Assembly (NCBI RefSeq): GCF_026011735.1 | Contig: NZ_BRVN01000010.1 | Location: forward strand, 62,001-126,000 | Source of the DNA: Dietzia sp. NCCP-2495 | GTDB lineage: Bacteria > Actinomycetota > Actinomycetes > Mycobacteriales > Mycobacteriaceae | Reading direction: 5' to 3' | Length of the DNA: 64,000 bases | Part shown: positions 1 through 64,000 of the stretch, piece after piece | Layout: every line of letters begins with the position of its first letter | How positions within the stretch are numbered: position 1 is the first letter of the stretch | Notes under the pieces: generated by a model | Database searches by the model: none | The model's input: the letters and a program-made list of their open reading frames with translations, nothing else | What the model was told of the DNA's origin: nothing | Position numbers and translations under genes: made by a program

Positions 1-1348
1 GGCCGATGTGGTTGTTCTGGATCCACGAGTCTCCGCCGGTCGGCCAGCGGATGATCCCGCGGTTCTGGGCGGCGTCGTAGGTGATCCGGCCCCGATCGGC
101 GCTGACGCCGTAGCCGACCATCATCGTGGAGTGCGGCGGGATTCCGACCGTCGGTATGGATGCCTGGATTAGGGTGTGCGCGGAGTGCGGGTTGTTCCAG
201 TTGAGGCTGCCGTAGACGACCGGTCCGCCCTGGTCCACGCCGAATCCAGCGCCGGGGTCGGTCCACAGGTAGATGCGGTCGGCGTTGGTGCCCCAGCCGG
301 TGCCGAGCCCGTCGGGTAGGTCGGTGACCTCGCCGGTCGCGGCGGCGCGGGTGAGGAGGGTGCTGGTGCCGACGGAGCCGGCGGACAGGATGAGCGTGGG
401 TGCGCGGAGAGCCAGGGTCCGCAGGATGCGCCCGGAGGTGTCGAGGACCTCGACGTCCAGTTCCCAGCGGCCGTCGGGCAGGCGTCGCATGCCGCGGACG
501 TCGTGCAGGGGCCGTACGTCGACGAGTCCGGAGGCCTCCGCGCGGGCGAGGTAGGTCACGTCGACGGAGTGCTTGCCGCCGTTGTTGACGCCGATAGCGC
601 CGGCGCCGTTGGTGTACGACGGGCGCATCTCGCCGCGGAGTTCGGCCAGAGCGTAGTCCCAGTCGATGGGCATGGGGATCTTGCGCAGCGGCAATCCTTC
701 GGCGCGGACTCGTGCGGCGAAGTGGCGTGCGGCGGCGTAGGTGGGCGAAGCGACTAGCTCCTCGGGCGCTTCGGCGAGCTGGAGCATGCGGGCGACGCGC
801 GGGTAGTACTCGCGGTCGAGTTCGGCCCAGTCGATGCCGCCCGGGAACCAGGTGTGGAAGAGCTCCTCGCTGGGTTGCAGCGCCATGCCCTGGTAGACGA
901 GCGAGCCGCCACCCACGCCCGCGGCGCAGACGGCGGTCATGTTCTCGCCGACGGAGGCATCGAGGAGTCCCGTGAAGCGCGGCAGGTTGACGGGGAGTCC
1001 GAACGCCTCGGGCGAGGACCGGAACCACAGGAACCGTTCGTCGGGGGAGGTGATCTCGGGGAAGGTGCGGGCGTTGGGGCCGGTGGGCCAGCGGCGCCCT
1101 CGTTCGACGACGACGACGGGTACCCCGGCCTCAGCGAGCCGCAGCGCGGAGATTCCCCCTCCGAACCCACTGCCCACCACGAGTACCCGGTGGTCTTCGA
1201 TCTCGTGGGGGATCCTCCCACCGGCTCCTGTGGGAGCGGTGTCGGCGGACCCTGTGGGCTGGCCGGCGGCGGACGGGTTGGCGGCGAGCGTGGCGATGCC
1301 AGCGGCGGCGACGGAGCCGAGGAAGCCTCGACGTGAGATGTGCTGCAT
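1..1348 (-). CDS. choD: Cholesterol oxidase, GMC-type flavoprotein, Tat-exported (3' end outside window)
   Basis: The reading frame starts at ATG 1348 and is still open at base 1, so about 449 residues are present and the C-terminus is missing. Residues 4-20 form a twin-arginine signal (SRRGFLGSVAAAG) and a Pro/Ala/Gly-rich linker follows. The flavin-binding motif is VVGSGFGGGISALRLAEAG near residue 54, and further on come the GMC signatures CAAGVGGGSLVYQG and LILSAGSVGTSTLLTRA. This matches the type I (non-covalent FAD) cholesterol oxidases of Streptomyces, Rhodococcus and Brevibacterium, which oxidise and isomerise 3-beta-hydroxysterols outside the cytoplasm. The gene is divergent from ppk2, and the 134 bp between them must hold both promoters. 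The catalytic His and Asn near the C-terminus lie beyond or at the window edge and cannot be checked. Another GMC steroid oxidase is the main alternative. Confidence 0.85.
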   Translation of the reverse strand, partial: MQHISRRGFLGSVAAAGIATLAANPSAAGQPTGSADTAPTGAGGRIPHEIEDHRVLVVGSGFGGGISALRLAEAGVPVVVVERGRRWPTGPNARTFPEITSPDERFLWFRSSPEAFGLPVNLPRFTGLLDASVGENMTAVCAAGVGGGSLVYQGMALQPSEELFHTWFPGGIDWAELDREYYPRVARMLQLAEAPEELVASPTYAAARHFAARVRAEGLPLRKIPMPIDWDYALAELRGEMRPSYTNGAGAIGVNNGGKHSVDVTYLARAEASGLVDVRPLHDVRGMRRLPDGRWELDVEVLDTSGRILRTLALRAPTLILSAGSVGTSTLLTRAAATGEVTDLPDGLGTGWGTNADRIYLWTDPGAGFGVDQGGPVVYGSLNWNNPHSAHTLIQASIPTVGIPPHSTMMVGYGVSADRGRITYDAAQNRGIIRWPTGGDSWIQNNHIG

Positions 1349-1482
1349 ACGGTCCTCGGGTCAGGGTGGGAGCGCTGGGCCGGGTGACGCGCGCCACAGC
1401 AGAAGCTAGACAGTTTACGGCGAAAGTGTCAAGAGGTTGGTTTGGACAGGACAGCCGTTCTCGTCGACTTAGGATGAAGCGC

Positions 1483-2430
1483 ATGGGCAGCAAAAACGGC
1501 GACACGAAGTCAGGCAAGAAGGCCGACGAGAAGGGCGAGGGCAAGGCCGACAAGAAGGCTGGGGGCAAGTCCGGCAGCAATGCCGCGGGCAAGGGCTCGG
1601 GCAAGGGGTCGAAGGATCTCTTGCCCAGTGGGCTGGAGAAACTACCCAAGAAGGCATACGAGAAGGAGCTCGAGCGGCTCCAGGCTGAGCTCGTGGAGAT
1701 GCAGGCCTGGCTCAAGGCGACCGGAAATCGGCTCGTCGTAGTGTTCGAGGGGCGTGATGCAGCGGGAAAGGGGTCCGCGATCAAGCGGATCACCCAGTAC
1801 CTCAACCCCCGTCATGCCCGGGTCGTGGCATTGCCGGTGCCCACCGAGGTGCAGAAGACGCAGTGGTACTTCCAGCGCTACATCGAGCACATGCCGGCCG
1901 CCGGGGAGATCGTGATCTTCGACCGGTCCTGGTACAACCGAGCCGGCGTCGAGCGGGTGATGGGCTTCTGTACGACCGACGAGTACCGGCGATTCCTGCA
2001 CCAGGCCCCGATCTTCGAGCGACTGCTGGTGGAGGACGGGATCATGCTGCGCAAGTACTGGTTCTCTGTCTCCGACGAGGAGCAGGAGCGCCGCTTCCGG
2101 GATCGTCACAACGACCCGATGCGCCGCTGGAAGCTGTCGCCGATGGACCTGGAATCCATCACCCGGTGGGAGGACTACAGCCGCGCGAAGGACGAGATGT
2201 TCGTGCACACCGACATCCCCGAGGCGCCCTGGTACACCGTCGAGTCGGAGGACAAGAAGCGCTCGCGGATCAACGTGATTGCGCACCTGCTGTCGACCGT
2301 GCCGTGGGAGAAGCTCGAGCCGCCGAAGCTTGAGATCCCCGATCGTCCGGAGGGGACGCACTACGAGCGTCCGCCACGCGAGGAGTTCAAGTACGTCCCC
2401 GACGTGGCCTCACAACTGCTCGACGACTGA
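1483..2430 (+). CDS. ppk2: Polyphosphate kinase 2 (PPK2)
   Basis: The product is about 315 aa. It transfers phosphate between polyphosphate and a nucleoside di- or monophosphate in the cytoplasm. Residues 1-48 are a Lys/Gly-rich, probably disordered tail. The PPK2 core follows with Walker A GRDAAGKGS near residue 90, Walker B IVIFDRSWYNR near 143, and the lid with RRFRDRHNDPMRRWKLSPMD. ATG 1483 is chosen because AGGA at 1471-1474 sits 8 nt upstream; ATG 1474 is the alternative and has no spaced ribosome site. The lysine-rich tail may bind polyphosphate electrostatically (inference). PPK2 subclass I (NDP) is likely from the single compact domain, but the nucleotide preference is not readable from motifs alone. 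A large hairpin follows the stop codon. Confidence 0.93.
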   Translation: MGSKNGDTKSGKKADEKGEGKADKKAGGKSGSNAAGKGSGKGSKDLLPSGLEKLPKKAYEKELERLQAELVEMQAWLKATGNRLVVVFEGRDAAGKGSAIKRITQYLNPRHARVVALPVPTEVQKTQWYFQRYIEHMPAAGEIVIFDRSWYNRAGVERVMGFCTTDEYRRFLHQAPIFERLLVEDGIMLRKYWFSVSDEEQERRFRDRHNDPMRRWKLSPMDLESITRWEDYSRAKDEMFVHTDIPEAPWYTVESEDKKRSRINVIAHLLSTVPWEKLEPPKLEIPDRPEGTHYERPPREEFKYVPDVASQLLDD

Positions 2431-2472
2431 TCGCTCCGCACGCATATCAGCCCACGCGTGAGCGGACGCGAA

Positions 2473-2540
2473 ATCCGCTACTCCGCCTCAACATTCGCTA
2501 CCGCTAGAGGGGTAGCCGATGTGGAGGCGGAGTAGCGGAT
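2473..2540. repeat. Long near-perfect inverted repeat (30-bp arms, 8-nt loop)
   Basis: The arms 2473-2502 and 2511-2540 are reverse complements at 27 of 30 positions and are separated by 8 nt. The outer 17 bp pair perfectly (ATCCGCTACTCCGCCTC with its complement). A further copy of GTAGCGGATC lies at 2555-2564. It sits 43 nt after the ppk2 stop and 105 nt before the next start. It could be a ppk2 terminator, although no U-tract follows, or a copy of a small dispersed palindromic element. The length is well beyond an ordinary terminator. Confidence 0.85.
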
Positions 2541-2644
2541 CCTCAGGCGGTGGCGTAGCGGATCTTGGAGGGGACGGGGGCGGCGAAGTAGGAATTCCTA
2601 GTATCTCGGTGACTCGGAGCGGCGCACCTGACAGACTGGGCGCC

Positions 2645-3688
2645 ATGAGCGAATTCGTCACCACCCGGCGCGAAGGCCGGATGCAGCAGATCGTCCTGGA
2701 CCGCCCCAAGGCCCTGAACTCGCTGGACCTGCCCATGTGTCAGGCCCTCCACGCAGCGCTCGACGCGGCCACCGCGGACTCTGGCGTCGAAGCCGTGGTC
2801 ACCACCAGCACCTCCGAGAAGGCGTTCTGCGCAGGCGGCGACATCCGCGCCCTGCGGGACGCCGCGGCCTCCGGAGATCACGAGACCAACCGGACGTTCT
2901 TCTCCGAGGAGTACGCGATGGATCTCGCGTACCACACCCACCGCGCCGCGACCGTGGCCGTGATCCACGGCGTCGCCATGGGCGGCGGACTGGGCATCTC
3001 GATCAACGGCTCGCACCGTGTGGTGACCAAGAAGGTCATGATGGCCATGCCCGAGACGGCGATCGGCTTCATCCCGGATGTCGGCGCGAGCCACTTCCTG
3101 CCCCGCCTGTGCGGCGGCGGCGCCCGCGGAGTCGCGGTGGGCATCTACCTGGGCACGACCGGCGTCCGCATGAACTCGGCTGACGCCCTCTACACCGGTC
3201 TCGGCACCCACCTGATCGACAATGACGACCAGGAGGCGTTCGTCGCAGCGATCGGCGCCGACGGACTGGACGCGGCGCTCGAGCGCTTCGGCCTCGACCG
3301 CTCCGAGGCGGGGGAGTCGGCCGTGGAGAAGCACATCGACCGGATCGAGGACGTGTTCTCCCGCGACACCGCGCAGGACATGATCGCCGCGCTTGAGGCC
3401 GGCGAGCAGGACGAGTGGGCCACCGCGACTCTTGAGATGCTCCGCGCGCACTGCCCGACATCGATCGTCGCGACCATCGAGTTGCTGCGGACCGGGGCCG
3501 ACGCCGCCGACCTGCGCGAGTGCCTGGACAACGAGCTCAAGCTGGGCGCGTGGATCACCGCCCGCCCGGACTTCGTCGAGGGTGTGCGCGCCGTGGTGAT
3601 CGACAAGGACCGAAACCCCACGTGGGATCCGGCCGACCTCGCCTCGGTTGACGTCGCCGGGATCCGTTCGGCTCTCGTGGGGAGCTGA
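2645..3688 (+). CDS. 3-hydroxyisobutyryl-CoA hydrolase (enoyl-CoA hydratase superfamily)
   Basis: The product is 347 aa. It is predicted to hydrolyse 3-hydroxyisobutyryl-CoA in valine degradation, in the cytoplasm. The crotonase fold is seen from AFCAGGDIRAL (residues 60-70, oxyanion hole) and VAMGGGLGISINGSHRVV (110-127). The subgroup is identified by MPETAIGFIPDVG (135-147), where E137 and D145 match the catalytic pair of mammalian HIBCH, and by the C-terminal signature DFVEGVRAVVIDKDRNPTW, typical of HIBCH and not of ordinary enoyl-CoA hydratases. ATG 2645 is the first start giving a clean crotonase N-terminus. No other valine-pathway gene is adjacent. A hydratase/isomerase of related specificity is the alternative. 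Confidence 0.85.
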   Translation: MSEFVTTRREGRMQQIVLDRPKALNSLDLPMCQALHAALDAATADSGVEAVVTTSTSEKAFCAGGDIRALRDAAASGDHETNRTFFSEEYAMDLAYHTHRAATVAVIHGVAMGGGLGISINGSHRVVTKKVMMAMPETAIGFIPDVGASHFLPRLCGGGARGVAVGIYLGTTGVRMNSADALYTGLGTHLIDNDDQEAFVAAIGADGLDAALERFGLDRSEAGESAVEKHIDRIEDVFSRDTAQDMIAALEAGEQDEWATATLEMLRAHCPTSIVATIELLRTGADAADLRECLDNELKLGAWITARPDFVEGVRAVVIDKDRNPTWDPADLASVDVAGIRSALVGS

Positions 3689-3748
3689 CGCACTACTGTT
3701 TATGCGACGTCCGGCGCAGAGTGCGCGAGGGACGTGTCAGGAGGGGCC

Positions 3749-4942
3749 ATGTCCACGAACGACAGCGTCGAGGCCACCACGCCGGCGCCGCATGAGGAGT
3801 CGAGGGGCTGGGGGATCGCCGCCGTCACTGTGGTGTCCCTGGCCGCGGTGTTCGTGGTGCTGTGGGGCATCTCGCAGCACGCCAGCATGGTCATGCCCGC
3901 GTTCCTGGCACTCAACCTCGTGATCGCCGCGCAGCCGCTGCAGAAGCTGCTCGAGAGGGCGGGTCTGCCGCGTTGGGGCGGCATGATCATCGTGCTGCTG
4001 GTGCTCTACCTCATCCTGGCCGCGCTGGTGGGAATGCTCGTGTGGGCGGTCTGGATCGCCGCCGAGGAGATCCCGCAGTACCAGGACAAGTTCACCGAGC
4101 TCTACGAGCAGAGCATCGAGTTCCTCGGGACCTTCGGTGTCAGCCAGGATCAGATCACCTCGACCCTGTCCGGGATCGATCCGCAGGCCATCATGGGCAC
4201 GGTCCAGAACGTCGCCGGGCAACTCTCGTCAGCCGGCGGCATGCTGACCGTCCTCGTCATCGCCCTGACGTTCCTCGTCTTCGACATCCCCGGCATCGCC
4301 CGCCGCCGAGGACACATCGCCCGCCAGCGCCCCCGCCTCGTCGACTCGCTCACCTCGTTCAGCGACGGGATCAAGTCCTACTGGATCGTCTCCACCGTCT
4401 TCGGCGTGATCGTCGCCGTCATGGACGTGGTGGCGCTGCTCATCCTCGGTGTGCCCCTCGCGCTGGTGTGGGGTGTCCTGGCGTTCGCCACCAACTACAT
4501 CCCCAACATCGGGTTCGTGCTGGGCCTCGTCCCGCCCGCCCTGTTCGCGCTGCTCACCGGTGGACCGGTCGACGCCATCTGGGTCGTGGTGGTCTACTGC
4601 GTCATCAACCTGGTCATGCAGAGTTTCGTCCAGCCCAAGTTCACGGGAGACGCCGTGGGCCTGACCCCCACGGTGACCTTCCTGTCGCTGGTGTTCTGGT
4701 CCTCGATCGCCGGTGCGCTCGGCGCGATCCTCGCCGTGCCGCTGACCCTCGCGGTCAAGGCGTTCCTCGTCGACGCCGACCCGCGCATGCGCTGGTTCTC
4801 CACCTTCCTGACCACCCCGGATGCCGAAGCCAAGCGTGGTCGGCGACGGGCGGCACAGATGGCGGCGGCCGAGCCGACGACCGAGATCACCGCGCCGATC
4901 ACGGCTCCGGGGCCGGACCGGGAGGAGCAGCCGGCCGACTAA
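3749..4942 (+). CDS. AI-2E family transporter (PerM-like membrane protein)
   Basis: The product is 397 aa and an integral membrane protein. ATG 3749 is preceded by AGGAGG at 3740-3745, which decides the start over GTG 3734. About eight hydrophobic segments are visible, with paired helices at residues 23-70, 77-100, and a C-terminal bundle containing the family-typical motif LVWGVLAFATNYIPNIGFVLG and the downstream MQSFVQPKFTGDAVGLTPTV. This is the AI-2E/PerM exporter family, whose members have been linked to autoinducer-2 export, Na+/H+ antiport and other roles, so substrate cannot be assigned. The C-terminal 40 residues are polar and Ala/Thr-rich. It is convergent with the beta-lactamase-like gene, only 23 nt apart. 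Confidence 0.85.
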   Translation: MSTNDSVEATTPAPHEESRGWGIAAVTVVSLAAVFVVLWGISQHASMVMPAFLALNLVIAAQPLQKLLERAGLPRWGGMIIVLLVLYLILAALVGMLVWAVWIAAEEIPQYQDKFTELYEQSIEFLGTFGVSQDQITSTLSGIDPQAIMGTVQNVAGQLSSAGGMLTVLVIALTFLVFDIPGIARRRGHIARQRPRLVDSLTSFSDGIKSYWIVSTVFGVIVAVMDVVALLILGVPLALVWGVLAFATNYIPNIGFVLGLVPPALFALLTGGPVDAIWVVVVYCVINLVMQSFVQPKFTGDAVGLTPTVTFLSLVFWSSIAGALGAILAVPLTLAVKAFLVDADPRMRWFSTFLTTPDAEAKRGRRRAAQMAAAEPTTEITAPITAPGPDREEQPAD

Positions 4943-4965
4943 CCATCGGCGTCTGCGGACCGAGC

Positions 4966-6795
4966 CTAGGCATCACCGTCGGCACCACCCTCGCCCCCGA
5001 CTCGAGTGAAGGTGCCGAGCCCGTTCTCGTCGAGCAGGGAGAGAGTGACCGTCGTGTCGGCGTCGTCGTCGTCAAAAATCACACTGCCCCGGCTCCCGGC
5101 CGGAAAGTTCTCCGCAGACGGTGACGCCGCGAACACGTTGTCCTCCCAGTGCTCGAGCGGCCACACCGTCCGATTCGACTCCGGGCCGATCGCCAGGGCC
5201 AGCTCGTCTTCCGCGGCGCGGCGGACCTCGATGGTGCCGAAGTAGTCGTTGCGGTACGTGCCCGTGAGCTCGTATAGCGGCCGCGACGGTGCGGGGTCCG
5301 ACGGTTGGCGCTCACCCACCAGGTCGCCCACCGGATCGAGGAGGGGGCTGATCGCCTCGCGGTACAGCGTGCCCCAGTCCTGTGCCGGATCCCCGTACTG
5401 CGCCAGGTCCGCGAAGCGCGCGTTGACGGCCTCGACCGCCCCGACCGGCGCGGCGTTGGACAGGGTGATGATCCCCAGGTCCAACGACGGCACCATGAGC
5501 ATCGCCGTGGCGGCGCCCATCGCGAACGCCCCCGAATGACTCCACTGAACCCGACCCGACGAGGTGTCGCCGATGTTGAAGCCGTACCCGTACGAGCCCG
5601 TCCGGTCGTTCGCCGCCTGCGGGGGAGACGACACCACCTGCGGGGTGAGGGCCTCGCGCAGCGGCTCGCTCGCCACCACCTGAGAGCCTCCGGGGCCCTG
5701 ACCATCGGCCAGGACCATCGCCATCCACGTGGCCATGTCCGACACCGTCGAACTCAGGCCGCCCGCCGGCGCCTGAGCGTCCGGATTGCGCTCCGGATCG
5801 GCGGGGACCCACGAGCCCCCAGATTCGCCGGTCCCGCCGGCCTCGCCGGTCTCGCCAGACGCCGCGGCGTCCTGCCGGACATGCGGCGTGACCCGGTTCT
5901 CGCGTTCGAGCAGGTCGGAGTGGGAGTACGAGGTGCGGTCCATGCCCAGTGGGTCGAAGACGCGCTCGGCCGCGAGCTCCTCCCACGGCGCCCCGGCCGA
6001 CACGGCAACGGCCTCCGCGGCGGCGGTCAGCCCGAAATTGGTGTACGCGTACGAGGTGCGGAACTCCGAGAGCGGCAGGTGGCGCAGGCCGTGGAGGACG
6101 GCGGCGCGGTCGTAGCCCAGGTCCTCCAGGTCGTCACCGGCGTGATCCGGCAGCCCCGACCGGTGAGAGAACAGGTCGCCCACGGTCACCCGCTCCGACA
6201 CGACCGGGTCCGACAGGGCGAACCACGGCAGGTGCTCGCGGACGGGAGTTGACCAGCTGATCCCGTCCTCGTCCCCGTCCTCGTCCCCGGCCTGGTCCCC
6301 GGCGTCGGCCTCGTCGCTGCCCGCGTCCGCGCCGTCGCTGGCCTTGTCGCCGTCGCTGCCCGCGCTTCTGCCGATTTCCGCCGCCACGACCGTGGCACTC
6401 ACGGGCTTGGAGACCGAGGCCAGGGGGAACACCGTGTCGGCCGTGACCTCGTCACCCGTAAAGACGTCGCGGACACCGAACCCCTCGGCCAGCGCCACCT
6501 CGCCCCCGTGCACCACGGCTACCGCCATGCCCGGGATCCCGGCGGCGTCCATCTCCTCGCTGACGATGTCCTCCACCTTCCCGATCGCGAAGTCGATGCG
6601 GTCCGGGGACACCAGCGTCCCCGAGTAGGCGGACGGATTCTGGCCGGGCTCCGGGTCGGGCAGGGCGTCGCCGCACGCCGAGGTGGTGAAGACCATCGCG
6701 GCACCGAGCGCGACGATCCTCGTGGACCGTCGACGAGCCGATCGACGGGCAGCGTGACGGGCGGATTGGCGGTGCTGTGCCGGATCCCTGAGCAT
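4966..6795 (-). CDS. Serine beta-lactamase/esterase-fold lipoprotein
   Basis: The product is 609 aa. An Arg-rich N-terminus and a short hydrophobic stretch lead to the lipobox-like TTSAC, with Cys41 as the probable lipidated residue, so it should be anchored outside the cytoplasmic membrane. The catalytic motifs of the class C beta-lactamase/PBP4* family are present: SxxK as S127-V-S-K130, the Tyr motif Y251-T-N253, and the third box HSG at 420-422. Residues about 144-180 are an unusual Asp/Glu/Gly/Ala insert between the helix after SxxK and the rest of the fold, and a second Gly/Glu-rich insert lies at 308-330. A separate C-terminal beta domain (about 510-600) is present. It may be a D-Ala-D-Ala peptidase, an esterase or a beta-lactamase. 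Confidence 0.85.
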   Translation of the reverse strand: MLRDPAQHRQSARHAARRSARRRSTRIVALGAAMVFTTSACGDALPDPEPGQNPSAYSGTLVSPDRIDFAIGKVEDIVSEEMDAAGIPGMAVAVVHGGEVALAEGFGVRDVFTGDEVTADTVFPLASVSKPVSATVVAAEIGRSAGSDGDKASDGADAGSDEADAGDQAGDEDGDEDGISWSTPVREHLPWFALSDPVVSERVTVGDLFSHRSGLPDHAGDDLEDLGYDRAAVLHGLRHLPLSEFRTSYAYTNFGLTAAAEAVAVSAGAPWEELAAERVFDPLGMDRTSYSHSDLLERENRVTPHVRQDAAASGETGEAGGTGESGGSWVPADPERNPDAQAPAGGLSSTVSDMATWMAMVLADGQGPGGSQVVASEPLREALTPQVVSSPPQAANDRTGSYGYGFNIGDTSSGRVQWSHSGAFAMGAATAMLMVPSLDLGIITLSNAAPVGAVEAVNARFADLAQYGDPAQDWGTLYREAISPLLDPVGDLVGERQPSDPAPSRPLYELTGTYRNDYFGTIEVRRAAEDELALAIGPESNRTVWPLEHWEDNVFAASPSAENFPAGSRGSVIFDDDDADTTVTLSLLDENGLGTFTRVGGEGGADGDA

Positions 6796-6922
6796 CCTGT
6801 CAGCGTAGTCCGAATCCGGTGCTGTTCGGCGTCACGGCGGGGCCCGTCGGGCACCGCGGCGGTACTGTTACCGCGGCCGCCGGGTCACCTCGCGTGCACG
6901 CTGCAGAGCCCGGCCGGCGCGC

Positions 6923-8572
6923 TTACCGGGCGGCCTCCCACGTGGCCGTCCACGACTCGGCTCCGTGCATCAGTTGTCGCTCGAGTTCGGCACGGTCGGG
7001 CCCGGCGCGGTGCAGGACGTCAGCGATCCAGTCGGCGTACAGCCCGTACTGCGCCACGCCGTCGACGTTGAGGTCGTAAATCCGCTCACCGAAATGCCAC
7101 CGGTCCATCACCACGCCGCTGGGTGCGGTGAACGGGTACACCAGCGGATCGGATGCGGCGGACGGCCGCGGTTCGGCGAGCGGTGCCAGGCCGTTGACGT
7201 CGGAGCCGATGCCGTAGCCGGCAAAGCTCCCACCGACCGTCGCCGAGTTGGCGCGCCACTCGTCGAGGAAGCCCTCGTCGAAGTTCGGCGTGGCATCAGC
7301 GGGGTAGGCGAACGCGCCCACGAACCCGCCGAGCTCGTGCATCCGCCGCAGCATGGCGGGATCCGACCACGAGTGGTCCACCACGAACCCGGGATAGCCG
7401 CGCTCAGCGGCCAGATCGAGCACCCGACCGGCGGTCTTCACGCTCATGTGGTCGATGTTGATGAGCATGCCGCGGTCCATCATGCTGGTGACCGCGTACT
7501 CGCCGAGCTCGGTGAGTCCTCGCACGTTGCAGATCGGGTCGGCGGGGTAGACAGGCAGTGCGGCGCCGGCGGGTGCGCCGGAGGAGGCCGCTCCGATCGC
7601 GTCGGCCGCGCCGTTGTCGGCGATCGGCTGCGCGTGATCGGCCGCCGGGCCCGCACACGGCTCGGTCTCCCAGAACCGCTGTGTGCCCAGCTTGTTGCCC
7701 ACATTCACAGCGAGCCCGGCCAGGTCTTCGTCCATGCGGGTGCCGCCGAGCGCGTTGTCGAACTTGTGCACCGGGAACACCGTCGAGACGCCCCACGAGG
7801 CGAACTCGTTGAGCCCGCGGTCGATGTCCTCGCGACTGCACTGCGGGACGTCGTCGACCTGCCTGCACCCGAACGGTTCGGAGGTCTCCACGCCGAGCGT
7901 CACCGCGAGTTTGCCCTGGGCGGCGATGCGTCGCACGTCCTCGGGACTGCGCGCGATGCGGAACCAGCCCTGCCCGGGGCCGCCGCTGACGGCGTCGATG
8001 TGGGCTTCCATCCGGTTCAGGTAGTCGACCTGGCGGCGGAGCTGGTCCATCTCGTCGCACGAGTACCGCGGCGGGGCCCCGATCGCGGCGAGCGCCTCGC
8101 ACAGCACCCGGTTGCCCACGAGGTAGTTGTTCATCACGCGCAGTCCGGACTGCCAGGCCCGCTCGATGCCGGTGAAGTAGGCCTGCTCGTGGAGTTGGGA
8201 GTCGTGCGAGGGCCAGTCGGTGAACGTGGCGAAGCCCTGGGTGCCGCCGGGCAGGTCGGTGCCGCCGAGGACCGATTCGAGCAGCGCGAAGTGTCCGGCG
8301 CCCGAGTGTGTCGGGCAGTCCGCCATCGCCGCCGCGAGGCCGCCGGGCGCGAACGGCTCGCCGCACCGGAACGAGCCGCCGAACGCCTGTGACGCGGCGA
8401 TGTGCGTGTGGGTGTCGGCGAAGCCGTTGATCGGGGCCTGCTGGCCCCGCGCCGTGGGCGGGGACGCGACCAGGGAGAAGACCACGACGACAACGGCGAG
8501 GACCGCCATCCCGGCCCTGGCACCGAGTGCAGAGTTGGTCGGTTTCGTCGTCGTCACGCCACGGGTCACCAT
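6923..8572 (-). CDS. Secreted membrane-dipeptidase-like metallohydrolase (amidohydrolase/M19 fold)
   Basis: The product is 549 aa starting at ATG 8572. The N-terminal hydrophobic segment (residues 22-40, ending PPTARGQQA) is a signal peptide. The mature protein begins with GFADTHTHIA, an amidohydrolase HxH metal motif. Later metal-ligand-like segments are TLGVETSEPFG, FPVHKFDN, INIDHMSVK and VVDHSWSDPAM, and the end of the barrel has GYGIGSDVNGL, which resembles the GxGSDxDG motif of renal dipeptidase (peptidase M19). I infer a secreted dipeptidase or related hydrolase; the length exceeds that of standard M19 enzymes (about 330-400 aa), so the family assignment is approximate. It stands alone between the beta-lactamase-like lipoprotein and the LLM gene. 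Confidence 0.65.
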   Translation of the reverse strand: MVTRGVTTTKPTNSALGARAGMAVLAVVVVVFSLVASPPTARGQQAPINGFADTHTHIAASQAFGGSFRCGEPFAPGGLAAAMADCPTHSGAGHFALLESVLGGTDLPGGTQGFATFTDWPSHDSQLHEQAYFTGIERAWQSGLRVMNNYLVGNRVLCEALAAIGAPPRYSCDEMDQLRRQVDYLNRMEAHIDAVSGGPGQGWFRIARSPEDVRRIAAQGKLAVTLGVETSEPFGCRQVDDVPQCSREDIDRGLNEFASWGVSTVFPVHKFDNALGGTRMDEDLAGLAVNVGNKLGTQRFWETEPCAGPAADHAQPIADNGAADAIGAASSGAPAGAALPVYPADPICNVRGLTELGEYAVTSMMDRGMLINIDHMSVKTAGRVLDLAAERGYPGFVVDHSWSDPAMLRRMHELGGFVGAFAYPADATPNFDEGFLDEWRANSATVGGSFAGYGIGSDVNGLAPLAEPRPSAASDPLVYPFTAPSGVVMDRWHFGERIYDLNVDGVAQYGLYADWIADVLHRAGPDRAELERQLMHGAESWTATWEAAR

Positions 8573-8708
8573 GAAGGTGACCTTAATCACATCTAGTCGC
8601 CCGGTGGTGCCATTCGCACCCGGCGCTGCGGAGTGTGCGGCCCCCGGCGCTGAGGCGTGCGCTGAGTGCGGGCACTGTGCGCGGACGATGCGGCGCGCGC
8701 TGCGCCGG

Positions 8709-9671
8709 TTACAGCTGGCGCGCGACCTCGTTCGCCACCAGTTCGAGGTGGTCGAGGTCCGACATGTCGAGCATCTGCAGGTAGATGCGGCGCGCGCCCA
8801 GCTCGGCGTACCGGCCGATCTTGTCCACGACCTCCGCCGGCGTACCCGCGGCGCCGTTGGTGCGCAGTTCGTCGACCTCGCGGCCGATCGCGTCGGCACG
8901 GCGGGAGAGCTCCGCCTCGTCCTTGCCGCAGCACAGCACGAGTGCGGCGGAGCGGATGATCTCCTCCGGGGCCCGGCCGCGGTCGGCACAGGCGGCGTCG
9001 ACGCGCTGGTACTGCGTGGCGACGGTGTCGAGATCGGCGAACGGGACGTTGAACTCGTCGGCGAAGCGGGCCGCGAGCGCGGGGGTGCGCTTCTTGCCGT
9101 GGCCGCCGACGATCACCGGCGGGCGCTGCTGTGTGGGCTTGGGCAGGGCGGGGGAGTCGGTCATCGACACGCGCCGACCCTCGACGGTGACGGTCTCGCC
9201 GGCGGGCGTGGTCCAGAAGGTCTCGAGTGCGCCGAGGGTGTCCTCGAGGAGATCGAAGCGCTCGCGCAGCGGCGGGAAGGGGATGCCGTAGGCGGTGTGC
9301 TCGTCCTCGTACCAGCCGGCGCCGAGCCCGATGTCGAGTCGCCCGCCGGACATCTGGTCGACCTGCGCCATTGAGATGGCCAGCGGGCCGGGGTGGCGGA
9401 AGGTGACCGAGGTCAGCATTGTGCCGAGGCGGATGCTCGAGGTCTCGCGAGCAAGGGCGGCCAGCGTCAGCCAGGCGTCGGTCGGGCCGGGCATGCCGGT
9501 GACGTCGCCCATCTTCAGGTAGTGGTCGGACCGGAAGAACGCCTCGTAGCCGAGGTCCTCGGCGGCCTTGGCCACGGCGAGCTGATCGTCATACGTCGCG
9601 CCCTGCTGGGGCTCGACGAACACGCGGAGGGAGACGGACGGGGACGCGTGAGAAGAGCTGCTTACTGACAT
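8709..9671 (-). CDS. LLM-class F420-dependent oxidoreductase
   Basis: The product is 320 aa, a luciferase-like TIM barrel predicted to use coenzyme F420. Recognisable segments are AKAAEDLGYEAFFRSDHYL, TSSIRLGTMLTSVTFRHPG, and MSGGRLDIGLGAGWYEDEH, followed by PPVIVGGHGKKRTPALAARF. These are the standard cofactor-binding regions of actinobacterial LLM proteins with the G..GAGW..EH pattern. ATG 9671 is chosen with GGAAAAC upstream; an in-frame upstream GTG/ATG would add 24 residues not typical of the family. The substrate is unknown. It follows prfC on the same strand but with about 200 nt between, so it probably has its own promoter. Confidence 0.85.
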   Translation of the reverse strand: MSVSSSSHASPSVSLRVFVEPQQGATYDDQLAVAKAAEDLGYEAFFRSDHYLKMGDVTGMPGPTDAWLTLAALARETSSIRLGTMLTSVTFRHPGPLAISMAQVDQMSGGRLDIGLGAGWYEDEHTAYGIPFPPLRERFDLLEDTLGALETFWTTPAGETVTVEGRRVSMTDSPALPKPTQQRPPVIVGGHGKKRTPALAARFADEFNVPFADLDTVATQYQRVDAACADRGRAPEEIIRSAALVLCCGKDEAELSRRADAIGREVDELRTNGAAGTPAEVVDKIGRYAELGARRIYLQMLDMSDLDHLELVANEVARQL

Positions 9672-9867
9672 GTTTTCCAGGATGCCCGCGGCGGGTTTCC
9701 TGACGCCAGCGGCGGGGCACTCCCACGGGCGTCCCCAGCGCATCTACTAGACACAAGTGGCGATAATCGGGTGATTGTCGCATATCCTGTCGAGTAAACG
9801 GGAGTGGGCTGGAGCCGGGTGGGCTGAACCGGGCCGAGGGAGACCGGACCGGGCCGAGCCGCGGGGT

Positions 9868-11541
9868 TCAGTTGGTGTCGGCCACCAGCGGCTCGATGGT
9901 GAGGTGGTCCATCTCCTTGGAGATGTACTGCAGGCGCCACTTGTCACCGAACAGGGCGAGCAGCTCACCGTCGGTCCGCTCGAAGACCTCCACGCCGCGC
10001 TGGCGTCCGAGCTCGGCAGCGGAGTCGGCGTCGGTGCGGCGGGCGATCGAGTACGGCAGGTTGTCGACCAGCACCTCGACGTTGAACTCGGTCTTCATCC
10101 GGGCCGTGACCACCTCGAACTGCATCGGGCCGACCGCCGCCATGACGGGGTTGGCGTCGCCGCGGGCGTCGTTGCGCAGGATCTGCACCACGCCCTCGGC
10201 GGCCAGCTGGTCGATCGCCTTGCGGAACTGCTTGTATTTGCCCAGCGACTGCGCGCGCACCACGGCGAAGAACTCCGGCGCGAACTGCGGGATCGGCGGG
10301 AACTGCACCTTCTTACCGGTGTAGAGGGTGTCCCCGGGGGCCAGACCGGTGGCGTTGACCAGACCCACGACGTCACCGGGGTAGGCGGTCTCCACCGTCG
10401 AGCGGTCGCGGCCGAACACAGTCAGCGCGTACTTGGTGGTAAACGGCTTGCCGGTCTGTGCGTGGGTGGTGACCATGCCGCGCTCGAACTCGCCGGACAC
10501 GACGCGCATGAACGCCAGGCGGTCGCGGTGGGCGGCGTCCATGCCGGCCTGCACCTTGAACACGACGGCTGAGAACGGGTCGGACGGCTCGCGCTGCGTG
10601 CCGGACACGGTGTCCCACGCGCGCGGCGCCGGGGCGAGCTCGACCAGGGCGTCGAGGATCTGGTGCACGCCGAAGTTGAGCATGGCCGAGGCGAAGATCA
10701 CCGGGCTGGTCTCGCCGGCGAGGTACAGCTCCTGGTCGTGGTCCTGGCCCATCGCGGACAGGAGTTCGGACTCCTCGACGGCGGTTTCCCACACGTCACC
10801 CTCGCGCTCGAGTGCGGCGTCCGGGGTGTAGATCTCCTCGGGCGCGATGGTTGAGCCGCCGGCGGTACGCGTGAAGTGCACGTACTCCTCGGGCGCGCCG
10901 TCCTCACCGCGGCGCAGCAGCCCGCGGTAGTCGCCGGCGATGCCGACGGGCATGAACAGCGGCGTGGGCACGAGGCCGATCTGCTCGGTGATCTCGTCCA
11001 GCAGCTCGAGCGGTGCCTGCCCCGGACGGTCCCACTTGTTGATCACCGTGATGATCGGCAGTCCATTGTGCTTACACACCTGGAACAGCTTGAGCGTCTG
11101 CGGCTCGAGGCCCTTGGCGGCGTCGATGAGCATCACCGCGGCGTCGACCGCGGTGAGCACGCGGTAGGTGTCCTCGGAGAAGTCGGCGTGGCCGGGGGTG
11201 TCGACGAGGTTGATCACGAACGGCTCCTCGTCGGGATCATGTCCCTCGGGTGCGTACGTGAACTGCAGGGCGGTGGAGCTGACGGAGATGCCGCGCGCCT
11301 TCTCCATCTCCATCCAGTCGGAGACGGTGGAGCGTCGGCCGGACTTGCCGTGGACGGCGCCGGCCTCGTTGATCACCCGGGCGTGCAATGCGAGCGCCTC
11401 GGTCAGCGTGGACTTACCGGCGTCGGGGTGGGCGATCACGGCGAACGTGCGTCGGCGCGAGGCCTCGGTGACCACGTCGCCGCCGGATCCTGTGCCGCTC
11501 GAGCCTCCGGCGGCAGCGGCGTCCTGGGCGGTCTCGGTCAC
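9868..11541 (-). CDS. prfC: Peptide chain release factor 3 (RF3)
   Basis: The product is 557 aa, a translational GTPase that recycles RF1/RF2 from the ribosome after termination. GTG 11541 is chosen because AAGGAGA lies 5-6 nt upstream; the open frame to the left of it has no ribosome site. A Ser/Gly/Ala linker of about 25 residues precedes the G domain. G motifs are AHPDAGKST (residues 38-46), EKARGISVSS (switch I), DTPGHADFSEDTYR (G3) and NKWDRP (G4). The RF3-specific C-terminal half is recognisable from GPMQFEVVTARMKTEFNVEV and the end KDMDHLTIEPLVAD-like segment. The acidic insertion of EF-G is absent, as expected for RF3. Confidence 0.95.
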   Translation of the reverse strand: MTETAQDAAAAGGSSGTGSGGDVVTEASRRRTFAVIAHPDAGKSTLTEALALHARVINEAGAVHGKSGRRSTVSDWMEMEKARGISVSSTALQFTYAPEGHDPDEEPFVINLVDTPGHADFSEDTYRVLTAVDAAVMLIDAAKGLEPQTLKLFQVCKHNGLPIITVINKWDRPGQAPLELLDEITEQIGLVPTPLFMPVGIAGDYRGLLRRGEDGAPEEYVHFTRTAGGSTIAPEEIYTPDAALEREGDVWETAVEESELLSAMGQDHDQELYLAGETSPVIFASAMLNFGVHQILDALVELAPAPRAWDTVSGTQREPSDPFSAVVFKVQAGMDAAHRDRLAFMRVVSGEFERGMVTTHAQTGKPFTTKYALTVFGRDRSTVETAYPGDVVGLVNATGLAPGDTLYTGKKVQFPPIPQFAPEFFAVVRAQSLGKYKQFRKAIDQLAAEGVVQILRNDARGDANPVMAAVGPMQFEVVTARMKTEFNVEVLVDNLPYSIARRTDADSAAELGRQRGVEVFERTDGELLALFGDKWRLQYISKEMDHLTIEPLVADTN

Positions 11542-11649
11542 GCGATCTCCTTGGTGGTGGTCGTCTTGATCCTTCCCAGGGTACGTCCGCACCGGGGGCC
11601 GCGCCCAATCCGGGCAGGTGGGACGGGGTGGGGGCGTAGCGTCGCGAGC

Positions 11650-12591
11650 ATGTCCACGAGCGTGCGCGTGAACGGGGTCGAGCTGGCGATCGAGGAGTTC
11701 GGTGCGGCCACCGATCCCCTGGTGGTGTTGATCGGCGGACCGACCATGCTCTCCTGGCCGGTAGAGCTGTGCCGGCTGCTCGCGGCGGGTGGGCGCCGGG
11801 TGGTGCGGTACGACCTGCGCGACGTGGGCGGCTCGACCCTCGTCGATCCGGACGCACCCGGGTACACGCTGCGGGATCTGGCCGCCGACGCCGCGGCTCT
11901 GGTGGCCGCGCTCGGTGCCGGATCGGACACCGCCACGCCAGACGACGCCGTACCCGACAGCATCGAGTCCGCCGGAGGACCCGCGACACGCACCCCTGAC
12001 CGATCCGCTCACGTGGCGGGGATCGGTGTGAGCGGGATGGTCGCCCAGGTCGCCGTGCTGGATCACCCCGAGGCGGTCAGCGCACTCACCCTCGTCGGCA
12101 CGAGGTCGGTGGCGCCCGGGCCCGTCGACGACGACCTACCCGACCATGACATGGCCGTGATGCAGCAGATGTTCTCCGGCCCCGAGCCGGACTGGTCGGA
12201 CCGAGCGGCGGTGGCCGAGGAAGCCGCGCGGCGGGGCCTGCTCCTGGGCAACGATCCGGATCGGGCGCGCGAGACGGCCGCGGCGATCTGGGACCGCACG
12301 CCCTCGCCCGATCCATCGGTGCAGCGCGCGAACCAGGGCGGCACCGTGTTCGCGCGGATCGACTGCACGCCGCGGTGGCGGGAGCGGCTGTCGGAGCTCA
12401 CCGTGCCCACGCTCGTCGTGCACGGCCGGCACGACCCGTTCTTCCCGGTCGGCAACGGCGAGGCGATCGCGGCGGAGGTGCCCGGCGCGCGACTGCTCGT
12501 CGTGGAGGACATGGGGACGGCCCTTCCGCTCGGGGCGATCGGGGAGGTCGCGGAGGCGATGCTCGAGGTCACCGGGCGCCACGAGAACTGA
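11650..12591 (+). CDS. Alpha/beta hydrolase-fold protein with apparently lost catalytic Ser and His
   Basis: The product is 313 aa, divergent from prfC. The fold is that of RdmC/aclacinomycin-methylesterase-type hydrolases: VVLIGGPTMLSWP for the oxyanion region, VVRYDLRDVGGST, and PTLVVHGRHDPFFPVGNG carrying the acidic residue. At the nucleophile elbow the family has G-x-S-x-G-G-M; here the segment reads AGIGVSGMVAQ, so the aligned nucleophile position is Gly and the Ser sits two residues later. Near the C-terminus the family GHxLP becomes GTALP, replacing the catalytic His with Thr. A polar insert (about residues 98-118) precedes the elbow. I infer a non-catalytic or mechanistically changed protein. 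A plain start ATG 11650 has no strong ribosome site. Confidence 0.8.
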   Translation: MSTSVRVNGVELAIEEFGAATDPLVVLIGGPTMLSWPVELCRLLAAGGRRVVRYDLRDVGGSTLVDPDAPGYTLRDLAADAAALVAALGAGSDTATPDDAVPDSIESAGGPATRTPDRSAHVAGIGVSGMVAQVAVLDHPEAVSALTLVGTRSVAPGPVDDDLPDHDMAVMQQMFSGPEPDWSDRAAVAEEAARRGLLLGNDPDRARETAAAIWDRTPSPDPSVQRANQGGTVFARIDCTPRWRERLSELTVPTLVVHGRHDPFFPVGNGEAIAAEVPGARLLVVEDMGTALPLGAIGEVAEAMLEVTGRHEN

Positions 12592-12646
12592 CGCGGCGCG
12601 GGGCTACCCGGCCTACCCGGCGTTCCCGGCCCCCGGCTTACTCGGT

Positions 12647-13156
12647 CTACCCGGTCTCGGGGTCGCGCAGCGCGGCCAGGTAGCGACGGGTGAGCCGGTC
12701 CTGTTCGGCGCGGGCGACCGGGCCGCCGATCCGCGCGAGCCACGTGGCGTGGCGGGAGCAGGCGGTGATTGTCAGGCGCACCACGTCGGTCGCCGGGTCG
12801 CGGGTGACCAGGAAGGTCTCCTGGCCGTGTTCGGGGTGTCCGGGCAGGGTCCGGTAGGTGAATCCGCGGGTGTTGTCGTCGTCGACCACGGCGGTGACCT
12901 CGCACGGAGCCGACAGTCGCAGCCACGCCGCGGGGCCCGACGTGGGGCGCAGGGTCACCCTGCGCCCCAGGGTGGCGGGGCCGTCGACGACGACGACGAG
13001 GCCCGCCCGACGGTGCATGTCCCAGTTGCTCAGCGCCCGTCCCGCGCGGTCGAACAGGTCGGCGCCGCGGCCGAGGTCGGCGGATCGCGTGAAGTGCCGC
13101 TCTGTGCGGGCGCCGGGCAGGCGTGGCCATCGGGCGGGGAGACCTGCTCGGTTCAC
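12647..13156 (-). CDS. DUF1990 family protein
   Basis: The product is 169 aa starting at GTG 13156. The features of DUF1990 are seen: an N-terminal GxGADLFDRAGRALSNWDMHR segment, a central beta-rich region, then GFTYRTLPGHPEHGQETF and a C-terminal ACSRHATWLARIGGPVAR. Members are small soluble proteins of unknown function, common in actinobacteria and plants. It lies 54 nt downstream of pth on the same strand and may be co-transcribed with it. The 55 nt between its stop and that of the convergent hydrolase contain short CTACCCGGC-like repeats. Confidence 0.8.
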   Translation of the reverse strand: MNRAGLPARWPRLPGARTERHFTRSADLGRGADLFDRAGRALSNWDMHRRAGLVVVVDGPATLGRRVTLRPTSGPAAWLRLSAPCEVTAVVDDDNTRGFTYRTLPGHPEHGQETFLVTRDPATDVVRLTITACSRHATWLARIGGPVARAEQDRLTRRYLAALRDPETG

Positions 13157-13210
13157 GCGACGGCTCCTGGATGGGGGCGGCTCACGCGACGGGACCTGGC
13201 TCAGACCGGC

Positions 13211-13819
13211 TCACGCCGAGTGCACCTGGTTCTGGGCGGTCTCCAGGTCGTGCTTGAGCAGCAGCTCCACGGCGTCGGCGGCGTCCTGGACGAGGAACGG
13301 GACGTCGGGTTGCTCGAGCTTGGAGAAGCGCTTGAGGACGAAGTCGGCCACCGCCATGCGGCCGGGCGGGCGGCCGACCCCGGCGCGGACGCGGATGTAG
13401 TCGCGCGTGCCGAGCGACTGGGAGAGCGAGCGCAGGCCGTTGTGTCCGCCCTCGCCGCCGCCGCGCTTGAGGCGGACCTGGCCGAAGTCGATGTCGATCT
13501 CGTCGTGGATCACGATCACGTCGGTGGGCTTGACGGAGAAGTACTTCGCCACCGCGGTGACCGGTCCGCCGGAGAGGTTCATGTAGCTGCGGGGGCGGGC
13601 CAGGACGACCGGACGATCCGCGAGCCTGGCCTGCGCGATCCCGCAATTGGTCTTCTTGTGGACGCTGAAGCTCGCCGGCATGGGCAGAGTGCGGGAGGCC
13701 AGTTCCCGGAGAACGTCCCAGCCGATGTTGTGGCGGGTGCCCTCGTAGTCGGGTCCGGGATTGGACAGTCCCACGATGAGGGCGGGGCCGGGCTGATCAG
13801 CAGTAGTCACACCGGTCAT
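13211..13819 (-). CDS. pth: Peptidyl-tRNA hydrolase
   Basis: The product is 202 aa and releases tRNA from stalled peptidyl-tRNA in the cytoplasm. Family residues are visible: LIVGLSNPGPDYEGTRHNIGW with the catalytic His, the Asn in SYMNLSGG, the Asp in VIHDEIDI, and the loop RGGGEGGHNGLRS with a substrate-binding Asn. Length is normal for the family. The start is ATG 13819, and the gene is followed by the DUF1990 gene. In mycobacteria pth neighbours rplY; here lysG and lysE have been inserted between them. Confidence 0.96.
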   Translation of the reverse strand: MTGVTTADQPGPALIVGLSNPGPDYEGTRHNIGWDVLRELASRTLPMPASFSVHKKTNCGIAQARLADRPVVLARPRSYMNLSGGPVTAVAKYFSVKPTDVIVIHDEIDIDFGQVRLKRGGGEGGHNGLRSLSQSLGTRDYIRVRAGVGRPPGRMAVADFVLKRFSKLEQPDVPFLVQDAADAVELLLKHDLETAQNQVHSA

Positions 13820-13862
13820 GATCCCAGATCCTGCGGGGGCGGTGGATGCGGCGGGCGTCCGG

Positions 13863-14026
13863 GCCGAACTCGGCCGGGGGTGGCGTCGTTGGTCGGCCGC
13901 GGGGTGGCGCCGTTGGTCGGCCGCGGGGTGGCGCCGTTGGTCGGCCGCGGGGCGGTGCCGCTACTCGGCCGCGGGGCGGTGCCGCTACTCGGCCCCCGCC
14001 GGTGCCGTTACTCGGCCGCGGGTCGG
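13863..14026. repeat. 24-bp tandem repeat spanning the lysG stop codon
   Basis: About five and a half units are present. Two consecutive copies at 13887-13910 and 13911-13934 are identical; 13935-13958 and 13959-13982 differ at a few positions; 13983-14005 is one base short; and 14006-14026 is the last, overlapping the 3' end of lysG. A partial, more diverged copy lies before 13887. Read on the minus strand, several copies carry the Ala-Glu-stop ending of lysG, so the array looks like serial duplication of that gene's last codons and stop. Confidence 0.9.
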
Positions 14027-14913
14027 AGCTCGGCCCGGGCGTTGTCCAGCACGGCGGCGGTGAGTGCGTCGAGATCGGGGGACTGGAGTTTCCAGTGCTG
14101 CCAGTACAGCGGCACGTCCAGAGGTCGGTCGGGGGAGACCTCGACGATCTCGCCGGTCACCAGCCACGGCGTGGCCAGTTGCTCGGGGAGCAGGCCCCAG
14201 CCGAGGCCGGCGACAATGGCCCGGACGTGGTCGTGGGAGCTGGGGATGAAGTGCCGCGGTCCACTCGGCTGGCGGCGGGCGAGCGAGCGGTAGTGGTGGG
14301 CCTGGTGGGCGTCGCTGCGGTCGAAGTCGACGATGGGTGCGCGCCCCAGAGCCGCGGTCGGCGACCCGTCGCGCAGGTGCCGGGCCACGAACCCGGGACT
14401 GGCACAGGCGAGGTACCGCATCGACCCGAGCGGGATCGCCCGGCAGCCCTGGACCGGCGTGGCGACGCTGGTCACCGCGGCCATGACCTCTCCGCGGCGC
14501 AGAAGTTCGCTGGACAGCGACTCGTCCTCCCGGTGGATGTCGAACACGACGTTCCCGGACGCGGGCAGGTCCGTCATGGCGTCGAGGAACCACGTGGCCA
14601 GCGAGTCGGAATTGCAGGCCACCGACAGGGTCACGTAGTCCTGCGGCGAGTCGGCCTCGGCGAGCTCGCCGAAGAGCGACTGCTCGAGATGGAGCATCTG
14701 GCGGGCGGTCCGGAGCACGGTCTCGCCGGAGGAGGTGGCGGTGATCGGGCGGTCGCGACGGAGCAGGATCCGGCCGGCGGAGTCCTCCAGCGCCCGGATC
14801 CGCTGGGACACGGCGGACTGTGTGATGTGCAGGGAGGAGGCGGCGGCCTCGAACGATCCGAGATCCACCACCGTGACGAGGGTGCGGAGCTGGTCAAGAT
14901 GAAGTGTGTCCAT
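14008..14913 (-). CDS. lysG: LysR-family regulator LysG/ArgP type
   Basis: The product is 301 aa. The N-terminal winged helix-turn-helix is MDTLHLDQLRTLVTVVDLGS onwards, with ITQSAVSQRIRALEDSAG as the recognition region (about residues 29-46), and a periplasmic-binding-like effector domain follows. The divergent neighbour is a LysE/ArgO-type exporter, which is the standard lysG/lysE arrangement: the regulator senses lysine, arginine or histidine and activates the exporter (family knowledge from Corynebacterium glutamicum). ATG 14913 is chosen; in-frame upstream codons run into the exporter promoter. Its final codons AAE-stop are the template of a 24-bp repeat array. Confidence 0.9.
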   Translation of the reverse strand: MDTLHLDQLRTLVTVVDLGSFEAAASSLHITQSAVSQRIRALEDSAGRILLRRDRPITATSSGETVLRTARQMLHLEQSLFGELAEADSPQDYVTLSVACNSDSLATWFLDAMTDLPASGNVVFDIHREDESLSSELLRRGEVMAAVTSVATPVQGCRAIPLGSMRYLACASPGFVARHLRDGSPTAALGRAPIVDFDRSDAHQAHHYRSLARRQPSGPRHFIPSSHDHVRAIVAGLGWGLLPEQLATPWLVTGEIVEVSPDRPLDVPLYWQHWKLQSPDLDALTAAVLDNARAELRPAAE

Positions 14914-14941
14914 AAGTGCTACTAATGCTATTCCAGTATCT

Positions 14942-14954
14942 GTAGTGGCACTAC
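14942..14954. promoter_or_regulatory. Dyad in the lysG/lysE intergenic region, candidate LysG operator
   Basis: GTAGTGGCACTAC is a palindrome apart from its central base. It lies 28 nt from the lysG start and 28 nt from the exporter start. A related half-site, AGTGCTAC, occurs at 14915-14922. The T-n11-A-like dyad placement is typical of LysR-type regulators, but no experimental site is known here. Confidence 0.5.
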
Positions 14955-14982
14955 TGGTGCGGCGGGACCACACTGATCTCTC

Positions 14983-15600
14983 GTGACCACCACCTCCACA
15001 CTTCTCATGGGCGTCGGCATGGGCCTCGGGCTCATCGCCGCCGTCGGCGCGCAGAACGCCTACATCCTCCAGCGCTCGATCCGCGGTGACGTGAAGATGG
15101 CGCCGCTCGTCGGATTCTGCGTGGCGTCGGAGGCCGCGCTCATCCTTCTCGGAGTCGGGGGCGTGGGCGCGCTGGTGGAGTCGGCGCCCGGGGCGATCAC
15201 CGTCATGACGTGGATCGGGGTCGTGTTTCTCCTGACCTACGGTGCGTTCGCCGCGTACCGCGCGATCCGGCCCGGCGACGGACTGCACGCGGACGGCGAC
15301 GCCCGCATGCCCTCGACGCTCGGCGCGGTCGCGGCGTGCGCGGCGTTCACGTGGCTGAACCCGCACGCGTACCTGGACTCGGTGGTGTTCCTCGGAACGT
15401 TCGCCAATCAGCAGGTCGGTGACCTGCGGTGGGTGTTCGCCGCCGGAGCGTTCCTCGCGGGCATCCTGTGGTTCTCGCTCATCGGCTTCGGAGGGAAGGC
15501 CCTGCGAGGGGTATTCGCCAAGCCGGGTGCCTGGCGGGTGCTGGACGCGGGAATCGCCGTGATGATGTTCGTGCTCGCGATCGGGCTCATCCTCGGGTAA
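14983..15600 (+). CDS. lysE: LysE/ArgO family basic amino acid exporter
   Basis: The product is 205 aa from GTG 14983, an inner-membrane exporter of lysine/arginine. The family hallmark near the N-terminus, MGLGLIAAVGAQNAYILQ, is intact, and about six hydrophobic helices follow. The motif FTWLNPHAYLDSVVFLG is the second conserved LysE signature, with the Asn-Pro-His found in ArgO/LysE. Size fits ArgO (about 211 aa). The divergent lysG gene should control it. A strong hairpin terminator follows. Confidence 0.92.
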   Translation: MTTTSTLLMGVGMGLGLIAAVGAQNAYILQRSIRGDVKMAPLVGFCVASEAALILLGVGGVGALVESAPGAITVMTWIGVVFLLTYGAFAAYRAIRPGDGLHADGDARMPSTLGAVAACAAFTWLNPHAYLDSVVFLGTFANQQVGDLRWVFAAGAFLAGILWFSLIGFGGKALRGVFAKPGAWRVLDAGIAVMMFVLAIGLILG

Positions 15601-15690
15601 GCGGACACCGGCTGCCCGCGTGAGGTGCCGGCCGCCAGCCGCCGTGTTGGTGCCGACGCTCGTGAGGTGCCGGCCGACGGCAGGGACAGA

Positions 15691-15725
15691 CGAGCCCGGT
15701 ACGACATCGTGTCGTACCGGGCTCG
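15691..15725. terminator. Perfect 16-bp hairpin between convergent lysE and rplY
   Basis: Arms 15691-15706 and 15710-15725 are perfectly complementary around a 3-nt TCG loop. It lies 90 nt after the exporter stop and 52 nt after the rplY stop, as expected of a bidirectional terminator. There is no long U-tract on either side, which is common in this group. Confidence 0.8.
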
Positions 15726-15777
15726 CCTCATGGGTGCAGCGCTCAGGCCGCGTCCGCGTGTATCACGCGGAGGAGGG

Positions 15778-16422
15778 TCAGGCCTCCTCGGACTCCGCGG
15801 CCTGCTCGGCCTCCTGGGCGGCGTCCTCGGCGGCCTCGCCCTCGGGAGCCTCTTCCTCCTCCGACTCGAGGTCGGCCTCGGTCGGCGCCTCGATGACGTT
15901 GACGAGCAGGGTCTCCGGGTCGGAGACGAGGGTGGCGCCGGCGGGGAGCTTCACGTCAGCGGCGGTGATCTGGGTGCCGATCTCGGCGCCCTCGATCGAG
16001 ACCTCGAACCCCTCGGGGATGTGGGTGGCCTCGACCTCGACCTCGATGACGTCGGCGTCGTTGGTGACCAGGGAGCCCGGGGCGGCCTCGCCGGTGACGG
16101 AGACGGAGATCTCGACGGTGACCTTCTCGCCCTTGCGCACGACGAGGAGGTCGGTGTGCTCGATGATGCGGGTCAGCGGGTGCACGTCGATCTGCTTGGG
16201 CAGGGCGAGCTGCTCCTCGCCGTCGATGTCGAGGGTCAGCAGGGCGTTGGTGCCCGAGTGGCGGAGGATGGCGGCGAACTCGAGGGCGCCGAGCAGGAGG
16301 TGGCGGGGCTCGGTCTTGTGGCCGTAGAGCACGGCGGGCACCTGGCCCTCACGGCGGGCGCGGCGGGCGGAGCCCTTGCCGAACTCGCTGCGGACGGCGG
16401 CGGTGAGCTTGTTCTCAGACAT
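15778..16422 (-). CDS. rplY: 50S ribosomal protein L25/general stress protein Ctc
   Basis: The product is 214 aa and binds 5S rRNA. The L25 domain covers about residues 5-93 ([24 protein letters not shown]), and the TL5/Ctc C-terminal beta domain follows ([22 protein letters not shown]). The last 40 residues are a very acidic Glu/Ala tail, found in many actinobacterial Ctc proteins. The long form suggests the stress-type variant of L25. Its 5' side (16423-16604) is non-coding with no feature I can name. In M. tuberculosis the homologue Rv1015c lies beside pth. Confidence 0.95.
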
Positions 16423-16604
16423 GGGATGACCTCTGTATCGACTGCATTCCGGCTCGGCGCAACGCGCGCCCCTCGGAACAGGTCAGAGGTGATCGCGTCG
16501 ATAACGGAGTGACCGCACGGGTCCTCCCTCGCCGAGATGACCTGATAAGCCTACCGGCGCCGAACGCGACCGCCCAAATCCGGGATCAGGAGCGGGAGCC
16601 GTGA

Positions 16605-17264
16605 TCAGGAGACGGAGGCCTGCCCGGCGCCGACGACGAACGCGCGGCAGCGCTCGGGGGACTTGTCGCCGGCGGCGTCGTCGACACCACTGTTGACGTC
16701 CACGCCGTACGGGCGGACCTGCTCCACGGCCGCGGCGACATTGTCCGGGTTGAGGCCACCGGCGAGGATCACGGGAGTGCCGATGGCCTCGACGGCCTCG
16801 ACGATGCGACGACTGATCGACCAGTCATGGGTCTGACCGGTTCCGCCGAGCCGATCCTTCGAGCGCGAATCGAGCAGCAGCCCGTCGCAGTGCTCGGCGG
16901 CCTCGAGGGCCTCCTCGATCGCGTCGTCACCGGAGACGTGAATGACCTTGAGGACCTTGCGGCAACCCGCGCGCTCCCGGACCTGCTGGAGCGTGTCGAG
17001 CGTGACGATGCCGTGCACCTGGATGGTGCTGACGCCGGTGAGGTCGGCCAGCTCCAGGATCTCCTCCGGGGTGTCCCGGTGGGTCACCAGGACGGTGGAG
17101 ACGAACGGGGGAACAGCGCGGGTGATGCTCCGGGCGAACTCGGGGGTCACCTCGTCCTCACTGCGGTGATTGATACCGCAGATCAGGCCGATGGCATCCG
17201 CGCCCGCCCGGAGCGCGATCCGCAGGTCGTCCTGGCTGCGGATGCCACAGATCTTGGTCCGCAC
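16605..17264 (-). CDS. trpF: Phosphoribosylanthranilate isomerase (TrpF family)
   Basis: The product is 219 aa, a single TIM barrel. The catalytic Cys is in KICGI (residue 6) and the catalytic Asp in LLLDSRSKDRLGGTG (about residue 130); phosphate-binding loops LAGGLNPDNV and GVDVNSGVD are intact. The step is isomerisation of phosphoribosylanthranilate in tryptophan synthesis. No other trp gene is near; it is the last gene of the glmU-prs-arsC-trpF run, starting at GTG 17264, 5 nt after the arsC stop. It may be the sole TrpF of the organism or a paralogue of different use; PRPP made by Prs is an upstream precursor, which makes the pairing reasonable. Confidence 0.85.
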   Translation of the reverse strand: MRTKICGIRSQDDLRIALRAGADAIGLICGINHRSEDEVTPEFARSITRAVPPFVSTVLVTHRDTPEEILELADLTGVSTIQVHGIVTLDTLQQVRERAGCRKVLKVIHVSGDDAIEEALEAAEHCDGLLLDSRSKDRLGGTGQTHDWSISRRIVEAVEAIGTPVILAGGLNPDNVAAAVEQVRPYGVDVNSGVDDAAGDKSPERCRAFVVGAGQASVS

Positions 17265-17269
17265 GGTGC

Positions 17270-17614
17270 TCAGAGGATCTCCTCCACCAGTGAGGTCGGA
17301 CGACCCAGGCGGGTGCCCTTGGCGGTCACCACGAAGGGACGCTCGATGAGCCGAGGATGGGCGACCATCGCGGCCAGGAGTTCGTCGTCCGACGCATCCG
17401 CCAGACCGAGTTCCTTGTACTCCGCCTCCTTGGTGCGCACGGCTTGGCGCACGGACACCCCGGCGTCGGTGATGAGCGTTCGGAGCTCCTCCACCGACGG
17501 CGGGGTCTCGAGGTAGTACACGACCTCCGGCTCGATGCCGTGCTCGGTGAGCAGGGCCAGGGCCTCCCGCGATTTGGAGCAGCGGGAATTGTGGTAGATC
17601 CGCGCCTCGGCCAC
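17270..17614 (-). CDS. arsC: ArsC-family protein (glutaredoxin-type arsenate reductase-like)
   Basis: The product is 114 aa from GTG 17614. The start IYHNSRCSKSREALALL matches the ArsC family with the catalytic Cys followed by the basic CxxxR context, and the C-terminal RPFVVTAKGTRLGRP matches the ArsC RPxV motif. Members reduce arsenate or are uncharacterised. No arsenic transporter or ArsR lies nearby, so arsenate reduction is doubtful as its physiological role. It starts 4 nt after the prs stop and is followed closely by trpF. Confidence 0.85.
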   Translation of the reverse strand: MAEARIYHNSRCSKSREALALLTEHGIEPEVVYYLETPPSVEELRTLITDAGVSVRQAVRTKEAEYKELGLADASDDELLAAMVAHPRLIERPFVVTAKGTRLGRPTSLVEEIL

Positions 17615-17618
17615 GGGA

Positions 17619-18596
17619 CTAGGCCGACCCGTTGAAGAGGCTGGTGACCGACCCGTTCTCGAACACCTCGTGAATCGTGCGGGCCAGCAGCGGCGCGATC
17701 GACAGCACGGTGAGATTTTCGAAGCGCTTCTCCGGCGGGATCGGCAGCGTGTCCGTGGTGATGACCTCCCGGGCCCCGCAGTTGGCGAGACGCTCGGCGG
17801 CCGGATCGGAGAACACACCGTGGGTGGTGGCGATGATCACGTCACCCGCGCCGGCGTCCTTGAGCACCTTGACGGCGCCGGCGATGGTGCCGCCGGTATC
17901 GATCATGTCGTCCATGAGGACGCAGGTCCGACCCTCGACGTCACCAACGACACGGTTGGACTTGACCTGGTTGGGGACGTTCGGGTCGCGGGTCTTGTGG
18001 ACGAACGCGAGCGGGGCGCCGTCGAGGGCGTCGGCCCACTTCTCGCCCACCTTGACGCGACCGGCGTCGGGGGAGACCACCACGATGTTGTCCGTGCCGT
18101 ACTTCTGCCGGACGTAATCCGACAGCTGCCCCTGGGCGTGCATGTGATCGACCGGGCCGTCGAAGAAACCCTGGATCTGGTCGGTGTGCAGATCGACCGT
18201 GATGATGCGGTCGGCACCGGCGGTCTTGAGCAGGTCCGCCACGAGTCGGGCCGAGATGGGCTCGCGTCCGCGGTGCTTCTTGTCCTGGCGGGCGTACGGG
18301 TAGAAGGGCAGCACGGCGGTGATGCGCTTGGCGCTACCGCGCTTGAGCGCGTCGATCATGATGAGCTGCTCCATGATCCACTTGTTCAGCGGAGCCGGGG
18401 CGCTCTGCAGAACAAAGGCGTCACAGCCACGGACGGAATCCTCGAAACGGACAAAGATCTCGCCGTTTGCAAAATCTCGGGCCGTCTGCGGGGTGACCTC
18501 GACACCCAGCTCTGCGGCTACCTGCTCCGCGAGCTCAGGGTGCGCCCGTCCCGCGAAAAACATCAGGTTCTTCTGGTTGTCGATCCACTCGCTCAC
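17619..18596 (-). CDS. prs: Ribose-phosphate pyrophosphokinase (PRPP synthetase)
   Basis: The product is 325 aa. It makes PRPP from ribose 5-phosphate and ATP. Seen are FANGEIFVRFEDSVRG, the ATP site FYPYARQDKKHRGREPISARLVADLL, the flexible catalytic region, and the PRPP-binding loop RTCVLMDDMIDTGGTI. GTG 18596 overlaps the glmU stop by 4 nt (GTGA), so translation is coupled. The order glmU-prs is conserved in Mycobacterium (Rv1018c-Rv1017c). Confidence 0.97.
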   Translation of the reverse strand: MSEWIDNQKNLMFFAGRAHPELAEQVAAELGVEVTPQTARDFANGEIFVRFEDSVRGCDAFVLQSAPAPLNKWIMEQLIMIDALKRGSAKRITAVLPFYPYARQDKKHRGREPISARLVADLLKTAGADRIITVDLHTDQIQGFFDGPVDHMHAQGQLSDYVRQKYGTDNIVVVSPDAGRVKVGEKWADALDGAPLAFVHKTRDPNVPNQVKSNRVVGDVEGRTCVLMDDMIDTGGTIAGAVKVLKDAGAGDVIIATTHGVFSDPAAERLANCGAREVITTDTLPIPPEKRFENLTVLSIAPLLARTIHEVFENGSVTSLFNGSA

Positions 18597-20074
18597 TGCG
18601 TGCGCCCGTCCTTCTGAGAGTCGTTCCGGGTTCGAAGGGCGGCCGCGGCCGAGCCGGAATCCGGCCGGTTCTCGATCACCCAGTCCTCGATGTTCCTCTG
18701 CCGTCCGCCGGACACCGCGAGAGCTCCCGGCGGGACGTCGTCCTTGATCACCGTACCGGCGCCGGAGTAGGCACCGTCACCAACGGTCACCGGAGCCACG
18801 AACATGGTGTCCGATCCCGTACGGCAATGATCGCCGATCACTGTACGGCTCTTGTTCACTCCGTCGTAATTGACGAAGACGCTCGATGCCCCGATATTGG
18901 TGTGCTCACCGATCGTGGCGTCGCCGACGTAGGTCAGGTGCGGCACCTTGGTCCCGGTCCCGATCGTCGACTTCTTGATCTCCACGAACGTGCCGACCTT
19001 GCTGGACTCGCCCAGCTCGGCCTCGGGCCGGAGATAGGCGAACGGCCCGACCTCGGCGCCGCTGCCGATGGTCGCGCCGATCGCATGCGTGCGGATCACG
19101 GTGGCGCCCTCGCCGACCGTGGTGTCCTGCAGGGACGTGTCCGGGCCGACCGTCGCGCCGTCGGCGATCCGGGTCCTGCCCGACAGATGCGTGCCGGGGA
19201 GGATCGTCACGTCCCGACCGATCGTCACGTCGACGCCGATCCAGGTGCTCGACGGATCGATGACCGTGGCACCCCCGCGCATCGCCGACTCGCACAGGCG
19301 GCGGTTCATCTCGCCCGCCATCGCGGCCAGCTGGACACGATCGTTGACGCCCGCCACCTGCTCCGCGTCCTCGAGGCGATGGCCGCGGATGAGGCCATCG
19401 GACCGGCGGGCCAACTGGATGACATCGGTGAGGTACAGCTCGCCCTGCGAGTTGTCCGTCTGCAACTGCCCGAGCTTGTCCCGAAGGACCTCGGCGTCGA
19501 ACGCGTAGATCCCGGAGTTGACCTCGGTGATGCTCTTCTCATCCTCCGTGGCGTCCTTGTGCTCGACGATCCTGAGCACCTCGCCGTCGTCATTCCTCAC
19601 GATCCGGCCGTACCCCGTGGGGTCGGGCGCCGTGGACGTGAGAACGGTGACCGCCGCGCGCGGACGCATGTCGTGGCGCGTCACGACCTCGCCGAGCGTC
19701 TCCGCGTCGAGCAGCGGGATGTCGGACGTGGTGACCAGAACCGTTCCCTCGAAACCCTCGGGCAGGCCGGACATGCCGGCACGCACCGCGTCACCCGTAC
19801 CGTTCTGCTCCTCCTGGACCGCCGTGGAGACCGGCACACCCAGATCGGCAGCGATCTCGGTCACCGCCTCGGAGACCTGCTCACGCTGGTGACCGACCAC
19901 CACCACGATCGCATCCGGCGAGATCCCCGCGGCCGCGTGGAGCGCGTGACCGAGCATGGTCCGCCCGCACACGCTGTGCAGCATCTTGGGGGTGTCGCTC
20001 TTCATCCGGGTACCCGATCCGGCGGCAAGGATGATGACCGCGGTCGTCGCACGATCGGTCTGGGGTGTCGTCAT
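18593..20074 (-). CDS. glmU: Bifunctional GlcNAc-1-P uridyltransferase/GlcN-1-P acetyltransferase
   Basis: The product is 493 aa and makes UDP-GlcNAc for peptidoglycan and arabinogalactan linker synthesis. The N-terminal pyrophosphorylase has ILAAGSGTRMKSDTPKMLH (about residues 14-32). The left-handed beta-helix acetyltransferase domain occupies about 255-460 with hexapeptide repeats and the segment YLRPEAELGESSKVGTFVEI-like and HLTYVGDATIG. ATG 20074 has GAGGAGA upstream. It heads the glmU-prs-arsC-trpF run and is divergent from the MFS gene. Confidence 0.97.
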   Translation of the reverse strand: MTTPQTDRATTAVIILAAGSGTRMKSDTPKMLHSVCGRTMLGHALHAAAGISPDAIVVVVGHQREQVSEAVTEIAADLGVPVSTAVQEEQNGTGDAVRAGMSGLPEGFEGTVLVTTSDIPLLDAETLGEVVTRHDMRPRAAVTVLTSTAPDPTGYGRIVRNDDGEVLRIVEHKDATEDEKSITEVNSGIYAFDAEVLRDKLGQLQTDNSQGELYLTDVIQLARRSDGLIRGHRLEDAEQVAGVNDRVQLAAMAGEMNRRLCESAMRGGATVIDPSSTWIGVDVTIGRDVTILPGTHLSGRTRIADGATVGPDTSLQDTTVGEGATVIRTHAIGATIGSGAEVGPFAYLRPEAELGESSKVGTFVEIKKSTIGTGTKVPHLTYVGDATIGEHTNIGASSVFVNYDGVNKSRTVIGDHCRTGSDTMFVAPVTVGDGAYSGAGTVIKDDVPPGALAVSGGRQRNIEDWVIENRPDSGSAAAALRTRNDSQKDGRTQ

Positions 20075-20203
20075 CAAGTCTCCTCGGGCAAGGCAGTGCC
20101 CTGTGGTGGGGTCGACGTCTGGCGGCCCGTCACCGGGCCGGGTCCAAGGATAGAGGGTGGGCACGACAACCAGCGGGATTCTCCGGGGGTAGCGTCGAGT
20201 GAC

Positions 20204-21496
20204 GTGTCAGTATTCAGGCGGCAACTCGCGGACACCCGCCCCGTCCGCGAAGCGGATTTCCGCAGACTGTGGGTCGCGAACATCGTCACGGTGATCGGCG
20301 CGCAGCTGTCGATCGTCGCGGTGCCGCAGCAGGTCTTCGAGATCACCCGCAGTTCCGCCTACGTGGGGCTCACCGGCGTGTTCGCGCTCGTGCCCCTCAT
20401 CGTCTTCGGACTCTGGGGCGGCGCGCTGGCCGACGCGCTGGACCGGCGCAAGCTCCTCATGTTCACCACGGTCGGCCTCATCGTCACCGCACTGCTGTTC
20501 TGGCTCCAGGCCGCCGCCGGAAACCAGAATGTGTGGCTGGTCATGGGGCTGCTGTCCGTGCAGCAGGCGTTCTTCGCGATCAATCAGCCGACCCGGTCGG
20601 CGATCGTCCCCAGGCTCGTGCCGTCCGATCAGTTGGCGTCGGCGGCGGCGCTCAACATGACGGTGATGCAGTTCGGCGCGATCGTCGGCCCCGTCTCGGC
20701 GGGCATCCTCATCCCCGTTCTGGGGCTGGAGACCCTCTATCTGCTGGACTCGATCGCGCTCCTGGCGACGCTCTACGCGGTGTTCCGGCTGTCGCCGCAG
20801 CCCGTGACGGGTACTCGTCCGTCGATGGGTCTGCGGTCGGTGATCGAGGGATTCGCCTACCTGGCGACGCGGCGGATCCTGCTGGCCTCGTTCCTCGTGG
20901 ACATCATCGCCATGGTCTTCGGCATGCCGCGGGCCCTGTTCCCGCAGATGGCCTCCGAATCCTTCGGCGATCCCGTCACCGGTGGCACTGCGCTGGGAAT
21001 GCTCTTCGCCGCGATGAGCGTGGGCGCCGTGGTGGGTGGCGTTTTCTCCGGATGGATCCCGCGCGTACGGCGGCAAGGCCTGGCGGTGTTGGTGTGCGTG
21101 GCGCTGTGGGGCGCGTCCATGGTGGCGTTCGGCCTCTTCGTCGCCGCGGCGTCGCCGGGAGGGCCCGCGGTGTGGCTCTGGCTCGCACTGGCCGCCCTGG
21201 CGTTCGGCGGTGCCGTGGACATGATCTCCGCCGCGTTCCGCCAGGCGATCCTTCTCGACTCCGCCACCGACGAGATGCGCGGACGGCTGCAGGGCGTGTT
21301 CATCGTGGTGGTGGCGGGAGGCCCGCGGATCGGCGACGTGGCCCACGGTGTGGCGGCAGCGTCCGTCGGTACGGCGGTGGCCGCCTATGGCGGTGGCGTG
21401 CTGGTGGTGATCGGGGTGGTGATCTGCGCCGTGGCATTCCCGACGTTCCTGCGCTACACCGTGCGCAGTGCGGTGGAGCGGGGCCGCGAGGTCTGA
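20204..21496 (+). CDS. MFS transporter (enterobactin-exporter/MFS_3 type)
   Basis: The product is 430 aa from GTG 20204 with about 11-12 membrane helices. A cytoplasmic N-terminus leads into FRRLWVANIVTVIGAQLSIVAVPQQVFEITRSS-like helix 1, and the MFS motif A is GGALADALDRRKLL (about residues 73-86). FFAINQPTRSAIVPRLVP is the conserved segment in helix 4-5 of the MFS_3 exporters. Substrates of this group include siderophores and drugs; none can be named. The start GTG is preceded by the divergent glmU promoter. The frame is open far upstream, but that part is antisense to glmU and not used. Confidence 0.85.
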   Translation: MSVFRRQLADTRPVREADFRRLWVANIVTVIGAQLSIVAVPQQVFEITRSSAYVGLTGVFALVPLIVFGLWGGALADALDRRKLLMFTTVGLIVTALLFWLQAAAGNQNVWLVMGLLSVQQAFFAINQPTRSAIVPRLVPSDQLASAAALNMTVMQFGAIVGPVSAGILIPVLGLETLYLLDSIALLATLYAVFRLSPQPVTGTRPSMGLRSVIEGFAYLATRRILLASFLVDIIAMVFGMPRALFPQMASESFGDPVTGGTALGMLFAAMSVGAVVGGVFSGWIPRVRRQGLAVLVCVALWGASMVAFGLFVAAASPGGPAVWLWLALAALAFGGAVDMISAAFRQAILLDSATDEMRGRLQGVFIVVVAGGPRIGDVAHGVAAASVGTAVAAYGGGVLVVIGVVICAVAFPTFLRYTVRSAVERGREV

Positions 21497-21508
21497 GCGT
21501 GGCTGCGC

Positions 21509-23068
21509 TCAGGCGCCTGAAGCCACGTTCCGCGGTCCGTCCGCGCGGACGACGACGTCGCGGCCGACCAGGTCCTCGTCGGTGGACATCTCACAGAGCT
21601 CACCGGACAGATAGGCGAGGAATCTCGAACCGTCCTCGTGCAGGGTGCCGATCATGATTCCGCGATCCGGACGATCCGAGTCGTGGTGCACCGTGTACGT
21701 CTCGATGCGGGCGGCGCCAGAGGCGTGACGCGTGACCGGCAGTCGGTGAACGGGAGCACCGGTGCCCGTCGAGATTCCTCGGTTGGTCGTGGCCCCGCCA
21801 TTCGTCGACACCGCCTCCCGCCACGGACACGGGGAAGGGGAATAGATCCCGACAGAGTATTTGTCGAGGATTCCGCCATTGGCTCCGACCAGCCCGTAGC
21901 CGCTTCCTGCCGCGCGGAGGGCGGTGACGGTCTCGGCGATCGCGTGCGTGCTGTAGTTGTTGCCGGGACCGCCGAAGAACGGGAGACCGCCCGTCACGGT
22001 GAAGCGGCGCGGGTCATCGACCGCTAGTCCTAATCCGTCGAGAACGGCGAACACCGGCGCGGCAAAACAGCTGTAGAGGTCGAAGGTCGTCACGTCGTCG
22101 TCGTCGATCCCGGCGACCCCGAGCGCGGCGGTGACGGCCTCGACCGCGGCGGTCCCGCGGTCGAGGTGGGGGCGTTCGAGCAGCGGGAGATCGGTGACGT
22201 CGGCGTGGCCGTGTAGGTAGATCCACTTGTCCTGTGGCACGCCGGCTGCCCGCGCGGCATCGACGGACATGACCAGGACCGCCGCTCCGAGGTTGACCTT
22301 CTCCCGGGCGATGGTGCGACGCGGGTACGGGTCCCACACGCGACGGTTGTCCGCGGCAACGCTGGCCAGTTCGTCGGCGGTGAACACCCGCCGGGCAGAC
22401 GCGAGGGGATGGGAGGCGGCGACCTCGGTGAACGGCGCGAAGAGGTCACCGATCGAGCGGCGGTACTCCGGCTCGGTCAACCCGAGAGCGGCGCGGCGGG
22501 CGGTGTCGATCAGGGCGTAGGCGGCAGGGGCGCTGAACAGTTCGTGGCTGAGGAGGTTGTCGTCGAGGTAGTAGTCCCACCCGGGTCCGCGGTCCTCGAA
22601 CTGGCCGCCGGTGGTGTCGGTAAAATCCGGGCGATCGTCACGGGAGAGGAAGTGGGCCTGAGTGGACAGTGCTTCGCCGCCTGCGATGAGCGCCGCGCTG
22701 AGCTCGCCATGGGCGATCCGCCCACTGAACTCGGTGACCAGACGCTGCGGACTCTGCCCGCCGATCATCTCGAGTACCGCGTGCGGCGGATCGATGCCGA
22801 TGCGTGTGGCGACGGCTCGAGGGTGATTCGAGGCGGCACCCAGCGGTGGATCCACCGGTCCCGACAGCTCGAACGGGCGGACACCAACCATGACGTCGAT
22901 GGCGGCAGCGAGGCGCTCCGGTGAGCCGGACGCGTCGTCTATCGCCGCACGTCCGGCCGCAGCAGCGAGGTCTACCGACGACCAGCAGCGGTAGTCGGGG
23001 GAGTCGAGCGGGTCCGACGACTGCCCTACGCCGACGATCACCGGGGTGTGTCCGGGAACTGGGTTCAC
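21509..23068 (-). CDS. Thiolase-like protein (TLP1-type acetyl-CoA acetyltransferase family)
   Basis: The product is 519 aa. It begins with PVIVGVGQSSDP and contains the thiolase helices and GGLPFFGGPGNNYSTHAIAE, with the C-terminal thiolase His, and SCFAAPVFAVLDGLGL. The nucleophilic Cys of true thiolases is absent: the equivalent segment is MIGGQSPQRLVTEFSGRI. A beta-rich extra C-terminal domain (about residues 410-519) follows. This architecture is that of the thiolase-like type 1 (TLP1) proteins described in mycobacteria, which bind CoA but lack standard thiolase activity. Role unknown, probably lipid-CoA related. Convergent with the MFS gene (12 nt gap). Confidence 0.75.
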   Translation of the reverse strand: MNPVPGHTPVIVGVGQSSDPLDSPDYRCWSSVDLAAAAGRAAIDDASGSPERLAAAIDVMVGVRPFELSGPVDPPLGAASNHPRAVATRIGIDPPHAVLEMIGGQSPQRLVTEFSGRIAHGELSAALIAGGEALSTQAHFLSRDDRPDFTDTTGGQFEDRGPGWDYYLDDNLLSHELFSAPAAYALIDTARRAALGLTEPEYRRSIGDLFAPFTEVAASHPLASARRVFTADELASVAADNRRVWDPYPRRTIAREKVNLGAAVLVMSVDAARAAGVPQDKWIYLHGHADVTDLPLLERPHLDRGTAAVEAVTAALGVAGIDDDDVTTFDLYSCFAAPVFAVLDGLGLAVDDPRRFTVTGGLPFFGGPGNNYSTHAIAETVTALRAAGSGYGLVGANGGILDKYSVGIYSPSPCPWREAVSTNGGATTNRGISTGTGAPVHRLPVTRHASGAARIETYTVHHDSDRPDRGIMIGTLHEDGSRFLAYLSGELCEMSTDEDLVGRDVVVRADGPRNVASGA

Positions 23069-23213
23069 TAGCTGCTCCTCACGGTCGAATCCCTGTCGAT
23101 CATTACCCGAGGCCGACGATAACGGCGGGCCACGTTATGCCACTTCTGCTGCCGACCGCGGCCGGACGGGCGATGCTGGAGGAAGACGCACGCGCGCTCG
23201 AGGAGTGAGTCAG

Positions 23214-23378
23214 ATGACAGGAAACGTGTCCGACTGCGACGGCGAGGACCCGGATCTCGGGCCCGATGCCGAGATGGAGGAGCGGCCGAGGAGGAGCCGA
23301 CAGCCGGTGCTGACCGTGCTGGTTCTGCTGGGAATCATCCTGCTCGTGCTGGCCGTGGCGATCAACGGCGGGATCTGA
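23214..23378 (+). CDS. Small single-pass membrane protein
   Basis: The product is 54 aa: a charged, acidic N-terminal half (residues 1-30) and one hydrophobic helix at about 32-50 (PVLTVLVLLGIILLVLAVAI). ATG 23214 lies 6 nt after the stop of a 23-codon reading frame at 23137-23208 that could be a coupled leader. Codon third positions are GC-rich and consistent with coding. I do not recognise a family. Confidence 0.55.
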   Translation: MTGNVSDCDGEDPDLGPDAEMEERPRRSRQPVLTVLVLLGIILLVLAVAINGGI

Positions 23379-23460
23379 TGGAGTGGCGGGCTCTGATGGA
23401 GTACTGACGGGAAACCTGCCGGCGAAGGTCGAGGTTCGCTGTTGGCCGGGTAATGAATTG

Positions 23461-23532
23461 CTCCCCCGCCAGGACTCGAACCTGGAATGCCTGAACCAAA
23501 ATCAGGAGTGTTGCCGATTACACCACGGGGGA
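23461..23532 (-). tRNA. tRNA-Gln (anticodon TTG)
   Basis: On the minus strand a complete cloverleaf reads from TCCCCCG to CGGGGGA plus discriminator G. The anticodon stem CCTGA/TCAGG encloses loop TTTTGGT, giving anticodon TTG (Gln, CAA). The T arm is intact with GGTTCGAGTCC. CCA is not encoded. Length 72 nt. Confidence 0.95.
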
Positions 23533-23700
23533 ACGGCCCGCAGGCGGGCTACTCCCCAGTCTGGCACACGAGCACGGCCCCACTACCGCCTACCTGTTCC
23601 CGGATGGGTGGCCAGGCCCACACGGGGTAGTCCGACCCCTGATCGGTCGGCCGCGTCTAACGCTCCGACTAGGCTTTTCCGTCGAGGGAGGACACACCAC

Positions 23701-24414
23701 ATGACAGGTCAGTCGGAAATGACGCCGGCGCCGCGTACCAGGATGTCAGCGGCGAAACGCCGGCAGCAGTTGGTCGAGGTGGGCCGCCGGATTTTCGCCG
23801 AGTACGGCTATGACGCGGCCACTGTCGAGGAGATCGCGTCGGTCGCAGGCGTGTCCAAGCCGGTCGTCTACGAGCACTTCGGCGGCAAGGAGGGCCTGTA
23901 CGCGGTGGTGTGTGACCGCGAGCTGGCCTATCTGGGCGCCGAGATCACCGAGGCGTTGGAGGGCGAGGGGTCGCGCCGCCGCATCGAGCGCGCCGCGATG
24001 GCGCTGCTTCGCTACGTGGAGGAGCGCACCGACGGGTTCCGGATCCTGGTGCGTGATTCGTCGCTGAACAACGGTGGCTCGTACTCGACGCTGCTCAATG
24101 ACGCCACGGCCAGTGTCACCTACATCCTCGAGGAGGAGTTCGTGGCCCGTGGGTTCGACCCGATCACCACCAACGTCTATGCCCAGGCCCTGGTCGGGAT
24201 GGTCTCCGGCACGGCGCAATGGTGGCTTGATGAGCGCACGCCGCCCAAAGAGGAGGTGGCCGCGCACATCGTCAATCTCTGTTTCAACGGCTTGTCGCAC
24301 CTCGATCCCGCGCCGTCGCTCGAGTCAGATGTCATGGCGAAGTACTCCGGCCGTAGTCATCCGGCCGGCGACTCGGTCGGGCGCGATCTGCGCCCGGGGC
24401 CGGCTCGGCCCTGA
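23701..24414 (+). CDS. TetR-family transcriptional regulator (Rv1019-like position)
   Basis: The product is 237 aa. The TetR DNA-binding domain is at about residues 18-64, with GRRIFAEYGYDAATVEEIAS and VSKPVVYEHFGGKEGLYAVV. The C-terminal effector domain includes FRILVRDSSLNNGGSYSTLL. ATG 23701 follows GGGAGGACACACCAC. A TetR gene in the same orientation upstream of mfd is present in M. tuberculosis (Rv1019), so this is likely its orthologue. Ligand unknown. A hairpin follows the stop. Confidence 0.88.
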   Translation: MTGQSEMTPAPRTRMSAAKRRQQLVEVGRRIFAEYGYDAATVEEIASVAGVSKPVVYEHFGGKEGLYAVVCDRELAYLGAEITEALEGEGSRRRIERAAMALLRYVEERTDGFRILVRDSSLNNGGSYSTLLNDATASVTYILEEEFVARGFDPITTNVYAQALVGMVSGTAQWWLDERTPPKEEVAAHIVNLCFNGLSHLDPAPSLESDVMAKYSGRSHPAGDSVGRDLRPGPARP

Positions 24415-24429
24415 GCGCAAAGAACGAAG

Positions 24430-24461
24430 CCCCCGCGGCCCTCGAATAGCGGGCCGGGGGG
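24430..24461. terminator. GC-rich hairpin between convergent tetR and HdeD-like gene
   Basis: CCCCCGCGGCCC and GGGCCGGGGGG pair around a 9-nt loop with one bulged base. It is 15 nt after the tetR stop and 56 nt from the stop of the gene on the other strand, so it can serve both. Confidence 0.65.
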
Positions 24462-24517
24462 GCATCCGTGTCAGCAGGTTCGCCGGCCACGGCCAGCCTG
24501 AACGACTGGTCCGAGAA

Positions 24518-25087
24518 TCAGACCTCGTCGGCCACCGGGGTGCTCGAGAGCTTGGAGGCATCGCTGCGCAGGCGGAGCGATACGGCGATCATGATCAGGC
24601 CGACGAGCACACCGAACCAGCCGGCGAACGGCAGGAAATTCTCGATGGTCGACGGCCCGAACAGCGCCAGGCCGAGCCCCACCACGGCGATCACAACGCC
24701 GACCGCGCCCATGATCCACGCGTTGGCGACGGCGGTCCGGAGGGTGGAGGCGCCGTAGGCCAGCAGCGCACCGGAGGCGATCAGCCAGATCGCGAAGAGC
24801 AGCACCAGCGCTGTCACGGTGATAGATGGCCAGAACAGCACGACCAGGCCGAGCACGATGAAGAGCGCGCCGCCTCCGATGAACAGGCTCGACGCGCCAC
24901 TGTGTCCGCGCAGCCCCAGGCCCGTGGTGATGGTCATAGCGCCGTCTGCGATCGCGAACGCCGCCACGAGGAAGACCGCGAGCACGAGGCTCGAGCCGGG
25001 GGCGACCAGCGCGGTGATGCCGAGTACGAGCGCCAGGACACCGCGAATCAGCTGGACCCACCAGTTCCGGGTGAGGGACGTGATCAT
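24518..25087 (-). CDS. HdeD/DUF308 family membrane protein
   Basis: The product is 189 aa with six hydrophobic helices in three related pairs, the normal pattern for HdeD (DUF308). Seen are NWWVQLIRGVLALVLGITAL for helix 1 and repeated glycine-rich pairs ending before a short polar tail. ATG 25087 is preceded by AGAGAGGTGG; GTG 25096 would fall inside that ribosome site, so it is less likely. E. coli HdeD is linked to acid resistance, but function here is unknown. Confidence 0.8.
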   Translation of the reverse strand: MITSLTRNWWVQLIRGVLALVLGITALVAPGSSLVLAVFLVAAFAIADGAMTITTGLGLRGHSGASSLFIGGGALFIVLGLVVLFWPSITVTALVLLFAIWLIASGALLAYGASTLRTAVANAWIMGAVGVVIAVVGLGLALFGPSTIENFLPFAGWFGVLVGLIMIAVSLRLRSDASKLSSTPVADEV

Positions 25088-25282
25088 TGCTTCCACCTCT
25101 CTGTCAGCGGGCTCTCAGCCCGTACGCCTAGTGATCATGCCCGTAATTCGGATCTACGGCAGTCCACTGTGAGGCATTGGACTCTAGTATGTATCCGCCG
25201 GTGTGCGCGGGTGCCGGCAGCGCGCGCCGGCGCCTGGGTGTGACCGCCGACGCCGGCGGGGGCACAGGGCGAGGCCGCCGGA

Positions 25283-25930
25283 TCAAAGGTTGGCGAAGAA
25301 GTCCGCCCAGTAGAAGTCCCAGAAAGCCCACAGGATGACCCCGGCGATGGCCAGGTACCAGATCACGACGGGTACGAGGTGCCAGCTCTGCAGTACCCGC
25401 ACCCAGCCGGCGCGGGTGAGCTTGCCCAGCACGTGCAGCAGCGTGTACCAGAACATGGGGATGGTGGTGGCCCACACGACCATGCACCACGGGCACAGCA
25501 CCTGGATCTCGAAGATCGACTGGAACGCCAGCCAGTGCACGAACCCTGCGGCGAACGTCAGGCCGAGCAGCGCGCCCATCCAGTACCAGCGCGGGAACCG
25601 CACGCCGGACGCGGCGGCCACGCCGATCGCGATCACAATGCCGTAGCCGATCAGCCCGATGAAGGGGTTGGGGAACCCGAACGCCGCGCCCTGCTCGGAG
25701 TTGATGACGCTCTTGCAGCTCATCAGGATGGAGAAGTTACAGGCCGGCGTGTAGTCCGGGTTCTCCAGCAACCGGATCTTGTCCAGGCTGAGCTGGAACG
25801 ACGCGACCAGGGCGATGGCCGAGCCGATCGTCAGCAGCACACCGATCCACCGGTCGGTGAACACCCGCGAACCGCCGCCCGGCGTGCCGGCGGCGGGGCT
25901 GGGGTCGAAGGCGTGTGTGGTCTCGCGCAT
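25283..25930 (-). CDS. Vitamin K epoxide reductase (VKOR) family membrane oxidoreductase
   Basis: The product is 215 aa (ATG 25930; ATG 25960 would add 10 residues). It reoxidises a periplasm-facing thioredoxin-like partner and passes electrons to quinone, supporting disulfide formation outside the membrane. Four to five helices are seen. The loop cysteines are in [14 protein letters not shown], the conserved Ser-containing GFPN segment follows, and the quinone-side CxxC is LCPWCMVVW. The DsbA-type partner is not in the window. It is divergent from mfd. Confidence 0.92.
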
Positions 25931-26084
25931 GCGCACAGGATACCGGTGCCCCCGCGCCATTAGAGTGGAGCACCTGGCAGGGGAGAGTGCGTCGCGCCCC
26001 GACGCGCGAGGTCGCCCGCCCCGAGCCCGCCGCGCAGACGACCCCGCCTGCCGATGTCGCCCCTACCCTGAAGGACCAGCACGC

Positions 26085-29000
26085 GTGACCTCCACCGTTC
26101 CCGCCGTCACCTCCACGACCGCTGCGCTGTCCGGTCTGGCCGGTGCGGTCATCTCCAACCCGGCGCTGGCCGATCTGCGCGAGAGCCTGGGCCGCGACAC
26201 CGCCGTGGTGCGCGCTACGGAGTCGCTGCGGCCGTTCCTGGTGGGCGCGCTGGCCGAGCGCGCGCCGGTGCTGGTGGTCACCGCGACGGAGCGGGAGTGT
26301 GAGGAGCTGGCGGACGAGCTGGCGGGGATTGTCGACGACGACGAGGTGGCGCAGTTCCCCAGCTGGGAGACACTGCCCCATGAACGTCTCTCGCCGGCGG
26401 CCGACACGATCGGCAGGCGCCTGAAAGTACTCAACGCGGTGATGAGCGGGACCCCGCCGAGGATCATCGTGGCGGCGGCGCGCTCGGTGGTGCAGCCGGT
26501 CTCTCCAGGGGCGGCGCGTCGCGATCCGGTACGCCTGGTCACGGGTGCGGAGCTGGATCCGACCGAGTTGATGGCGGAGCTGGCGGAGTTCGCCTACAAC
26601 CGCGAGGACATGGTGGCCCGTCGCGGGGACATGGCGGTGCGCGGCGGCATCGTGGACGTGTTCCCCACGACCGCGGACCATCCACTGCGCATCGAGTTCG
26701 ACGGCGACACGATCGCCGAGATCCGCGAGTTCTCCGTTGCCGACCAGCGTTCGCTGTCCGACGGTGAGCTGGATTCGGCGGTGCTGTTCCCGTGCCGCGA
26801 GCTGCTGCTCGACGACGACGTCCGCACCCGGGCCGGTCAGCTGGCCGCCGAGCACCGCGCCAACCCGACGCTGGCTGAGCTGCTGGACTCGCTGGCCGAG
26901 GGCAACCCGCGCGACGGCATGGAGGCCCTGACCTCCGTGCTCGTGCCGGGTGAGATGGCCACCCTGCCGATGCTCATGTCCGAGGGCACCCGCGTCGTGG
27001 TGTGCGACCCGGACAAGGTGCGCCGCCGCGCCGCCGACCTGGCCTCGGCGGGCCGTGAGTTCCTCGAGGCCTCGTGGACCGCCGCGACCATGGGCGGCGA
27101 CGCCCCCGTCGACAGTGAGACCCTCGACCTGTCCGGCTCGGGCTACCGCACCTTCTCCTCCGTGCGCGAGGATGCCACCGAGGCGGGCCGCGCCTGGTGG
27201 CAGCTCGTCCCGCCCGGATTCCTCACCGACCCCGAGGACGGCCTCGTGGTGACAGTCGAGTCCGGCGACCCGCCCGCCCCGCGCGGCAAGGACTCCGAGA
27301 TGGAGGCCATGTTCGTGCGGCTGCGCGCGCTCGTCGGCGCCGGCGGCCGGGCCGCGATGGTCGTCCCGGGTCACGGCACCGTCACCCGCATCCTGGACCG
27401 CCTGTCCGAAGCCGAGGTCCCCGCCACCGCCGCGCAGGCGGGATCCGAGCCCGCCGACGGGTTAGTGACGGTCTACGAGGCCGTCCTGCACGGCGGGTTC
27501 ACGCTCACCGGCGGCGCCGCCGGGGCGATGGGCGACCTCGTCGTCGTCTCCGAAACCGACCTCACCGGCAACAGGCTCGGCAACACCGCGCGCCCCAAGG
27601 CCCGCCACTCCAAGCGCCGCAACCAGGTCGACCCGCTCGCCCTCAAGGCCGGGGACCTGGTCGTGCACGACCAGCACGGGATCGGCCGGTTTGTGGAGAT
27701 GGTCGAGCGGCAGGTGCGCGGCGGCGACGGCTCCTCCCGGCGCGAGTACCTGGTGATCGAGTACGCACCCGGCAAGCGCGGCGCGGCCGGCGATCGGCTG
27801 TACGTGCCGATGGAGTCGCTCGGCCAGCTCAGCCGCTACGTCGGCGGTGAGTCGCCCACGCTGAGCAAGATGGGCGGCGCCGACTGGCAGAACACCAAGC
27901 GCAAGGCCCGCAAGGCCGTCCGGGAGATCGCCACCGAGCTCGTCCAGCTCTACGCCAAGCGGCAGTCCGCGCCGGGGCGCGCCTTCGGGCCGGACACGCC
28001 CTGGCAGCGGGAGATGGAGGACGCGTTCCCGTTCACCGAGACCGTCGACCAGCTCAGCGCGATCGAGGAGGTCAAGGGCGACATGGAGAAGTCCGCCCCC
28101 ATGGACCGCGTCGTGGTGGGCGACGTCGGCTACGGCAAGACCGAGGTCGCCGTGCGCGCCGCGTTCAAGGCCGTCCAGGACGGCACCCAGGTCGCCGTGC
28201 TCGTGCCCACCACGCTGCTCGCGCAGCAGCACCTCGCGACGTTCACCGAGCGCATGACCGGGTTCCCCGTCACCATCAAGGGGCTCAGCCGGTTCACCTC
28301 GGACGCCGAGGCGAAGGAGGTCCTCAAGGGACTGGCCGACGGGACGGTCGACGTGGTGATCGGCACGCACCGGCTCCTCGCGACCGGCGTGCGGTGGAAG
28401 AACCTCGGACTGGTGATCGTGGACGAGGAGCAGCGGTTCGGCGTGGAGCACAAGGAGCACATCACCTCCCTGCGCACCCACGTGGACGTGCTCACCATGT
28501 CCGCCACACCGATCCCGCGCACGCTCGAGATGTCGCTGGCAGGTATCCGCGAGATGAGCCAGATCCTCACCCCGCCCGAAGAGCGGCTGCCCGTGCTGAC
28601 GTATGTGGGCGCGTACTCGGACAAGCACGTCGCCGCCGCCATCAGGCGCGAGCTGCTGCGCGAGGGCCAGGTGTTCTACGTTCACAACCGGGTGCGGACC
28701 ATCGACTCCACCGCAGCGAGGATCCGGGACCTCGTACCCGAGGCGCGCGTGGTGGTGGCGCACGGGCAGATGGGGGAGGAGCAGCTCGAGCAGACCGTCG
28801 GCGGGTTCTGGAACCGCGAGTACGACGTGCTGGTGTGCACGACCATCGTCGAGACCGGCCTGGACATCTCCAACGCCAACACGCTCATCGTGGACCGCTC
28901 CGACCAGCTGGGACTGTCGCAGATGCACCAGCTGCGCGGGCGCGTGGGCCGTTCGCGCGAGCGCGGGTACGCCTACTTCCTCTACGACCCGGAGAAGCCG

Positions 29001-29753
29001 CTCACCGAGACCGCCTACGACCGGCTCGCGACCATCGCGCAGAACAACGATCTCGGCGCGGGCATGGCCGTGGCGATGAAGGACCTCGAGCTCCGCGGCG
29101 CCGGCAACGTGCTGGGTGCCGAGCAGTCCGGGCACATCGCCGGTGTCGGGTTTGACCTCTACATCCGTCTGGTCGGCGAGGCGGTGGAGGCGTACCGTGC
29201 GATCGCCGACGGCGAGAAGGTCGAGACCCAGGAGGAGCTCGGTGAGATCCGCATTGAGCTGCCCGTCGACGCCTTTATCCCGCCCGAATACGTGGACGGC
29301 GACAGGCTGCGGCTCGAGGCGTACCGCAAGCTCTCGCAGGCCCGCGAGCCCGGCGACATCGACGCCGTCGTGGAGGAACTGCTGGACCGCTACGGGCCCC
29401 TGCCGGTGGAGGCCCGCCGCGTGGTGTCCGTGGCGCGGCTGCGGCTCGTCGCGCAGAAGTACCGGGTGCGGGAGATCGTCCTGGCCGGCTCGCGACTGCG
29501 CGTGGGTCCGCTCGACCTGCTGGATTCGCAGCAGATGCGGCTCAAGCGCATGTACCCGTCCGCTCAGTACCGGGCCACGCAGAAGACCGTGCTGCTGCCG
29601 CTGCCCAAGGCCGCCGGTGCCCGCGCGGGTGCCGGGGGCGAGAAGGCCCGCGACGACGAGATGCTGCAGTACGCCGCCGACTTCCTCACGGCCATGGCCG
29701 GGGATCCGGAGGGATCGAACCCGGTGATTCAGCCGGAGACGGCGCCCGCGTGA
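26085..29753 (+). CDS. mfd: Transcription-repair coupling factor Mfd
   Basis: The product is 1222 aa. It removes RNA polymerase stalled at DNA damage and recruits UvrA. GTG 26085 follows AAGGA; the longer open frame upstream is antisense to the VKOR gene. Domain order is normal: UvrB-like N-terminus ([30 protein letters not shown]), RNA-polymerase-interaction domain ([15 protein letters not shown]), SF2 translocase with [11 protein letters not shown] (Walker A), DEEQRFG (DEEQ box), [12 protein letters not shown] and the RecG-like motor with GLDISNANT and QLRGRVGRS, then the TRCF C-terminal domain ([15 protein letters not shown]). The mazG gene overlaps its stop. Confidence 0.97.
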
Positions 29754-30487
29754 CGGGGGACGAGGGGGCCCTTTCGGGCGGTGCCGACCGGGACCGCCTG
29801 GCCGAGGCCGTCGCCCTCATGACCCGCATCCGGCGCAACGGGGGCTGGGAGTCCGCCCAGACCCACGAAACGCTCCTGCCGTACCTCATCGAGGAGTCCT
29901 GGGAACTGGTAGACGCAGTGGCGGACGGCGATCGCGATGAGCTGGTCTCCGAGCTCGGCGACCTGCTGCTGCAGGTGCTGTTCCACGCCGCGATCGGGGC
30001 TGAGCGCACGGAGGGAGCGTTCGACGTCCAGGACGTGGCCGGAGCACTGCTCGACAAGCTTCGTCGTCGTGCGCCCTACTGGTTCAGCGATCCGGGCGCG
30101 GAGGGCACCAACCACCTGGACCCCGCCGAGCAGGACCGCCTCTGGCAGGAGGCCAAGGCGGCAGAGAAGCGGGAGGCCGAGCGTGCCGGTCGCCCGCCCC
30201 GCGGCGTCATCGACGACATCTCGTGGGACCAGCCAGCGCTCGCGCTGGGGCAGAAGGTCCTCGGTCGGGCCCGCTCGGCCGGCCTTCCCGACGACCTGAT
30301 CCCGGAGGAGATGCGGATCGTCCGCGTGGACCCGGTGGGCGTGTTCCACGCGTCCGGCTCGGCGGAGGTCGCCTATCGCTCGGTCGTCCGCGCGTTCGCC
30401 GACCGGATCCGTGCCGCCGAATCCCGCCTCCCGCGGCCCGCCGGCGACGCGACCGCGGCCGAGTGGCGCGCAGCCTGGGGCCGTTGA
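29750..30487 (+). CDS. mazG: Nucleoside triphosphate pyrophosphohydrolase MazG
   Basis: The product is 245 aa. It hydrolyses (d)NTPs to monophosphates and pyrophosphate, probably clearing damaged nucleotides. The metal-binding motif is [20 protein letters not shown] followed by [13 protein letters not shown] (about residues 47-81). GTG 29750 overlaps the mfd TGA by 4 nt (GTGA). A single MazG domain is followed by a C-terminal extension after residue about 170, as in mycobacterial MazG (Rv1021), where the mfd-mazG order is the same. Confidence 0.93.
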
Positions 30488-30793
30488 CCCGCCCTGCCCG
30501 AGCCCGTTCGCGCGCCGTCGACCCGCTGCATCATTTCCGGCCCGACCGCATGAACTTGCGATCTGATCAATCCTGAGAAGCCGTCCTCGTCGGTCTGTGT
30601 CGGCGCCTCGGCGTGGTCGGCCTCGTTGGCCGAAGTCCACATCTGACGTGCGGATATGCACATCCGTGTCCCCGTTAATATTGACCTTATTTGGAGGACT
30701 CGCCAACGGCTGCTGTTGACCTGATTCTCAGGTTTACAGGTTCTGTCCTATGATCTGAACGTTGGTCTTACAACAAAAAAGGGAAGGGGACAG
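30488..30793. other. 306-nt intergenic region, symporter promoter/leader
   Basis: No gene is seen. The right half is distinctly AT-richer than its surroundings, with TATGAT at 30749-30754 as a possible -10 element and no well-spaced -35. A strong ribosome site (GGGAAGGGG) lies just before ATG 30794. The left part has no feature I can support. Confidence 0.5.
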
Positions 30794-32545
30794 ATGGATT
30801 TGCTCGGAATTTCCACTGCGTTGAGCGCGACAGCTGTCGTGCTTCTGTTATTGGTGTTCTACGGCGGCACGGTGTACATGTCCATGCGCATCGCGCGCAA
30901 GGAGGAGAACGCCGACAGCTATATGACCGCTGGTCACAAGATCGGTTTCGGTATTTCAGCGGCCTCGATGACCGCCACGTGGATCTGGGCGTCATCCATG
31001 TACGCCTCGGTCAACTCGGGCTACCTCTATGGAGTGTCGGGCCCGATCCACTACGGGCTCTGGGGTGCCCTGATGATCCTGTTCATCTACCCCTTCGGCA
31101 AGCGCATTCGTGAGGTCGCGCCCCAGGCGCACACGCTCGCAGAGGTCATGTTCGCCCGCCACGGCCGGTCCTCCCAGCTCATGCTGGCCGGATCCAACAT
31201 CCTCGGTTCCGTCATCTCGTTGACGTCGAACTTCATCGCCGGTGGCGCACTGATCGCCATGCTGAGCCCGTTCTCCTTCATCCAGGGCGTCATCGTAATC
31301 GCCGCCGGCGTTCTGCTGTACACGCTGTGGTCGGGATTCCGTGCCTCGGTGCTGACGGACTTCGCGCAGGTGCTGGCGATGCTGGGCGCGGTGGTCATCA
31401 TCGTGCCCGCCATGTTCTTCTTCCTCGGCGGCACTGACCTGTTCGTCTCCGGCGCCCAGAACCTGACGCCGCAGCAGCAGTCGTTCTTCTCCTCCGACGC
31501 GTTCCTCAACCAGGGCGCGCCATACATCGCGGCTGTGCTCGCGTACGCGATCGGTAACCAGACCATCGCCCAGCGGCTGTTCGCCGTGCGCGAGGATCTC
31601 ATCAAGCCGACGTTCATCACCGCGACGATCGGCTACGGCGCGACGATCATCGGTATCGGCATGGTCGGTGTGCTGGCTCTGTATGCCGGTATCGCGCCGA
31701 TGGACGGCGACCCGAACAACCTGCTCCCGCAGGTCGCGGCCGAGTACCTCCCGGGCCTGCTAGTCGCGGTGTTCTTCATCATGATCATCGGCTCGCTGTC
31801 GTCGACCGCGGACTCGGATCTGGCGGCCATGTCGTCGATCGCGATGACGGACGTCTACGGCCAGAGCATGCGCAGCCGGGGTCTGATCCCGAATCCGCGC
31901 ACGATGCTCACGATCGGCCGGGTGACGATGATCGTGGCGACTGTCGCGGCGCTCGGTTTCGCCAATGCGAAGTTCAACATCCTCGACCTGCTGGTGTTCG
32001 TCGGCGCGCTCTGGGGCGCGTTGGTGTTCCCGGTGATCGCGAGCTTCTACTGGAAGAAAGTCACCAACTCGGCGTTCACGGTGTCCGTGCTGGTGGCGCT
32101 GGCGGTCTTCCTGCCCACGCGCTTCGGGCTCATCCCGGACACGGGCGTGGCGCCGTGGATCATCGAGGCGCTGGCCGTCGTCGGTGTCGGAGTGGTGCTG
32201 GGCCTGATGGTGTTCGGCTTCTTCGGCACCCGCGCCGCGCTCATCATCGGCGGGATCGCCGCGGTGGTCAGCGCGCCGTTCGTGTTTGATTTCCTGCGCG
32301 ACTACGACACGCTGACTGCGTCGCTCGTCGCGTACGCGGTGAGCACGATCGTCTGCTACGCGATGTCGGTGCGGAGCTCGATGGAGTTCGACTTCGCCAA
32401 GATCGCCCGTCGCACCGCCGACTACGACACGGAGGAGGTGGCCGAGGCTCTCGAGGAGGAGTCCGAGGAGCACTCCGAGTCGGTGTCGGCCGGGCGCGAT
32501 GCGCGCCGGTCAAGTGATGACGACGACGACAAGATCAACGTCTAG
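30794..32545 (+). CDS. Sodium:solute symporter (SSS family)
   Basis: The product is 583 aa with 13 or so membrane helices. Typical SSS features are seen: DSYMTAGHKIGFGISAASMTATWIW in the first helices (Na+ site region), the helix with GFRASVLTDFAQVLAM, and IGSLSSTADSDLAAMSSI, the family's conserved Ser-rich helix carrying Na2-site Ser residues. The last 60 residues are cytoplasmic and acidic, ending in an Asp run. It resembles the urea/polyol or unassigned branch; substrate cannot be named. A 43-codon gene follows 21 nt downstream and is probably its partner. Confidence 0.88.
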   Translation: MDLLGISTALSATAVVLLLLVFYGGTVYMSMRIARKEENADSYMTAGHKIGFGISAASMTATWIWASSMYASVNSGYLYGVSGPIHYGLWGALMILFIYPFGKRIREVAPQAHTLAEVMFARHGRSSQLMLAGSNILGSVISLTSNFIAGGALIAMLSPFSFIQGVIVIAAGVLLYTLWSGFRASVLTDFAQVLAMLGAVVIIVPAMFFFLGGTDLFVSGAQNLTPQQQSFFSSDAFLNQGAPYIAAVLAYAIGNQTIAQRLFAVREDLIKPTFITATIGYGATIIGIGMVGVLALYAGIAPMDGDPNNLLPQVAAEYLPGLLVAVFFIMIIGSLSSTADSDLAAMSSIAMTDVYGQSMRSRGLIPNPRTMLTIGRVTMIVATVAALGFANAKFNILDLLVFVGALWGALVFPVIASFYWKKVTNSAFTVSVLVALAVFLPTRFGLIPDTGVAPWIIEALAVVGVGVVLGLMVFGFFGTRAALIIGGIAAVVSAPFVFDFLRDYDTLTASLVAYAVSTIVCYAMSVRSSMEFDFAKIARRTADYDTEEVAEALEEESEEHSESVSAGRDARRSSDDDDDKINV

Positions 32546-32566
32546 AAGAAGGAAGGCGGACTACTC

Positions 32567-32698
32567 ATGTCACCGATTCTGCTGACGATCTATGTTCTCA
32601 TCTGGCCCGTGATCGTGGCCGGTACTCTCGCCGTGATCGTGCGGGGCTTCGTCAAGGAGGCTCTCGAGGCGAAGGAAGAGGGCGTGCCGATCATCTAG
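32567..32698 (+). CDS. Transporter small subunit (43-aa single-helix peptide)
   Basis: ATG 32567 follows the symporter stop by 21 nt with AAGGAAGGCGGA as ribosome site. The product is 43 aa with one hydrophobic helix (residues 4-26, ILLTIYVLIWPVIVAGTLAV) and a charged C-terminus. The form, position and context match the tiny accessory subunits found after SSS- and NSS-type symporters in actinobacteria. A terminator hairpin follows directly, making a two-gene operon. Confidence 0.8.
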   Translation: MSPILLTIYVLIWPVIVAGTLAVIVRGFVKEALEAKEEGVPII

Positions 32699-32720
32699 AT
32701 CGCTTCGCTGAGGTCCGGCT

Positions 32721-32771
32721 AGCCGGGCGGCGTCGCAACTCACCTGGTGAGGATGCGATCGCTGCCCGGCT
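32721..32771 (+). terminator. Terminator after the symporter operon
   Basis: AGCCGGGC (32721-32728) pairs with GCCCGGCT (32764-32771), and an inner stem of about 8 bp (GTCGCA/TGCGAT region) supports it. A short T-rich stretch (TTTGTCGT) follows. It lies 22 nt after the small subunit stop. Confidence 0.7.
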
Positions 32772-32832
32772 TTGTCGTATCCGGGCCGTGTCCGGGGTCG
32801 GTCGCGAGCTGCGTGTCAGTGTGGTCGGTGGA

Positions 32833-33429
32833 TCAATCCGGTCGGCGGACCATCACGGTCGAGGCCTCGCCCGGCCGGGTGGGAACCTGACCGACGGCCT
32901 CGAACCCGAAGCGCTCGTACAGGCGTCGGCTGCCCTGGCTGGTCGCCTCGAGTGCGGCGAGCGGTGTGTCGGACGCGTCGGCGCGGCCGACGAAGTGGGT
33001 GAGCAGCGCGGAGCCGACGCCCTTGCCGCGGGCGGCCGGGCTGGCGCCGATGTCGCCCAGATACCAGTGAGGTTCGGTCGGTTTGAGCTCGGCGACCGCG
33101 AGTTCGTGGCGGATGCCCTGCCCGCCGGGCAGTCTGCTCGCGATGCGGCGGAGGCCGCGGCGGAGCGTGCGCTGGACCGCTGCGGCGCGGGATCCGGAGA
33201 CTGGGGCGGCCCAGATCAAGGCGCCCACCACCCGGCCGGCGTCCTCGGCGATGTCGATGCGCTCGGGGTGGCGGCGGACCTGGCGACGGTAGTACGCCTC
33301 GAGGCGTTGTGGGCGCGTGGCCGGGTCCGGCAGCGACATGGACCACGCGGGGTCGTCGCGGAACGCCTCTGCGAGAACCGTTGCAGCGACCTCGGCATCA
33401 GCCGAGGTCGCGGGGCGGATGGTCACCAT
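32833..33429 (-). CDS. GNAT-family N-acetyltransferase
   Basis: The product is 198 aa. The acetyl-CoA-binding motif A is LGDIGASPAARGKGVGSALLTHF (R/Q-x-x-G-x-G/A), and motif B is LEATSQGSRRLYERFGFEAVGQV. ATG 33429 is preferred; GTG 33438 is an in-frame alternative. Substrate unknown. It is the first gene of the strand after the symporter operon and is convergent with it. Confidence 0.85.
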   Translation of the reverse strand: MVTIRPATSADAEVAATVLAEAFRDDPAWSMSLPDPATRPQRLEAYYRRQVRRHPERIDIAEDAGRVVGALIWAAPVSGSRAAAVQRTLRRGLRRIASRLPGGQGIRHELAVAELKPTEPHWYLGDIGASPAARGKGVGSALLTHFVGRADASDTPLAALEATSQGSRRLYERFGFEAVGQVPTRPGEASTVMVRRPD

Positions 33430-33498
33430 GGCGTTCACGCTATGCGCTGGCCCACCCGGCGTCGAGGCAGGGGAGCCGGCCGGGTGGGTGAGCTCGTG

Positions 33499-33858
33499 TC
33501 AGCGTGCGAAGCGGGCGATGGCGTCGGCGACCTCCTTGAACTTCACGTCGGCTGCCTCCTCACCCTCCATGACGGCGTTCTTGACGCAGTGCCGCATGTG
33601 GTCGTCGAGAAGGCCGAGCCCGACGTTGCGCAGGGCCGAGTTCGCGGCGCTGACCTGTGTGAGGATGTCGATGCAGTACTGCTCCTCGTCGATCATCCGG
33701 TGGATGCCGCGCACCTGGCCCTCGATGCGCTTGAGCCGGGCCTTGAGACGTTCCTTCTCCTGGATGTACCCGTGGTGGGCGTGGGCGGTGGCGTTGTCGT
33801 CGTCGTCCCCGGCGACCCCGTCGGCGTGGGCGCTGTTCGGCGCGATTGACTCGGTCAT
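33499..33858 (-). CDS. csoR: Copper-sensing repressor CsoR
   Basis: The product is 119 aa. It is a DUF156-type helical repressor that releases DNA on Cu(I) binding. The ligands Cys62, His87 and Cys91 have exactly the 25/4 spacing of M. tuberculosis CsoR (Cys36, His61, Cys65). An N-terminal His/Asp-rich extension of about 30 residues precedes the helical core. ATG 33858 overlaps the copA stop by 4 nt, so copper induction relieves repression of its own operon. A dyad upstream of copZ is the likely operator. Confidence 0.94.
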
Positions 33859-36197
33859 GCGATGCTCCCGGTCTGGGCGTGGGTGGGCTGGTCGTGGGTG
33901 GAGCTGAACCTGCGCAGCCGCAGCGAGTTGCTCACCACGAACACGCTGGAGAAGGCCATCGCGACGCCGGCGAGCATCGGGTTGAGCAGTCCGATCGCGG
34001 CGACGGGGATGAGGGCGACGTTGTATGCGAACGCCCAGAACAGGTTCCCCTTGATGGTGCCGAGCGTCCGGCGGGACAAGCGGATCGCGTCGACGGCGGG
34101 GCGCAGGTCGTCGTTCATCAGGGTGATGTCCGAGGCCTCGATCGCCACGTCGGTGCCGGCGCCCATCGCCAGGCCGAGGTCGGCGCGGGCCAGGGCAGCC
34201 GCGTCGTTGACGCCGTCGCCGACCATCGCGACGGTCCGTCCCTCGTTCTGCAGGCGCTCGATCTGTGCAACCTTGTCCTCGGGCATCACCTCGGCGATCA
34301 CGTTGGCGGGGTCGATCCCCACCTCGGCGGCCACCACCCGGGCCGCGCCGGCGTTGTCGCCGGTGAGCAGCCAGGGCGTGAGCCCCAGCGCCTTGAGTCC
34401 GGCCACGGCCTCGGCGGAGGTGGTCTTGACGGTGTCTCGGACGGTGATGACGCCGGCGTCGGCGCCGTCGATCCGCACGATCACCGGGGTGCCGCCCTGC
34501 TCCTGTGCTGCGGCGAAGGCCTGCTGCAGGTCAGCGGGGAGGTCGCCGGCCGGGCGTCCGACGGTTACCACTGCGCCGTCGACGGTGCCCGTGACGCCCT
34601 GACCGGCGGTGCCCACGAAATCGCTGACCTCGGGCAGGGTCCCCGCCTCGGCGCCGGCGCGGGCGATGGCCCGGGCGATGGGGTGCTCGGAGGCGGACTC
34701 GACGGCGGCGGCCTTGGCGAGCACGTCCTCACGGGCGAACCCGCCGGCCACGTGGACGTCGGTGACCGACATGACGCCGGCGGTGACGGTGCCGGTCTTG
34801 TCCATGACGATCGTGTCGACGCGCCGGGTGGACTCGAGCACTTCGGGGCCCTTGATGAGCAGTCCCATCTGGGCGCCCCGTCCTGTGCCGACCATCAGCG
34901 CGGTGGGCGTGGCCAGCCCGAGCGCGCAGGGGCAGGCGATGATCAGCACGGCGACCGCGGCGGTGAACGCCGGGGCCAGGCCTCCGCCCACCACGAACAG
35001 GTGCACGAGCAGGGTGATCACGGCGATGCCGATCACGGTGGGCACGAACACCTGGGAGATGCGGTCGACCAGCCGCTCGACCGGGGCCTTCTTGGACTGG
35101 GCCTCGGTGACCAGCCGCGCCATCTGCGCCAGCGTGGTGTTCTCGCCGGTTCGGGTGACCTCGAACAGCAGGCGGCCGGAGGTGTTGATGGTGGCGCCGG
35201 TGACCACGTCGCCGACCGTCACCTCGACGGGGACGGACTCGCCGGTGAGCATGGACTCGTCCACGGCGGAGGAGCCCTCGACCACCCGGCCGTCGGTGGC
35301 GATTTTCTCGCCGGGGCGCACCACCACAATGTCGCCGGCGGTGAGCTGGCCGACGGGGACGCGGACCTCGGAGCCGTCTCGGATCACGGCCGCGTCCTTG
35401 GCACCCATGTCGAGGAGCTTGCGCAGCGCCTCGGAGGAGCGGCCCTTGGCGCGGGTCTCGAACCAGCGCCCGAGAAGCAGGAAGGTGATCACCACGGCGA
35501 CGGTCTCGAGGTAGATCTCGTCCATCGAGGTGTGCGAGGGCAGGAGCGCCATCTCCATGGTCATGCCGGGCATGCCGGCGTTGCCGAGGAACAGGGCCCA
35601 CAGCGACCACAGGTAGGCGGCGGCGGTGCCCATCGTGACGAGGGTGTCCATGGTGAACGCGCCGTACCGCAGGTTGGCCCACGTCGCCCGGTGGAAGGGG
35701 GCGCCGCCCCAGAAGAAGATGGGGGTGACCAGGGTGAGCACCGCCCACTGCCAGTTGGTGAACTGCAGGGCGGGGATCATGCTCACCAGCACGACGGGCA
35801 CGGTGAGCAGCGCGGAGACCGTGACGCGGTGTCGTAGGTCGTCGGCCTCGCGCTCGCGCTCGGCGTCGATGCGGTTGTGCGGTCCGGAGACGTCGGTGGT
35901 GGTGTCGGTGCCGGGGTCGACGACGACGTCGCCGGCAGATTCGTCCGCGCCACCGGGGGCGGCCAACGTGAAGGCGTCGTAGCCGGCGGCCTTGACGGTG
36001 TCGATGAGTTGGGCCTGCTCGACCTTGCCGGGGTCGTAGGAGATCGAGGCGGACTCGGTGGCGAAGCTGACCGTGGCGTCGACGCCGTCGATCTTGTTGA
36101 GCTTGCGCTCGACCCGCCCCGAACACGAGGTGCAGGTCATCCCGGTCACGCCGAGGTCGACCTTGACCAGGTCGACTGCGGGGTGGGTCTGAGTCAT
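33855..36197 (-). CDS. copA: Cu(+)-exporting P1B-type ATPase
   Basis: The product is 780 aa and pumps Cu(I) out of the cell. Domains in order: N-terminal heavy-metal domain (GMTCTSCSG), an Asp/Gly linker, eight membrane helices, actuator, the CPC metal motif in [15 protein letters not shown], phosphorylation site [13 protein letters not shown] (HP motif), [10 protein letters not shown], and the C-terminal helices [13 protein letters not shown] and [14 protein letters not shown] with the YN and MxxSS ligands of the Cu(I) subgroup. ATG 36197 is chosen with AAGGA 9 nt upstream; ATG 36206 directly abuts that site. Confidence 0.95.
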
Positions 36198-36276
36198 GGG
36201 AGTCATTCCTTACAGGTGACGGGGGAGGGCCTGCGGTGCAGGGGCCCGAGGAGCCGCGGCGCCGCGGCACCTCGGG

Positions 36277-36486
36277 TCAGGCGGTGACGGTGTAGCCGGC
36301 CTCGGCGACCGCGGCTGCAACCTGCTCGTCGGTGAAGCCCTCACCGGAGACGGACACGGTGCCTGTCTCGTGGGAGGCTTCCACCGCGGAGACGCCGGGG
36401 ACCTCGCCGACCTCTTCCTTAACCGACATCTCGCAGTGCCCGCAGGTCATTCCCTGGACGGTGTACTCCTTGGTGCTGGTGGCCAT
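36277..36486 (-). CDS. copZ: Copper chaperone CopZ (HMA domain)
   Basis: The product is 69 aa: a single heavy-metal-associated domain with the MTCGHC motif at residues 13-18. It carries Cu(I) to CopA. It is first in the operon copZ-copA-csoR, with AAAGGA 8 nt before ATG 36486. A CsoR-type dyad lies 69 nt upstream of the start. Confidence 0.94.
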   Translation of the reverse strand: MATSTKEYTVQGMTCGHCEMSVKEEVGEVPGVSAVEASHETGTVSVSGEGFTDEQVAAAVAEAGYTVTA

Positions 36487-36554
36487 GTCTCAAATCCTTT
36501 GATCGTGGGTGTGCACGTCGCTGCCGGGCTGGTCTGCCCGGACACCACCAAACC

Positions 36555-36573
36555 TATACCCCCTATGGGTATA
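36555..36573. promoter_or_regulatory. CsoR operator upstream of copZ
   Basis: TATACCC, 5 nt, GGGTATA: a perfect 7-bp inverted repeat with C/G-rich flanks in the centre, as in known CsoR operators. It sits in an AT-rich patch just upstream of copZ, suitably placed to cover its promoter. This would close a copper-responsive feedback loop with csoR at the operon end. Confidence 0.82.
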
Positions 36574-36636
36574 AATCAAGGATCGGGAGGGCCGGGTGGG
36601 CACCGTCGCGCCGGCCAGCGGCGGGGGGCGGACCGG

Positions 36637-37089
36637 TCAGCCGGCGGGCAGTGCCGCGATCACGGCCGCCCCGGCCGCGCCGCAGGCCGCCGCCACCAGT
36701 AGCGAGGTGAGCGTGCCGATGATGAACCGCTCGCTCACCGCCGGGTTCTCGCGGATCTCGGGGTATCGACCGAGGGCCTTGATGGCCACCACCACGGCGG
36801 CCAGCTCGAACCGGCCGGCGAGGATCGCCGCGGTCAGTCCGACGCGTTCGAGGATGCCGATCCACATGCCGCCGCGCAGGACCTCGCGGACGTCGCCGTC
36901 GGCGGGCGGGTGCTCGCGCCGGCTCACCACGGGGCTCCGGCTGTCGCCGGTGACTTCCACGGTCGGGGGCTCGGGCACGCGCGCCGACCGCAGGACTAGT
37001 GAGGTGATGGGCGAGCCGATCGCCGCCGACGCCACCAGTGCGATCACCGCGACGACGGCGGTGAGGATCCATTCCGGCCACGTGCTCAT
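36637..37089 (-). CDS. Small membrane protein paired with SatD-like gene
   Basis: The product is 150 aa. Hydrophobic helices lie at about residues 8-28, in the middle (74-92 with AAILAGRFELAAVVVAIKAL) and near the C-terminus (FIIGTLTSLLVAAACGAAG). ATG 37089 overlaps the SatD-like stop by 4 nt (ATGA), so the two are co-translated. I recognise no named family; its role probably depends on the upstream regulator-like protein. Confidence 0.75.
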   Translation of the reverse strand: MSTWPEWILTAVVAVIALVASAAIGSPITSLVLRSARVPEPPTVEVTGDSRSPVVSRREHPPADGDVREVLRGGMWIGILERVGLTAAILAGRFELAAVVVAIKALGRYPEIRENPAVSERFIIGTLTSLLVAAACGAAGAAVIAALPAG

Positions 37090-37844
37090 CGGTCGGCCCT
37101 CCCGGCGCGCGGTGTGCCGGTGGCGCTGCCCGTGGCGGTGCTGGCGGCCGCGGCGGTGCCGGTCGCGCTGCCCGCGCCGGTGGCCGCGGCGTGCGCCCCG
37201 GCGAGGAGGCGGTCGAGCGCCGGGTAGGCGGCCCGCTCCTCGCGGATGTGCGACAGGCGCAGGGCCCCGGCGACGGAGGTGGGCGTGATGCCGAGTTCCT
37301 CGGCGGCGGCGGCCTGGGTGGGGGAGCGGTCCACCGCGTCCACGGCCCGCCACTGCGCCTCGGTCCGCTCCAGCACGAGTCCGGCGACGAGGGTCCACAC
37401 GGCCTCGCAGTCGGCGGCCCACGCGGCGGCGGAGTCCCCGCCGGTGGCCTCGGCTGCGCTGTCTGGGGTCGTGTTGCCGGTGCCGCTGCCCTCGCCGGGG
37501 TCGGCCGGGACGCGGACCGCGACCGATCCGGTCAGGGACTTGGCCGCCTCCACGGCCTCACGCGCGGCCAGGTAGGCGGGCCCGCGGCCGGCTCGGGTGC
37601 CGGTGGAAAAGGAGTCGTCGTCGACCTCTCCCACGCCGACCCCGCAGTGCCACTCCCCGTCGCGCAGTGCGATGAGGAGTGCGGCGCGAACGGCGGCCGG
37701 GTCGTCGAGCAGGCCCTGCACCTCGTCGCCGGCCGTGCGCTCGAACGCGGCGACGCACGGGACCTCGGCGAGGGCCTCGAGCAGGCGGGGCACGCGGTCC
37801 CGGCTGGTGCGACTGTGTCGCTGGTCGATCGTCAGCACGTACAT
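37086..37844 (-). CDS. SatD-like protein with C-terminal helix-turn-helix
   Basis: The product is 252 aa. The N-terminal part MYVLTIDQRHSR..RD.V.RLLEAL resembles the SatD family (residues 1-100, including AGDEVQGLLDD), a fold of unknown biochemical role. A helix-turn-helix follows at about residues 180-205 (TQAAAAEELGITPTSVAGALR). The last 35 residues are an Ala/Thr/Gly repeat tail. ATG 37844 is preferred to an upstream in-frame start that lacks any support. It overlaps the membrane protein gene that follows. Confidence 0.6.
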   Translation of the reverse strand: MYVLTIDQRHSRTSRDRVPRLLEALAEVPCVAAFERTAGDEVQGLLDDPAAVRAALLIALRDGEWHCGVGVGEVDDDSFSTGTRAGRGPAYLAAREAVEAAKSLTGSVAVRVPADPGEGSGTGNTTPDSAAEATGGDSAAAWAADCEAVWTLVAGLVLERTEAQWRAVDAVDRSPTQAAAAEELGITPTSVAGALRLSHIREERAAYPALDRLLAGAHAAATGAGSATGTAAAASTATGSATGTPRAGRADR

Positions 37845-38015
37845 GAGGCGATGGTGCCACACTTCCCTGACATGAGGTGAATAAGACACATATTCAGAAA
37901 TGTGGCGATTTAGCCTCATTTGTCCGGATGTGGTGGAGGCGCCTCACGCCGCACCCGCCTCGCCGGCGGAGGCGGGACGGGGCGGGGCGGGCGCGGGTGC
38001 GCGGGGCCTCGAGCG

Positions 38016-39227
38016 TCAGTTGCTCATCGGGCGGCCGATGTCGGCCTTGGCCTTGCCGAAGGTCTCACGTTGCTGGCGGGCGTACACCTTGCGGCCCCAC
38101 GCCTCGAGTCGGGCGCGACCGAACGGCGTGCGGTAGCGCAGCGCATTGAGCCCTGCGATGTAGAAGTGCGCCCACGGCGGGCGGATCGGCAGGCCGAACT
38201 CCTTCATGGACTCGCGGCCGAGGAACACGGTGAGCATGCTCATCAGCCGCTCATAGGCGAACCATGCCTGGACGCGGGGGAGCGGGCCCGACCGGAACCG
38301 CTCGCAATGCGCCTTCACCAGTGCCTGCGTGAGCTCGGGGCCCGCCGGCGTGAGGTCGGCCTGGGCCTGCAGGATGTGGTAGTTGATGCGGTGACGCTCG
38401 CGCTCGCGCTCGACCAGCATGTCCTCGTCCACGCCCAGGAGCCAGCCGACATAGCGCCACACGTGCATGATGTCGGCCGAATCCTGCTTGGTGATCGGCA
38501 CGCCCATCGCGCGCGAGCCCAGCAGCACCACGGCATCGAAGAGGCCGAGCGTCGACGCGAGGTCGGTCTGGTTGATGGGCAGGCCCCACTGCTCGATGTC
38601 CCAGCGGGGCTCGATGGCGTGGTTCACCACGGCGTGCATCGCCCGGACGTGACCGGTCAGCCGCCACGACTCGCCGTGCGGGTTCAGTCCGTCGGGGATG
38701 GACAGGCTCATGGCCCAGTGCTGGGTCTCCGCCAGGCGACGCAGGGCCGTGTTGCCGGCCAGGCCGCCGGTCTGCACGAGCAGGTCGGCGGGACCGCCGA
38801 AGCGGTAGCCGCCGATGAGGGAGAGCTGGAGCAGGACGTCGGCCGCGTTCTGGCCGAGCCGGAGGTAGGCGCGCTGACCGCGCTCGATCCGCTCCCAGTC
38901 CACCCAGTCCGGGGTGGCCTCCAGGGTCTCGACGTACTCGAGGAGGACGGGCGGGACGTCGTCCCGCTTGCGCAGCTCGACCGAGCCGACCTCGAGCGCC
39001 TCGTTGAGCTGGCGGTGGGTGACCGCCCCGGGCTCACCCTTGCGCTTGCGCATGGCGGCGGCCAAGCGGGCTCCGAGCTCGTCCTTCTCCATGTACCCGC
39101 GGCCGATACGGTCCATCAACTCTTCGTCGAGGTCCTCGACCCTGGCCACGCGCTTGAGCGTGCGCCCCATGCGCTCTGAACGGTCGGGCGCCGCACGGTG
39201 TCGTCCGGGAAAAGTGGTGGTGGTCAT
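38016..39227 (-). CDS. Oxygenase MpaB-family (DUF2236) protein
   Basis: The product is 403 aa. The family signature is clear: WVDWERIERGQRAYLRLG, LSLIGGYRFGG, VQTGGLAGNTALRRLAET and the haem-site region GHVRAMHAVV with GLPINQTDLASTLGLFD and HVWRYVGWLLGVD. DUF2236 includes the rubber oxygenase Lcp and fungal MpaB', haem b proteins that cleave C=C bonds. There is no signal peptide, unlike secreted Lcp, so an intracellular substrate is likely. It is divergent from a TetR gene, with a dyad between. Confidence 0.8.
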   Translation of the reverse strand: MTTTTFPGRHRAAPDRSERMGRTLKRVARVEDLDEELMDRIGRGYMEKDELGARLAAAMRKRKGEPGAVTHRQLNEALEVGSVELRKRDDVPPVLLEYVETLEATPDWVDWERIERGQRAYLRLGQNAADVLLQLSLIGGYRFGGPADLLVQTGGLAGNTALRRLAETQHWAMSLSIPDGLNPHGESWRLTGHVRAMHAVVNHAIEPRWDIEQWGLPINQTDLASTLGLFDAVVLLGSRAMGVPITKQDSADIMHVWRYVGWLLGVDEDMLVERERERHRINYHILQAQADLTPAGPELTQALVKAHCERFRSGPLPRVQAWFAYERLMSMLTVFLGRESMKEFGLPIRPPWAHFYIAGLNALRYRTPFGRARLEAWGRKVYARQQRETFGKAKADIGRPMSN

Positions 39228-39242
39228 GGGTTCAACTATGAC

Positions 39243-39258
39243 GCGAGCATTTACTCGC
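39243..39258. promoter_or_regulatory. Candidate TetR operator between MpaB-like and tetR genes
   Basis: GCGAG, 6 nt (CATTTA), CTCGC: a perfect 5-bp inverted repeat, 15 nt from each start codon in a 46-nt divergent region. This is where the TetR protein would repress both genes. Confidence 0.6.
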
Positions 39259-39273
39259 ATACAATTCGCGTTT

Positions 39274-39870
39274 GTGAGAAAGGTTCCCCAGCAGGCCCGA
39301 TCCCGGGCGATGGTCGAGCGAATCATCGAGGCGGCTCGCATCGTGCTCGTGCGTGACGGCTACGAATCGTTCACCACCAACCGGGTGGCCGACGAGGCCG
39401 CGGTCAGTCCGGGCTCGCTGTACCAGTACTTCCCAGACAAATCGACGCTGGTCACGGTGGTCATGGACCGGTGGTCGACGGAGATCTCCGACCGGGTCGC
39501 GGCCTCCCTGGCGGCGGCCGGGCCGGTGGACGTCAACGACCCCGGCACCATCCGCGCGATCGCCGACGCTCTGCTCTCCGCGCTGGAGGCCGACGCCGGG
39601 CTCCTGCGCATCGTCTGGGAGGAGCTGCCGGCGGTGCGCCACCGGGCCGCACAGCACGCGCTCGAGACGCGGGTCCGCGAACTGCTCGCCGTCTACCTGA
39701 GCGCCGCGGGCGTCACCTCCGGTGATCCGAGGGCGCGGGCCTGGGTGATCGTCATGGCGGTGGAGAACGTGGCCGTGCGCTGGGTGCTGGACAGTCCCGC
39801 CATCAGCCGGGACGCACTGCTCGACGAGTTCAGCGCGCTGGCCGGCGGGTTCGGGGCACGACGACGCTGA
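39274..39870 (+). CDS. TetR-family regulator
   Basis: The product is 198 aa from GTG 39274. The DNA-binding domain is at about residues 9-57 with FTTNRVADEAAVSPGSLYQYFPDKSTLV. A helical effector domain follows. It is divergent from the MpaB-like oxygenase and separated by a short region with a dyad, so it most likely controls that gene. Confidence 0.88.
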   Translation: MRKVPQQARSRAMVERIIEAARIVLVRDGYESFTTNRVADEAAVSPGSLYQYFPDKSTLVTVVMDRWSTEISDRVAASLAAAGPVDVNDPGTIRAIADALLSALEADAGLLRIVWEELPAVRHRAAQHALETRVRELLAVYLSAAGVTSGDPRARAWVIVMAVENVAVRWVLDSPAISRDALLDEFSALAGGFGARRR

Positions 39871-39884
39871 GCGCGACCGCCGGG

Positions 39885-39913
39885 CGTGGCCGTGAGCGCG
39901 GCCACCGGCCACG
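39885..39913 (+). terminator. Hairpin after tetR
   Basis: CGTGGCCG at 39885-39892 and CGGCCACG at 39906-39913 are perfectly complementary around a 13-nt loop, 15 nt after the tetR stop. No U-tract. Confidence 0.5.
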
Positions 39914-40044
39914 GCCCTCGAGCGCGGCCGCGGCGTGTCGCAGCCGGGAGCGACCGGTGAGTGTCCGAGATCACCGCCCGCCGGCCCGGAATCCGGGGAG
40001 ACCCCGAGGCACGGCCGGGCCGGGCTCCGGCAGACTGAACTGCG

Positions 40045-40803
40045 ATGACCACTCGATCCCCACGCCTGAGCCGTGCCACCGCCGCGACTGCGGGACTGCT
40101 GGTGGCGGCGGTGTTGTCGTCGTCGTGCTCCTATGGACCCACCCGCGAGGCGCCACCGGCGATCCCACCCGGGATCCCGCCGGCGGCAGGCGCGCCCGTG
40201 CCGACCATCGACATCCACGCGCCCGGTCGCACGTCCGACCAGTTGCGGCCGTGGGCAGAGGGCATCAACCAGCCGATGGACATCCCCGTTGCCGCGCTCG
40301 CCGCCTACGGCAACGCCGCCGAGACCATGCGGCAGACGCAGCCCGAGTGCAATCTCGCCTGGACGACGCTGGCGGGGATCGGGCACGTGGAGACCCGGCA
40401 CGGTCGGTACCGGGGGGCGTCGCTGAATGACGACGGCTACGCGCTCCCACCGATCATCGGTATCAAACTCGACGGTTCCCCGGGATTCGCCGAGATCCCG
40501 GACACCGATGGTGGTGAGTGGGACGGCGACACCGAGCACGACCGCGCTGTGGGACCGATGCAGTTCATCCCCGAGTCGTGGCGCAAATACGGGCGCGACG
40601 CCAACGGCGACGGCCGGGCCGACCCCAACCAGATCGACGACGCCGCGATCGGGGCGGCCCGCCTGCTGTGCGCGACCGGCGGCGACCTGTCCGTGGCCGA
40701 AAACTGGCAGCGGGCGATCCTGGCCTACAACGCCTCGCAGGAATACGTCATGTCCGTGCGCGACGCGGCCGCGGCCTACTCGGTGGGGACCACGGCGCCG
40801 TAA
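40045..40803 (+). CDS. lpqU: LpqU-like lipoprotein, lytic transglycosylase B fold
   Basis: The product is 252 aa. A lipoprotein signal ends in LSSSC with Cys28 as the lipidation site, and a Pro-rich linker follows. The catalytic Glu116 is in GIGHVETRHGR, and AVGPMQFIPESWRKYG is the MltB-type motif. It should cleave peptidoglycan outside the membrane. The position before eno matches mycobacterial lpqU (Rv1022), although here accessory genes separate it from both mazG and eno. Confidence 0.88.
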   Translation: MTTRSPRLSRATAATAGLLVAAVLSSSCSYGPTREAPPAIPPGIPPAAGAPVPTIDIHAPGRTSDQLRPWAEGINQPMDIPVAALAAYGNAAETMRQTQPECNLAWTTLAGIGHVETRHGRYRGASLNDDGYALPPIIGIKLDGSPGFAEIPDTDGGEWDGDTEHDRAVGPMQFIPESWRKYGRDANGDGRADPNQIDDAAIGAARLLCATGGDLSVAENWQRAILAYNASQEYVMSVRDAAAAYSVGTTAP

Positions 40804-40886
40804 TCGATGTTCCGGCGCGGGGCTCGTGTGGGCTCCCCGGAACGCCGGGGACATCGGGCCGCGGGGCCGCCGGGGCAGATGACGGC

Positions 40887-41045
40887 TTATGAAATGGCAC
40901 CGACGTAAGGTGCGACCGAGTGGAACAGCGGGACGACGACGTGCCGTGTGAGCCACTTGGAACGGTCGCCCGAGCCCGCGGCTTCGAGCACCGGGTAGAG
41001 CGAGCCGGCGACGCCGATGATCACGCTTCCAGCGAAGTCCTGCAT
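40887..41045 (-). CDS. Small 52-aa protein, no signal peptide, unknown family
   Basis: ATG 41045 to TAA 40887 gives 52 codons with strongly GC-biased third positions. The product is mostly hydrophobic and Gly/Ser/Val-rich, with a basic patch in the middle (GDRSKWLTRH). A TGA lies two codons upstream, so ATG 41045 or an internal codon must be the start. The opposite-strand frame at 40920-41165 has no such coherence. The size, lack of signal and amphipathic mix recall the short Corynebacterium PorA/PorH-type proteins, but this is only an analogy. Confidence 0.5.
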   Translation of the reverse strand: MQDFAGSVIIGVAGSLYPVLEAAGSGDRSKWLTRHVVVPLFHSVAPYVGAIS

Positions 41046-41331
41046 CTGTCAGCCAATCCTGGAGGCTTCACCCGGGTGGCGCAGCGGGTGGCGTGGCTCA
41101 CGGGAGAGGGCGGGGCCGGTGGGGTCCATGATGGTGTGGCTCTAACCGGGTCGCCGCCGGAATAAATTTCGACGCCGCCACTGCGGGGTTCTTGGCGTTT
41201 CTCCGCAGTGACGGCGACACAAGGCGCAGCCTTGACGACATTTACGGGTCACGGCGGACGGGGACCGGCGCTAACCTTCAGGGTCGGCGGCGAAGGGTCG
41301 TCGACCCCAACGGCGGCGGGAGCTGACACAC
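41046..41331. other. Gap upstream of the ABC exporter
   Basis: This 286-nt stretch holds a 26-codon minus-strand frame (about 41131-41054) leading to the small gene, and a hairpin at 41174-41215. The ABC exporter start lies at 41332 with weak GGGAG upstream. No other feature is seen. Confidence 0.4.
41174..41215. repeat. Inverted repeat, possible terminator or regulatory hairpin
   Basis: GCCGCCACTGCGG (41174-41186) and CCGCAGTGACGGC (41203-41215) pair at 12 of 13 positions around a 16-nt loop. It lies 117 nt before the ABC exporter start. Confidence 0.6.
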
Positions 41332-43110
41332 ATGGCGGTATCCACAGCGACGCGCTCGACGCCCACGCGCGATGCGGAGCAAGCCACGCCCACCACGGCC
41401 GGCGGGCTGCTGTGGCGTGCGATCGGCCGGCGCTGGCGCCTCGTGGTCCCCGGCCTGCTCCTCATGACCCTGTGGCAGCTGTCCGAGGCCCTGGTGCCGA
41501 TCGCGATCGGCTGGATCGTCGACGCCGCGATCATCCCGCTCGACCGGCAGGCGATGCTGTGGTCGGTGGTGGGGCTCGTCGTGCTGTTCACGGTGCTCAG
41601 CTACAGCTATCGCTTCGGCGCGCGGATGAGCAACCGGGCGCTGAACGAGGAGGCCCACGACCTGCGCGTCGAGGCCACGCGCGTCCCGCTGGCCCGGCGC
41701 CGCGCGATGGAGGGGGCGAGTTCGGGCGGGGTGCTGTCGGTGTGTTCGGCCGACGCCGACGTGGCCGCGCTGATCTTCCGGCAGGTCGCTTTGGGCGGGT
41801 CGGCGGTGATCAGCATCGTGGCGATCTCGGTGTACCTGCTGTGGACCGACCTGATCGTGGGGTTGATCGTGCTGGTGGGGGTGCCATTGAGTCTGGTGCT
41901 GGTCGCCCTGCCGAGCCGGGCGATCTCGCGCCACAGCACTGCGCAGCAGGCCGCGATCGGTGAGGCGAGCAGCCGCGCGACCGACATCATGACCGGCCTG
42001 CGCGTCCTCAAGGCCGGCGGCGGCGAGCGCTGGGCGTCCGAGCAGTACCGCGTGGCCTCGCAGGGCGCGGCGCAGGCGGGCATCGTCACCGCCGAGCGCT
42101 CGGGGCGAGTCGCGGGGATCGGGTCGCTCGGCATGGCCGCGGTGCTGGTGATGGTCCTGGTGGCCGCCGGGTACCGGGTCGTGGCCGGTGAGATGGCGAT
42201 CGGCACGCTCGTCTCGGTGGTGGGCGTGGCGGTGTTCTTCGAGGAGCCGGTGCGAATGATCACCATGATGGTGAGCGTGTTCGCGCGCTCCCACGGCGCC
42301 GCGCAGCGCCTGGTGGACCTGCAGTCCTCTGCGCCGGTGGACCCCTCGGGAACCGAGGTGCCCGAGGGGACTCGTCTGGAGTTGCGTGAACTCCCGCTGC
42401 CGGACGGTCGCACGCTGGACCTGGAGGTGGCGCGAGGCGAGGTGGTGGCCCTGGTGGCCGAGCAGCCGTCCGCCGCCGACGCGGTGACCCTGGCGATCGC
42501 CGGCCACGGCGAGCACGCCGACGCGGTCCTGGTCGGTGGGCACCGCCGCAGTGACCTGGTGCCGGAGCTGGCGCGCCACCTGGTGGTGGCTCCGCATCGC
42601 GTCGATCTGTTCGTGGGGACGATCCGGTCCAACATCGCGCTGCGGCACGGCGGGGAGGACGACGACGACGCCCGCGGCGGCGCTGCTGTGGATCTTGGCG
42701 CTGTGGAGATCGACGACGACGTCATCACCGCCTCCGCCGTCGCCGAGATCGTGGAGCACCTGCCCGACGGGCTCGACCATGTGGTTCAGGAGGCCGGGCG
42801 AAATCTGTCGGGCGGTCAGCGGCAGCGGATCGCATTGGCTCGGGCCCTCCACGCCGACCCGGACGTGCTGGTGCTGCACGAGCCGACGAGCGCGGTCGAT
42901 GCCGTGACTGAGTGGGAGATCGCGCAGGCCGTGCGGGAGATGCGGACCCGCCGGCCGGGGCAGGCCACGCTGATCGTGTCGTCGTCGCCCCCATTCCTCA
43001 CGACGGCCGACAGGGTGGTCCACCTGCCCGCCCACGGTGAGCCGCGCACGGGGACCCACGCCGAGCTGCGCGCCGGCTCGGCCACCTACCGGACGGCGGT
43101 TGATCGATGA
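41332..43110 (+). CDS. ABC exporter subunit 1, degenerate NBD
   Basis: The product is 592 aa: six membrane helices (residues about 25-330) fused to one nucleotide-binding domain. The Walker A position reads VALVAEQPSAADAVT (about 373-387), without any GxxGxGK. The signature NLSGGQRQR (about 493) is intact, but Walker B is VLVLHEPTSAVD with His for the conserved Asp, and the H-loop reads VSSSPPF instead of xTHR. It can therefore only supply the signature to the composite site formed with the next subunit. The following gene overlaps by 4 nt (ATGA). Lipid, peptide and drug are possible substrates. Confidence 0.9.
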   Translation: MAVSTATRSTPTRDAEQATPTTAGGLLWRAIGRRWRLVVPGLLLMTLWQLSEALVPIAIGWIVDAAIIPLDRQAMLWSVVGLVVLFTVLSYSYRFGARMSNRALNEEAHDLRVEATRVPLARRRAMEGASSGGVLSVCSADADVAALIFRQVALGGSAVISIVAISVYLLWTDLIVGLIVLVGVPLSLVLVALPSRAISRHSTAQQAAIGEASSRATDIMTGLRVLKAGGGERWASEQYRVASQGAAQAGIVTAERSGRVAGIGSLGMAAVLVMVLVAAGYRVVAGEMAIGTLVSVVGVAVFFEEPVRMITMMVSVFARSHGAAQRLVDLQSSAPVDPSGTEVPEGTRLELRELPLPDGRTLDLEVARGEVVALVAEQPSAADAVTLAIAGHGEHADAVLVGGHRRSDLVPELARHLVVAPHRVDLFVGTIRSNIALRHGGEDDDDARGGAAVDLGAVEIDDDVITASAVAEIVEHLPDGLDHVVQEAGRNLSGGQRQRIALARALHADPDVLVLHEPTSAVDAVTEWEIAQAVREMRTRRPGQATLIVSSSPPFLTTADRVVHLPAHGEPRTGTHAELRAGSATYRTAVDR

Positions 43111-44870
43111 GCTCTACATCTGTACACGAGGCCCCGGCGGTCGCCGAGGCGCTGCCCCTGGCGAGCGCCCGCGAATCCCTGGCGGTGCTCTGGCCGCTGC
43201 TCCGGCAGCGTCGCGGATTCCTGCTGCTCGTGGGGCTGGCAGGGATGGTCGGCTCGGTGGCCGGGCTGGTGGCGCCGTGGGTGATCGGCTGGCTGGTCGA
43301 CGTCCTTCCCGACGCCGGGGACGGCACCGTGGTGCTGGTGGGAGCCGGGGCGATCGCGGTGGCCGGTGTCGTGGGCGCGCTGAGCACGTGGGCGGGGCAG
43401 ACCTGGCTCGCCCGGTTGACCGAGCCGACGGTGGCCCGGTTGCGGGAGATGGTGATGGACCGGTCGCTGCGGCTCGGGGCGGCGCAGATGGAGCGGACCG
43501 AGACGGGCGATCTGGTCTCCCGTGTGGCGGAGGACGCCCGCGAGATCAGCCAGGCCGCCACCACGGTGATCCCGCTGGTGGTGCAGTCGCTGTTCACGGT
43601 GGTCGTCTCCGGCGTGGGGCTGGTCGCCGTGGACTGGCGGCTGGGGCTGGTGGGGCTGGTGGCGCTGCCCATGTACTGGACGACGCTGCGCTGGTACCTG
43701 CCGCGGTCCGGCCCGATCTACGCCCAGGAGCGGGCCGCGTTCGGCACGCGGGCCAGCCGACTGCTCGGCGGGATCTCCGGCTCACGGACCCTGCACGCCT
43801 ACGATGCCCAGGACTCCGAGCTTGAGCGCATCACCGCCGCCTCCGGGCTGGCCCGTGACCTGTCGATTCGGGTGTTCTACTTCATCACCCGGGCCTTCAG
43901 TCGCAACAACCGCGCCGAGGCGACGGTGCTGGCACTGCTGCTGGTCGTGGGGTTCTTCCTCGTGGACGGGGGACAGATCACCGCCGGCGCCGTGACCACC
44001 GCCGCGCTGCTGTTCCACCGGCTGTTTAACCCCATCGGTGCTCTGGTGGGAATGGCCGACCAGGTCCAGTCGGCCGGCGCCTCGCTGGTGCGGATGGTCG
44101 GTGTGATCACCATGGACGTCCCCGAGCGGACGGCCGTACCGCGGCCTGGCCCGCTCGAGCTGTCCGGTGTCTCGCACTCCTACGGCGGGGAGATCCCCGC
44201 ACTGGTGGACATCGACCTCTCGCTCGCTCCCGGCGAGGTGGTGGCCGTGGTCGGCTCCACCGGCGCCGGCAAGAGCACGCTCGCGCTCGTAGCGGCCGGG
44301 TCGGTGGCACCGTCCCGCGGCGCCGTCCGCCTGGGCGGGGTACCGATCGCCGAGGTTGACCCGGTCGCGCTGCGCGAGCACATCACGATGGTCTCCCAGG
44401 AGGTGCACACCTTCGCCACGTCGATCGCCGAGAACGTGCGGGCACCCCGCCCCGAGGCCGGTGACGACGACGTGCGCGCCGCCCTGCGGACCGTCGGCGC
44501 TGACTGGGTGGACGACCTGCCCGACGGGATCGAGACCGTGGTGGGCGAGGGTGGACACCCACTCGATCCGATGCAGGCCCAGATGATCGCTCTTGCCCGG
44601 GTGGAGCTCGCCGACCCGGACGTGGTGATCCTCGACGAGGCCACCGCCGAGGCCGGTTCTGCCGGGGCCCGCCGTCTGGACACCGCGGCTGCCGCCGTGC
44701 TGCGCGGGCGCGCCGGGCTGGTGGTGGCGCACCGGCTGAGCCAGGCGGTCACGGCCGACCGTGTCCTCGTGATGGAGCGTGGGCGGATCGTGGAGTCCGG
44801 CACGCACGACGAGCTCCTGCAGGCCGGCGGCCGGTATGCCGAGCTCGGCCGCGCGTGGTTCGGGGGCTGA
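43107..44870 (+). CDS. ABC exporter subunit 2, catalytic NBD with altered signature
   Basis: The product is 587 aa with an N-terminal membrane domain and NBD. Walker A GSTGAGKST (about residue 383), Walker B VVILDEAT (506-513) with the catalytic Glu, and the H-loop VAHRLS are all intact. The signature is LDPMQAQ (about 485) in place of LSGGQ. Paired with subunit 1, one complete ATP site (this Walker A/B with the partner's LSGGQ) and one fully dead site result. ATG 43107 overlaps the upstream gene by 4 nt. Confidence 0.9.
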   Translation: MSSTSVHEAPAVAEALPLASARESLAVLWPLLRQRRGFLLLVGLAGMVGSVAGLVAPWVIGWLVDVLPDAGDGTVVLVGAGAIAVAGVVGALSTWAGQTWLARLTEPTVARLREMVMDRSLRLGAAQMERTETGDLVSRVAEDAREISQAATTVIPLVVQSLFTVVVSGVGLVAVDWRLGLVGLVALPMYWTTLRWYLPRSGPIYAQERAAFGTRASRLLGGISGSRTLHAYDAQDSELERITAASGLARDLSIRVFYFITRAFSRNNRAEATVLALLLVVGFFLVDGGQITAGAVTTAALLFHRLFNPIGALVGMADQVQSAGASLVRMVGVITMDVPERTAVPRPGPLELSGVSHSYGGEIPALVDIDLSLAPGEVVAVVGSTGAGKSTLALVAAGSVAPSRGAVRLGGVPIAEVDPVALREHITMVSQEVHTFATSIAENVRAPRPEAGDDDVRAALRTVGADWVDDLPDGIETVVGEGGHPLDPMQAQMIALARVELADPDVVILDEATAEAGSAGARRLDTAAAAVLRGRAGLVVAHRLSQAVTADRVLVMERGRIVESGTHDELLQAGGRYAELGRAWFGG

Positions 44871-45029
44871 GGCGGGGACCGGGGCCGAGGCGGGGACCGG
44901 TGGCTCCGGGTAGAGGCGAATCTCGCCAAATTACGCCCTAATTGAACTCGATTCATTTACCATGATGTGAGCTGTCCCACACACGGCGGCCCTGCCGGGC
45001 TGCCTCTCACGACGGAAGGCGGGTCCTTG

Positions 45030-46097
45030 ATGGCCAGCACGGCTACACACGCACCGACGACCGCAGGGCGGGACCGGGTCAATCGCGAGGTCCGACTCGT
45101 GCGTCACCCCGACGGTGCCCTCGCGGTGGACGATCTCGAGGTGGTGCCGGTCGACATGCCGGTCATGGCCCCGGGGAACGTCCTCATCCGCAACCTGCTC
45201 CTGTCGGTGGACGCGGCCACCCGCCTGCGGCTCGACCCCGTCTCGCCTCCCGGATATCTGCCCGCGCTCAAGCCGGGTGAGGCGCTCGCCGGGATGGTGG
45301 TGGGCGAGGTGGTCGAGTCCGACGTGCCCGGCTTCGAGCCCGGCGACCTGGTCCACCACGACCTCGGCTACCGCGACTACGCGCTGGTCGACCCCGGAAA
45401 CCAGGCACTCGGTGTTGCCGGGTCCCTGTCCAAGCTGGACCGTGAGCTCGGCCCTCCGGAGTTGCAGGTGGGCCTGCTCGGCATGACCGGGCTGACCGCA
45501 TGGGCGGGACTGTTCGAGGTGGCGTCGCTGAAGCCGGACGACGTGGTGTGGATCTCCGCCGCGGCGGGCGCGGTGGGCAGCGTCGCGGCGCAGGTGGCCA
45601 AGGCGTACGGCTGCACGGTGATCGGCAGCGCCGGGAGTGCGGAGAAGGTCGCCTACCTCACCGAGAAGCTGGGCCTGGACGGGGCGTTCAACTGGCGTGA
45701 CGGCCTGGACGAGTCGCTGGCCGAGCTCGCGCCGGACGGCATCGACGTGTACTTCGACAGTGTCGGCGGCGACCATCTTCGGGCCGCGCTCGCGCACCTG
45801 CGCCCGTACGGCCGGGTGGCGCTGTGCGGGGCCATTGCCGGCTATGACGGTCAGCCGCCGGTGGCCCCGGACAACCTCTTCGCCGCCACCACCAAGGACC
45901 TCAACCTGCGCGGGTTCCTCGCGGGCACCTTCGCCGACAAGCTGCCCGAGGCCCGGCGGCATCTGGCGGACCTGTGGGAGTCCGGCCGACTGACGCTGGA
46001 CCTCGCGCGGTACGAGGGGCTGGAGTCCGCGCCGGAGGCAGTGGTGGACATGCTCTCCGGGCGGACGACCGGAAAGTGTGTGGTGGCCCTGGCCTGA
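45030..46097 (+). CDS. NADP-dependent oxidoreductase, zinc-free MDR family (LTB4DH/YncB-like)
   Basis: The product is 355 aa. The segment SVDAATRLRLDPVSPPGYLPALKPGEALAG-type opening, the Rossmann motif SAAAGAVGSVAAQVAKAYGC and the downstream ALCGAIAGYDGQP match zinc-independent medium-chain reductases acting on alpha,beta-unsaturated ketones. No structural or catalytic zinc Cys set is seen. ATG 45030 follows GGAAGG; an ATG upstream would add 21 residues. The 159 nt before it contain an AT-rich patch near 44930-44965 that may be the promoter. Substrate unknown. Confidence 0.85.
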   Translation: MASTATHAPTTAGRDRVNREVRLVRHPDGALAVDDLEVVPVDMPVMAPGNVLIRNLLLSVDAATRLRLDPVSPPGYLPALKPGEALAGMVVGEVVESDVPGFEPGDLVHHDLGYRDYALVDPGNQALGVAGSLSKLDRELGPPELQVGLLGMTGLTAWAGLFEVASLKPDDVVWISAAAGAVGSVAAQVAKAYGCTVIGSAGSAEKVAYLTEKLGLDGAFNWRDGLDESLAELAPDGIDVYFDSVGGDHLRAALAHLRPYGRVALCGAIAGYDGQPPVAPDNLFAATTKDLNLRGFLAGTFADKLPEARRHLADLWESGRLTLDLARYEGLESAPEAVVDMLSGRTTGKCVVALA

Positions 46098-46307
46098 GCG
46101 GGTTTTCGTCCCGCTCGCCGCCTACCGCGCCGACCACGACTTGGGTCAGCGGCCGGAGGCTCTCGCGGGTGCCGCGCTGCCGGTCATCAGTTGACGTGAG
46201 CTTCGGGATGTGACGTGAGTAACGGCGTAGACGCGATCAGCGATTTATGAAGTGTCACAACCGCACTCGCGTGGTCCCTTGGCCGCGTTCGACAGGAGGA
46301 AATTCCC

Positions 46308-46484
46308 GTGGGTTCTCTCGATGCCGCCGGACTGGCGGTCAACGACGCGCTCATCGACGTGTTCACCCTCAGCTCGCACCTGTACCCGTACCCGCCGCCG
46401 CGCCCCGCGACCCCGTGGGACGCGGTCCTCGGATCGCTGGACATGGCCGGCGGCTGGGTCTCCTCGATCGCCGGGGGTATCTGA
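46308..46484 (+). CDS. Small 58-aa protein with strong ribosome site, unknown family
   Basis: GTG 46308 follows AGGAGGAAATTCCC, the strongest ribosome site in this part of the window. The 58-residue product has no signal peptide. It has an acidic/hydrophobic N-terminal half, a Pro-rich centre (YPYPPPRPATP) and a Gly/Ser/Trp C-terminus ending SIAGGI. It lies alone, 210 nt after the oxidoreductase and 17 nt from the stop of the convergent gene. No family recognised. Confidence 0.65.
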   Translation: MGSLDAAGLAVNDALIDVFTLSSHLYPYPPPRPATPWDAVLGSLDMAGGWVSSIAGGI

Positions 46485-46501
46485 CGGTCGGCCAGCAGGA
46501 G

Positions 46502-47338
46502 TCAGGTCCGGCCCGCGGGTGAGGGCACGGCTGCGCGGAGTTGGTCGGCGGCGTCGTCGTCCACATGGAGGCGCACCTCGGTGACCTCCCGCGCCGGCGG
46601 TGAGCTCCACGGCATACCGGGCACGGTCGCGGCGACCGGTCGTGCCAGGGCGAGGGTGAGGCGAGTTCCGTCGGCGCCGGGTAGGGCCAGGATCTCGCGG
46701 CCCGGTTCGCTGACGAGCTCTGCGTTGGTCGGCGACAGTCGCCGATCGAGCCGCACGGCGGCCAGGGCGTCCAGCGGGATTCGCGCGCAGCCGTGCGGCC
46801 CGCTGCGGAGCACGAGCTCGTCGCTGGTCAGCAGGTGCGGTCGCACGATGCGCCCGGCCAGCATGCCGAGAACCACGAGCAGCGCGTACACACCGAGCAG
46901 GTCCAGCACGAGCCGCACGGTGGGCCACGGGATCAGCAGGTGGAGCGCCACGAGTTCGATCAGCGCGGCCACGGCCAGAGCGGCGGGCATGCCGAGCGTG
47001 CCGAGGGAGTAGCCGATCGGCACGGCGCCGCCGGGCACGTCCGGGCGGCGGGCGATCCAGCGTCCGAGCGAGGCGAGCGTTCCCAGCTCGAAGGTGATCA
47101 TCCGCAGGTAGGGGTCGTCGGCGGCGAGGGCGCGGAGTGCGTCGCGGCGAGAGTCGGTGCTGGCGCGGTGCGCGCGGTACCGCCGAACGTAGCCGGTCAC
47201 CACGGCCGCGCCGAGCGGGGCCTCCACCGCGAGGAACAGGGCCAGCGCCGCCGCGGGGCCGATGACGCCGGTGGCGAGCAACGTGGCGTCGATGACGACG
47301 ACAACGATCGCGATCACCGGCAACACCCGCCGCATCAC
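46502..47338 (-). CDS. Uncharacterised membrane protein coupled to merR
   Basis: The product is 278 aa. Helices at about residues 4-50 (two) and 122-165 (two) surround a polar loop; the C-terminal 110 residues are soluble and beta-rich, with a pattern like a bacterial PH-type domain (LVLRSGPHGCARIPLDALAAV). GTG 47338 overlaps the MerR stop (GTGA) and the second codon is ATG. The MerR gene upstream probably regulates it as an operon mate. Confidence 0.75.
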   Translation of the reverse strand: MMRRVLPVIAIVVVVIDATLLATGVIGPAAALALFLAVEAPLGAAVVTGYVRRYRAHRASTDSRRDALRALAADDPYLRMITFELGTLASLGRWIARRPDVPGGAVPIGYSLGTLGMPAALAVAALIELVALHLLIPWPTVRLVLDLLGVYALLVVLGMLAGRIVRPHLLTSDELVLRSGPHGCARIPLDALAAVRLDRRLSPTNAELVSEPGREILALPGADGTRLTLALARPVAATVPGMPWSSPPAREVTEVRLHVDDDAADQLRAAVPSPAGRT

Positions 47339-48096
47339 GGAATCACGTCCAACGCGGAGAGAGTGCGTCGCACGACCTCGCGCTGGGCGGGGTCGGGGAG
47401 GAGCTGCTCGAGCGTCGGCCCGGTGTGCTCGGCAGGGGCGGGAGGTCCTGCCACGAGCGCCCGGATGTCGGGGTCCGCGAGCAGGGCATCGGACAGCCGG
47501 GCGATCTCGCCCTCGACGTCCGCCGGTCGTCGGCCCTCGATGTGGTGGAATCCGCGGAGCATCTCGAGGTAGGCGTGTCGGCGGTCGGGGTCGGCGGCGA
47601 TCGCGGAGTAACTCGCGGCCAGTACCTCCGGGAACTCGCCGGCCAGGGCGAGCAGGTCGAGCATGTCGCGTTCGCGGTCGAGGAGCTGTGCCAGGGAGGG
47701 GTCGTCGTCGGCGTCTTTTCTACAGACCTCGAGCGCACGGGTGACGGTCGCGGGCAGGAGTCCGGGCGGCAGTCCCTCGGCTACTCGGTGGGCGATCACG
47801 TCGAGCCGGTCCCGCTGCCGGGTGAGCTGGGAGATCTGCCGGTCGATCCCGTCGCGGAGGGCGGCGAGGTCGGCCGAGGCGTCACCCTGGGGCTCGAGCA
47901 GCGCGCCCACCTCGCGGAGCGGGACACCGGAATCGGAGAGGAACGCGATACGGGCGATCCGGGCGAGGTCGGCGACGGTGTAGCTGCGGTACCCGCCTGA
48001 GGTGCGCGGGGGCTCGGGCATCACGCCGAGCCGGTGATAGTGCCGGATGCTGCGCGCGCTGATCCCGACGATCGCGGCGACCTCGCTGATTCTCAT
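47335..48096 (-). CDS. MerR-family regulator (TipA-like effector type)
   Basis: The product is 253 aa. The winged helix-turn-helix is at residues 1-70 (MRISEVAAIVGISARSIRHY, GGYRSYTVADLARI), followed by a coiled-coil helix and a long helical C-terminal domain. No metal-binding Cys set is seen, so an organic ligand is likely. The ATG at 48096 appears to be the transcription start itself (leaderless) downstream of a long-spacer promoter. It should activate itself and the membrane protein gene that follows. Confidence 0.88.
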   Translation of the reverse strand: MRISEVAAIVGISARSIRHYHRLGVMPEPPRTSGGYRSYTVADLARIARIAFLSDSGVPLREVGALLEPQGDASADLAALRDGIDRQISQLTRQRDRLDVIAHRVAEGLPPGLLPATVTRALEVCRKDADDDPSLAQLLDRERDMLDLLALAGEFPEVLAASYSAIAADPDRRHAYLEMLRGFHHIEGRRPADVEGEIARLSDALLADPDIRALVAGPPAPAEHTGPTLEQLLPDPAQREVVRRTLSALDVIP

Positions 48097-48133
48097 GCCT
48101 CGATCATCAACCTTGACACTGTGACAAGGTCAA
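48097..48133 (-). promoter_or_regulatory. MerR-type promoter with 19-bp spacer and dyad (48110-48130)
   Basis: On the minus strand, TTGACC (plus 48128-48133) is separated by 19 nt from GATGAT (plus 48103-48108), the overlong spacing typical of MerR-controlled promoters. The 21-bp segment 48110-48130 is a dyad, ACCTTG and CAAGGT, with CAC and GTG inside. The A of ATG at 48096 falls about 7 nt from the -10, so transcription probably starts at the start codon. Confidence 0.75.
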
Positions 48134-48206
48134 GTGGTCGGGGTCGGGGTCGGGTTGGGGTTGGGGTGCACGTGCTGCTCGCAGGAATGCACTGCGAGCG
48201 CGTACC

Positions 48207-48476
48207 TCAGCTGAGTTCGTCAGCCAGCCTGGAGGCGGGGATCCAGTCGATGCCGAACACGCGGGCCACGTCGGCAAAGGTCGAGGCGTCCGCGTCGGTG
48301 CTGGTGGCGGACGCGATCAGGCGTGACAGCATCACTGTTCCTGCTCGTTCTTCGATCGTGCCGGCCGCGGCGAGGAGCGACCACGCGCAGACCTGATGGT
48401 TCCGATGTGCGCGGCCCATCGTCTGTTCGGCGAGACGCGATGGACGTGGGCCGGCACATCGATCCGGGGAGGACAT
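48207..48476 (-). CDS. Hypothetical 89-aa protein at the end of the ABC operon
   Basis: The product is 89 aa, mainly helical and soluble, with no recognised family. ATG 48476 has GGAGAAGG upstream, 26 nt after the permease stop, on the same strand, so it is likely co-transcribed as the last gene of the kinase/regulator/ABC operon. Confidence 0.6.
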   Translation of the reverse strand: MSSPDRCAGPRPSRLAEQTMGRAHRNHQVCAWSLLAAAGTIEERAGTVMLSRLIASATSTDADASTFADVARVFGIDWIPASRLADELS

Positions 48477-48502
48477 GGTGCCTTCTCCGTCGTTGAGGAT
48501 CG

Positions 48503-49252
48503 TCAGGTGTGGGTGTCGCGGTGATCGAGCACGGTCGTGGTGAGGGCGATGATCAGCACAGTCAGTCCGAACGCGGCCGCGACGATGGACAGGACGTCTC
48601 CGTCGGTGACGTCTCCGCTGTCGACGAACGAGCCGGTGCCCAGAAGCGCCGTCGCCGTCGCGAGCGCGTAGGGAGAGACGAGCGCCGCGCTACCGAGGGC
48701 CTTGAGCGCCGCGGTGGAGGTCACGGCGGCGGCGAGTGCCACGGCCACGGGCACAGCGAAGGAGCGCAGGAACATCGACAGGGCCGACTGCAGCGATGCG
48801 GCGGGGACGGTGGCCAGCATCAGCAGGGCCGCGATGCCGAAGTACCGGCTCGGCAACGTGCCCGGGAGTCCGAACGCGAGCGTGCCGATCACGATGACGG
48901 CCAGCACGAGCACGATCTGCATGAGAGCGGTGAGCCCGGCGACTATGAGCGTCTTGGCGACGACGACGTGGAGCGACGGGGTGGGTCCGCTCATGAGGGC
49001 GTTCCAGTTGCTGCCGCGGTGTTCGGCGCGCCAGACCAGTGATCCGAGGATGGCGATGCCGATCGCGAGCGGGAACAGACCGTAGAAGCCCACGGATTGC
49101 AGCCACACGGTGTCCCAGCCGTCGTCGGGTCGGGTGCCCTGGGCCAGCTGGGTTGCCGCGCCCGCCAGGACGAGCACGACGGGAAGCAGGACGACGATGG
49201 GCCAGACGAGACCGCGCTTGAGTTTGATGAGTTCGGCGGAGATCGCGCCCAT
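48503..49252 (-). CDS. ABC-2-type permease (second)
   Basis: The product is 249 aa with six hydrophobic segments. It starts MGAISAELIKLKRGLVW, typical of ABC-2 permeases of the lantibiotic-immunity/bacitracin type. It follows the first permease with a 1-nt gap. With the ATPase it should form an exporter or self-immunity pump; the substrate cannot be named. Confidence 0.85.
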   Translation of the reverse strand: MGAISAELIKLKRGLVWPIVVLLPVVLVLAGAATQLAQGTRPDDGWDTVWLQSVGFYGLFPLAIGIAILGSLVWRAEHRGSNWNALMSGPTPSLHVVVAKTLIVAGLTALMQIVLVLAVIVIGTLAFGLPGTLPSRYFGIAALLMLATVPAASLQSALSMFLRSFAVPVAVALAAAVTSTAALKALGSAALVSPYALATATALLGTGSFVDSGDVTDGDVLSIVAAAFGLTVLIIALTTTVLDHRDTHT

Positions 49253-49253
49253 G

Positions 49254-50003
49254 TCAGGCCTCCTGTCGGTTGAAGCGGGTGGTGATCAGGGCAAACAGCG
49301 CTCCGACGACGACGGCGAGGGCAGCGATGCTCGGGTATGACAGCGGAAGCGTTACGAACCGCTCTCCCTGGTGGTCGGCGGCTGTGGCCAGGGCGTAGTA
49401 GCCCCACGGGGTGACATGCGCCGCTGCAGGCGGGAGCCCTTGCGAGAAGACCGCCACCACGCAGCCCAGGACGCCGACCCCGAGGGCCACGAGCTGGTTC
49501 TCGACCGTCGCGGAGAGCACGATGTGCAGCGCCAGGATCGTGAGGTTGACCACGAGCACACAGAGCGTGAACCCGGCCCAATGCCCCAGAGGGACAGACG
49601 CGCCGATCCGGATGAGCAGCTCCCCGGCCGCGAGCACGACCAGGCTGGTGCCGATGGTTGTGGCGGCGACGACGGTTCCGAGGGCGACGAGCTTGGCCCG
49701 GCACACCACACCGGAGGTGATTCCCGCCGTCGACTGCAGGACCCAGCCTCTGCCCTGGTGTTCGATGTCGGTGGTCCGAGAGGCGACTACCGCGAGCAGC
49801 AGCGGCGAGATTAGCGGGAAGCCCAGGGACATTCCCGCCAGTAGGGCGTTCCAGTTTCCCGGGTCCTCCGGCGAGAAGGTCGGGCTGGAGACGACCGCGT
49901 ACAGGGAGAGGAGGACCACGGCGGCGCCCATGATGACCGCGACCATGCCGATGCGCAAATGTTTCATCTTGGCGAACTCTGTCGCCACTGCCCGGGCGCT
50001 CAC
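49254..50003 (-). CDS. ABC-2-type permease (first)
   Basis: The product is 249 aa with six hydrophobic segments, starting AVATEFAKMKHLRIGMVAV. GTG 50003 overlaps the ATPase stop by 4 nt. Sequence and size resemble the MutE/MutG or EpiE/EpiG type permeases of lantibiotic immunity. Confidence 0.85.
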   Translation of the reverse strand: MSARAVATEFAKMKHLRIGMVAVIMGAAVVLLSLYAVVSSPTFSPEDPGNWNALLAGMSLGFPLISPLLLAVVASRTTDIEHQGRGWVLQSTAGITSGVVCRAKLVALGTVVAATTIGTSLVVLAAGELLIRIGASVPLGHWAGFTLCVLVVNLTILALHIVLSATVENQLVALGVGVLGCVVAVFSQGLPPAAAHVTPWGYYALATAADHQGERFVTLPLSYPSIAALAVVVGALFALITTRFNRQEA

Positions 50004-50905
50004 AGTCCGCCTCCAGCGGTGAGGTGCATGAACACGTCCTCCAACGTCTGCTCGTGGCGGCGCACGCCGTACACGCCGATCCGCTCGCGGACAAGGGTGG
50101 AGACGACGCCGGCGGTCTGCCGGTCGTCCAGACCGGGGACGGCGACCTCGTCGGTATCGGTGAGCCGGGCGTCGAATGAAATCAGATTCTGTGCAGCGAA
50201 GACGGGGTCGGTGCAGGTGATGACCACGTCCGGAGTGGAGGCTGCCATGAGCTCGGAGCGGCTGCCCTGGAAGATCATCCGGCCCTGGCTGAGGATGCCG
50301 AGCACCGTGGCGGTCTTGTCTATTTCGCCGAGCAGGTGAGAGGAGACCATCACGGTGACCCCGTCGTGCGCCAGGCGGCGCAGCAGGGTGCGCATCTCCT
50401 CGATCCCGGCCGGGTCCAGTCCGTTGGTCGGCTCGTCCAGGATGAGCAGTTGCGGCTGCCTCGCCAGGGCCATGGCGATGCCCAGGCGCTGCTTCATTCC
50501 CAGGGAGTAGTCACGGACCTTCTTGCCCATCTGGTTCTGAAGCCGCACTGCGCCCACGGCGTGGTCGACCTGGTGCGTCTCCAGTCCCAGGAGGCGCTGC
50601 ACCACGCGCATGTTCTCCGCGCCGGTCAGGTGGGCGTAGCCGGGAGGGGACTCGATGAGCGAACCTATGTTCCCGAGCAGATTTCGACGCGTAGTGCGGT
50701 TCATGGACTGGCCCAGGATCCGCACCTCGCCGCTGGTGGGTTGGATGAGTGAGAGCAGCATCTTCATAGTCGTCGATTTCCCGGACCCGTTGGGGCCGAG
50801 GAACCCGTAGACGCTCCCCTCGGGGATGCGCAGGTCGAGGTTCTCGACGACGGCGCGTTCGCCGTAGCGCTTGGTCAGGTTTTCGGTGGTCACTGCGTAC
50901 GTCAT
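50000..50905 (-). CDS. ABC transporter ATP-binding protein
   Basis: The product is 301 aa. Walker A is GPNGSGKST, signature YSLGMKQRLGIA, Walker B LLILDEPTNGLD and H-loop VSSHLL are intact, and a C-terminal extension of about 80 residues follows. It energises the two adjacent permeases. ATG 50905 is chosen because the ABC fold starts there; ATG 50941 would add 12 residues. Confidence 0.92.
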   Translation of the reverse strand: MTYAVTTENLTKRYGERAVVENLDLRIPEGSVYGFLGPNGSGKSTTMKMLLSLIQPTSGEVRILGQSMNRTTRRNLLGNIGSLIESPPGYAHLTGAENMRVVQRLLGLETHQVDHAVGAVRLQNQMGKKVRDYSLGMKQRLGIAMALARQPQLLILDEPTNGLDPAGIEEMRTLLRRLAHDGVTVMVSSHLLGEIDKTATVLGILSQGRMIFQGSRSELMAASTPDVVITCTDPVFAAQNLISFDARLTDTDEVAVPGLDDRQTAGVVSTLVRERIGVYGVRRHEQTLEDVFMHLTAGGGL

Positions 50906-51038
50906 GCCGGAGACGATTCCGGAATCGGCGACCGGAATCATCTGGCCAGAGGCATAACCTCCGCGTACTTTTCAAGGCATAGATGCGCGCTATCTAGGCT
51001 GTGAGGGATACCTTCGCGGAATCATGCTCCGAACCCGG

Positions 51039-51743
51039 TCAGCGGTCGCCGGGCTGAATCAGTCCGGTCTCGTACGCCAGCACGACGGCCTGCACCCGGT
51101 CACGCAGGCCGAGCTTGGCGAGGACGTGACCGACGTGGACCTTGACGGTCCCCTCGGTCAGCACGAGCTCGCGGGCGATCTCCGCGTTGGACAGCCCGCG
51201 GGCCACGTGGCGCAGCACCTCGTGCTCGCGGGGGGTGAGCTCCTCGAAGCCCGGCGTGCGCGGCTCGGCGTGGGCGTCACCACGGCGCGGCTCGGCGTGG
51301 GCGTCACCACGGCGCGGCTCGGGCCGGGTGAAGTGCTCCAGCAGCCGCCGCGTGGTGGTGGGGGCCACGACCGCGTCGCCGGCGTGGACATGCCCGATCG
51401 CCGAGGCGATCTCCTCCAGCGGCGCGTCCTTGAGAAGGAATCCTGACGCGCCAGCCCGCAGGGCCGCGTAGGCGTACTCGTCCAGGTCAAAGGTCGTCAG
51501 GATGAGCACCTTCGGCGGGGAGGGCAGGTCGCTGATGAGCCGGGTGGCCTCGATGCCACTCATCCGAGGCATGCGCACGTCCATGAGCACGACGTCGGCC
51601 TCATGCTGCCCGAGGACATCGAGCACGGCATCGCCGTCGCTTGCCTCGCCGACGATCTCGATCTCGAGGCGGGAGTCCAGGACCATCCGGAAACCCATCC
51701 GGATCATCTCCTGGTCGTCGACCAGCACCACGCGGATGGTCAC
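51039..51743 (-). CDS. LuxR/NarL-family response regulator
   Basis: The product is 234 aa. The receiver domain has DD at 9-10, the phosphoacceptor Asp55 in VVLMDVRMP, and the C-terminal LuxR helix-turn-helix with LTPREHEVLRHVARGLSNAEI. The linker carries a tandem PRRGDAHAE duplication. GTG 51743 overlaps the kinase stop by 4 nt. The ABC genes downstream are its likely target. Confidence 0.93.
   Translation of the reverse strand: MTIRVVLVDDQEMIRMGFRMVLDSRLEIEIVGEASDGDAVLDVLGQHEADVVLMDVRMPRMSGIEATRLISDLPSPPKVLILTTFDLDEYAYAALRAGASGFLLKDAPLEEIASAIGHVHAGDAVVAPTTTRRLLEHFTRPEPRRGDAHAEPRRGDAHAEPRTPGFEELTPREHEVLRHVARGLSNAEIARELVLTEGTVKVHVGHVLAKLGLRDRVQAVVLAYETGLIQPGDR
51261..51322. repeat. 27-bp tandem repeat inside the response-regulator linker
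   Basis: Two perfect copies, 51261-51287 and 51288-51314, and part of a third. As 27 is a multiple of three, the frame is kept and PRRGDAHAE is repeated in the linker. Confidence 0.95.
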
Positions 51744-52966
51744 GACCGAGCCCCCTTCGGCACGATCGCGTTGACTTCGAAACCGCCGCCGGGCCGGGAC
51801 TCGGTGCGCAGCGTCCCGCCGTGTGCGGCGATGCGTTCCCTCATCCCGATCAGGCCGTGGCCTCTGCCGTTATCCGCGTCCTCCACCGTACCCCTCCCGT
51901 CGTCTACGATGCTCACCTCGATCGCGTCCACGCGGCGGCTGATGCGGACGTCGACGCGTGTCACGTTGGGCCCCGCGTGCCGACGCGCGTTGGTCAGAGC
52001 CTCCTGCACGATGCGGAAAACCGCCAGGTCCACGCTCGCCGGCACCTGCTCGGCGTGGCCCTCCACAGCGAGCGTGACGGGCAGCCCGGCCGAGGTGGAT
52101 TCGTCGACGAGGCTCTCGAGTTGGGCGATACCGGGCTGCGGCGCGTGGGATCCCGGTTCATCATCTCGCAGCACGCCCAGCATGCGGCGCATATCGGCCA
52201 TCGCGGTGCGTCCGGTGTCGCGCACCCCCTCCATGGCGGACTTGGCCCGGGCGGGGTCTGTGTCGATCGTCGCCGCCGCACCGTCCGACATGACCACCAC
52301 GACGCTGAGGCTATGCGAGACGATGTCGTGGATCTCCCGCGCGATGCGCGTGCGCTCGGAGGACGCAGCGAGAGCAGCCTCGGCCGCTTTCTCACGTTCC
52401 AGCTGAACGGCCCGCTCGCGCAGCCAGACGATGTAGTGCCGCCGTGTCCGGACCAGACGCCCCCACGTCCACATCCAGATGACGACGACAACCAGGACCC
52501 CTAGGTCACCGATGCTCATGTTGTTGTGGTCCATGGCGGGCACGACGGTGAATATCAACCAGGCCACCACGAGCGCCGCGGCAGCCGCAGAGACGGACCA
52601 CCTGGCACGCACAGCCAGGGTGTAGACGGCCGGCAGCAGCATCACGTCAGCGACCAGCAACTCGACTCCGAGGAGGACCTGCAGGAAGGCGACCACCTGG
52701 ATACAGGCGTACACGCCGAGTGGATACCGCCGTCGCAGGAGATGCGGGGCACACAACCCCACGGACAGCACGATCCCTGTGCCAGACCAGAGATGATCCG
52801 GTACCGAGTTGAACTGGATCGGGAGGTTGTAGGCAAAAACGACAAGCACCACGACAAGGTCCACGAACCGGGGGTGCTGCTGGAACCAATTGCCCCGGCT
52901 GCTCGCTTCAGCCCTCGTAGACCGGGCCTGCCCAGTGTGGTCCTCGCGAGGGGTGAGTTCATCCAT
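51740..52966 (-). CDS. NarL-partner sensor histidine kinase (HisKA_3)
   Basis: The product is 408 aa with about five membrane helices in the first 160 residues, and a dimerisation/phosphoacceptor segment AREIHDIVSHSLSVV (His near residue 211). The ATPase domain has VQEALTNARRHA (N box) and VDDGRGT and RGHGLIGMRER (G boxes). ATG 52966 is chosen; GTG 52972 is in-frame. There is no large extracellular loop, suggesting an intramembrane-sensing kinase like those tied to antibiotic ABC transporters. Confidence 0.9.
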   Translation of the reverse strand: MDELTPREDHTGQARSTRAEASSRGNWFQQHPRFVDLVVVLVVFAYNLPIQFNSVPDHLWSGTGIVLSVGLCAPHLLRRRYPLGVYACIQVVAFLQVLLGVELLVADVMLLPAVYTLAVRARWSVSAAAAALVVAWLIFTVVPAMDHNNMSIGDLGVLVVVVIWMWTWGRLVRTRRHYIVWLRERAVQLEREKAAEAALAASSERTRIAREIHDIVSHSLSVVVVMSDGAAATIDTDPARAKSAMEGVRDTGRTAMADMRRMLGVLRDDEPGSHAPQPGIAQLESLVDESTSAGLPVTLAVEGHAEQVPASVDLAVFRIVQEALTNARRHAGPNVTRVDVRISRRVDAIEVSIVDDGRGTVEDADNGRGHGLIGMRERIAAHGGTLRTESRPGGGFEVNAIVPKGARS

Positions 52967-53151
52967 CCGCACTGATTTTACCGGTCGAGGTGGTCGTCAC
53001 AGTCATTCCTGCGTCGACCTCGGCCGGCCTGGCAATCCACCGCCCGGCGCTGCCTCGGCGCGGGTCGGAGCCGCTCATGGAACAATGGCCCCCGGTACCG
53101 CCGCCGGAGCGTGGTGCCGGCCCACAAGGCACAGCCACATTCAGGACCTAA

Positions 53152-54450
<1,299 letters not shown>

Positions 54451-54521
54451 GCAAGCAACGCAGTAAGGCCTGACGGTAGACACGTCACGGCGAGACGGAC
54501 AGGTAGTCGAGAGGAGGGCTG

Positions 54522-55445
54522 ATGGCCCGCCCACCGCGCCCCTCGGACCGCCGGGGTGGCGGACGCGATCGCGCGTCGTCCCGGCGGCCCGGGGAGGCGT
54601 CGGGTCCTGTCCGGCGCCGCAGTCCCGACCGCCGCAGTCCCGACGGCCGTGGCACTGACCGTCGTACTACGGACCGCCGTGGCGCAGATCGCACCACCGG
54701 GTCGGGCGGCAGCACAGCCAGCGACAGCGGGGCCGGCTCCGGCTCGGGGGCCGACCGCAGCCGCCGAGGCGTGCCGCAGCGGCGTACGCCCTCGCGCGAA
54801 CGGGATCGGCCCGCGCCGGCATCCGCCAGGTCCGGCCGGGTCGGCACCACCGCGCATCCGGAGGCCCATCGGCTGACCACCCGGACGGATCTGTCCGAGA
54901 CGGTCCTGGGGCCGAAGAACTACACGCCCCGGCGGATCGGACTCCTCGCCGTCGTCGCCCTCATCCTGCTCGTCACCGTCTCCTTCCCGCTCCGGAACCA
55001 CTACCAGTTCCTCCGCGACGAGAAGGCGGTGGCGCAGGAGCGCGCCGCGCTCGAGCGGACCATCGCCCAGCTCGAGGCCGAGCAGGAGATGCTGTCCGAC
55101 CCGGCGTACATCGAGCAGCAGGCCCGCATCCGGTTCGGCGCGGTCAAGCCGGGGGAGACCCCGTACCGCGTGAGCACGGTGGACCCGGTGGAGCAGGCGG
55201 CGGCCGAGCAGCGGGCGGCGGAGATCGCGGCGTTGCCGTGGCAGACGCGAGTGTGGAACTCGATCTCCGTGCCTGCCGATCCGGTCATGCCGGAGGAGTC
55301 GATCCTCGACGGCACGTCGATCCCGGGCGGTCCCGACACCCCGCCCGTCCCCGTGATGCCGGATCCGGGCGGCGTCACCGACCCCGCCGAGCAGAACCCC
55401 GACCAGTCCGGCGCGGCCGATCCCGGCGCCGAACCGGCTCCGTAA
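54522..55445 (+). CDS. ftsB: FtsB/DivIC-family septum formation initiator with long Arg-rich N-terminus
   Basis: The product is 307 aa, unusually long for FtsB (about 100 aa in E. coli). Residues 1-135 are Arg/Ser/Gly/Asp-rich and probably disordered. A membrane helix is at about 138-156, a coiled coil (LERTIAQLEAEQ) at 162-195, then the conserved YIEQQARIRFGAVKPGE. The C-terminal 70 residues are Pro/Asp-rich. It is a divisome protein, following eno as in mycobacteria (Rv1024). ATG 54522 has GAGGAGG upstream. Confidence 0.85.
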   Translation: MARPPRPSDRRGGGRDRASSRRPGEASGPVRRRSPDRRSPDGRGTDRRTTDRRGADRTTGSGGSTASDSGAGSGSGADRSRRGVPQRRTPSRERDRPAPASARSGRVGTTAHPEAHRLTTRTDLSETVLGPKNYTPRRIGLLAVVALILLVTVSFPLRNHYQFLRDEKAVAQERAALERTIAQLEAEQEMLSDPAYIEQQARIRFGAVKPGETPYRVSTVDPVEQAAAEQRAAEIAALPWQTRVWNSISVPADPVMPEESILDGTSIPGGPDTPPVPVMPDPGGVTDPAEQNPDQSGAADPGAEPAP

Positions 55446-55467
55446 CTTCGCACAGGAGGACCCCAGC

Positions 55468-56019
55468 GTGAGCGCTGACCCAAGCGTTTCCCAGGACGAT
55501 CTCGACGCCATCGCCGCCCAGCTCGGCCGGCCGCCGCGTGGCGTGTTGGAGGTGTCCTACCGCAGCCCGGACGGGCGGCCCGGCGTGGTCAAGACCGCCC
55601 CGCGGCTCGAGGACGGCACCCCGTTCCCCACGCTGTACTACCTCACCGATCCGCGGCTCACGGCCGAGGCGAGTCGGCAGGAGTCGGCGGGGATCATGCG
55701 CGGGATGCAGGCGCGCCTGGCCTCCGATCCGGACCTGGCGGCGAACTACCACGCCGCGCACGAGCGATACCTGTCCAAGCGCAACGCGATCGAGGACCTG
55801 GGTACCGATTTCTCCGGCGGCGGCATGCCCGAGCGAGTCAAGTGCCTGCACGTGCTCATGGCGTACGCGCTGGCCGAGGGGCCGGGCGTGGTGCGGCTCG
55901 GCGACGAGTCGGTGGCGCTGGCGTGCGAGGCCGGGCTGCGCGGCACGGCCCTGCCCGGCGACTGGCCGACGCCCGAGGAGCTGGGCGTGCCCGACTACCG
56001 CGCGATGGACGAGCAGTGA
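55468..56019 (+). CDS. DUF501 family protein
   Basis: The product is 183 aa from GTG 55468, with GGAGGA 10 nt upstream. The DUF501 core includes GRPPRGVLEVSYRSPDGRP and GGGMPERVKCLHVLMAYALAEGPGV. The family is actinobacteria-specific and of unknown function. Its last codons overlap the ppx start by 4 nt. Confidence 0.9.
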   Translation: MSADPSVSQDDLDAIAAQLGRPPRGVLEVSYRSPDGRPGVVKTAPRLEDGTPFPTLYYLTDPRLTAEASRQESAGIMRGMQARLASDPDLAANYHAAHERYLSKRNAIEDLGTDFSGGGMPERVKCLHVLMAYALAEGPGVVRLGDESVALACEAGLRGTALPGDWPTPEELGVPDYRAMDEQ

Positions 56020-57014
56020 CCGCCGCTGGTTCGGTTGGCTCCGGCGCGGTGCGTGTCGGCGCGATCGACTGCGGCACCAACTCCATCCGCCTTCTGGTGG
56101 CCGAGGGCGTCTCCGGCGAGGCCGGGCTCGTGGACGTGGTGCGCGAGATGCGGATCATCCGGCTCGGGGAGGGCGTCGACGCGACCGGCCGCCTGTCCGA
56201 GGGAGCGATCTCCCGCTGCCGCACCGCACTCACCGACTACGCGGCGACTATGGCCGAGCTCGGCGTGCAGTCGGTGCGGATGGTCGCCACCTCCGCGACC
56301 CGCGATGCGGCCAACAAGGACGACTTCTTCGACATGACTGCCGAGGTGCTGGGCGCCCACTTCCCGGGCGCTGTCGCCGAGGTGATCTCGGGGCAGACCG
56401 AGGCCGAGCTGACCTTTGCCGGTGGCGTGTCCGATTTGTCGCCGACCGACGGCCCGTTCGTCGTGACCGATCTCGGCGGCGGGTCCACGGAGATCGTGGT
56501 GGGCGAGCTCGTCCGTGGTGAGGTGCGCCTATTGGGCGCCCGCAGCCTGGACATCGGCTGCGTGCGAATCACCGAGCGGGTTCTGCACTCGGACCCGCCC
56601 AACCCTGACGAGATCGCCGAGGCCCGCGGGGTGGTGTCGGCAGCGCTGGCTGAGGCTGGCGACGTGCCGGTGGGCCGCGCGGCCCGCTGGGTGGGCGTGG
56701 CGGGCACCTTCACCACGATGAGTGCGCTGGCGCAGAACCTGGGGGAGTACGACCCCGAACGAATCCACGGCAGCGTGATCTCTCTGGACCGGATGCGCGA
56801 GGTGTGCGACCGCCTGGTGGCCTCGTCGGTGGCCGAGCGGCGGAGCCTGGGGCCGATGCACCCCGGTCGCGCGGACGTGATCGGCGGAGGCTCCATCGTG
56901 GTGCAGGCGCTGTGTGATGTGATGGAGCGCGCGGGTTTGTCCGAGCTCACGGTGAGTGAGAAGGACATCTTGGACGGCATCGCGATGTCGGTGCTGACCC
57001 GCCTGGCCGGTTAG
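56016..57014 (+). CDS. ppx: Exopolyphosphatase/pppGpp phosphohydrolase family protein
   Basis: The product is 332 aa. The actin-like ATPase fold has AIDCGTNSIRLLV (P-loop-like), VVTDLGGGSTEIVVGE, and the C-terminal GVAGTFTTMSALAQNL. It should degrade polyphosphate or pppGpp. Same position as Rv1026 (ppx2). GTG 56016 overlaps the DUF501 TGA by 4 nt. A tRNA-Leu gene follows 49 nt downstream. Confidence 0.95.
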   Translation: MTAAGSVGSGAVRVGAIDCGTNSIRLLVAEGVSGEAGLVDVVREMRIIRLGEGVDATGRLSEGAISRCRTALTDYAATMAELGVQSVRMVATSATRDAANKDDFFDMTAEVLGAHFPGAVAEVISGQTEAELTFAGGVSDLSPTDGPFVVTDLGGGSTEIVVGELVRGEVRLLGARSLDIGCVRITERVLHSDPPNPDEIAEARGVVSAALAEAGDVPVGRAARWVGVAGTFTTMSALAQNLGEYDPERIHGSVISLDRMREVCDRLVASSVAERRSLGPMHPGRADVIGGGSIVVQALCDVMERAGLSELTVSEKDILDGIAMSVLTRLAG

Positions 57015-57063
57015 TCAGGCTCGGCGCTCCCCGCGCAACCCGGTCCCGCTCAGGCGGGGTCTA

Positions 57064-57137
57064 GCCCCCATAGCCCAATTGGCAGAGGCAGACGGCTTAA
57101 AACCGTTTCAGTGTCGGTTCGAGTCCGACTGGGGGTA
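57064..57137 (+). tRNA. tRNA-Leu (anticodon TAA), short variable arm
   Basis: A cloverleaf of 74 nt: acceptor GCCCCCA/TGGGGGT (G1 to T72 wobble), D arm GCC/GGC, anticodon stem GACGG/CCGTT around CTTAAAA (anticodon TAA), variable loop of only 5 nt (TCAGT), T arm GTCGG/CCGAC. CCA is not encoded in full. A leucine tRNA normally has a long class II variable arm, so this one is unusual; either it is truly atypical or the amino-acid identity differs from what the anticodon suggests. Confidence 0.85.
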
Positions 57138-57140
57138 CCG

Positions 57141-58823
57141 CTACTCGATGGTGAACGGTAGCGCTCGCCGGAGTAGCGACGCCATGTCCTCCCATGCGGC
57201 GGATTCGTCTCTGCAGACCTGTGCCGTCTCCTCGTCCTCCTCGCCTTCGGCGGATTGGTGCCAGCTGATCGCTTGCTCCTCACTCAATCGGATGCACGTG
57301 AGAATGAGCGACCGGTCGCGCCGCATCAGCCGTGCCGCCAGTTCCGGGTCCACGACGAGGTCGGGCTCGTTGTCCATATGGATCAGCGCCAAGAGCTCTT
57401 CGGGTAGGTCGTCGTCGCCGGACTCGTCCTCGCCAGGTTCGACGTTGTCGTCGCCGTCCGTGCTTCCGCCGAAGAGGACGGTGCCGCCGGTCCGGGAGGC
57501 GATCTCCTCGTCGGACTCGTCGATGATTCTGCTCGCTGTGACGATCACGTCGATGAGGTGCGCCGGGATGAACGGTTTGGCGGGGAAGTCGCAGGTGGCC
57601 ATCACGTCGTCGTCATGGACATGGAAGCGGACGTACAGCGACCATGAGTTCAGATCCTTGAGGATCTCAGAGGCTCGTTCGGGGTGCCGCATCTTTGTGA
57701 CGGCGAAAGCGGTGACGGAAACGGCCATGGGTTCGCGCACCTGGATGAGTAGTCCGGCGCTCCCGGCACGGATAGGGATGACGCCGTCGTCGTCTGGAGG
57801 AACATACATCCCGTACATATTTCGCAACACATGCGAGACGGCCCACTGCAGCTCTTCCAGCGTCCCTGCGAGGTAGGGCTGGTCGATCGGTAGAAGCTCC
57901 TCGTCCTCGTGGGGGTCAGCGGAAGGCGGGGGTGCGTGGAGCTCGTCCTCGACCGGAGCGGGCTTGAGGAACGACGGGTGGGGAATCCCGAACACCCGGC
58001 GGAGCGTATCGACCACGAGTACGGCGACCGCGTCGATCGCGTCTACGGGAGCCGACACGTAGAAGTTCTGGATCGAGGGTGTCTCGCCAGGTGCGGACGG
58101 AGGGTTCCACCCCAGAGCGAGCAGGTCGCCGATCTGGATTGCGGACAACCGGGAGGCGGCCGGCAACTCTTGATTGCTCGATACCTCGACTAGAACGGTC
58201 TCGCTTCTGTCAATCACGAACGCATTGATGAACGGCGAGGCGTCGCCGAGTGAATTGTCAATGCATAGGGAGAGGTAGGTGTCGTCGTCGAGTGAGAGAA
58301 CACGTCCGACAAACCCATCGCCGAATTCTTCCCATGCGCCGCTGATCTGTCTTTCGTCAGAATCGCCCGGTGAGATGGTTCCTTCCTCGGCATCGAGATC
58401 GGCATCCTCGAACAGCTCACTCGGGTGATGAATCCCGAAGACCTTCTGAACGGTTGTGGTGATGACCTCGGCCATCTCGGCGGCGAACGTGATGTCGACG
58501 ACGGCATGGAAGTGAGGGCTTCCATCGGGATCCGCTGGCGCGGTGGGAGCGAACCAGCCGACTTGGAGCAAACTCTGCTCTTGGTCGCTAGTGAGTTTGT
58601 GTGACCCACTCAGGTACTGATTGCTCGAGACCTCAGCGCCGACCTGGTCGCCGTCGATCGACCTCACGATCTGGACAAACGGTGCGCCATGGGTGCCCGT
58701 GTCGGTGAGTTCGACGGTGTAGACAGCTCCGGGCTCGAGTTCGACGATCCGTGTTGTGAGGTATTCGGTGAAGCGTTTCCAGTCGGCGTTCGGTCTCTCC
58801 GAGACACCAGTGTCGTCAGTCAT
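57141..58823 (-). CDS. TY-Chap/YbjN-like peptide-binding chaperone-type protein
   Basis: The product is 560 aa starting at ATG 58823. Two tandem homologous modules are seen at about residues 16-138 and 160-287: both have EVSSNQ, an (L)LxxGW stretch and a (V)FGIxHPS ending. A YbjN-like fold follows (about 323-440: LAGTLEELQWAVSHVLR ... VRFHVHDDDVMATCDFP). An acidic linker and a helical C-terminal piece end the protein. I relate this to the TY-Chap domains that accompany bacterial conflict proteins; the match is from memory and partial. The stop is 3 nt from the tRNA-Leu. It may be a stress or defence chaperone. Confidence 0.6.
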   Translation of the reverse strand: MTDDTGVSERPNADWKRFTEYLTTRIVELEPGAVYTVELTDTGTHGAPFVQIVRSIDGDQVGAEVSSNQYLSGSHKLTSDQEQSLLQVGWFAPTAPADPDGSPHFHAVVDITFAAEMAEVITTTVQKVFGIHHPSELFEDADLDAEEGTISPGDSDERQISGAWEEFGDGFVGRVLSLDDDTYLSLCIDNSLGDASPFINAFVIDRSETVLVEVSSNQELPAASRLSAIQIGDLLALGWNPPSAPGETPSIQNFYVSAPVDAIDAVAVLVVDTLRRVFGIPHPSFLKPAPVEDELHAPPPSADPHEDEELLPIDQPYLAGTLEELQWAVSHVLRNMYGMYVPPDDDGVIPIRAGSAGLLIQVREPMAVSVTAFAVTKMRHPERASEILKDLNSWSLYVRFHVHDDDVMATCDFPAKPFIPAHLIDVIVTASRIIDESDEEIASRTGGTVLFGGSTDGDDNVEPGEDESGDDDLPEELLALIHMDNEPDLVVDPELAARLMRRDRSLILTCIRLSEEQAISWHQSAEGEEDEETAQVCRDESAAWEDMASLLRRALPFTIE

Positions 58824-58988
58824 GCCTCGGACACTATGCGCTTGGGCTGCGCGCACGCGCCGGTTTTCGCTCTCAGGTAAGCCTCGGCTCGAGTACTCAT
58901 GTCGCTCGTGCCCTATCCGCCAGACTGAGGTGAGACACCCGGGCTGGCTGGTTGAGAGGCTGGGGCGCGAGCAGAAGGAGAACCCAGC
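58824..58988. other. Spacer between the TY-Chap gene and the IS3 remnant
   Basis: 165 nt with no gene. The part near 58925-58950 (TGAGGTGAGACACCCGGGCT) may contain the left end of the IS3 element, but the right inverted repeat is missing, so this cannot be confirmed. Confidence 0.35.
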
Positions 58989-59447
58989 ATGACGATCACT
59001 GCGACCACTGACACGGCCATGAAGGCCTCGCAGACGACGCCGACGGTGGCCCCGGCAGAGCATCCAGCTCGGGCCCCGCGGGCCGGGCGGCCGGCCCGGC
59101 GGACATTCACGGCCGAGTACAAGCGGCGCATTGTCGCCGAGTACGAGCAGGCCCCGACAGGTGAGAAGGGTCGGGTGCTGCGCCGGGAGGGTCTCTACGA
59201 TTCCAGCGTCAAGCAGTGGCGTGCCCAGATCGAAGCGGGAACACTGGGCACCGTGTCCAAGAGAAGGCCTCGGGCTGGCCAGTCGCCGGAGCAGGCGCGT
59301 ATCGCTGAGCTGGAGAAGCAGATCAGCAAGCTCGAGTCAGACGCCGCCCGGAAGGACAAGGTCATCGCCGACCGTGACGCCGCGTTGGAGGTCATGGGGA
59401 AAGGTGTCGCGTTCTTGGAGGCACTCTCGAAGAAAAACAAGGGGTGA
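58989..59447 (+). CDS. IS3-family transposase OrfA
   Basis: The product is 152 aa. The helix-turn-helix FTAEYKRRIVAEYEQAPTGEKGR and RREGLYDSSVKQW are the OrfA DNA-binding region, and a coiled coil (IAELEKQISKLESDAARKD) follows. It looks intact, but its OrfB is cut off just downstream, so the element is dead. It overlaps the next fragment by 4 nt. Confidence 0.82.
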   Translation: MTITATTDTAMKASQTTPTVAPAEHPARAPRAGRPARRTFTAEYKRRIVAEYEQAPTGEKGRVLRREGLYDSSVKQWRAQIEAGTLGTVSKRRPRAGQSPEQARIAELEKQISKLESDAARKDKVIADRDAALEVMGKGVAFLEALSKKNKG

Positions 59448-59638
59448 GCCGGGCCGCCTGGCGCACCTGGCAGGCCGAAACGGCGCAGCTGCTGACCGCG
59501 CTGCTGGGCGTGGTGCGGGCATGCGCCCTGGTCGGCCGGTCCCGGGCCACACACCATCGGCAGGCGAACCCGAAGCCGCGCTCGTACGGTCCGCACCCCA
59601 ATTCTGCGGAACGCAGGGCTGGCCCCCGAAGGCAATAG
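59444..59638 (+). pseudogene. Truncated IS3-family OrfB
   Basis: About 64 codons after GTG 59444. The residues resemble the N-terminal helical part of an IS3 OrfB (ALLGVVRACALVGRSRATHHR). The reading frame ends at 59638 with no DDE region present, so the gene is a fragment. Sequence then changes to an IS630 transposase piece. Confidence 0.75.
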
Positions 59639-59687
59639 CGATGGCCCCCAGTGAGACGAATATTCACAGCCAGCCCCGCTGCACCTG

Positions 59688-59996
59688 GTGATGGACAACT
59701 ACGCCGCCCACAAGCACGCAAACGTCAAGGCCTGGCTGGCCGAAAATCCCCGGTTCAAGGTCCACTTCACACCCACCCACGCGTCGTGGATGAACCTGGT
59801 TGAGGTGTGGTTCGGCATCGTCGAACGCCAGGCCATCCGCCGTGGGGTCTTTACGTCCGTCAAGGACCTCAACGCGAAGATCCGCGCCTTCATCGACGGC
59901 TGGAACCACCGATCCCACCCCTTCGTCTGGACGAAAACCGCTGACGAAGTCCTCAAGAAAGCCAACCGTAAGAAGACTTCAAATGCGGACCACTAG
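59688..59996 (+). pseudogene. IS630-family transposase, C-terminal fragment
   Basis: The frame enters from an in-frame stop at about 59652, then reads PLHLVMDNYAAHKHANVK, giving about 102 residues to TAG 59996. It carries the second Asp (MDNYAAHK) and the third acidic residue (WMNLVEVWF) of the DDE triad and a normal C-terminus. The N-terminal helix-turn-helix and first Asp are missing. It is a 3' remnant abutting the IS3 piece. Confidence 0.85.
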
Positions 59997-60005
59997 ACCG
60001 GCCAG

Positions 60006-61817
60006 TCAGAGGGGAGATCGTTGATGGTTCGCGACGATCCCTCGGAGCCAGGTTTCGAGCGGCAGGAGGGCGCGCGGCGCACTTCGGGAAGGGCTAAGGT
60101 GGGCGCGCAGCAACTCGGTCGGAAGGTGTGGCTTGGTCTTATTCGTCGTCTTACGAGCGGAGTTCCATCCTTTTGACCCGAGATTCGCCGCCAGTTCCTC
60201 GTAGCCGTTCTTCCCGTCCGCAAATCGCTCTGCCGTTGATCTATCTACTTCACCTAGATTGTCTGGTCCAAGAAGGGAGGCTAGTTTCTTCTGACCGATG
60301 CTGTCGAGCACTAGTCCCTCAAGGTCAGACGACAGTACGAACGCGTCCCACGACTGGAGCGCGGCATTTAATTGAGCCTGCTGGTTTATAGCTTTTGTTA
60401 GATTGGTTACGATTTGGTCGGCGAGCTCGATGAGACCACGAAGTTGCTCTTGAGTTGGCTTGTCGGATCGCAACTTGAGAATCTCAAAGAGTTTCCGCTT
60501 GCCACCGCGCTTATGTACGCCATCCTTGTCGGTGATGATGTAGGCTCGAACATCGAAAAGGTGAGCAAGGCTTATGAGATGCGGAATGGAGTCGATGCTG
60601 GAAGCCTCGATCACGGAGATTCCCATGGCGTAGTGCCCACCAGCTCCGCCCGTGATCCGTTCCAGAAGGTAGTCGACCATCAACTGGTCGCCGTAACCTT
60701 CGACGATGATCACCGCGTTAGCGAAAACCAACTCACTGTTAGTTGCGTCGCAGAAGCGAGTCAGGCGGCCTTCATCCGCTGCTGTGAAATTCCGACGGCT
60801 TGCTGCGTAAGTCATCCCTTTTGGACTAAACGGAAGTCGAACGATCCGACTCACGGAAAACGAGTCCACCAAGACTGGACTATGTGTCGTCACTATGAGT
60901 TGCGCATTGGCGGAGATGTCACTCAGGATCTTAGCCATCGCTCGCTGCGTCTGGGGGTGAAGGAAGGCCTCGGGCTCCTCGATCACGAATACGACCTTGC
61001 CTGTCGACTGTCCACTCTTCGATGCAACGTACCTCAGGATTCCGAGGACCAGGGCTGATTGGAACCCAGTGCCACGCTCCCCGATTGACACCTCGATCTC
61101 GTCTTTGCTGGTGATCACGGCTTGCTCCAGCATGCCGCGCAGGGCATGCCGTGAGCTTGGCAATTTGATGCCCAACTCGCGTTCACGGAAGGGAAGTTCC
61201 GTCGCAACTGCGGCCACCGACTCCGCCAGAACCTTGTGGACGAGTGTCTCGACCGGTGCTATCGCGTCCTCGAACTCCCGCTGTATCTGCGTGCGACGCG
61301 ATCTGCCCGCGTGAACGAGTACACTTTCGAGTGTCTCGTAGAGACGCACGAGGGACTGATCGCCTCCCGCTTGGCCAACCCCACTCACACGCACAGATGG
61401 GATGTTGACGAAGCTGAATGACTCGAGCACTTGGTCGTAGAGCTCGCGTGCACGCGTCGCCCCGTGACTCGCATGATACGTAACGTTTCCGGCTCGAGAG
61501 CAGGCGATCTTAATCGAGAACGAGTTGTCGGTGATCGCCTCGGCGAAGTACTCGGCCTCGTCGTCCGTTAGGCCCGCAAATCGAACCTCGATGCTGGACA
61601 TCATCCGAGGTCCCCCATTCACGTAGTAGTCGTTCTGGGGCTTCATCCGCTGCAGTTCTTCTCTCGAGGGATCCGAGAAGAAGGTCTCGAGGACGCGCAA
61701 CAACGAGGACTTGCCCGCATTGTTCGGCCCCGCGATTAGCTGGAGGTGTGGGTCCAGGTCGATGCTCACACGATTGAATCCGAGGAATCGTTCGACACTC
61801 ACTCGATCTATATGCAC
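60006..61817 (-). CDS. OLD-family ATP-dependent nuclease (P-loop ATPase + TOPRIM)
   Basis: The product is 603 aa. GTG 61817 follows GAGG at 8 nt and gives a clean N-terminus; the longer open frame upstream is antisense-type text over the hsdR end. N-terminal SMC-like P-loop GPNNAGKSSLL (about 28-38), Walker B VVFVIEEPEAFLHP (273-286) and VTTHSPVLVDS. C-terminal TOPRIM: VIIVEGYGD (about 367) and TDKDG (about 425). It fits class 1 OLD nucleases, or a GajA-like protein, but no UvrD-type GajB is beside it. Its GC content is clearly lower than in the core genes. It lies 142 nt after hsdR. Confidence 0.85.
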   Translation of the reverse strand: MHIDRVSVERFLGFNRVSIDLDPHLQLIAGPNNAGKSSLLRVLETFFSDPSREELQRMKPQNDYYVNGGPRMMSSIEVRFAGLTDDEAEYFAEAITDNSFSIKIACSRAGNVTYHASHGATRARELYDQVLESFSFVNIPSVRVSGVGQAGGDQSLVRLYETLESVLVHAGRSRRTQIQREFEDAIAPVETLVHKVLAESVAAVATELPFRERELGIKLPSSRHALRGMLEQAVITSKDEIEVSIGERGTGFQSALVLGILRYVASKSGQSTGKVVFVIEEPEAFLHPQTQRAMAKILSDISANAQLIVTTHSPVLVDSFSVSRIVRLPFSPKGMTYAASRRNFTAADEGRLTRFCDATNSELVFANAVIIVEGYGDQLMVDYLLERITGGAGGHYAMGISVIEASSIDSIPHLISLAHLFDVRAYIITDKDGVHKRGGKRKLFEILKLRSDKPTQEQLRGLIELADQIVTNLTKAINQQAQLNAALQSWDAFVLSSDLEGLVLDSIGQKKLASLLGPDNLGEVDRSTAERFADGKNGYEELAANLGSKGWNSARKTTNKTKPHLPTELLRAHLSPSRSAPRALLPLETWLRGIVANHQRSPL

Positions 61818-61959
61818 GTCGTCAACCTCATGGAGCTCCTCGCATCTAAGTGTGGGTGTGTTAGACGGTTCGTCCGCTTGCGATGGCGACCATGCGGTGG
61901 CGGTGGCTGTCGCGATTATCTGCCGTGGTACCAGGGTGGCAGTTAGGTGTCCGTGGTTC

Positions 61960-64000
61960 TCAGTAATACTCGCGTACGTATGAGTACGCCTTGTCGAAGA
62001 CATCAGCGTCGCGGATCTTGAACTTGATGTAGAGCGTCCTCCGAAGCGCCTTCTGGACCTCCCGTTCCCCCTCGTGCGTGCCCTGCCATCCGGTGAATCT
62101 CGTAGCCCGCACGACTTCGTCGATCTCGTGGACGACGTTTTCGACGATGATCGGAGTCTCTTCGGTCTTGACCGCCTCGAACAGTTCTGTGAGAGCGGCC
62201 TTGCCCTGTTCCTCGGGAGGTAGTTCCTCGATCTCGTTCTCCGCCGCCACGGTGTCCTTGGCCAGCTCGAGGAGCTCGCGCAGGAAGTCGAGGTTCGCCT
62301 GCTGGAGGTCTGAGTACTTCTCACGCAAGGCGTTGAGCCGCTTGCCGAGCGCGACGAACTTCGGGTTGCCCCGATGCTTTGCGATTCGGGCGGTGATGGC
62401 CTTCGCGATCTCCTCGGCGTCGATGTCGCTTCTGTGTCCGCTGAGGTACTCCTCGATGGTGTCGGCGTTGAGGACAATCGTGTCGGTTTTCGCCGGGATC
62501 TCGACCTGGATGTTGGAGTTGATGATCTCGAGAGTCTTCGGCCTGAGCGCGATCCACCGCAGCCAGCCACTGTTGTCCGGCGGTTTCACCGAGCGATAGA
62601 CATCGGTGAGCCACACGAAGTCCGCACGGTAGGGGTTCACCACCGGACGAGGGCTCAGGGCCTCGAATAGTTGTGAAACGACGCTGTAGGTGCCCGCGAA
62701 CTCGTCTTTCGTCTCATCGTCCGCCAGGGCCTGTTGCGCCGCGATGAGGCCCTCGTATCCGTGGATAGTGCGGTCTACACCAGGGAAGAACCCAAGGGCG
62801 TCACGCACGGCCGGTTCGAGCTGGCCTTCGAGCTCGTCGAGATTTGTGATGACCCGCCGGACACTCTTCTCATCGAAGTCCAGTGACTTCATCGTGTCGT
62901 CGAAGACACCGAGATAGTCGACGATGAGGCCGTGTGTCTTCCGCGGTGGGTACACGCGGTTCGTGCGACAGATGGCCTGGAGCAGCGTGTGCTCCTTAAG
63001 TGTCTTGTCCAAGTACTGGCAGTACAGGATCGGCGCGTCGAACCCGGTGAGCAGCTTCGCGGTGACGATCAGAATCTTGAGTGGGTCGGACGGGTCGTTG
63101 AACCGGTCGACGATCACCTTCTGCTCGTCCGGATTCGGCTCCCATTTGGCCCACTCGGGCTTACTGTCCCGGCTCTTGGACATCACGATAGTCGAGATCT
63201 CAGGGTCGAGAATCTTGTCGAGGGCGGTCTTGTAGGCGACGCACGCTTCCTTGTCGTAGGCGACGACTTGTGCCTTGAAGCCCTCCGGCTCCACCTTGGT
63301 GGTGAAGTGCTCCGCGATGTCTTCGGCGATCATCTGGATGCGGTTCGGGGCCTTGATGAGCCGCTCAATACTTGCGGCCCGTTTAGACAGGTTTGCACGC
63401 TCCTTCTCGGACAGATCCTCTGAGTCGGCCAGCTCGGCGAACGCTGTGTCGATGGCGTCCTGGTCGATCTTCATCGACGAGGGGCGGACCTCGAAATGCA
63501 GCGGGAGTGTCGCACCGTCACGGATCGAGTCCTGGAACGAATACTTCGACAGGTACCCGCCCTCGTCACCGGGATGCCCGAATAAGGCGAAAGTGTTCCG
63601 GTCACGCTTATTGATCGGGGTACCGGTGAGTCCGAAGCGGAAAGCGTTCGGAAGTGCCGTGCGCAGCCGGGCACCGAGGTCGCCCTCCTGGGTGCGGTGT
63701 GCCTCGTCGACCAGAGCGATGATGTTGTGCTTGTCATCCCACACATCCGGCGGTGTGGCGTCGAGCTTGACGTCCTGGAACTTCTGGATCGTCGTGACGA
63801 TGATCTTGCGTGCACCCGCCCGCAACAGCTCCTGGAGCTCCGCACGGGAGTCGGTGGACACCAGCCCAGCCACATCGGAGGCATTGAACGTCCCGGTGAT
63901 CTGGGTATCCAGGTCGGTACGGTCGACGATGATCAGGATCGTCGGGTTCTTGGCCTCGGGCAATGACTTGAGCTTGAGCGAGGCGAACAGCATGAGCAAT
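61960..64000 (-). CDS. hsdR: Type I restriction enzyme HsdR, C-terminal part
   Basis: The frame is open to the right edge of the window, so the start, nuclease domain and first motor motif are missing; about 680 residues are seen. Motor motifs present: IIALVDEAHRTQEGD (DEAH box), FRFGLTGTPI (motif III), LIVTAKLLTGFDAPIL, and LLQAICRTNRVYP (motif VI). The helical C-terminal part for MTase binding follows. It cleaves unmodified DNA during translocation. HsdM and HsdS should be found beyond 64000 or elsewhere; they are not in the window. It stops 142 nt before the OLD gene. Confidence 0.93.
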   Translation of the reverse strand, partial: LLMLFASLKLKSLPEAKNPTILIIVDRTDLDTQITGTFNASDVAGLVSTDSRAELQELLRAGARKIIVTTIQKFQDVKLDATPPDVWDDKHNIIALVDEAHRTQEGDLGARLRTALPNAFRFGLTGTPINKRDRNTFALFGHPGDEGGYLSKYSFQDSIRDGATLPLHFEVRPSSMKIDQDAIDTAFAELADSEDLSEKERANLSKRAASIERLIKAPNRIQMIAEDIAEHFTTKVEPEGFKAQVVAYDKEACVAYKTALDKILDPEISTIVMSKSRDSKPEWAKWEPNPDEQKVIVDRFNDPSDPLKILIVTAKLLTGFDAPILYCQYLDKTLKEHTLLQAICRTNRVYPPRKTHGLIVDYLGVFDDTMKSLDFDEKSVRRVITNLDELEGQLEPAVRDALGFFPGVDRTIHGYEGLIAAQQALADDETKDEFAGTYSVVSQLFEALSPRPVVNPYRADFVWLTDVYRSVKPPDNSGWLRWIALRPKTLEIINSNIQVEIPAKTDTIVLNADTIEEYLSGHRSDIDAEEIAKAITARIAKHRGNPKFVALGKRLNALREKYSDLQQANLDFLRELLELAKDTVAAENEIEELPPEEQGKAALTELFEAVKTEETPIIVENVVHEIDEVVRATRFTGWQGTHEGEREVQKALRRTLYIKFKIRDADVFDKAYSYVREYY

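Follow-up and report, generated by a model that had tools for sequence, protein, structure and literature searches.

A predicted PacII-type restriction-modification operon within a probable defence hotspot bordered by tRNA-Leu(UAA) in Dietzia

PacII is a restriction-modification (R-M) system that combines two different M subunits, M1 with the motif NPPF and M2 with the motif NPPY, with one S and one R subunit (PMC9613975). The second pocket motif is given as AGEF for M1 and as AAEF for M2, and an arginine is reported as conserved in M2 and not in M1 (PMC9613975). On the level of genome organization, the core defence hotspots of Pseudomonas aeruginosa are described as sites with a fixed core edge and a tRNA or tmRNA gene nearby, the defence content of which is highly variable and is not owned by a single mobile element (PMC10250203). 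Here we describe a locus in a Dietzia genome that is comparable to both systems. It was found in a stretch of 64,000 nucleotides (hereafter the window; all coordinates refer to it) and followed on the same contig up to the contig end at 71501, which lies inside an insertion sequence (IS), 7.5 kb beyond the window.

The left edge of the locus is formed by the conserved genes eno, DivIC/ftsB-like, DUF501 and ppx (53173..57014, plus strand; Pfam matches to enolase, DivIC, DUF501 and Ppx-GppA), followed by a gene for tRNA-Leu(UAA) on the same strand (57064-57139). Core synteny stops at this tRNA gene, and foreign DNA of lower GC content extends from there to the contig end. The original prediction had placed the break at the tRNA and had noted a lower GC content in the last 4 kb of the window. 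Both statements hold, as the core block ends at the tRNA gene, defence-type content starts exactly at its 3′ end, and GC content is 0.53-0.62 over 60-64 kb versus 0.698 for positions 1-57000. Codon usage, for which identity with the core would have spoken against an island, differs as well, with GC3 values of 0.66-0.82 in six island genes versus 0.89-0.93 in four core genes.

Comparison with 17 relatives that possess both ppx and tRNA-Leu(UAA) displays a marked difference between the two sides of this border. The 1.1 kb on the left of the tRNA gene are matched in 16 of the 17 relatives (cover 0.87-1.0), whereas the DNA on its right is common to none of them; had most relatives kept the genes seen here next to the tRNA, this would have spoken against an island. 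Among all 153 genome pairs, only 3 have the right side in common. Recognisable defence proteins were found within about 18 kb to the right of the tRNA in 12 of the 13 relatives having at least 5 kb of sequence there, and comprise type I, type IIG and type III R-M, Wadjet, DISARM and Druantia-like kinds (33 selected open reading frames scanned; PADLOC matches denote single proteins and not full system calls). In the outgroup-like genome G317 the tRNA gene is present, and no defence match was obtained among 4 proteins scanned. The left side of the tRNA served as control site for defence density; in this small sample of 10 proteins, 3 had PADLOC matches (MAD3, MAD8 or AriA models; 50-102 bits), each a partial match to an ATPase domain. 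A right edge consisting of two proteins of 442 and 662 amino acids is common to four genomes (G304, G308, G311 and G315). These proteins were considered as the right border of the present locus, too; however, the copies in our genome are located on another contig (C4), beside DNA that is absent from those four stretches, and therefore they do not define it. For the terminal 403 bases of the contig, related but non-identical copies are present on C40 and C5, and these provide no link to another contig.

The same core edge with differing defence content is present in most Dietzia genomes examined, which is one of the properties expected of a hotspot. With the left side kept in 16 of 17 relatives, the right side in none and defence proteins in 12 of 13, this data suggests a genus-wide defence hotspot. 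We consider it likely that a chromosomal Dietzia defence hotspot, which harbors species-specific modules, has its left end in the DNA that follows tRNA-Leu(UAA). Its cargo in the present genome would be a PacII-type R-M system, an OLD-family nuclease and a TY-Chap protein, and its turnover would proceed mainly without a resident integrase. No earlier description of a Dietzia defence hotspot was found among the literature matches listed. The address following ppx and tRNA-Leu may hence be a place to seek known and unknown defence systems in Dietzia.

A different explanation for this diversity would be that an integrative element, such as a genomic island or the remnant of an ICE, inserted itself into the 3′ end of tRNA-Leu(UAA), with its integrase and attR decayed or located beyond the contig, and that successive elements of this kind created the differences between species. 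The break coincides with the 3′ end of the tRNA in every relative examined, the third-last tRNA base is not constant, being T in G000, G296 and G312, and the far border of our locus lies beyond the contig end, 14.4 kb after the tRNA. Moreover, tRNA-Leu(CAA) does carry elements of this type, both in this genome and in G311. However, a search of 23 genomes at E 0.001 yielded no recognisable half copy of tRNA-Leu(UAA), none was found in our own assembly, and no repeat of the tRNA end longer than 13 bp occurs in the downstream stretches examined. Across 18 genomes, the sequence examined beside this tRNA contained neither PF00589 (tyrosine) nor PF07508 (large serine) recombinases; in 6 of these genomes it spanned about 56-58 kb of a chromosome-sized contig. 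The absence of an integrase from the window, as stated in the original prediction, extends to phage-type integrases on the entire contig C10, and a second copy of the tRNA 3′ end, sought to the right, was likewise not found up to the contig end. Four half-tRNA copies were recovered. Two of them were tested and assigned to tRNA-Leu(CAA); the remaining two (G302 and G298) are located elsewhere. One of the tested copies, G000:C2:441568-441608, had been considered as the missing attR, and was rejected as it shares 50 identical bases with tRNA-Leu(CAA) and is part of another element. Integration by such an element at tRNA-Leu(UAA) appears rather unlikely. Taken together, the part of the original prediction that describes a defence island starting at the tRNA 3′ end is retained, and the part that assumes this tRNA as an attachment site for an integrase finds no support in the stretches examined.

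The elements at tRNA-Leu(CAA) also serve as a positive control, since the same searches recover both integrase and half-tRNA there, in our own genome and in G311. Like the hotspot, the element in our genome consists of foreign DNA that begins at a tRNA 3′ end. In contrast to the hotspot, it carries an integrase adjoining the tRNA as well as a copy of the tRNA 3′ part that is identical over 50 bp. A tRNA-edge hotspot that appears to lack an integrase and an ordinary tRNA-integrase element are hence found in one genome, which renders the question of hotspot turnover testable. We infer that insertion sequences, together with homologous recombination by way of the conserved flanks, may account for most of the exchange of content at the hotspot. 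A further-reaching proposal, which we offer tentatively and regard as possible, if on the speculative side, is that Dietzia genomes throughout the genus trade entire defence modules at the 3′ end of tRNA-Leu(UAA), with no resident integrase, by recombination through the conserved ppx-tRNA edge; the apparent attachment site would then be the border at which homologous recombination acts on an immune locus common to the genus.

The first gene beyond the border (57141-58823, minus strand) encodes a protein of 560 amino acids with TY-Chap3, TY-Chap1 and Chap-C domains, a predicted peptide-binding chaperone. This agrees with the chaperone anticipated from the original prediction; its stop codon (57141-57143) is located one base after the tRNA end, and not three as had been noted. 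It is followed by two IS remnants on the plus strand, which indeed are dead as had been proposed: an IS3-type orfA without orfB (58989-59447), and a 3′ fragment of an IS630 transposase (59688-59996) whose match is confined to the final ~70 of the 299 positions of the profile. Beyond the window, a broken IS256 (about 69805-71114) and the start of an IS3-type orfB (71121 to the contig end at 71501, plus strand) complete the contig. Dead IS pieces are interspersed between the cargo genes of the proposed hotspot.

The restriction genes form a compact operon on the minus strand, in the order hsdM1 (67588-69159), hsdM2 (66062-67591), hsdS (64902-66062) and hsdR (61960-64902), in which adjacent genes overlap by 1-4 nt (window coordinates equal the position in locus L002 plus 53999). 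HsdR, recognised already from the part inside the window, comprises 980 amino acids in an open frame without internal stops and matches TIGR00348 at 487 bits (cut-off 284.55); the hsdM and hsdS genes expected to its right are present just outside the window. Two different M subunits are encoded together with one S and one R subunit, the combination known from PacII. The profile of M1 matches PacII chain 7vru_A at 680.9 bits and 7vru_B at 577.5 bits, and that of M2 matches 7vru_B at 712.8 bits and 7vru_A at 534.7 bits; the next other entry is in both cases 3lkd_A (310.6 and 273.9 bits, respectively). Among 22 M1/M2 pairs, a sample drawn with our M2, NPPF is present in 22/22 M1 and NPPY in 22/22 M2. 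The second pocket motif is AGEF in 19 and AGEY in 3 of the M1 sequences, and AQEF in 20 and AAEF in 2 of the M2 sequences. Judged by sequence, the operon most probably represents a PacII-type non-canonical type I R-M system, which is an uncommon but already known kind. HsdM1, HsdM2 and HsdS would assemble into an M1-M2-S methylase acting on a bipartite site, with M1 predicted to place m6A on one strand and M2 m4C on the other, and HsdR would cut unmodified DNA.

One may argue that the two hsdM genes are neighbors by accident, i.e., that two unrelated type I systems became adjacent within a defence island. By eye, the stretch preceding hsdM1, beside the IS256 remnant, resembles the end of another hsdS, yet it has no Pfam match. 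However, hsdM1 and hsdM2 overlap, and the same two M families recur in this order: M1-M2-S-R is found in G043 and on two plasmids of different phyla, and M1 immediately precedes M2 in 18 of 24 IMG/VR loci (two others, L269 and L272, have a partial M2 with upstream DNA that lacks an M1 match). Because of this recurrence an accidental origin of the M1-M2 pair is refuted, and we regard it as extremely improbable. The fragment itself may be a leftover of a second type I system.

Between the IS630 piece and hsdR, the gene for an OLD-family ATPase/TOPRIM nuclease (60006-61817, minus strand; the GTG start at 61817 is our choice) has an open frame without internal stops. AAA_15 and OLD-like_TOPRIM matches above cut-off, and matches to GajA/Old models, bear out its earlier annotation as OLD-type nuclease. 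Because the gene shares the strand of hsdR and is located 142 bp behind it, its product could be thought a functional add-on of the restriction system that acts with the type I enzyme or upon its defeat. Its distribution argues against this: among 296 genomes of the phylum a homologue at E 1e-20 is found in our own genome only, none was found in viral contigs, plasmid homologues are about 25% identical (20 of 601 matches listed), and BLAST with this one OLD family gave no hit at related dual-hsdM loci. Its GC content is also below that of hsdR (0.568 vs 0.608). As co-occurrence is lacking, OLD as an R-M component was abandoned, and such a role seems very unlikely; the nuclease and the TY-Chap protein look like independent cargo. 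With Gabija it shares the combination of an AAA ATPase and an OLD-like TOPRIM domain, and its best PADLOC models are GajA; it differs from Gabija in that no UvrD-like GajB is encoded beside it.

In comparison with PacII, the proposed Dietzia system has the same subunit composition and the same division of NPPF and NPPY between M1 and M2 (PMC9613975). As PacII is known in the literature, we dropped the idea that the dual hsdM genes represent an undescribed variant. The Dietzia system differs from that description in its second pocket motifs, which are AGEY in M1 and AQEF in M2, and in the arginine described there for M2 only, which here is present in M1 as well (4 of 4 aligned) (PMC9613975). 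An apparently intact actinobacterial operon of PacII type, with second pocket motifs unlike the published ones, is thus added, and selectivity for m4C or m6A becomes testable on natural variants. With the hotspots of P. aeruginosa, the Dietzia site shares the fixed core edge next to a tRNA gene and variable defence content that no single mobile element appears to own (PMC10250203). Those hotspots belong to another phylum and were compared within a species, whereas the Dietzia site was compared between species of a genus, with a right edge known in four genomes other than our own (PMC10250203).

Contig C10 (133501 bases; the assembly comprises 3.69 Mb in 64 contigs) contains the window at positions 62001-126000 and continues 7.5 kb beyond it (locus L002; window coordinate = 53999 + locus position). 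ARAGORN and Rfam place tRNA-Leu(UAA) at 57064-57139, and the proteins expected to its left, enolase, a DivIC/FtsB-like protein, DUF501 and Ppx/GppA, are all present; the nine closest named relatives of Ppx are all from Dietzia (78-92% identical). The change of content predicted to the right is likewise seen: a TY-Chap protein of 560 amino acids with TY-Chap3, TY-Chap1 and Chap-C domains (57141-58823, minus strand), an IS3-type orfA without orfB and an IS630 3′ fragment (both plus), an OLD-family ATPase/TOPRIM protein and then hsdR (both minus). Extension to the right, where hsdM and hsdS were to be looked for, reveals hsdS, hsdM2 and hsdM1 in that order beyond the window on C10 (minus strand), followed by two pieces of an IS256 transposase (minus) and an IS3-type orfB (plus), of which only the start is present before C10 ends. 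The frames of TY-Chap, OLD, hsdR, hsdS and both hsdM genes are open, free of internal stops. GC content is 0.698 over positions 1-57000 versus 0.53-0.62 over 60-64 kb, and GC3 is 0.89-0.93 in four core genes versus 0.66-0.82 in six island genes. Before hsdM1, beside the broken IS256, a stretch at L002:15164-15580 (window coordinates 69163-69579) resembles by eye the end of an hsdS gene; a Pfam search of this stretch returned no match, and it may be what is left of an additional type I system.

The border was compared within the genus. Ppx was matched at E 1e-50 in 18 of 23 genomes, our own included, and therefore 17 relatives were compared, leaving out G301, G309, G310, G313 and G316. In all 17, ppx is followed by tRNA-Leu(UAA). 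The 1.1 kb to its left has a BLASTN cover of 0.87-1.0 in 16 and of 0 in G317, the most divergent relative. The genomic island of the original prediction largely holds, as neither the same genes beside the tRNA in most relatives nor a core-like GC content was found: cover to the right is 0 in 17/17 relatives (G300 and G299 offered less than 0.8 kb). Among the 18 genomes, the right side is common to 3 of 153 pairs, namely those among G305, G308 and G297. In four genomes (G304, G308, G311, G315), common gene content returns 41-46 kb past the tRNA. Of the 18 genomes, three (ours, G296 and G312) have T as the third-last base of the tRNA (57135-57139, TACC end), G307 has G and the remaining 14 have C; given these differences, the edge base may have come with the inserts.

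The site is probably a real defence hotspot. PADLOC was applied at E 1e-10 to 33 ORFs of the relatives, chosen mostly by size and place, and matched 25 of them, as single proteins rather than full system calls; the eight ORFs without a match are one each from G306, G304, G298 and G315 and four from G317. Recognisable defence proteins lie within about 18 kb in 12 of the 13 relatives having at least 5 kb to the right of the tRNA. These include type III restriction-modification proteins (G305, G308 and G303, the last also with an Orf5/HEC-06-like protein), an HKD+Snf2 helicase in G297, the same as the one that G305 and G308 carry ahead of their type III genes, and followed by the contig end, and a type I protein (G296). 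JetC of Wadjet is found in G315, together with a type II methylase, and by similarity to the G315 protein in G296 and in G304, which also has a PD-T4-6-like kinase. DISARM DrmD/DrmA occurs in G314, DruE-like helicases in G298, G312 and G307 (G307 with DpdE), and a type IIG protein plus AbiU in G311, with Druantia II DruE/DruF further on (22-28 kb). The thirteenth relative, G317, shows no defence match in the four ORFs submitted to PADLOC and carries at the site a histidine kinase and genes for binding-protein-dependent (FecCD-type) transport. Outside this count are the shorter stretches of G302, starting with a Schlafen-group-3 helicase, G306, starting with IS110, G300 and G299. Of 10 proteins encoded to the left of the tRNA in the window and taken as a small control, 3 had partial matches to ATPase domains.

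The original prediction considered the tRNA 3′ end as an integrase attachment site. When 23 genomes were searched with tRNA-Leu(UAA) at E 0.001, the matches comprised tRNA-Leu(UAA) itself, the tRNA-Leu(CAA) gene, half copies (four) and short hits of 23-27 bases; within the stretches examined at the site, only tRNA-Leu(UAA) itself was matched. The half copies in our genome and G311 (two tested of four; the others are in G302 and G298) were rejected as repeats of tRNA-Leu(UAA), belonging to tRNA-Leu(CAA). In the 18 genomes, no downstream repeat of the last 46 nt exceeds 13 bp, and 14 lack any match of at least 12 bp (stretches of 0.5 to 58 kb). PF00589 integrases occur in 22/23 genomes and PF07508 recombinases in 6/23, none of them in the stretches at this site. 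Outside the window, tRNA-Leu(CAA) of our genome carries an ordinary integrative element: a tyrosine integrase adjoins it (L011 4827-6089; G000:C20:4827-6181), and its 3′ part recurs as an identical copy of 50 bases on C2 (C2:441568-441608, locus L005). A 14.7 kb counterpart sits at tRNA-Leu(CAA) of G311, delimited by an integrase and a half copy. Since these elements were found, the search is able to detect such insertions. The attachment-site mechanism thus gains no positive support from the examined stretches of the relatives or of our genome, whose far end lies beyond the contig end. An integrase at that far border, hidden by the contig end, is in our view less likely than turnover without a resident integrase: defence content would be exchanged by IS activity and by homologous recombination through the conserved flanks, a route also suggested for core defence hotspots of P. 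aeruginosa in PMC10250203.

Among 296 genomes of the phylum, an OLD homologue (E 1e-20) is found only in our own; none was found in viral contigs, and plasmid homologues are about 25% identical (best 20 of 601 records). Because no helicase partner adjoins the gene, an assignment to Gabija was rejected by this feature, and we take the product for a putative stand-alone OLD nuclease. PMC9503650 names TY-Chap families as parts of predicted immune systems directed at viral ADP-ribosylation; the present locus showed no recognisable partner gene for a system of that kind. In G298, a fragment with 67% identity to the C-terminal portion of the TY-Chap protein (G298:C35:143-340, L189) lies about 51 kb past the same tRNA, at a contig end, and G309, G310, G305 and G296 encode TY-Chap proteins with about 45% identity to the window's protein over much of the length.

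The restriction genes overlap by 4 (hsdM1/hsdM2), 1 (hsdM2/hsdS) and 1 nt (hsdS/hsdR). HsdM is matched at E 1e-50 in 35 of the 296 genomes, two adjacent matches occurring only in our genome and G043. The same order is found in G043 (M1 56%, M2 64%, R 51% identical) and on plasmids of Streptomyces hirsutus (M1 69%, M2 74%) and Exiguobacterium aurantiacum (M1 50%, M2 60%). Scanning IMG/VR with M2 gave 24 loci; in 18, M1 directly precedes M2, its own family scoring best at each place, with an S match next in 17 and an R match in 16 (upstream in L262, on the opposite strand in L266); the loci missing S or R matches (L250, L267) end first. Four loci start at or within hsdM2 and are uninformative on M1 (L259, L261, L270, L271), and two hold a partial M2 with upstream DNA lacking an M1 match (L269, L272). 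In L254, L255, L258, L264 and L273, 2-4 kb separate the hsdS and hsdR matches. Because the M1-M2 order recurs in G043, both plasmids and 18/24 IMG/VR loci, the pair is for the most part inherited as a unit.

Type I systems with an M1 (NPPF, m6A) and an M2 (NPPY, m4C), represented by the PacII structure 7VRU, are described in PMC9613975, so the class is already known. Profiles of four sequences each match 7vru_A best for M1 (680.9 bits; other chain 577.5; next entry 310.6) and 7vru_B best for M2 (712.8; 534.7; 273.9). Motifs were read in 22 pairs (our own, G043, two plasmids and 18 IMG/VR loci), a sample drawn with the Dietzia M2 and leaning towards it; NPPF is present in 22/22 M1 and NPPY in 22/22 M2. 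As second pocket motif, 20 M2 of this sample have AQEF and 2 have AAEF, the form given in PMC9613975; among the M1, 19 have AGEF, as in that paper, and 3, our own included, have AGEY. An arginine which the paper describes as conserved in M2 but not in M1 is found here in 4/4 aligned M2 and also in 4/4 M1. Judging from sequence, our system is a new member of this known, less common type I class.
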